This document shows, in pieces, positions 1 to 31,022 of a stretch of DNA of 31,022 nucleotides. Source of the stretch: a virus; IMG/VR virus record IMGVR_UViG_3300021091_000268, positions 1 to 31,022 of that record, one strand, 5' to 3'. The notes beneath the pieces are model-generated. The model saw only the letters and a list, made by a program, of their open reading frames with translations. It made no database searches and had not been told where the DNA came from. A program made the translations under genes and the position numbers. Every line of letters starts with the position of its first letter. Position 1 is the stretch's first letter.

Positions 1-588
1 AATACCCCCACCCCTTTGATTAATCCTTGTTTTATGTTCATTCAATGGAAATGACTCAAACATATCGTCATAATCATCTTTATGTACCGAAAATCTAATG
101 TTTTTTTGACTAAACGAACCGTCACCTAATCCAAGACCTAATAAATAAGAATCTATCGGAAGAATATCACCCCGTTCAAATTGAATTGGGTCAACGATTG
201 GTATTTGCCACTTATTATTACCATTTGAGTGTTTATAATGTGTTTCAATTTCATACTCTTTATTTTTATTGTGTCCAACCCCTTTAATTTTAATTTTGCC
301 ACCCTCATACATTTGTTTTGTTGATAAAACTAAAGATTTTTTTAGTCTTTCGTTTTTTCTATTTTTACCATAATTGGGTGATGACACAGACCATAAATGT
401 TCGTCACCAGCTAAAATTGAAAACCCATCATTAAATGTGATTTTATATGTTTCCTTTATTCCTTGTGCGAATACACCAATAACATTATGGGATTTACCGT
501 CACTACCAATAACCTTATCACCAATTTTAATGTCACCGATTTTTTTAGTTCCTGTTGGTGTATAAACTGGTGTTTTTATGGGTAAAAA
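1..588 (-). other. Intein inserted in the helicase P-loop (N-terminal splicing half plus start of LAGLIDADG endonuclease)
   Basis: Starting at the codon after the Walker lysine, the reading frame shows a block A-like stretch (FLPIKTPVYTPTG) and then KIGDIKIGDKVIGSDG, typical of Hint-fold N-terminal splicing domains. Block B-like DGFSILAGDEHLW follows, with the conserved His at intein residue 64 and a Trp at residue 66. Near 118-152 the motif LLGLGLGDGSF matches a LAGLIDADG dodecapeptide, so the intein probably carries a homing endonuclease. Residue 1 is Phe (ttt) instead of the usual Cys or Ser. Lack of an N-terminal nucleophile together with Trp two residues after the block B His is the pattern of class 3 inteins, but their block F Cys and block G Thr would lie beyond the left edge. 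The C-terminal splice junction and second extein are not visible. Confidence 0.85.
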
Positions 589-1098
589 TTTCCCAAGCCC
601 CATATCATCTGCCAAAATAAATCTTCTGGACCCAACAAGTTTTTCTATTGCTTCTTTTTGATGTGAAAGTGGTGGTCTATGATTGTATTTAGAATAATCA
701 ATAATAACCTCATCTACCGTTTGTGATTTAATTAAAGATGATTTAGGTACCCAAAACTCAGATAAATTATCTTTTTCAAAAAATTTACCCCAGATATGAT
801 ATGACTTATCTTTTTCAACAAGTAATTTTTCAATATAAACTTTTTCCGGAGTTTCAAACAAATATCTTTCTTGGGCGAACTTCTTTGCAAAGTAAGGATC
901 TAACTCAACCCATTTACGAGCAACCTTTGGTTTTGTATCAAAATACGCAACAACGTATTCGGCTTGGGTTCTTGTGGGATAAAACTTTTTATTAGTTTCC
1001 TTTTTGGTTTTCATATACAAAATATGGTTATTGGCACCACTATATGAATCCAATAAATCAAGAGCTTTGTATTCTATTAATTGTTTTTGTAATTCCAA
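1..1098 (-). CDS. SNF2-type helicase, N-terminal part, interrupted by an intein (partial, runs off left edge)
   Basis: The minus strand is open from 1098 down to base 1 (366 codons) and off the window. Residues up to about 170 look like the start of a SNF2-family DNA translocase: a Q-motif-like PPLSHQKEAIEKL is followed by motif I, LADDMGLGK, with the Walker lysine at residue 170 (codon 589-591). The Thr or Ser expected next is absent; the frame continues into an intein. The start is uncertain. A TTG at 1096-1098 gives a natural-looking N-terminus (LELQKQLIEY), with an in-frame stop just upstream; the first in-frame ATG is at 1012-1014. Phage SNF2-like helicases are usually assigned to DNA repair or recombination; that role here is inference. 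The gene is divergent from the neck gene at 1158 and shares a 59-base gap with it. Confidence 0.82.
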   Translation of the reverse strand, partial: MELQKQLIEYKALDLLDSYSGANNHILYMKTKKETNKKFYPTRTQAEYVVAYFDTKPKVARKWVELDPYFAKKFAQERYLFETPEKVYIEKLLVEKDKSYHIWGKFFEKDNLSEFWVPKSSLIKSQTVDEVIIDYSKYNHRPPLSHQKEAIEKLVGSRRFILADDMGLGKFLPIKTPVYTPTGTKKIGDIKIGDKVIGSDGKSHNVIGVFAQGIKETYKITFNDGFSILAGDEHLWSVSSPNYGKNRKNERLKKSLVLSTKQMYEGGKIKIKGVGHNKNKEYEIETHYKHSNGNNKWQIPIVDPIQFERGDILPIDSYLLGLGLGDGSFSQKNIRFSVHKDDYDDMFESFPLNEHKTRINQRGGGI

Positions 1099-1135
1099 AA
1101 TTCAAAGTTATACATAAAAATAATAATAAAAACAA

Positions 1136-1151
1136 TATTTATCAATAAATA
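1136..1151. promoter_or_regulatory. Divergent TATTTAT element between helicase and neck gene
   Basis: TATTTATCAATAAATA reads TATTTAT on both strands. It lies 22 bases before the ATG at 1158 and, on the other strand, upstream of the helicase start. It belongs to the recurring TATTTAT family found before most tail genes here. A promoter role is inferred from position and recurrence only. Confidence 0.45.
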
Positions 1152-1157
1152 AACAAA

Positions 1158-1670
1158 ATGCAGAATAGAGTTCCAATAACAAGATTAGGTAAATTTTTTG
1201 GTGATAGTGACTTTAACCTTGAAATAGAAATGGGTCAGGAATGGCTAATTGGTGATATGAACTTCACTTGTGTTCTTTATAAAGTTGATAAATTAAAGAC
1301 AAAAACAGATGATGTTTATGGTGAAACTGTTTCGGATGGTGTTAAATTTTTACCACCTATTGAATTTAACGCTTTTGTACAAATTGCAACACCAGAAAAT
1401 AAAAATGTTGGGTCAACTAAAAATGTTCAGTTAGAACCTGGGAACATTACAATTTCTGTTTATTTAAAGACACTTGAAGAATTGGGAATAGATATTGACC
1501 TTGGGGATTATGTTGGGTATTATGATTCAGAAAATTTTGTTAGGTATTACACAGTTGTAAATGACGGTAGAGTAATATCTGATTTTAAACATACATATAA
1601 AGGTTATCGTCCTTTTTATAAAACAATTGTTGCGGCACCAGTCGGACCTAATGAATTTAGAGCACTTTGA
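1158..1670 (+). CDS. Neck / head-tail connector protein candidate (gp14-like)
   Basis: This 170-residue soluble protein has no signal peptide or membrane segment. A C-terminal stretch, GDYVGYYDSENFVRYY then YRPFYKTIVAAPVG, resembles by eye the T4 gp14 core, where a GDLIYFP strand is followed by a PFY segment. T4 gp14 is a neck protein that closes the filled head and offers a platform for the tail; it is longer (about 256 residues). Position supports the idea: the gene sits two bases before a gp15-like gene and just ahead of the tail sheath. It could instead be another head-completion protein. ATG at 1158 follows an A-rich leader with no Shine-Dalgarno sequence. The assignment is inference from weak similarity and context. 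Confidence 0.45.
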   Translation: MQNRVPITRLGKFFGDSDFNLEIEMGQEWLIGDMNFTCVLYKVDKLKTKTDDVYGETVSDGVKFLPPIEFNAFVQIATPENKNVGSTKNVQLEPGNITISVYLKTLEELGIDIDLGDYVGYYDSENFVRYYTVVNDGRVISDFKHTYKGYRPFYKTIVAAPVGPNEFRAL

Positions 1671-1672
1671 TA

Positions 1673-2710
1673 ATGGGTTTACCAAAAAAAATTAAAAAAT
1701 ATATTCCTTTGACAGAATCTAAAACACTTCTACCACGAAGAAGAGAACTTCGTGATATGATAGAAGCGGATGGAACATTTTTACCAAAAAGTTTATTACA
1801 CGCAGATTTGGATAGGGGATTTTTAGATTTTGTACGTGACGAATTAAAATGTGTTGTTGAGGGTAAGACAATTCCTATGATTGATATTTTAATCACAACA
1901 CAAAACTGGGCACAATTTACAGAAACTTGGGATTTTCAAAACATAGATAAAAATACTGAACCGCCATTTATTACTGTAATTAGAACACCAGAAGTTAAAT
2001 ATGGTAACAACCCTTCGATAGTTTATACAATACCAAATAGAAGATTATATTTTTACGCTAAAGTACCTACTTGGGATGGTAATAAAAATGGTTACGACAT
2101 TTACAAAATACCTCAACCGGTTCCAGTTGATATAACCTATACTGTTGCGATTATATGTAATAGAATGCGTGAAGTTAATAAATTTAACCAGACCGTTATT
2201 GAAAAATTTTCTTCGTTACAAGCATACCAAACAATTAAAGGACATTACATTCCAATTAAGATGAATAATATTTCTGATGAATCTGTAATGGATTTGGAAA
2301 AACGAAAATATTATATCCAAAAATATGAATTTACAATGATGGGTTTTTTAATTGATGAAGACCAGTTTGAAGTTAGTCCGGCAATAACAAGATCGTTCCA
2401 GATATTTGAAACTGAAACACCGTATAAGAAAAAAAGACAAAAAAGAAGTCAACCACCAGAGCCTACGGTTTATGATGTTGTATTTCCAGTAACAACTGAT
2501 GAGGTTGAAGAATTATTCAATTATACATTTAAAATGAGTCTAACTCAATCAAATAACATTAGTTCGTTCCAAGTTTATATAAATGGTGATTATTATGGGA
2601 ATGATTTAACTGAAATACAAATTAACACAAATGATACAATTTTATTTCAAATTGTTAGATTAGATGCAACCCAACCTGCTAGTTTAGTTTACGTTGAGAC
2701 CCTAAATTAA
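1673..2710 (+). CDS. Tail completion / sheath terminator candidate (gp15-like)
   Basis: This is a 345-residue protein. The chosen start is ATG 1673 (MGLPKK), two bases after the previous stop; a TTG six bases upstream would overlap the preceding gene and is less likely. The middle has alternating strands and a helix (YTVAIICNRMREVNKF, then EKFSSLQAY), followed by KYYIQKYEFTMMGFLID. This recalls T4 gp15, where a strand, a helix pairing the terminator subunits, and a second strand occur in the same order. gp15 caps the tube and sheath at the head-proximal end. After about residue 250 there is a basic linker (KKKRQKRSQ) and a further beta-rich domain of about 75 residues that T4 gp15 lacks. Its place between a neck candidate and the sheath fits. 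Similarity is low and was judged by eye. Confidence 0.5.
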   Translation: MGLPKKIKKYIPLTESKTLLPRRRELRDMIEADGTFLPKSLLHADLDRGFLDFVRDELKCVVEGKTIPMIDILITTQNWAQFTETWDFQNIDKNTEPPFITVIRTPEVKYGNNPSIVYTIPNRRLYFYAKVPTWDGNKNGYDIYKIPQPVPVDITYTVAIICNRMREVNKFNQTVIEKFSSLQAYQTIKGHYIPIKMNNISDESVMDLEKRKYYIQKYEFTMMGFLIDEDQFEVSPAITRSFQIFETETPYKKKRQKRSQPPEPTVYDVVFPVTTDEVEELFNYTFKMSLTQSNNISSFQVYINGDYYGNDLTEIQINTNDTILFQIVRLDATQPASLVYVETLN

Positions 2711-2871
2711 TCTTCACCGTATATATCTTTTTTTTCTTTACATTTTTCCAAAATTAAACTTTCTAAAAACTTATACATTTTAAGTCCACGTTTATCACAA
2801 TATTTTTTTAAGACATCGTGAACGTCCTTATCAATCTTTAAATTTTTTATCTTTTTTGGTTGTTCTGACAT
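2707..2871 (-). CDS. Small ribbon-helix-helix-like DNA-binding protein (54 aa)
   Basis: A complete minus-strand frame runs from ATG (2871-2869) to TAA (2709-2707). It starts MSEQPKKIKNLKIDKDVHDV. The layout is a short basic strand (KIKNLKID), a first helix (KDVHDVLKKYCDKRG), a turn, and a second helix (KMYKFLESLILEKCKEK). This is the order and size of ribbon-helix-helix (Arc/MetJ-type) dimeric DNA-binding proteins, with a short acidic tail. It overlaps the end of the convergent gp15-like gene by four bases. A TATTTATA element lies on the minus strand at 2914-2907, 36 bases upstream of the ATG. It may regulate phage or host promoters; the target is unknown. Apart from the helicase it is the only minus-strand gene I can support. 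Confidence 0.65.
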   Translation of the reverse strand: MSEQPKKIKNLKIDKDVHDVLKKYCDKRGLKMYKFLESLILEKCKEKKDIYGED

Positions 2872-2906
2872 TGGTAGAAAAAAGGTAGAAAAAAATCATA
2901 CCAAAA

Positions 2907-2914
2907 TATAAATA
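2907..2914 (-). promoter_or_regulatory. TATTTATA element upstream of the RHH-like gene
   Basis: The minus strand reads TATTTATATT here, 36 bases ahead of the ATG at 2871. On the plus strand the same bases read TATAAATA, the T4 late-promoter core, so a role for the sheath gene cannot be excluded. Confidence 0.35.
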
Positions 2915-2950
2915 GTTTATAATAAGTAAAGTTTTTAGTGAAAACACTAA

Positions 2951-2959
2951 TATTTATAT
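2951..2959 (+). promoter_or_regulatory. TATTTATAT element upstream of the sheath gene
   Basis: TATTTATAT starts 39 bases before the sheath ATG at 2990, in an A/T-rich leader with no Shine-Dalgarno sequence. It is a member of the recurring TATTTAT set; a late-promoter role is inferred. Confidence 0.4.
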
Positions 2960-2989
2960 TAAAATAAATGAATAAATTAAATAAAGACA

Positions 2990-5900
2990 ATGGCTACTAA
3001 CAGTAAAGTTTTTGTATCACCAGGGGTTTATACATCAGAAGTTGATTTGAGTTTTGTCGCTCAAAGTGTTGGTGTTACAACCTTGGGAATCGCCGGAGAA
3101 ACAATTAAGGGTCCTGCATTTGAACCAATTTTTGTAAGAAATTTCGACGAATTCCAACAATATTTTGGTGGAACATCACCAGAAAAATTTGTAAACACAC
3201 AGATTCCAAAATACGAATCTGCATATATCGCTAAAGCGTATCTACAACAATCTAATCAATTGTTTGTTACCAGAATTTTAGGATTATCTGGTTATGACGC
3301 AGGACCTTCTTGGTCTATAATGACTAAAGCAAACTTAGACCCAAAGACACTAGATTATTGGTGTTTAAGTGCTGGTACTGTTTTATGTGAACCAGCTTGT
3401 GTAATTAAAAAAGAATTACCATTTACAGTTAATTTTAGTGCTTGTACTTTGGAAACTGGTTTTGTTAATTATTTAACAAACTTTCCAAGCGACATTCAAA
3501 ACATATTAACTTCTTCTTATGAAGAATTTGATGGGGACTTATCTACATTACAAACACAAATTAATGCTTTAATTTCTGATGTTATTAATAGTAGTAACCC
3601 AACTGCAGCACAAAATAATTTTATAAGATATTTTGGTTCTATACCTCAAGCTGATTATAATAGTTTATATGCTGGTGGTTACACGGCTGAAACAAATGTT
3701 TTTGCTGTTGATAATGTTGTATTCGAAAATTCTGACCCAAGTTCACCACAAAATGATTCTTGGTATTATGCACTATTCCAAAATGCTGGTAATAGTTTAT
3801 ATTCTGGATTTTCATTCTTTACATCGGTTGATAATTTACAACAAACAAATGTATATACAAGTTTGGTAAATCCTTTTAACCCGTTGTTATTACCAACAAC
3901 AACTACAACAACGACTGGAAATTTTGGTCCTTACAATTTAGTTGTTAGTGTCGCACCAGGATCAATTGTTGTTCAGTTTTGTTTATCATCAACATTACCA
4001 GTTCCAAATGACGTAACATTATCATTTGATGCAACAATTGATGTAACAAGTGGATTGCCAATATTAATTAGTGATTCAGTTACAATAGATGCTGGTGAAG
4101 TTAGTGGTTGTACAATTGTTAGTTTCCCTAATGATGATTACCAAAGATTAGCAGGTACTGGTTCAATAAGTAATTTAGTATCTAGTGACCCAGCAGAATT
4201 AGACCCTAATGATGTAACTATAACTTTACAATTTATTTGTGACCCAATATTACCAACTACAACAACAACTACCGTTCCACCAACACCAAATGTGTGTTTC
4301 ACAGGTTCAGTTGTTGGTATGATATATTACTATACTGGAACATCGTTTACGGAATACGATGACTTGATTATTACTACATTAAGATCAAGAGGTATTTCAC
4401 CTTATTCAGACGGAACAAACCCAGTTTATGAAGTAACAGGTGTAACAGATGTTACTATAGATATGACCGGTCAATATAGTGGTGTTCTTAAAAATCCATT
4501 TTTACCATTTGGTGTTAATGCTACAAACTATGACGGTACTGATTTTGCTTTTGAAGTTTCACTTTCAAATAACGACGCTAAGAATATTAACAAAGTATTT
4601 GGTCGTGGTAACTTTGAAAAACCAAGAACTCAAGTTCCTTTAATGGTTGAAGAATCTTATTTAAACCTACTTAACTATGCTTGGAGTAAAGGTTATATTA
4701 GAGGTCTAAGTGCTGAATTAGTTGTTAGTGAAGGTGCTCAAAGTAATGATTTAAGTAGTATTGGTTATTACTTAGAAAAATTCCAATCACCTAGCACACC
4801 TTGGGTTGTTTCAGAATTAAGAGGTACAAAAGTTTATAATCTATTTAAGTTTTACACAATTTCAGACGGTAATAGTGCAAACACAGAAGTTAAAATTTCA
4901 TTAACTGACCTATCATTTAACAATGAAACATTTACTGTTTTAATTAGAGATTATTTTGATACTGATGCTAACCCAGTTGTATTAGAAAAATTCACTAATT
5001 GTTCTATGAATCCTCAAGAAAATAACTTTATTGCTAAAAAAATTGGTACATTAGATGGTGAATATGAATTGAAATCAAGATACGTTCTTGTTGAGATGAA
5101 CGAAGATGCGCCTATTGATGCAATACCTTGTGGATTTGAAGGTTATACATTCAGAGAATATCCAGGTGGAAAATCTCCATTCCCAGTTTATAAGACTAAA
5201 TATTTTATCCCTGGTGAATTAGTATTTAACCCTCCTTTTGGTTTATCAAGTGGTGGTGACGATGCGTTCACAAGTCCTGGTGATAACATTAGAAGAACTT
5301 ATTTAGGTCTTAGTTCTTATTGGGGTGTTGATACCGACTTCTTCCAATATAAAGGAAAAAGAAAACCATTTAATCTATGTACTGGGGAACCATTTGATTG
5401 GGATTTCAAGACTAAAGGTTTCCATATGGACCAATTTGCGAGTGGTATTACAATTTCAGGTGCTTTCGCATCAAGTGGTACTACAGCATTTGAAGTTGGA
5501 GACGCTTCGTTCTCTTCTGAACCAACAGACCCAACAGATCCTTACTACAGATTAAATTCAAGAAAATTCACGGTTATGGTTTATGGTGGATTTGATGGTT
5601 GGGATATATACAGAGAATATAGAACAAATGCTGATAAATACACATTAGGTAGGACAGGATTCTTAAATGGTGCTTGTTCTTCTTTAAGATTCCCTAAAGG
5701 AAAAGGTAATGGTTTATTTAAACAAATTGCAATCGGTGATGGTTCTGTTGAATATGGAAATACAGATTATTATGCTTACTTATTAGGTATTAGAACTTTT
5801 GCTAATCCAGAAGCTGTAAACATCAATGTATTCACAACACCAGGTATTGATTTATATAATAATAGTGATTTAGTTGAAAAAACAATCGATATGGTTGAAA

Positions 5901-6652
5901 ATGAAAGAGCTGATTCATTGTATATCACAACAATGCCAGATTATCAAATGTTCGTTGCATCAACAACTGATGGTGATAACTTTATCTACCCTCAAGAAGC
6001 TGTTGATTTGTTAGAAGAAACTGGAATCGATTCAAACTATACTGCAACATATTATCCTTGGGTGTTAACAAGAGATAGTGTTAATAACACACAAATCTAT
6101 ATTCCAGCAACGGCTGAAGTAACAAGAAACTTAGCATTAACTGACAACATTGCATTCCCTTGGTTTGCGGCTGCTGGTTATACTCGTGGTATTGTTAATT
6201 CAATTAAAGCCCGTAAGAAGTTAACACAAGAAGATAGAGATGTTCTTTACCTTGGAAGAATTAACCCAATTGCAACATTTGCTGATGTAGGTACCGTAAT
6301 ATGGGGTAACAAAACACTTCAAGTAAGAGAATCAGCACTTGATAGAATCAATGTAAGAAGATTGTTATTACAAGCTCGTAAATTGATTTCCGCTGTTTCT
6401 GTAAGATTGTTGTTTGACCAAAACGACCAACAAGTAAGACAAGACTTCTTGAATGCTGTTAACCCAATCTTAGATTCAATTAGAAGAGATAGAGGTTTAT
6501 ATGATTTCCGAGTAACAGTATCTAATGATACAGAAGATTTGGATAAAAATCAGATGGTAGGTAAAATCTACATCAAACCAACAAAATCTTTAGAATTTAT
6601 TGATATCACATTCTACATTACACCAACTGGTGCGTCGTTTGATGATGTATAA
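2990..6652 (+). CDS. Tail sheath protein (gp18-like), very large, with an inserted accessory domain
   Basis: This is the contractile sheath subunit. The N-terminus (VFVSPGVYTSEVD, later GETIKGPA) is the classic start of phage sheath proteins. The C-terminal 250 residues carry conserved sheath features: GVIWGNKTLQ-type loop (here GTVIWGNKTLQ), ESALDRINVRRLL, and a final KSLEFIDITFYITPTG strand. At 1220 residues it is almost twice T4 gp18 (659). Part of the excess is a segment at about residues 310-422 bracketed by runs of seven (303-309) and six (423-428) threonines; between them lies a beta-rich, Ig/Calx-beta-looking domain. Such insertions normally sit on the outer sheath surface, so exposure is inferred. 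ATG at 2990 follows a TATTTATA element, and a terminator at 6675 follows the gene. Confidence 0.94.
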   Translation: MATNSKVFVSPGVYTSEVDLSFVAQSVGVTTLGIAGETIKGPAFEPIFVRNFDEFQQYFGGTSPEKFVNTQIPKYESAYIAKAYLQQSNQLFVTRILGLSGYDAGPSWSIMTKANLDPKTLDYWCLSAGTVLCEPACVIKKELPFTVNFSACTLETGFVNYLTNFPSDIQNILTSSYEEFDGDLSTLQTQINALISDVINSSNPTAAQNNFIRYFGSIPQADYNSLYAGGYTAETNVFAVDNVVFENSDPSSPQNDSWYYALFQNAGNSLYSGFSFFTSVDNLQQTNVYTSLVNPFNPLLLPTTTTTTTGNFGPYNLVVSVAPGSIVVQFCLSSTLPVPNDVTLSFDATIDVTSGLPILISDSVTIDAGEVSGCTIVSFPNDDYQRLAGTGSISNLVSSDPAELDPNDVTITLQFICDPILPTTTTTTVPPTPNVCFTGSVVGMIYYYTGTSFTEYDDLIITTLRSRGISPYSDGTNPVYEVTGVTDVTIDMTGQYSGVLKNPFLPFGVNATNYDGTDFAFEVSLSNNDAKNINKVFGRGNFEKPRTQVPLMVEESYLNLLNYAWSKGYIRGLSAELVVSEGAQSNDLSSIGYYLEKFQSPSTPWVVSELRGTKVYNLFKFYTISDGNSANTEVKISLTDLSFNNETFTVLIRDYFDTDANPVVLEKFTNCSMNPQENNFIAKKIGTLDGEYELKSRYVLVEMNEDAPIDAIPCGFEGYTFREYPGGKSPFPVYKTKYFIPGELVFNPPFGLSSGGDDAFTSPGDNIRRTYLGLSSYWGVDTDFFQYKGKRKPFNLCTGEPFDWDFKTKGFHMDQFASGITISGAFASSGTTAFEVGDASFSSEPTDPTDPYYRLNSRKFTVMVYGGFDGWDIYREYRTNADKYTLGRTGFLNGACSSLRFPKGKGNGLFKQIAIGDGSVEYGNTDYYAYLLGIRTFANPEAVNINVFTTPGIDLYNNSDLVEKTIDMVENERADSLYITTMPDYQMFVASTTDGDNFIYPQEAVDLLEETGIDSNYTATYYPWVLTRDSVNNTQIYIPATAEVTRNLALTDNIAFPWFAAAGYTRGIVNSIKARKKLTQEDRDVLYLGRINPIATFADVGTVIWGNKTLQVRESALDRINVRRLLLQARKLISAVSVRLLFDQNDQQVRQDFLNAVNPILDSIRRDRGLYDFRVTVSNDTEDLDKNQMVGKIYIKPTKSLEFIDITFYITPTGASFDDV

Positions 6653-6674
6653 TAAATTAAAGGTTATTATAAAG

Positions 6675-6699
6675 TGGGGGTCATTGATCCCCATTTTTT
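6675..6699 (+). terminator. Terminator after the sheath gene
   Basis: A TGGGG ... CCCCA stem, extended inward by one G-T pair and TC/GA, is followed by TTTTTTATTTT. It lies 22 bases after the sheath stop and ends the sheath transcript or trims its 3' end. Confidence 0.75.
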
Positions 6700-6710
6700 A
6701 TTTTATGTAA

Positions 6711-6719
6711 TATTTATTA
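6711..6719 (+). promoter_or_regulatory. TATTTATTA element upstream of the HAD gene
   Basis: TATTTATTA begins 11 bases before the ATG at 6722 and directly follows the sheath terminator. If it is a -10-like element, the transcript would be nearly leaderless. Confidence 0.35.
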
Positions 6720-6721
6720 AT

Positions 6722-7555
6722 ATGAATTATAAAAATTTAGTTAGACAAATCATCAATGAAATTATTGATGATGCTCATACACCAGTTATGAAATACTACG
6801 CATTTGATTGGGATGACAATCTTATGTATATGCCAACAAAAATTTATTTGAAGGATAGTGAAGGGAAATCAGTGGGTATGTCAACAGAAGATTTTGCCGA
6901 ATACAGAACAGAAATTGGAAATGAAGACTTAGAATATGAAGGTCATACAATTGTCGGTTTTGATAAAAACCCGTTTAGGGATTTTAGGGTGACCGGTGAT
7001 AAGAAATTCTTAGAAGATGTGATGAAAGCTCCTACTGGACCTGCATGGTCAGATTTTGTGGAAGCCATAAACAACGGCTCTATTTTTTCAATTGTAACAG
7101 CAAGAGGACACACACCAAGTATTTTAAAACAAGCTGTATATAATTTAATTAAAAAAAATATACATGGTATTGATTCAAACCAGTTAGCTAAAAATTTATT
7201 AAAGTATAGAAATTTGGCTGATGAAGATAAATTAACAAAGGATCAACTAATTAGATCATATCTTGATATGTGTAGATTTTATCCTGTATCTTTCGGTGAA
7301 GGTTCGGAAACAAATCCTGAACAAGCCAAGATTGATGCGATGGAAGAATTTGTAGATTACGTTAAGCTTACTTCAAAGAATCTACAATCAAAAAGTATGA
7401 TGAAAAATAAAATTAAAAATTACTTTACACCTTTTATTGGATTTTCAGATGATGATGTAAGAAACGTAGAATCTATGAAAAAACATTTTGATAAAAAAGA
7501 AGATAATATATTAAAAACTTATTTAACAGCAGGGGGAGAAAAAAAACAGTATTAA
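6722..7555 (+). CDS. HAD-superfamily phosphatase/hydrolase
   Basis: The chosen start is ATG 6722 (MNYKNLVRQI, 277 residues). A GTG at 6674 would extend the frame through the terminator hairpin and is rejected. Haloacid-dehalogenase motifs are visible in order. Motif I is FDWDDN, with nucleophile Asp29 and general acid Asp31. Motif II is SIVTARG, with Thr126. Motif IV is GFSDDDVRN, with acidic residues 243-245. The motif III lysine was not pinned down. The substrate is unknown; the DWDDN / SDDD style recalls the phosphatase half of polynucleotide kinase-phosphatases and phage HAD proteins. It stands between sheath and tube genes with its own TATTTAT element, so it is probably expressed late. 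A virion role is possible but unproven. Confidence 0.75.
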   Translation: MNYKNLVRQIINEIIDDAHTPVMKYYAFDWDDNLMYMPTKIYLKDSEGKSVGMSTEDFAEYRTEIGNEDLEYEGHTIVGFDKNPFRDFRVTGDKKFLEDVMKAPTGPAWSDFVEAINNGSIFSIVTARGHTPSILKQAVYNLIKKNIHGIDSNQLAKNLLKYRNLADEDKLTKDQLIRSYLDMCRFYPVSFGEGSETNPEQAKIDAMEEFVDYVKLTSKNLQSKSMMKNKIKNYFTPFIGFSDDDVRNVESMKKHFDKKEDNILKTYLTAGGEKKQY

Positions 7556-7569
7556 TATTAATTAAGTAA

Positions 7570-7580
7570 TATTTATAATA
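7570..7580 (+). promoter_or_regulatory. TATTTATAATA element (first of two) upstream of the tube gene
   Basis: TATTTATAATA lies 114 bases before the tube ATG, in a 128-base gap that also holds a second element at 7636. Tandem elements before the most abundant tail protein would fit strong late expression; this is inference. Confidence 0.4.
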
Positions 7581-7635
7581 GGATATATAATTTGAAAAAA
7601 ACTGAAAGTAAATAGAAAAATTCCTAATATCGATA

Positions 7636-7644
7636 TATTTATCA
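7636..7644 (+). promoter_or_regulatory. TATTTATCA element (second) upstream of the tube gene
   Basis: TATTTATCA starts 48 bases before the tube ATG at 7684. It is followed by a long A-rich, Shine-Dalgarno-free leader. Confidence 0.4.
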
Positions 7645-7683
7645 AAAAAAGAAAAATAAACATTAAATTAAAAAATAAAAATT

Positions 7684-16738: not shown

Positions 16739-19700
16739 CTCAGAAAATATATTAGTTGAATTTGACTATCAAAACATATCAGTAATAGACCCAAATAAAG
16801 TAATAGATACTGATGGAAAAATAAAAGATAGATTAATTCGACACGAAGATTTGGTTATGTACGCAAACTTAGAATGTGCTGTACTACCAAGAACAAAATT
16901 AGCTGTTGGTGTCCCAGCTAATGAAGCAGTCAGAACAATTTCTGTTGGTAAAATTAATTTTTTAAATCCAGGATTCAAACAATTCTTAGATACAAATTGG
17001 TCAGATGAATTAACTGGTAAGGGAACAATAGAAGGTAAAGGTGTTAACCAACCAAAAATAACAGTAACACAAAATCCAAATCTATCCGATGATTATTACA
17101 TAAATCAGACATTATATTCAAATGGTGATGAAGGTGCTGTAGATAATGGATTACTAGGTATAACTCAAATAAATATTGATTATGGATTAGAATTTTTACC
17201 AACAATATCAATAACATTTGAAGATGTTAAGGGTAGAGCATTATTTGAAGCTGGAAATAATTCACCTTATGCTGCGTTTTTTCAATTACCATACCCAATT
17301 TTTTATTTAACAATAAAAGGTTATATTGGTAAAGCAGTGAGATTACCATTAATGTTACACACATTTACTAGTTCTTTTGACCCGTCTTCACATAATTTTA
17401 GAATTAATTGTCAGTTCTATACTTACAAATACACAATCATGAATCAAGTTAGTTGGCCTGCAATGTATGCCGTACCATCTATGTACCAACTTTCAATCAC
17501 TAAACCAACAACAAAAACAACAAATTCAAGTGGCGGAAATTCACAAACAGAAACGGTTACAAGTAGTTTAGGTTTACAAAAAATGAAAGAACTATATCAA
17601 GAATATAAAGCAAAAGGTTTAATTGATGATAATTTTCCAGAAATAACAATACTACAATTAAAAGAAAAACTAGAAAAATTAATAACAATAATTGAAGAAA
17701 AATTTAAAAAACAAAATTTAGATATACTAAATAAACTTGAAGATTATGTTGAAAAATTTAATGAGTATCAAAGTCAAATATATTACTATTCTGGACTTGA
17801 TTCTTGGAAAAATAGATGGTTTGATGATGAAAATGTTTTTATAAAAAATGATAAAGAAAAAACCGTTCTATATAAGTACAAACCAGAATTTAACGACCCA
17901 CAACAAAAACCAAAAGCAATTACAGATTTAGATGGTATAATTAAAAATTATAATAATTTACTAACATCAAATACTGCTGTCGGAAAAGATATACCAATAC
18001 CAATCCAGATTGGTACATTTTTTCAAAACGTAAATATTAGTGACATTAACATATCTGAAACATACAAAAAAAGAATTGGAAAAACTTTTTCTGGTTTGAC
18101 TACTAGTGAAGAATATATAAAATATCGAAATGACCTTAATAAAGAAATTACCGATTATTCAAATGTTGGACAATATCCAGGGTTAACATTTTTTGAAGGA
18201 CCAAAGTCTTTTATTGAATTAATGAAGAAGGTCAAAGAAAAATATGATATTAAAAAGAAAGAAATTGAAGAAAAAATAACAAAAGACATACAAAACGAAT
18301 TTTCAAATCCAACAAACGGTCTAGGTTTCCAACCAACAATTAGAAATGTTTTGGCTGTATTTTTTGCACAAGGTGAAGCGTTTTTACGAATGTTAGATGA
18401 TGTTCATACAAAAGCTTGGGATTTAAGAAATGATGATAATCGAAAAAAAGCGGTTTTTAATACAAGTACAACAGTACAAAGTGTTGATGTTAAAAATTCT
18501 GAACTCGATTCTCCAGTATATCCTTGGCCACAAATAATTAAAGAATCATTTGAAGAAGGTAAAGAAAAATATGTATTATCATATCCTGGCGATGACGATT
18601 TAGCCTTTCAATTTAATGCTTATAATCCAGAAATTTGGCCAGAAGTACAGTTTGTTGAAGAATTTTTAAGGGGATACACACAAGTAACACCACCAAAATT
18701 TGATAATGGACCTACTGGAAATTTCTTAGAAAGACCAAATAGATTTAGTTTTAACGCAACTGAATTTACAATTGGTAATGATGTTTATCAAAACACTGAA
18801 GAAGTAAAATTTTTCTATGAAATATATGAAAGAATGTTAGTTAATTCATTCTATTCAAAGTTCAATAGAAAAAGTATCAAAGATAATAATATACAACAAT
18901 ATGTTGGTGAATCAGAAACAACCGATATATTAAAAGCAATAAGTGATGACAACCCATTTATTAGTCAAAAATTAAAACAATATAATATTAATTCATCAAT
19001 TTATGGAGGATTTTTAAGACATATATCAAATCAAGGCGAAGGACAAGCCTGGCAAAATTTTATTCGTGGAATTATAAACACACCTTATTTAAAAAATGAT
19101 ACAGACGTTTCATTTTTTATGTATAAAGGTTCAATACTAGACGAAGATAAAGCACTACCAAATGTTGGTTTAACAAACGAACAACCAGTTATAAATTATT
19201 TTGGCGGTTCTGTAATTAATGATGATTATGATTTTACTGATTTATATCCATTAACCGATTTAGATTGGTGTAAAGATTATTTAGCAAATGGTGAAGCAAT
19301 ACAATCTAAAATTGATGTTTTTAAGACTAGCGATACATTAGAATATAACAAAACAATTAAACTTGTTAAAAACAAAGAAAATCTTTCACCTATTGTAAAT
19401 TTTAATTACAAAAGTAGTGTATTTGACCAAACATTGAATTTACAAAATTTAGAAACTTTTTACAAAGAAAGAAAAATTAAAGATCAATACACTACGGAAG
19501 GTAATTTGTATTATGAAAATTATGATGGTAAACTTGTTGCAAAACAAACAACATCTATGTTTAACACACCATATTTTGCAAATGCAATACAAAAAGGTTT
19601 ATACGAATTTAGATATAGTTTGATTGAAAAATCACCATACAAAGCGGCATCCTATTTATTTTTAAATAGTTTACCACTAGCAACATTAAGAGATAAATAT

Positions 19701-22700
19701 AAAACATACAATTCAGATGGTTCTGTAACAACAAATAGTTATATACTTCCTTCTTTAAAAAAGTTTGGTGCTATTCACGAAGTACCATATGCTTGGGTTT
19801 TAAAATATGGTGGAATTTGGCATAGATATAAAAAATTCAAACTTGATGGTGTTGACATATTAGATGGTATTTGGGAAAATACTGATTATATTGGTAACTA
19901 TGATCCGGCATTTTCATCAACAACCACACAATATAATATACAAGTTGAAGGTACAAATTATGATATAGTTCTGGATGGTGTAAACACTTCTGGACCTAAT
20001 CAAAAAACAATAATAAACACAGGGTTCTATCCTAAATTACTTGACGATTTTCACGTTTTTTTAAAAGGAACTAAATTATTTAGTCAAACATCAAATATTG
20101 AAGGGACTTACTACGTTACCGGAAGTACATTAGAAGTTGTTTCTTTAAACTTTGTAGCTTTAGAACCAGGATTAATTTTGTCCGGATCAACCTTAGCACC
20201 CGCTACAACAATAATACAACAATTAACTGGCACCTCTGGAAGTACTGGAACATACATCATTAGTCCCGTTCAGGGTATTGTGGTTTCTCCACCAACTAAT
20301 GCACAACCATTCATTGTTACAAATAAACCAATACCTGGATATCAAAATTCAAATATACAAAACGCAATAAATGAAGATTTTAGAATGATACCAACAACAA
20401 GTGCTTTAATAAATAAAGGACCTGGTATTCTATCACCAAATAGTTCTTTAATTTGTTTACCTTGGAGTTGTTATACGTTAACACCAGATAAAAAATCTAT
20501 ATTTACACTACCATCTTTTGGCTCAAATATTAATCAAGCAAAACAAGAATGTTTTAATAGTAATGGTAGTATGAAAATTGATATAAGTAATAATCCTGCA
20601 CTTCACAATGGTGCTGTAAGATTATTTTGGAAAGCACCAAACTATGGTTATTTTGATAATTCAAAACTTGCAAAACCACAACCAGACGAATACATCAAAG
20701 AAATATTTACCAATCAAGAAGAACAAGAAAACTTTGGTGTTTTTGGTGACTCAACAAAATATTCAAAAATCAGTGAATTGTTTACAACCTTCACACCTGA
20801 AATTTTAGACCAATTTGAAAAACAATTTTTATTATTTAGTAAATCTGTTTATGATTTTGAAAGTAATTTACAACCAAGGGAAGAAGAAATAACAGTCGAA
20901 GAAACTTATGAAAACTTCCAAGGTTTAATGAGGACAATGTTTAAAACAATAAATCCAGAAGGGTTAACAGGTTCAGCATTGATAAATGAAATAACGGAAA
21001 ATCAAAAAAAGTCTTTTCAAAAAACAATAGAAACATTTATGGATTACCAAGTTGTGTTCAAATACGGTAATCCTTCTAATTTTGATAAAAAAATGTTTTA
21101 TTCATTTTCAACAGACTTTATTCAAGACCCATATACCTGGGCAGGATACGTACAAAATTCACCCGGAATTTTACCAACACAAGGTGGAACAATAACTCTT
21201 GCACAGTCTAAAACACAAAGTCCAGAAACTTGGAAAGCTTTAGAAACATATGTTGGTTTTTCTGAAATACCAGAATTGGAATATACAAATAATGGTTCAT
21301 ATATTACAGATTTCTTCATTGATATGGATATGGAATTTACGGAAAACAATGTAAAATTCTATGCACCAATGATTAAATTGTACGCAACACAAAAATTAAA
21401 AGACCCAACTTTAACGATGAATAAGTTTTTTGGACTTATGAATAGTTACATCAAAGATGGTGAAACATATTTAAATTTAATTTTAGATAACACTTTGACA
21501 TCTGTTAGAAACAAGTTAGGTAGTGTGTCAATTAAACAAAATCAAACTGGTGTAAAATTTAAAGAATATCTTGGTGAAATATCAAGATATGAAACATGGG
21601 ATATGTTTAAAACAATAAACGATACTTGGATTTCTGGGGCAGATTTAAGAAGTAAAACACTTTTTGAAGATGTTTTACTTGTTGATAGAGCAAGTCGAGA
21701 TGTAGGCCAAAAAATATTTGTAGACATCTTTTTATTGAAAGATAGGATTAGTCAATGGTTACCTTCAAATAATATGCTAGGAATTGTAAATACAATATTA
21801 ACTGATAATCGATTTACATATTGGATTTTACCAGCATATGCTAATTTTTATAATGTACAAGATGTGTCTAAAAACCCAAACCCAAGACCAGAAGGAACTT
21901 TAGAATTTGCAAAAACTCTATTTGGAACACACACAACTGTCGATTACAGAGAAACTGGTGCTAAAATAGTTGCGATGTACGCCCATGTAGACAGTAAACA
22001 TTTAGCAATGAATACAAATGCGGATTATAGATTTAGGGATGATGCTTTTGATTTAAGAAGGGCAAGTGATAATCCATTACTTGAAAGTCAAGAAGGAAAA
22101 ACAAATTGGGACAAATCAAATAAGGTTGTTGGGTTTAACGTCGATTTTGGACCACAAAACCAACAAATTTTTAAACAAATTGATATTGGTCAAGACGTTG
22201 GAGAACCAACAGCAGAATCTCTCCAAATGTTAAATCAAATGGCAAATCAATCAAGAAACAGAACAAGTGCTTCACAAAGTGTTTCATTATATAATATCTA
22301 TAGAAATAGAAGTTATAAATGTTCAATAGATATGTTAGGTTGTGCGTTAATACAACCAACAATGTATTTTAATCTTAGACATATTCCAATGTTTAGTGGT
22401 CCTTATATGATTACAAATGTAAGTCATAGAATTAGTGAAAATGGTTTTGACACTTCAATTGAAGGTCAAAGACAACCTTTTTATAGTATTCCAGCAATTG
22501 ATTCATTATTACAATCATTAAGTACAAATATTTTAACAACAATTAAAGAAAGAATCAAAAAAGAAGAAGACGCAAAAAAGACAACAGAAACAAACAACGT
22601 AATAAAGGAAACGTCTGACGCTACAAATAAAGTACAGGAAAATAATAAACCAAAACCAAGTGAAGTACAAAATTGTTCTACAGCATTAGATTCGGCATAT

Positions 22701-23708
22701 ACAAATTATACAGCAACAACACCAAGTCAAACTGTAATAACAGTTGGAAACGCTTATAGCAAAATAACAGAAATTGTTAATCAGTTTGCACCGCAAGGCG
22801 TAAACCCACAACAAGTAAGTGCATTTATTAATACGTTCTTTTCATTGATTTATATTAATAGTAAAAATGGTGAAAGTTTTTCAAATTATAATAATAATTT
22901 TTCATCGGTACCATTGAATGTAAATTACGGTGAACCAGCTAAAAAATATTTTAATAATAGTTATGTTTGTTTGAGTTCAAACGGAACACAAAGTCCTTTC
23001 GCGGTATTTAGTGATTTTGAATCGCATATAAAATTTTTAGTTGATAAATATAAAGATAAGATTTTAGGATCACCAATTATTAGTATCACACCAGATTCTG
23101 AAGTAAACAAAAAATCATATATTGATGCTATTGCCGAATTTATTGTTAATAAGTTCCCAACCGAAAAGAATGTTTGGACATCATTAACTGAACAAGTTAA
23201 AAAAGAATACATACAAAAAGTTACAGAAGCAATTACATTTGTTTTATCTAATCAACCAAAACCAGTTGTTCAACCACCACAAGAGCCTGAAATTCCGATA
23301 TTCTTATTTGAACCAAAATTACTTCCTGCTAGTATTGGAAAAATTGTAAACGGTTTAATAATTAGCTTAAATCCTGAAGCCGACAAAAGAAAAATATTTT
23401 ATGTCAGTATAATTCTTGCCTCAACATCTATTTGTGCTGGAACAGGGCTATATAATCTTGGAACAGAATACGTATCAAGTGACGGACAAACATTTAATAT
23501 GACTTTTAATCAAATTTTTGATCAATTTGGATGCTTAGAAGAACCAATTAATGATCAAGTTGGTAAGTATTATTTACAATTTCAGATGTACTCAACCCCA
23601 ATTAAAAGTGATGGTAGTCCAGACCGAACAAGAGAAGATTATTATAAAATATTTAAATTAAATTTCGAATTCAACCAAAGCGGTACCCCAATTTTAATAC
23701 AAAATTAA
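16728..23708 (+). CDS. Giant baseplate hub protein (2326 aa, several fused domains)
   Basis: A single open frame of 2326 residues makes this the largest gene in the window. The N-terminal 270 residues are beta-rich (FLPTISITFEDVKGRALFEA, then IFYLTIKGYIGKAVRLPL), resembling baseplate tube/hub domains. Residues about 285-350 are coiled coil. At about 1105-1200 there is a Gly/Thr-rich repeat-like beta domain (SGSTLAPATTIIQQLTGTSG). At about 1840-1910 a hub-like stretch occurs (YRNRSYKCSIDMLGCALIQP, then MFSGPYMITNVSHRI) with the look of gpD/gp27 hub proteins. After a charged linker, residues about 1995-2110 may be a glucosaminidase/lysozyme-like fold (NGESFSNYNNNF, later FSDFESHIKFLVDKY). The protein probably forms the central baseplate and cell-wall-penetrating device. 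Domain boundaries are approximate. Confidence 0.62.
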   Translation: MEDNSENILVEFDYQNISVIDPNKVIDTDGKIKDRLIRHEDLVMYANLECAVLPRTKLAVGVPANEAVRTISVGKINFLNPGFKQFLDTNWSDELTGKGTIEGKGVNQPKITVTQNPNLSDDYYINQTLYSNGDEGAVDNGLLGITQINIDYGLEFLPTISITFEDVKGRALFEAGNNSPYAAFFQLPYPIFYLTIKGYIGKAVRLPLMLHTFTSSFDPSSHNFRINCQFYTYKYTIMNQVSWPAMYAVPSMYQLSITKPTTKTTNSSGGNSQTETVTSSLGLQKMKELYQEYKAKGLIDDNFPEITILQLKEKLEKLITIIEEKFKKQNLDILNKLEDYVEKFNEYQSQIYYYSGLDSWKNRWFDDENVFIKNDKEKTVLYKYKPEFNDPQQKPKAITDLDGIIKNYNNLLTSNTAVGKDIPIPIQIGTFFQNVNISDINISETYKKRIGKTFSGLTTSEEYIKYRNDLNKEITDYSNVGQYPGLTFFEGPKSFIELMKKVKEKYDIKKKEIEEKITKDIQNEFSNPTNGLGFQPTIRNVLAVFFAQGEAFLRMLDDVHTKAWDLRNDDNRKKAVFNTSTTVQSVDVKNSELDSPVYPWPQIIKESFEEGKEKYVLSYPGDDDLAFQFNAYNPEIWPEVQFVEEFLRGYTQVTPPKFDNGPTGNFLERPNRFSFNATEFTIGNDVYQNTEEVKFFYEIYERMLVNSFYSKFNRKSIKDNNIQQYVGESETTDILKAISDDNPFISQKLKQYNINSSIYGGFLRHISNQGEGQAWQNFIRGIINTPYLKNDTDVSFFMYKGSILDEDKALPNVGLTNEQPVINYFGGSVINDDYDFTDLYPLTDLDWCKDYLANGEAIQSKIDVFKTSDTLEYNKTIKLVKNKENLSPIVNFNYKSSVFDQTLNLQNLETFYKERKIKDQYTTEGNLYYENYDGKLVAKQTTSMFNTPYFANAIQKGLYEFRYSLIEKSPYKAASYLFLNSLPLATLRDKYKTYNSDGSVTTNSYILPSLKKFGAIHEVPYAWVLKYGGIWHRYKKFKLDGVDILDGIWENTDYIGNYDPAFSSTTTQYNIQVEGTNYDIVLDGVNTSGPNQKTIINTGFYPKLLDDFHVFLKGTKLFSQTSNIEGTYYVTGSTLEVVSLNFVALEPGLILSGSTLAPATTIIQQLTGTSGSTGTYIISPVQGIVVSPPTNAQPFIVTNKPIPGYQNSNIQNAINEDFRMIPTTSALINKGPGILSPNSSLICLPWSCYTLTPDKKSIFTLPSFGSNINQAKQECFNSNGSMKIDISNNPALHNGAVRLFWKAPNYGYFDNSKLAKPQPDEYIKEIFTNQEEQENFGVFGDSTKYSKISELFTTFTPEILDQFEKQFLLFSKSVYDFESNLQPREEEITVEETYENFQGLMRTMFKTINPEGLTGSALINEITENQKKSFQKTIETFMDYQVVFKYGNPSNFDKKMFYSFSTDFIQDPYTWAGYVQNSPGILPTQGGTITLAQSKTQSPETWKALETYVGFSEIPELEYTNNGSYITDFFIDMDMEFTENNVKFYAPMIKLYATQKLKDPTLTMNKFFGLMNSYIKDGETYLNLILDNTLTSVRNKLGSVSIKQNQTGVKFKEYLGEISRYETWDMFKTINDTWISGADLRSKTLFEDVLLVDRASRDVGQKIFVDIFLLKDRISQWLPSNNMLGIVNTILTDNRFTYWILPAYANFYNVQDVSKNPNPRPEGTLEFAKTLFGTHTTVDYRETGAKIVAMYAHVDSKHLAMNTNADYRFRDDAFDLRRASDNPLLESQEGKTNWDKSNKVVGFNVDFGPQNQQIFKQIDIGQDVGEPTAESLQMLNQMANQSRNRTSASQSVSLYNIYRNRSYKCSIDMLGCALIQPTMYFNLRHIPMFSGPYMITNVSHRISENGFDTSIEGQRQPFYSIPAIDSLLQSLSTNILTTIKERIKKEEDAKKTTETNNVIKETSDATNKVQENNKPKPSEVQNCSTALDSAYTNYTATTPSQTVITVGNAYSKITEIVNQFAPQGVNPQQVSAFINTFFSLIYINSKNGESFSNYNNNFSSVPLNVNYGEPAKKYFNNSYVCLSSNGTQSPFAVFSDFESHIKFLVDKYKDKILGSPIISITPDSEVNKKSYIDAIAEFIVNKFPTEKNVWTSLTEQVKKEYIQKVTEAITFVLSNQPKPVVQPPQEPEIPIFLFEPKLLPASIGKIVNGLIISLNPEADKRKIFYVSIILASTSICAGTGLYNLGTEYVSSDGQTFNMTFNQIFDQFGCLEEPINDQVGKYYLQFQMYSTPIKSDGSPDRTREDYYKIFKLNFEFNQSGTPILIQN

Positions 23709-23727
23709 ATTTTTTATCTTTGATAGA

Positions 23728-23739
23728 TATTTATAAATA
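23728..23739 (+). promoter_or_regulatory. Perfectly palindromic TATTTATAAATA element
   Basis: This is the same self-complementary 12-mer as at 11260, here 22 bases ahead of the ATG at 23750 in a 41-base gap. It probably drives the two small genes that follow. Confidence 0.45.
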
Positions 23740-23749
23740 AATAAAAAAT

Positions 23750-23974
23750 ATGAACACAAAACTAATATTGGATAATTACCTAGGTAAGAACACAAGAATG
23801 TCGGAAAAAGACGCTGGTAATGGATTTAAAGAAGTATGTGATTTAGATACTGGTGATTGTTATACTGTTAGAATGAAAGATGGTCTAATTGAAAGAGTTG
23901 ATAATACAATGAAACAATTTAAAAAAATTCAGGTCGAAACAAAATCTGGAATAAAAACATTATTAAACGGATAA
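23750..23974 (+). CDS. Unknown small protein (74 aa)
   Basis: I do not recognise this protein. It is a small, soluble, mixed-charge product beginning MNTKLILDNYLGKNTRMSEK, with a likely beta-hairpin in the middle (EVCDLDTGDCYTVRMKDGLI). It has two cysteines in that hairpin, three residues apart on either side of DLDTGD, and no signal peptide or membrane segment. A palindromic TATTTATAAATA element lies 22 bases upstream, and the next gene begins one base after its stop, so the two are co-expressed. Position at the end of the structural block suggests a late gene, but a function cannot be assigned. Confidence 0.7.
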   Translation: MNTKLILDNYLGKNTRMSEKDAGNGFKEVCDLDTGDCYTVRMKDGLIERVDNTMKQFKKIQVETKSGIKTLLNG

Positions 23975-23975
23975 G

Positions 23976-24656
23976 ATGAGTGTAGAACAAAAAATTATTG
24001 AAGAAATTGCAAGATACAATAGTATCAACAAATATATTATGGAACAAGTTCCACCACCACCAGCAGGTGAAGATTTGGGAGCACCACCCCCTCCAGGAGG
24101 TGAAGCACCACCAGCAGGAGCAGCACCACCACCAGAAGGAGCAGCACCACCACCAGCAGGAGCAGCACCTGGAACACCAGCTCCACCCACAGAAGGTGAA
24201 CCAGTTGATGTTGAAGCTGATGCAGACGTTGAAGAAATTGGGGCTGATGAAGAAGGTGGAGAAGAAGAAATTGATATTACAGATCTTGTTGACACACAAA
24301 AAACTATGGCCGACAAACAAGAAGAATATTTTAACAATTTATTTTCACAACTTTCAAACCTAGAATCAAAACTTGGTGAAATGGATCAGTTAATTAATAA
24401 AATAAATTCACTTGAAACTAAATTTGACCAATTTAGACCAAAAACACCAGAAGAAAAACTTGAATTGAGAAGTTTGGATTCGGGCCCTTTTAAACAAAAA
24501 TTATCAGATTTTTTTGTAGATAAACAAGAAGAAATGAGACAAACTGGTAAAAACGAATATGTTTTGACTAGTGATGATGTTGAAGAATATTCACCTGAAG
24601 AAGTTAAAACATCTTTTAACGACTATGAAGATGAAGAAGGAAATAATATGGGCTAA
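23976..24656 (+). CDS. Pro/Ala-rich acidic coiled-coil protein, unknown role
   Basis: This 226-residue protein has a striking composition. The N-terminal helix (MSVEQKIIEEIARYNSINKY) is followed by a proline-rich low-complexity region at about 26-73, made of units such as GAAPPPEGAAPPPAGAA. An acidic stretch with EEGGEEEIDI comes next. A predicted coiled coil covers about 108-150 (YFNNLFSQLSNLESKLGEMD), and a charged C-terminus follows. No enzyme motif is visible. Such a layout fits a scaffold, internal head or tail-associated protein. It ends the structural block: a strong terminator begins three bases after its last codon. It is translationally adjacent (one base) to the 74-residue gene. 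Confidence 0.72.
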   Translation: MSVEQKIIEEIARYNSINKYIMEQVPPPPAGEDLGAPPPPGGEAPPAGAAPPPEGAAPPPAGAAPGTPAPPTEGEPVDVEADADVEEIGADEEGGEEEIDITDLVDTQKTMADKQEEYFNNLFSQLSNLESKLGEMDQLINKINSLETKFDQFRPKTPEEKLELRSLDSGPFKQKLSDFFVDKQEEMRQTGKNEYVLTSDDVEEYSPEEVKTSFNDYEDEEGNNMG

Positions 24657-24658
24657 TA

Positions 24659-24690
24659 TTTAAGGTAGAAAAATACTACCTTAAATTTTT
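24659..24690 (+). terminator. Strong intrinsic terminator closing the structural block
   Basis: A perfect 10-bp stem (TTTAAGGTAG / CTACCTTAAA) with a 7-base A-rich loop is followed by TTTTT. The symmetric A and T flanks suggest it could work in both directions, but no convergent gene is present. Confidence 0.88.
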
Positions 24691-24695
24691 ACTTA

Positions 24696-24726
24696 TTGAC
24701 TGCGACACAAATTTTAATTATATTTT
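24696..24726 (+). promoter_or_regulatory. Host-like promoter candidate before the SSB gene
   Basis: TTGACT (24696-24701) is followed after 17 bases by TATATTTT (24719-24726). This fits a sigma70 -35/-10 pair, and seven of eight bases match the Bacteroidota TAnnTTTG -7 element with its upstream TTG. It lies between a terminator and the SSB ATG at 24756 and lacks the TATTTAT element seen before tail genes. The match could be chance in AT-rich DNA. Confidence 0.38.
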
Positions 24727-24755
24727 CTATTGTAAACTTTTAATAAATAATATAT

Positions 24756-25619
24756 ATGGCGACAAACAATGTTTTAGATGCAGTTTTGGCTCAGTATGAA
24801 AGCTCAAAACAAAGTGGTTCTTCTTCCACTTCAAAAATGTCTCAAGAAGAAAGAATGAAAAAGTATTTTGCTGCAATACTTAAAGACAATGAAAAGCAAG
24901 CACAAAAAAGAATCCGAATCCTACCTACATCGGACGGTTCATCACCATTTAAGGAAGTTTGGTTCCATGAAATCTTGGTTGATGGTAAATGGCAAAAGTT
25001 TTTTGATCCAGGAAAAAACGACAATGAACGTTCCCCTTTGAGTGAAGTTTATGATGTTCTTATGTCAACTGGTAAAGAATCAGACAAAGAACTTGCAAAA
25101 CAATACAAACCTCGTAAGTTTTACATTGTTAAAGTTATTGACCGTGATAACGAACAGGATGGTGTTAAATTCTGGAGATTCAAACACAATTACAAACAAG
25201 AAGGAATTTTTGATAAAATTATTCCTATCTACAAAGCAAAAGGTGATGTTGCTGATGCAGATAAAGGAAGAGACCTTATTCTTGAATTAACTAAAGCAAA
25301 AACACCAAAAGGAGCATTCTATACTGTTATCCAAACAGTTATGTATGATGACCCATCTCCAGTTCACGAAGATGAAGATACAATGTCAGAATGGATTGCA
25401 GACGAACTTACTTGGGAAGATGTTTATTCTAAAAAACCTACGGAATATTTAGAAGCAATCGCTCGCGGTGAAACACCAAGATGGGATTCAGATGCTGGAA
25501 AATACATCTATTCAAACACAGAAGAAGTTGAAGTTTCTATGGGTGGTAAATCTAAACCTCAAACAAAGGTTGAAGACCCACAGGCAAATGATGAAATCGA
25601 CGAAGAATTACCATTCTAA
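24756..25619 (+). CDS. Single-stranded DNA-binding protein (gp32-like)
   Basis: The product has 287 residues (T4 gp32 has 301). After a Ser/Thr-rich N-terminus comes an OB-fold core with basic and aromatic residues (KRIRILPTSDGSSPFKEVWF, then RKFYIVKVIDRD, then VKFWRFKHNYKQEGIFDKII), arranged as in T4-like gp32. The protein ends in an acidic tail, NDEIDEELPF, which resembles the DDDIPF tip that bacterial SSBs use to recruit partners more than it resembles gp32's LDDLLNDL. No cysteine is present, so the zinc site of T4 gp32 is missing. It would coat ssDNA and coordinate UvsX, helicase and polymerase. The gene is flanked by terminators on both sides and probably forms its own highly expressed unit. 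Confidence 0.85.
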   Translation: MATNNVLDAVLAQYESSKQSGSSSTSKMSQEERMKKYFAAILKDNEKQAQKRIRILPTSDGSSPFKEVWFHEILVDGKWQKFFDPGKNDNERSPLSEVYDVLMSTGKESDKELAKQYKPRKFYIVKVIDRDNEQDGVKFWRFKHNYKQEGIFDKIIPIYKAKGDVADADKGRDLILELTKAKTPKGAFYTVIQTVMYDDPSPVHEDEDTMSEWIADELTWEDVYSKKPTEYLEAIARGETPRWDSDAGKYIYSNTEEVEVSMGGKSKPQTKVEDPQANDEIDEELPF

Positions 25620-25635
25620 ATTTAATTAAAAATAT

Positions 25636-25669
25636 GTGGGTATATTGGTATACAATGTACCCACTTTTT
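25636..25669 (+). terminator. Intrinsic terminator after the SSB gene
   Basis: A 12-bp stem (GTGGGTATATTG / CAATGTACCCAC, one G-T pair) with a GTATA loop is followed by TTTTTC. It lies 16 bases after the SSB stop codon and 22 bases before the uvsX start. Confidence 0.87.
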
Positions 25670-25691
25670 CTTATCTTTTTAAAAAAAATAT

Positions 25692-26702
25692 ATGGCAATT
25701 AAAAAAACAGATTTTAGTACTCTAAAGAAAAAATTCTCTTCAGATGCAAAATACAAACCACAAAGATATTTTGATTTAGGACCAGCATTTTTGGATGCTG
25801 TAGGACTTCCAGGTCCCGCTATGGGACATATCAATATGTTTCTTGGACATTCAGACACGGGAAAAACAACTGCACTTATAAAAACGGCAGTTGATGCTCA
25901 GAAAAAAGAAATACTACCAGTTTTTATCATCACAGAACAAAAATGGTCTTTTGATCACTCGAAACTTATGGGGTTTGAATGTGAAGAAGTTGTCGATGAA
26001 GAAACTGGAGAATTAACTTGGGATGGTTTTTTCTTGTTCAATAATAATTTTAGTTACATTGAACAGATTACAGATTACATTAATGATTTATTAGACGCAC
26101 AAGAAAAAGGTGAATTAGATTATTCACTTTGTATTATGTGGGATTCAGTTGGTTCAGTTCCTTGTAAAATGACATATGAAGGTAAAGGTGGTAAACAACA
26201 CAATGCTTCAGTTCTTGCCGATAAAATTGGTATGGGTATTAACCAAAGAATTTCCGGATCAAGGAAAGCAGATTCAAAATACGAAAACACATTAATTATT
26301 GTTAATCAACCTTGGGTTGAATTACCTGACAATCCATTTGGTCAACCAAAGATTAAGGCTAAGGGTGGTGAAGCAATTTGGTTAAATTCATCTTTGGTGT
26401 TTCTATATGGAAATCAAAAAGGTGCTGGAACCACAAAAATTACCGCAACAAAAGACAAAAGAACTGTTAAATTTGCATCGAGAACAAAAGTATCTGTTAT
26501 GAAAAACCACATCAATGGACTTGGTTTTGAAGACGGAAAAATTATTGTCACACCACACGGATTTTTACCTGGAAAAGACGCAACAGAAGAAAAGAAATCT
26601 ATTGAAGATTACAAAAAAGAGTATGCCGAATATTGGAAAAATATTATTGGTGTAGATGGTGAATTTGATTTAAAAGAAGAAAAAGTTTATGAACAAGAAT
26701 AA
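25692..26702 (+). CDS. uvsX: UvsX-like recombinase (RecA family)
   Basis: This is a 336-residue RecA/UvsX-type strand-exchange ATPase. The Walker A motif is GHSDTGKTT (residues 52-60, Lys58), preceded by HINMFL. The Walker B strand is probably LCIMWDSVGSVP. The L2-region-like stretch LIIVNQPW and the later NSSLVFLYGNQKG and KFASRTKVSVMKN segments follow the UvsX order. It would load on gp32-covered ssDNA for recombination-dependent replication and repair. The start (MAIKKTDFSTL) follows an A-rich leader right after the SSB terminator. Its 3' end overlaps the methyltransferase start by 14 bases, so the two are translated together. It is somewhat shorter than T4 UvsX (391 residues). Confidence 0.88.
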   Translation: MAIKKTDFSTLKKKFSSDAKYKPQRYFDLGPAFLDAVGLPGPAMGHINMFLGHSDTGKTTALIKTAVDAQKKEILPVFIITEQKWSFDHSKLMGFECEEVVDEETGELTWDGFFLFNNNFSYIEQITDYINDLLDAQEKGELDYSLCIMWDSVGSVPCKMTYEGKGGKQHNASVLADKIGMGINQRISGSRKADSKYENTLIIVNQPWVELPDNPFGQPKIKAKGGEAIWLNSSLVFLYGNQKGAGTTKITATKDKRTVKFASRTKVSVMKNHINGLGFEDGKIIVTPHGFLPGKDATEEKKSIEDYKKEYAEYWKNIIGVDGEFDLKEEKVYEQE

Positions 26703-27711
26703 ATTAAAAGTAGTATCATTATTTTCAGGTTACGGAACACAAGAACTGGCACTTAAATATATTGGTGTTGATTATGAAAATGTAGCAAATTGCGACAATT
26801 TCAAACAAGCAAATGAGTGTTATGATGTTTTACACACAACAACAAATGGTAATCTTGGAGATATTAGAATGATTGATGAAAATAATTTTCCAGAATGTGA
26901 TTTATTAACATATTCATTTCCTTGCCAGGACATTTCGATTTCTGGTGTACAAAGAGGAATCAAAGAAGGAACAAGAAGCGGGTTATTATTTGAAGTTGAA
27001 AGATTGTTAAGTGCTAATAGACCAAAGTTTCTATTGATGGAAAATGTTAAAAATCTAATATCAAAAAATCACATAGACAACTTTCAAAAACACATCTATT
27101 TTTTAAGAGGTCTTGGATATAGTTCATACTGGAGAGTTCTTAACGGTGCTGATTTTAGTTGCCCACAGAATAGGGAAAGAGTTTTTATGATGTCAGTTTT
27201 AAATAGTAGTGTTGATGAGGTTAAAGAAAAGATGATGAATGTTGACAACTATAAAAGAACAAGAGTACCTATGAAATCTCATATTGAACAAAATTTTGAC
27301 GAATCATTAATTATTAATTGTGCTTTCACACCACATACACCAAAAAAACATACAATTTGTAAATTAGCCGGAAGAAGAAATGATGTTAAATATGATCAAG
27401 CAAGAAGAATTTATTCTGTTGATGGATGTTCACCCTGTCTAACAACAAGTGGTTCACCACAAATTTTAACTGAAAATGGTAGAGTAAGAACCATTACTGC
27501 AAGAGAAGGTTATAGATTTATGGGTGTTAGAGAACAAGATATTAATTTACTACTAACAACTTCGTTATCAAACACAGCACACGTTTCTTTAGCCGGTAAC
27601 TCAATCTGTGTTCCAGTTATGGAAGCGATATTTTCAGAATTCTTTTCGGAGTATATCGTAAAAAAAGAACCAATATTGTCAAATCCTTTTATTGACGAAT
27701 TTAATGACTAA
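26689..27711 (+). CDS. DNA (cytosine-5) methyltransferase
   Basis: The product has 340 residues with all main C5-methyltransferase motifs. Motif I is VSLFSGYGTQELAL (SAM binding). Motif IV is SFPCQDIS, with catalytic Cys79. Motif VI is MENVKN, with Glu118. Motif VIII is PQNRERVF (159-166). After a target-recognition region of about 100 residues come motif IX (RTITAREGYRFMG) and motif X (AGNSICVPVMEAIF). It should methylate a short DNA target with S-adenosylmethionine; the target is not predictable from sequence. No cognate endonuclease is nearby, so an orphan, protective role against host restriction is likely. The ATG lies inside the uvsX end and its stop overlaps the rnh start, so the gene is fully coupled to its neighbours. 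Confidence 0.93.
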   Translation: MNKNKLKVVSLFSGYGTQELALKYIGVDYENVANCDNFKQANECYDVLHTTTNGNLGDIRMIDENNFPECDLLTYSFPCQDISISGVQRGIKEGTRSGLLFEVERLLSANRPKFLLMENVKNLISKNHIDNFQKHIYFLRGLGYSSYWRVLNGADFSCPQNRERVFMMSVLNSSVDEVKEKMMNVDNYKRTRVPMKSHIEQNFDESLIINCAFTPHTPKKHTICKLAGRRNDVKYDQARRIYSVDGCSPCLTTSGSPQILTENGRVRTITAREGYRFMGVREQDINLLLTTSLSNTAHVSLAGNSICVPVMEAIFSEFFSEYIVKKEPILSNPFIDEFND

Positions 27712-28720
27712 GACACTTTTAGTTGATGGTAATAACCTTCTGAAGATTGGATTTCACGGTGTTAGAAACTTTTTTAATAAAGGGGAACACGTTGGTGGTA
27801 CTTGGCATTTTTTAAACACACTAAGAAGGTTTTTAGAAGAAAATAACTATAATAAAGTTGTTGTTTGTTGGGATAGTGAAACAGGTTCTTCACAAAGAAG
27901 AATTATATATCCAAAATACAAACTTAATCGAAAACAAAAAGACGAAGACGATTTTAAAGAACAATCTTTTATTACTCAAAAAAATAGAGTAAAACAATAC
28001 CTAGAGGAAATGTTTGTAAGACAATTGGAAGTAGAACAATCGGAGGCCGACGATTTAATTGCTTATTATTGTCAAATTTCTGAAGATGAAGATAAAACAA
28101 TATTTTCTTCTGATAGAGATTTAACGCAATTAATTTCTGAAAAAGTAACAATATATTCACCCCAGCAAAAACGATATTATAAAAATGGTGATAGAATCAA
28201 AATCTATGAATCCGAAATACCACATTATAATGTTAAAACCTATAAAATATTAACTGGTGATAGTTCGGATAATATTGATGGTATTTTTTATTTGGGTCAA
28301 AAAACATTTATAAAATTGTTCCCAGAAATACTTGATATAGAATTAAAATATACAGATATTTTAACAAAAACAGAAAAGTTACTTTTAGAGCAGAAGGGAA
28401 ATGTTGTTTTACAAAATTTACTCAGTGGTAAAACCAAAGAAGGGATATTTGGAGAAGAGTTTTTCACAATTAATGAAAAAATAGTGGACTTAGCTAATCC
28501 ACTTATTTCAGACGAAGGAAAAGAATTAGTAAAACTGTATTACTCAGAGTCATTGGATCCAGATGGTAGAGGACACAGAAATCTAATTAGGATGATGATG
28601 AATGACGGATTTTTCAAGTTTCTTCCAAAGGGTGATGATGCTTGGGTAAATTTTTTAAAACCATTTTTAAAACTATCAAGAAAAGAAAAAACAAATTTTA
28701 AAAACAAAATAAAAAAGTAA
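27704..28720 (+). CDS. rnh: FEN1-like 5'-3' nuclease / RNase H (T4 Rnh type)
   Basis: ATG 27704 (MTKTLLVDGNN, 338 residues) is chosen over a TTG four codons upstream because it forms the compact ATGACTAA overlap with the methyltransferase stop. Acidic metal-binding motifs of the PIN/FEN superfamily are in place: LLVDGNNLL near the start, VVCWDSE, EQSEADDLIAYY, FSSDRDLTQL, and the helix-hairpin-helix TGDSSDNIDGIFYLGQK. In T4 the homologous Rnh (305 residues) removes RNA primers from lagging-strand fragments and works with gp32. Co-location with SSB, UvsX and the DnaB-type helicase supports the same job here. A C-terminal basic tail (KNKIKK) ends the protein. Confidence 0.88.
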   Translation: MTKTLLVDGNNLLKIGFHGVRNFFNKGEHVGGTWHFLNTLRRFLEENNYNKVVVCWDSETGSSQRRIIYPKYKLNRKQKDEDDFKEQSFITQKNRVKQYLEEMFVRQLEVEQSEADDLIAYYCQISEDEDKTIFSSDRDLTQLISEKVTIYSPQQKRYYKNGDRIKIYESEIPHYNVKTYKILTGDSSDNIDGIFYLGQKTFIKLFPEILDIELKYTDILTKTEKLLLEQKGNVVLQNLLSGKTKEGIFGEEFFTINEKIVDLANPLISDEGKELVKLYYSESLDPDGRGHRNLIRMMMNDGFFKFLPKGDDAWVNFLKPFLKLSRKEKTNFKNKIKK

Positions 28721-28724
28721 AAAA

Positions 28725-29174
28725 ATGAGAGATCAAGAAGTAACAAAAGTAGAATTTCTTTTAATGTGTAATGACAACATCGTTGTACAAAGATTCTTTA
28801 ATGTGAAAGGATTCAACAAAAATGCACATAAATCAGAACAATTCTATGATTACATTAAGTCATTTTGTAATGGACTACAATATGATTTAAAAATGAGGTC
28901 CATAGTTTATATGTTAGATAACCAATATGAAATTATGGAGAACCCGGAAGTGTTAAACACATCCATAACAGAAGGTTACGAAATTTTTAACCTTTATATT
29001 AAGGTAGAAAATATGACAATTTGTCAGAGGTCATTTGATGCAAAAGTATACCCCCCAAAGGTCAGATATACCGTAGACCTACGACCAAAGCTGAAAAGTG
29101 TATTGTCGGAACTTACTGACATTTTTTCAGGTAAAAAATTTAATTATTTTTATCCACAATTTATTCAAAACTAA
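28725..29174 (+). CDS. Unknown protein (149 aa) between rnh and helicase genes
   Basis: I do not recognise this protein. It is a soluble product beginning MRDQEVTKVEFLLMCNDN, with alternating strands and helices. Notable segments are VVQRFFNVKGFN, FYDYIKSFCNGLQYDLKMRS and, near the end, YPPKVRYTVDLRPKLKSVLS. It has four cysteines but no obvious metal-binding spacing, and no signal peptide. It starts four bases after the rnh stop, after an A-rich leader, and is followed by a TATTTATCA element and the helicase gene, so it is read with the replication block. A replication-accessory role is suggested only by position. Confidence 0.72.
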   Translation: MRDQEVTKVEFLLMCNDNIVVQRFFNVKGFNKNAHKSEQFYDYIKSFCNGLQYDLKMRSIVYMLDNQYEIMENPEVLNTSITEGYEIFNLYIKVENMTICQRSFDAKVYPPKVRYTVDLRPKLKSVLSELTDIFSGKKFNYFYPQFIQN

Positions 29175-29177
29175 TAG

Positions 29178-29186
29178 TATTTATCA
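29178..29186 (+). promoter_or_regulatory. TATTTATCA element upstream of the helicase gene
   Basis: TATTTATCA lies 31 bases before the helicase ATG, between the unknown gene and a strong Shine-Dalgarno sequence. It is the only member of the set in the replication block. Confidence 0.35.
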
Positions 29187-29194
29187 TTACTGAT

Positions 29195-29200
29195 AGGAGG
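29195..29200 (+). promoter_or_regulatory. Strong Shine-Dalgarno sequence (AGGAGG) of the helicase gene
   Basis: AGGAGG is followed by eight bases (AAAAAATT) and then ATG at 29209. Other gene starts in the window show no such match. If the host is a Bacteroidota bacterium, whose ribosomes use Shine-Dalgarno pairing little, this is unexpected. Confidence 0.75.
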
Positions 29201-29208
29201 AAAAAATT

Positions 29209-30597
29209 ATGGCGACAAACAAAAACTTTGAATATCTTGGGAACAATTTTCAAATACAATTACTTAATCAAATCATTGTAGACAAAGACTTTTCACATTC
29301 GATTATTAATGTAATCGAAAACAGTTATTTTGAAAACAAGTACTTCAAAATTATCATTCAAATGATAAAAGAATACTATAAAAAGTATGATCACACACCA
29401 TCATTTGATACTTTAGAACAAGTCGCAAAATCCGAATTACAACAAGAAACTGCGGTTAAGGTAGTTCTTGATACAATTAAAAAAATCAAGTCTTCACCTA
29501 TTGATGGAGTGGATTTCGTACAAGAAAAGGCACTTAAATTCTGTAAACAACAAGAATTACAGAAGGTAATGAAAAAGGCTCAAAAAATTATTGACGGTGG
29601 TGAATTTGAAAACTACGACACCCTTGAAGAATTAGTAAGAGAAGCATTACTTGTTGGTTCAAAAGACACTAGTACTATGGATGTCTTTTCAAACCTAGAC
29701 CAAGTCCTTGACGATGACTACAGACATCCAATTCCAATAGGTATACCAGGAATTGATAGATTGTTAAAAGGAGGGCTCGCAAAGGGTGAGATTGGAGTTA
29801 TATTAGCACCAACTGGTGTTGGTAAATCAACAATACTTACAAAGATTGCAAACCATGCCTTTAATCTAGGATTTAATGTCTTACAAATATTTTTTGAAGA
29901 CAACCCAAAGGTTATACAAAGGAAACACTTCACACTTTGGACAAAGATTCACCCTGACGAATTGTCAGAAAAAAGAGAATACGTGATGAATAAGGTAAAA
30001 GAAATCGAAAGTACAATGGAAAATACTTTAGATTTGAAAAAACTACCATCCGATACAAAGACAATGCTGCAAATTAAGAATGAAATAAGAAAAATTATTG
30101 CAGATGGTACAAAAATCGATATGGTTATTTTGGACTACATTGATTGTATAGTTCCAGACAAAAACCTTGGGGATGAATGGAAGAGTGAAGGCTCAGTAAT
30201 GAGGGGTTTCGAGGCTATGTGTCACGAATTAAATATTGTTGGTTGGACCGCAACACAAGGTAATCGTTCATCAATTTCTTCGGAAGTTGTAACAACAGAT
30301 CAAATGGGTGGTTCAATCAAGAAGGCACAAGTTGGACACGTTATTATTTCAGTAGCAAAAACATTACAACAAAAAGAAATGAAATTGGCCACAATAGCAA
30401 TTACCAAATCTCGTATTGGAGATGATGGTGTGGTGTTTGAAAATTGTAAATTTGATAATGCAATGATTGAAATAGATACCGAATCTACAACCACATTCTT
30501 AGGTCTTGAAGAACAAAAAGAAGAAAGACAAAGACAAAGGGTTAAGGAATTGTTGGAGAAAAGACAACAAAAAGAACAAGAAAAACAAAAATCTTAA
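29209..30597 (+). CDS. DnaB-type replicative helicase (gp41-like)
   Basis: The product has 462 residues (T4 gp41 has 475). The N-terminal third is helical, as expected for the primase-interacting domain. The RecA-like motor begins near residue 180 with IPIGIPGIDRLLKGGLAKG. Walker A is APTGVGKST (200-208, Lys206). A QIFFEDNP segment carries the catalytic acid. Walker B is MVILDYID (305-312), and there is GWTATQGNRSS with the sensor Gln. The C-terminus is a Glu/Gln/Arg-rich helix (EEQKEERQRQRVKELLEKRQ). It unwinds the fork as a hexamer and should work with a primase outside this window. It carries the only strong Shine-Dalgarno sequence seen here. Confidence 0.9.
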   Translation: MATNKNFEYLGNNFQIQLLNQIIVDKDFSHSIINVIENSYFENKYFKIIIQMIKEYYKKYDHTPSFDTLEQVAKSELQQETAVKVVLDTIKKIKSSPIDGVDFVQEKALKFCKQQELQKVMKKAQKIIDGGEFENYDTLEELVREALLVGSKDTSTMDVFSNLDQVLDDDYRHPIPIGIPGIDRLLKGGLAKGEIGVILAPTGVGKSTILTKIANHAFNLGFNVLQIFFEDNPKVIQRKHFTLWTKIHPDELSEKREYVMNKVKEIESTMENTLDLKKLPSDTKTMLQIKNEIRKIIADGTKIDMVILDYIDCIVPDKNLGDEWKSEGSVMRGFEAMCHELNIVGWTATQGNRSSISSEVVTTDQMGGSIKKAQVGHVIISVAKTLQQKEMKLATIAITKSRIGDDGVVFENCKFDNAMIEIDTESTTTFLGLEEQKEERQRQRVKELLEKRQQKEQEKQKS

Positions 30598-30620
30598 ATA
30601 AAATAATTAAATTAATAAAA

Positions 30621-31022
30621 ATGGATATTTCACAAAAAATATTGAGCGATATTACGGTGTATATGAAATACGCCAAATTTGTTCCTGAATTAAATAGAAG
30701 GGAAACTTGGGAAGAACTGGTTACAAGAAATAAAGAAATGCACCAGAGAAAGTACCCACACATTAAAGATGAGATAGAAGAAGTATATAAAATGGTATAT
30801 GATAAAAAAATTCTTCCATCTATGAGATCATTACAGTTTGGTGGGAAACCAATCGAGATATCACCAAATAGAGTTTATAACTGTGCTTATATGCCGGTAG
30901 ACCATACTGATGCTTTTTCAGAAACGATGTTCTTACTTTTAGGTGGAACAGGTGTAGGATTTTCAGTGCAAAAACACCACGTAGATAAGTTACCAGAAAT
31001 TAAAAAACCAAACCCAACAAGA
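30621..31022 (+). CDS. B12-dependent class II ribonucleotide reductase, N-terminal part (partial, runs off right edge)
   Basis: Only the first 134 codons are visible. The frame starts at ATG 30621 (MDISQKILSDITVYMKYAKF). NRRETWEELVTRNKEMH is followed by ILPSMRSLQFGGKPIEI, then RVYNCAYMPVDHTDAFSETM (Cys88 in the redox cysteine position), and LLLGGTGVGFSVQKHHVDKL. This order (RRETW, LPSMR, YNC, GTGVGFSV) is that of monomeric adenosylcobalamin-dependent NrdJ enzymes (Lactobacillus leichmannii type). They reduce ribonucleoside triphosphates without oxygen or a second subunit. The enzyme would supply dNTPs for replication using host or scavenged B12. An intein or a different C-terminus cannot be excluded, since the rest is outside the window. 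Confidence 0.85.
   Translation, partial: MDISQKILSDITVYMKYAKFVPELNRRETWEELVTRNKEMHQRKYPHIKDEIEEVYKMVYDKKILPSMRSLQFGGKPIEISPNRVYNCAYMPVDHTDAFSETMFLLLGGTGVGFSVQKHHVDKLPEIKKPNPTR

Follow-up and report, generated by a model that had tools for sequence, protein, structure and literature searches.

Our analysis of the viral contig IMGVR_UViG_3300021091_000268 (31,022 bp in full, hereafter the window) is best explained as a whole by a class 3 intein of about 367 amino acids, which carries a LAGLIDADG nuclease with two motifs, is inserted between the P-loop Lys and Thr of an SNF2-type helicase of a myophage, and would splice, home and accommodate its first residue, a Phe, by packing with a Gly; we hold this overall reading with high confidence. 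The helicase gene is an open reading frame on the minus strand that runs from nt 1098 to nt 1 and is open at the contig end; its listed start is a TTG codon at nt 1098, and the true start is uncertain. The N-extein (589..1098, minus strand), comprising the first ~170 residues of the helicase, matched phrog_62 DNA helicase (E 1.4e-5) and is closed at nt 589 by ...RFILADDMGLGK, after which the intein begins with FLPIKTPVYTPTGTKKIGDIKIGDKVIG... Specifically, helicase motif I (the P-loop ILADDMGLGK, 589..618, minus strand) is interrupted after its Lys, and the intein part that follows is a splicing domain of the Hint type. Intein residues 1-196 are encoded at 1..588 (minus strand). Residue 1 (A:1) is a Phe with the codon TTT (586..588, minus strand), block B reads GDEHLW (391..408, minus strand), and the first LAGLIDADG (DOD) motif of the homing endonuclease domain reads LLGLGLGDG (118..144, minus strand; Pfam LAGLIDADG_3 on the relative L003, E 6.1e-5). 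These three features, including the Phe in place of Thr after LADDMGLGK, had been picked out in the first-pass annotation and were recovered at these positions. From the window reading frame, the alignment and the survey of relatives, block B supplies Gly B:7, which sits 60 positions beyond residue 1, His B:10 and, two residues past the His, Trp B:12. The window protein matched Hom_end_hint in Pfam (E 7.5e-8) and intein-bearing families in PHROG (E down to 1.2e-18), and a first scan found close relatives at 43 loci, so that a chance match can be set aside.

Since the contig breaks off on the left after intein residue 196, blocks F and G were read from relatives, the C-terminal half being taken from contigs L002 and L003. 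The overlap of L002 (127,688 bases) with the window, 534 nt, is free of differences, and L002 runs on to DSVCISVDSPDKLYVTEHCIVTHN/TTSTII and then the helicase motif LDEAH, the C-terminal reading being ...EDSVCISVDSPDKLYVTEHCIVTHN/TTSTIIAALE...LDEAH... (the slash marks the junction). It encodes a second LAGLIDADG motif, LQGLMDTDG, which lies beyond the window contig, and its block F is DSVCISVD with Cys F:4. L003, a complete relative that is 94% identical to the window part, shares with L002 the ending IVTHN/T, that is Thr G:5, a penultimate His, a terminal Asn and Thr +1, and its precursor matched SNF2-rel_dom (E 2.3e-27) and Helicase_C (E 5.5e-18) in Pfam. All the features that the first-pass annotation had suggested looking for past the contig end are present in L002: a Cys in block F, a Thr in block G, a terminal Asn, a Thr at +1 and, further downstream, SNF2 motifs. 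Between the right part of the window and L002 only short, chance-level matching stretches were found, and L002 is therefore likely a continuation on the left only. We infer that L002 carries either the continuation of the window's helicase gene or a near-identical gene, and the two contigs were kept separate. Besides the window, at least eight of the 43 contigs from the first scan (L002, L008, L025, L030, L039, L042, L043 and L044) end within the intein; these ends are likely assembly forks caused by a near-identical intein common to co-occurring phage strains.

The P-loop was uninterrupted at 77 of the 80 loci that were found with the helicase C-extein, mostly reading RFILADDMGLGKTTSTIIAALE, and because these sites are empty the intein can be placed between Lys and Thr and its position 1 is unambiguous. 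The empty alleles read ADDMGLGK/TTSTI (ADDMGLGKTTSTI or close variants), and some of them are 86-92% identical in their exteins to intein-bearing alleles. With its SNF2 ATPase and Helicase_C domains, the L003 helicase has an intact P-loop once the intein is removed, as in the 77 empty alleles. The inteins are often more similar to each other than their exteins are; in L017, for example, the exteins show 67% and 75% identity, the N-terminal splice part 87% and the C-terminal part 84%. Judged from these relatives, the intein appears to be intact and mobile.

Class 3 inteins lack an N-terminal nucleophile and carry a triplet of Trp B:12, Cys F:4 and Thr G:5. In our survey set of 294 unique full-length relatives, assembled from several scans, His B:10 and Thr G:5 were present in all sequences, Trp B:12 in 284, and Cys F:4 and Asn G:7 in 293 each, while the +1 residue was Thr in 224 and Ser in 68. 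By sequence, this residue pattern is the class 3 signature. An AlphaFold model of L003, computed with 75 diverse relatives and L003 as the first row, reached a pLDDT of 92.1 and a pTM of 0.90 (15 close relatives gave a pLDDT of only 62.9). When compared with VIA-align, its splicing domain overlaid on that of the class 3 Msm DnaB intein (6bs8) with Z 19.8 at 1.4 A over 123 of 125 residues and on that of Mch DnaB1 with Z 19.7, and the whole model matched PI-SceI with Z 26. The class 3 reading of the window intein is supported; it is the signature residues that separate class 3 from class 1, which the fold alone cannot do. The earlier proposal of a class 3 intein with an unusual aromatic first residue is supported by the triplet residues in L002 and the relatives and by the class 3 structural match.

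The identity of residue 1 was found to go along with that of B:7. Among unique sequences, Gly B:7 occurred with Phe1 in 16/16, with Asp in 5/5, with Glu in 6/7, with Met in 4/7, with Cys in 3/7 and with Leu in 5/18, and it occurred with Ala in 3/171, with Gly in 0/33 and with Ser in 0/10. Pooled, this amounts to 27/28 for Phe, Glu or Asp at position 1 versus 3/214 for Ala, Gly or Ser, and a comparison of Ala/Gly/Ser/Cys with the remaining residues at A:1 gave a Fisher p of 3e-24 (281 unique sequences). As this pairing was spotted post hoc, we put it to further tests. On a tree built without both columns, 10.5 independent pairs changed the same way and none the opposite way (p about 0.001), and on the tree of the N-terminal segment the numbers were 4.9 and 0. 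In 20 inteins from published phage genomes, fetched after the pairing had been noticed, Gly B:7 was present in 4/4 that begin with Met, Leu, Asp or Glu and in 0/16 that begin with Ala, Gly or Ser; L459 was left out because its residue-1 assignment is unsure, and L452, which has no Trp at B:12, was left out and kept apart from the class 3 inteins. A scan for mutual information placed the pair at rank 97 of 45,007 column pairs, and for each of the two positions the other was the second-best partner; as one among several couplings, the pair is not claimed to be unique. The pairing holds less well for Leu and Met, and it is in part a consequence of the N-terminal segment being exchanged as a whole. 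The Gly at B:7 had at first been regarded as atypical, a view that does not hold given its presence in all 16 Phe1 inteins and given that, according to PMC7891396, no residue is conserved at B:7 of class 3 inteins and either Gly or Asp can occupy it in functional ones.

Exchange of the N-terminal segment is best seen in L014. Its exteins are 66-76% identical to those of the window and L002, its nuclease region 91% and its C-terminal region 96%, whereas its N-terminal splice segment, with Gly1 and Asp B:7, reaches only 63%; furthermore, the tree of the C-terminal segment places L014 as sister to L003, and that of the N-terminal segment does not. These mosaic identities and the conflict between the trees indicate that the N-terminal segment has been swapped between inteins, carrying A:1 and B:7 together. 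Compared with L003 and the window, L014 has Gly/Asp instead of Phe/Gly at A:1/B:7, the N-terminal splicing segment having been replaced as a whole. Another close intein pair, L067 and L072, differs by Leu/Gly versus Gly/Asp at these positions.

That the pairing is a by-product of common ancestry and cassette exchange, and not of packing, is possible, though we consider it rather unlikely. Both positions lie in a segment that recombines as a block, as in L014 versus L003, and few supported pairs are left on the tree of the N-terminal segment; however, pairs changing the opposite way are absent from both trees, the rule holds in other host proteins and in the 20 published phages outside the discovery set, and N3:7 touches the N-junction in the crystal structure of AceL NrdHF (PMC7891396). 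The reason for the Phe1-Gly pairing may be one of packing, with room being made beside the scissile bond. We give about even chances to the wider proposal that residue 1 of class 3 inteins is free in its chemistry and not in its shape, being matched with B:7 (Gly for a bulky or acidic residue 1; Asp, Cys or Ser for Ala, Gly or Ser), that phages swap an N-terminal segment carrying both, and that functional Phe1 inteins result from this and are the first of their class recorded with an aromatic residue 1.

In the mechanism that we propose, Cys F:4, aided by His B:10, Thr G:5 and the packing residue Trp B:12, would attack the peptide bond between Lys(-1) and Phe1, the acyl group would be transferred to Thr+1, Asn G:7 would cyclise, and an O-N shift would rebuild GLGK-TTSTI and yield an active helicase. 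Phe1 would be chemically uninvolved and would be tolerated because Gly B:7 leaves room by the scissile bond. The endonuclease would move the element into empty helicase alleles; the features found for a LAGLIDADG homing endonuclease are the two motifs (one in the window, one in L002), the match to PI-SceI and a low dN/dS. Both splicing and DNA cleavage are what we infer for this element. In a class 2-like route, Thr+1 would attack the N-junction directly and Cys F:4 would be dispensable. Position 1 is indeed without a nucleophile, as in class 2, but such a route is very improbable, as the triplet is complete, Cys F:4 is kept in all but one of the 294 relatives, among mini-inteins the solved splicing domains with the highest Z are those of class 3, and Cys F:4 was obligatory in the three class 3 inteins tested (PMC5222942).

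The first-pass annotation had also raised the alternative of a dead intein, in which a recent change of Cys1 (TGT) to Phe (TTT) abolished splicing and, with it, the helicase. Relatives with Cys1 do exist (L010-L013, TGC), and Cys and Phe codons are one base apart. However, at the 41 first-scan loci where the N-junction is visible, residue 1 was Phe in 23 (the other 18 had Gly in 6, Ala in 6, Cys in 5 and Met in 1), both TTT and TTC are used, and L064 has Phe1 as well at about 62% intein identity; Cys1 is rare and is accompanied by the complete triplet in the same family. The Trp, Cys, Thr, His and Asn residues are all intact, and dN/dS between Phe1 relatives was 0.05-0.15 for residues 1-130, 0.10-0.17 for the nuclease and 0-0.10 for the C-terminal splice region, which points to purifying selection on the splicing and nuclease parts. 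Since its parts are apparently under selection and its structure matches class 3, a dead intein is highly unlikely and was rejected, and the window intein is probably active. The other doubt raised at first, an assembly or sequencing error hiding another residue such as Cys, would fit contigs that stop inside the intein, where assemblers fork, but is extremely unlikely and was likewise rejected, because Phe1 recurs at 23 loci with both Phe codons and three further contigs, L008, L043 and L044, have the same junction as the window, without a single difference in 447 or 177 nt of intein sequence and in 480 nt of extein sequence.

It is already known that class 3 inteins occur in SNF2 helicases and at phage helicase P-loops. 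The intein of Deinococcus radiodurans Snf2, which splices efficiently (PMC3196547), resembles the window intein by description in being of class 3 and in an SNF2 helicase, but has a bacterial host and not a phage. The mycobacterial DnaB inteins (Msm DnaB1, 6bs8; Mch DnaB1, 6rix/6riy) share the class 3 splicing domain (overlay Z 19-20, 1.4-2.0 A); unlike the window intein they are mini-inteins without a nuclease, and Mch DnaB1 combines Ala1 with Asp B:7 where the window has Phe1 with Gly B:7. Helicase inteins of Brevundimonas phage Domovoi, Erythrobacter phage L02 and PhiPA3 (gp233) are also located at the P-loop and have the complete triplet, the terminal HN and a +1 Thr, with about 30% identity over the precursor and Met, Gly or Ala as residue 1. 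PI-SceI (the Sce VMA intein) has the same two-domain layout of a splicing domain and a LAGLIDADG nuclease, but is a class 1 intein of a yeast ATPase and not a close relative. Phe1 was absent from all 22 published phage records fetched, and in the papers searched no Phe1 class 3 intein was found tested or reported; 1,701 class 3 inteins are counted in PMC7891396. The window adds an intact nuclease-bearing family of class 3 inteins. At a single insertion site in one helicase these inteins begin with Phe, Gly, Ala, Cys, Met or other residues, which amounts to a mutagenesis series made by nature for studying how class 3 inteins work. The rule linking A:1 and B:7 may be the part that specialists have not seen and, if confirmed, would help to predict active class 3 inteins and guide splicing tools with chosen junction residues.

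Several relatives depart from the common residue pattern. The helicase inteins of L010-L013, L075, L081, L084 and L085 have Cys1 together with the full triplet, that is mixed class 1 and class 3 features. In this they match class 3 inteins of a mixed type, starting with Cys or Ser, that Tori and Perler reportedly described in 2011, from which the window differs by its Phe1. In L090-L092 and L095, Phe replaces Trp at B:12, with Cys F:4 and Thr G:5 intact. The element at L094:1350-2492 has Cys at B:12, Gly at F:4, Asp for the terminal Asn and a +1 residue other than Ser, Thr or Cys, and looks like a former class 3 intein that persists as a non-splicing homing endonuclease gene.

The window also encodes tail sheath, T4-type baseplate, DnaB-type helicase and 5'-3' exonuclease domains, on account of which we read the virus as a T4-like myophage, probably of Bacteroidota. 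Its RecA-like protein matched only four records, all of them genomes of Flavobacterium phage immuto, at 44% identity. A gene for a C5 cytosine DNA methyltransferase (26689-27711, plus strand; Pfam E 4.9e-57) is flanked by those for the RecA-like protein and the 5'-3' exonuclease.
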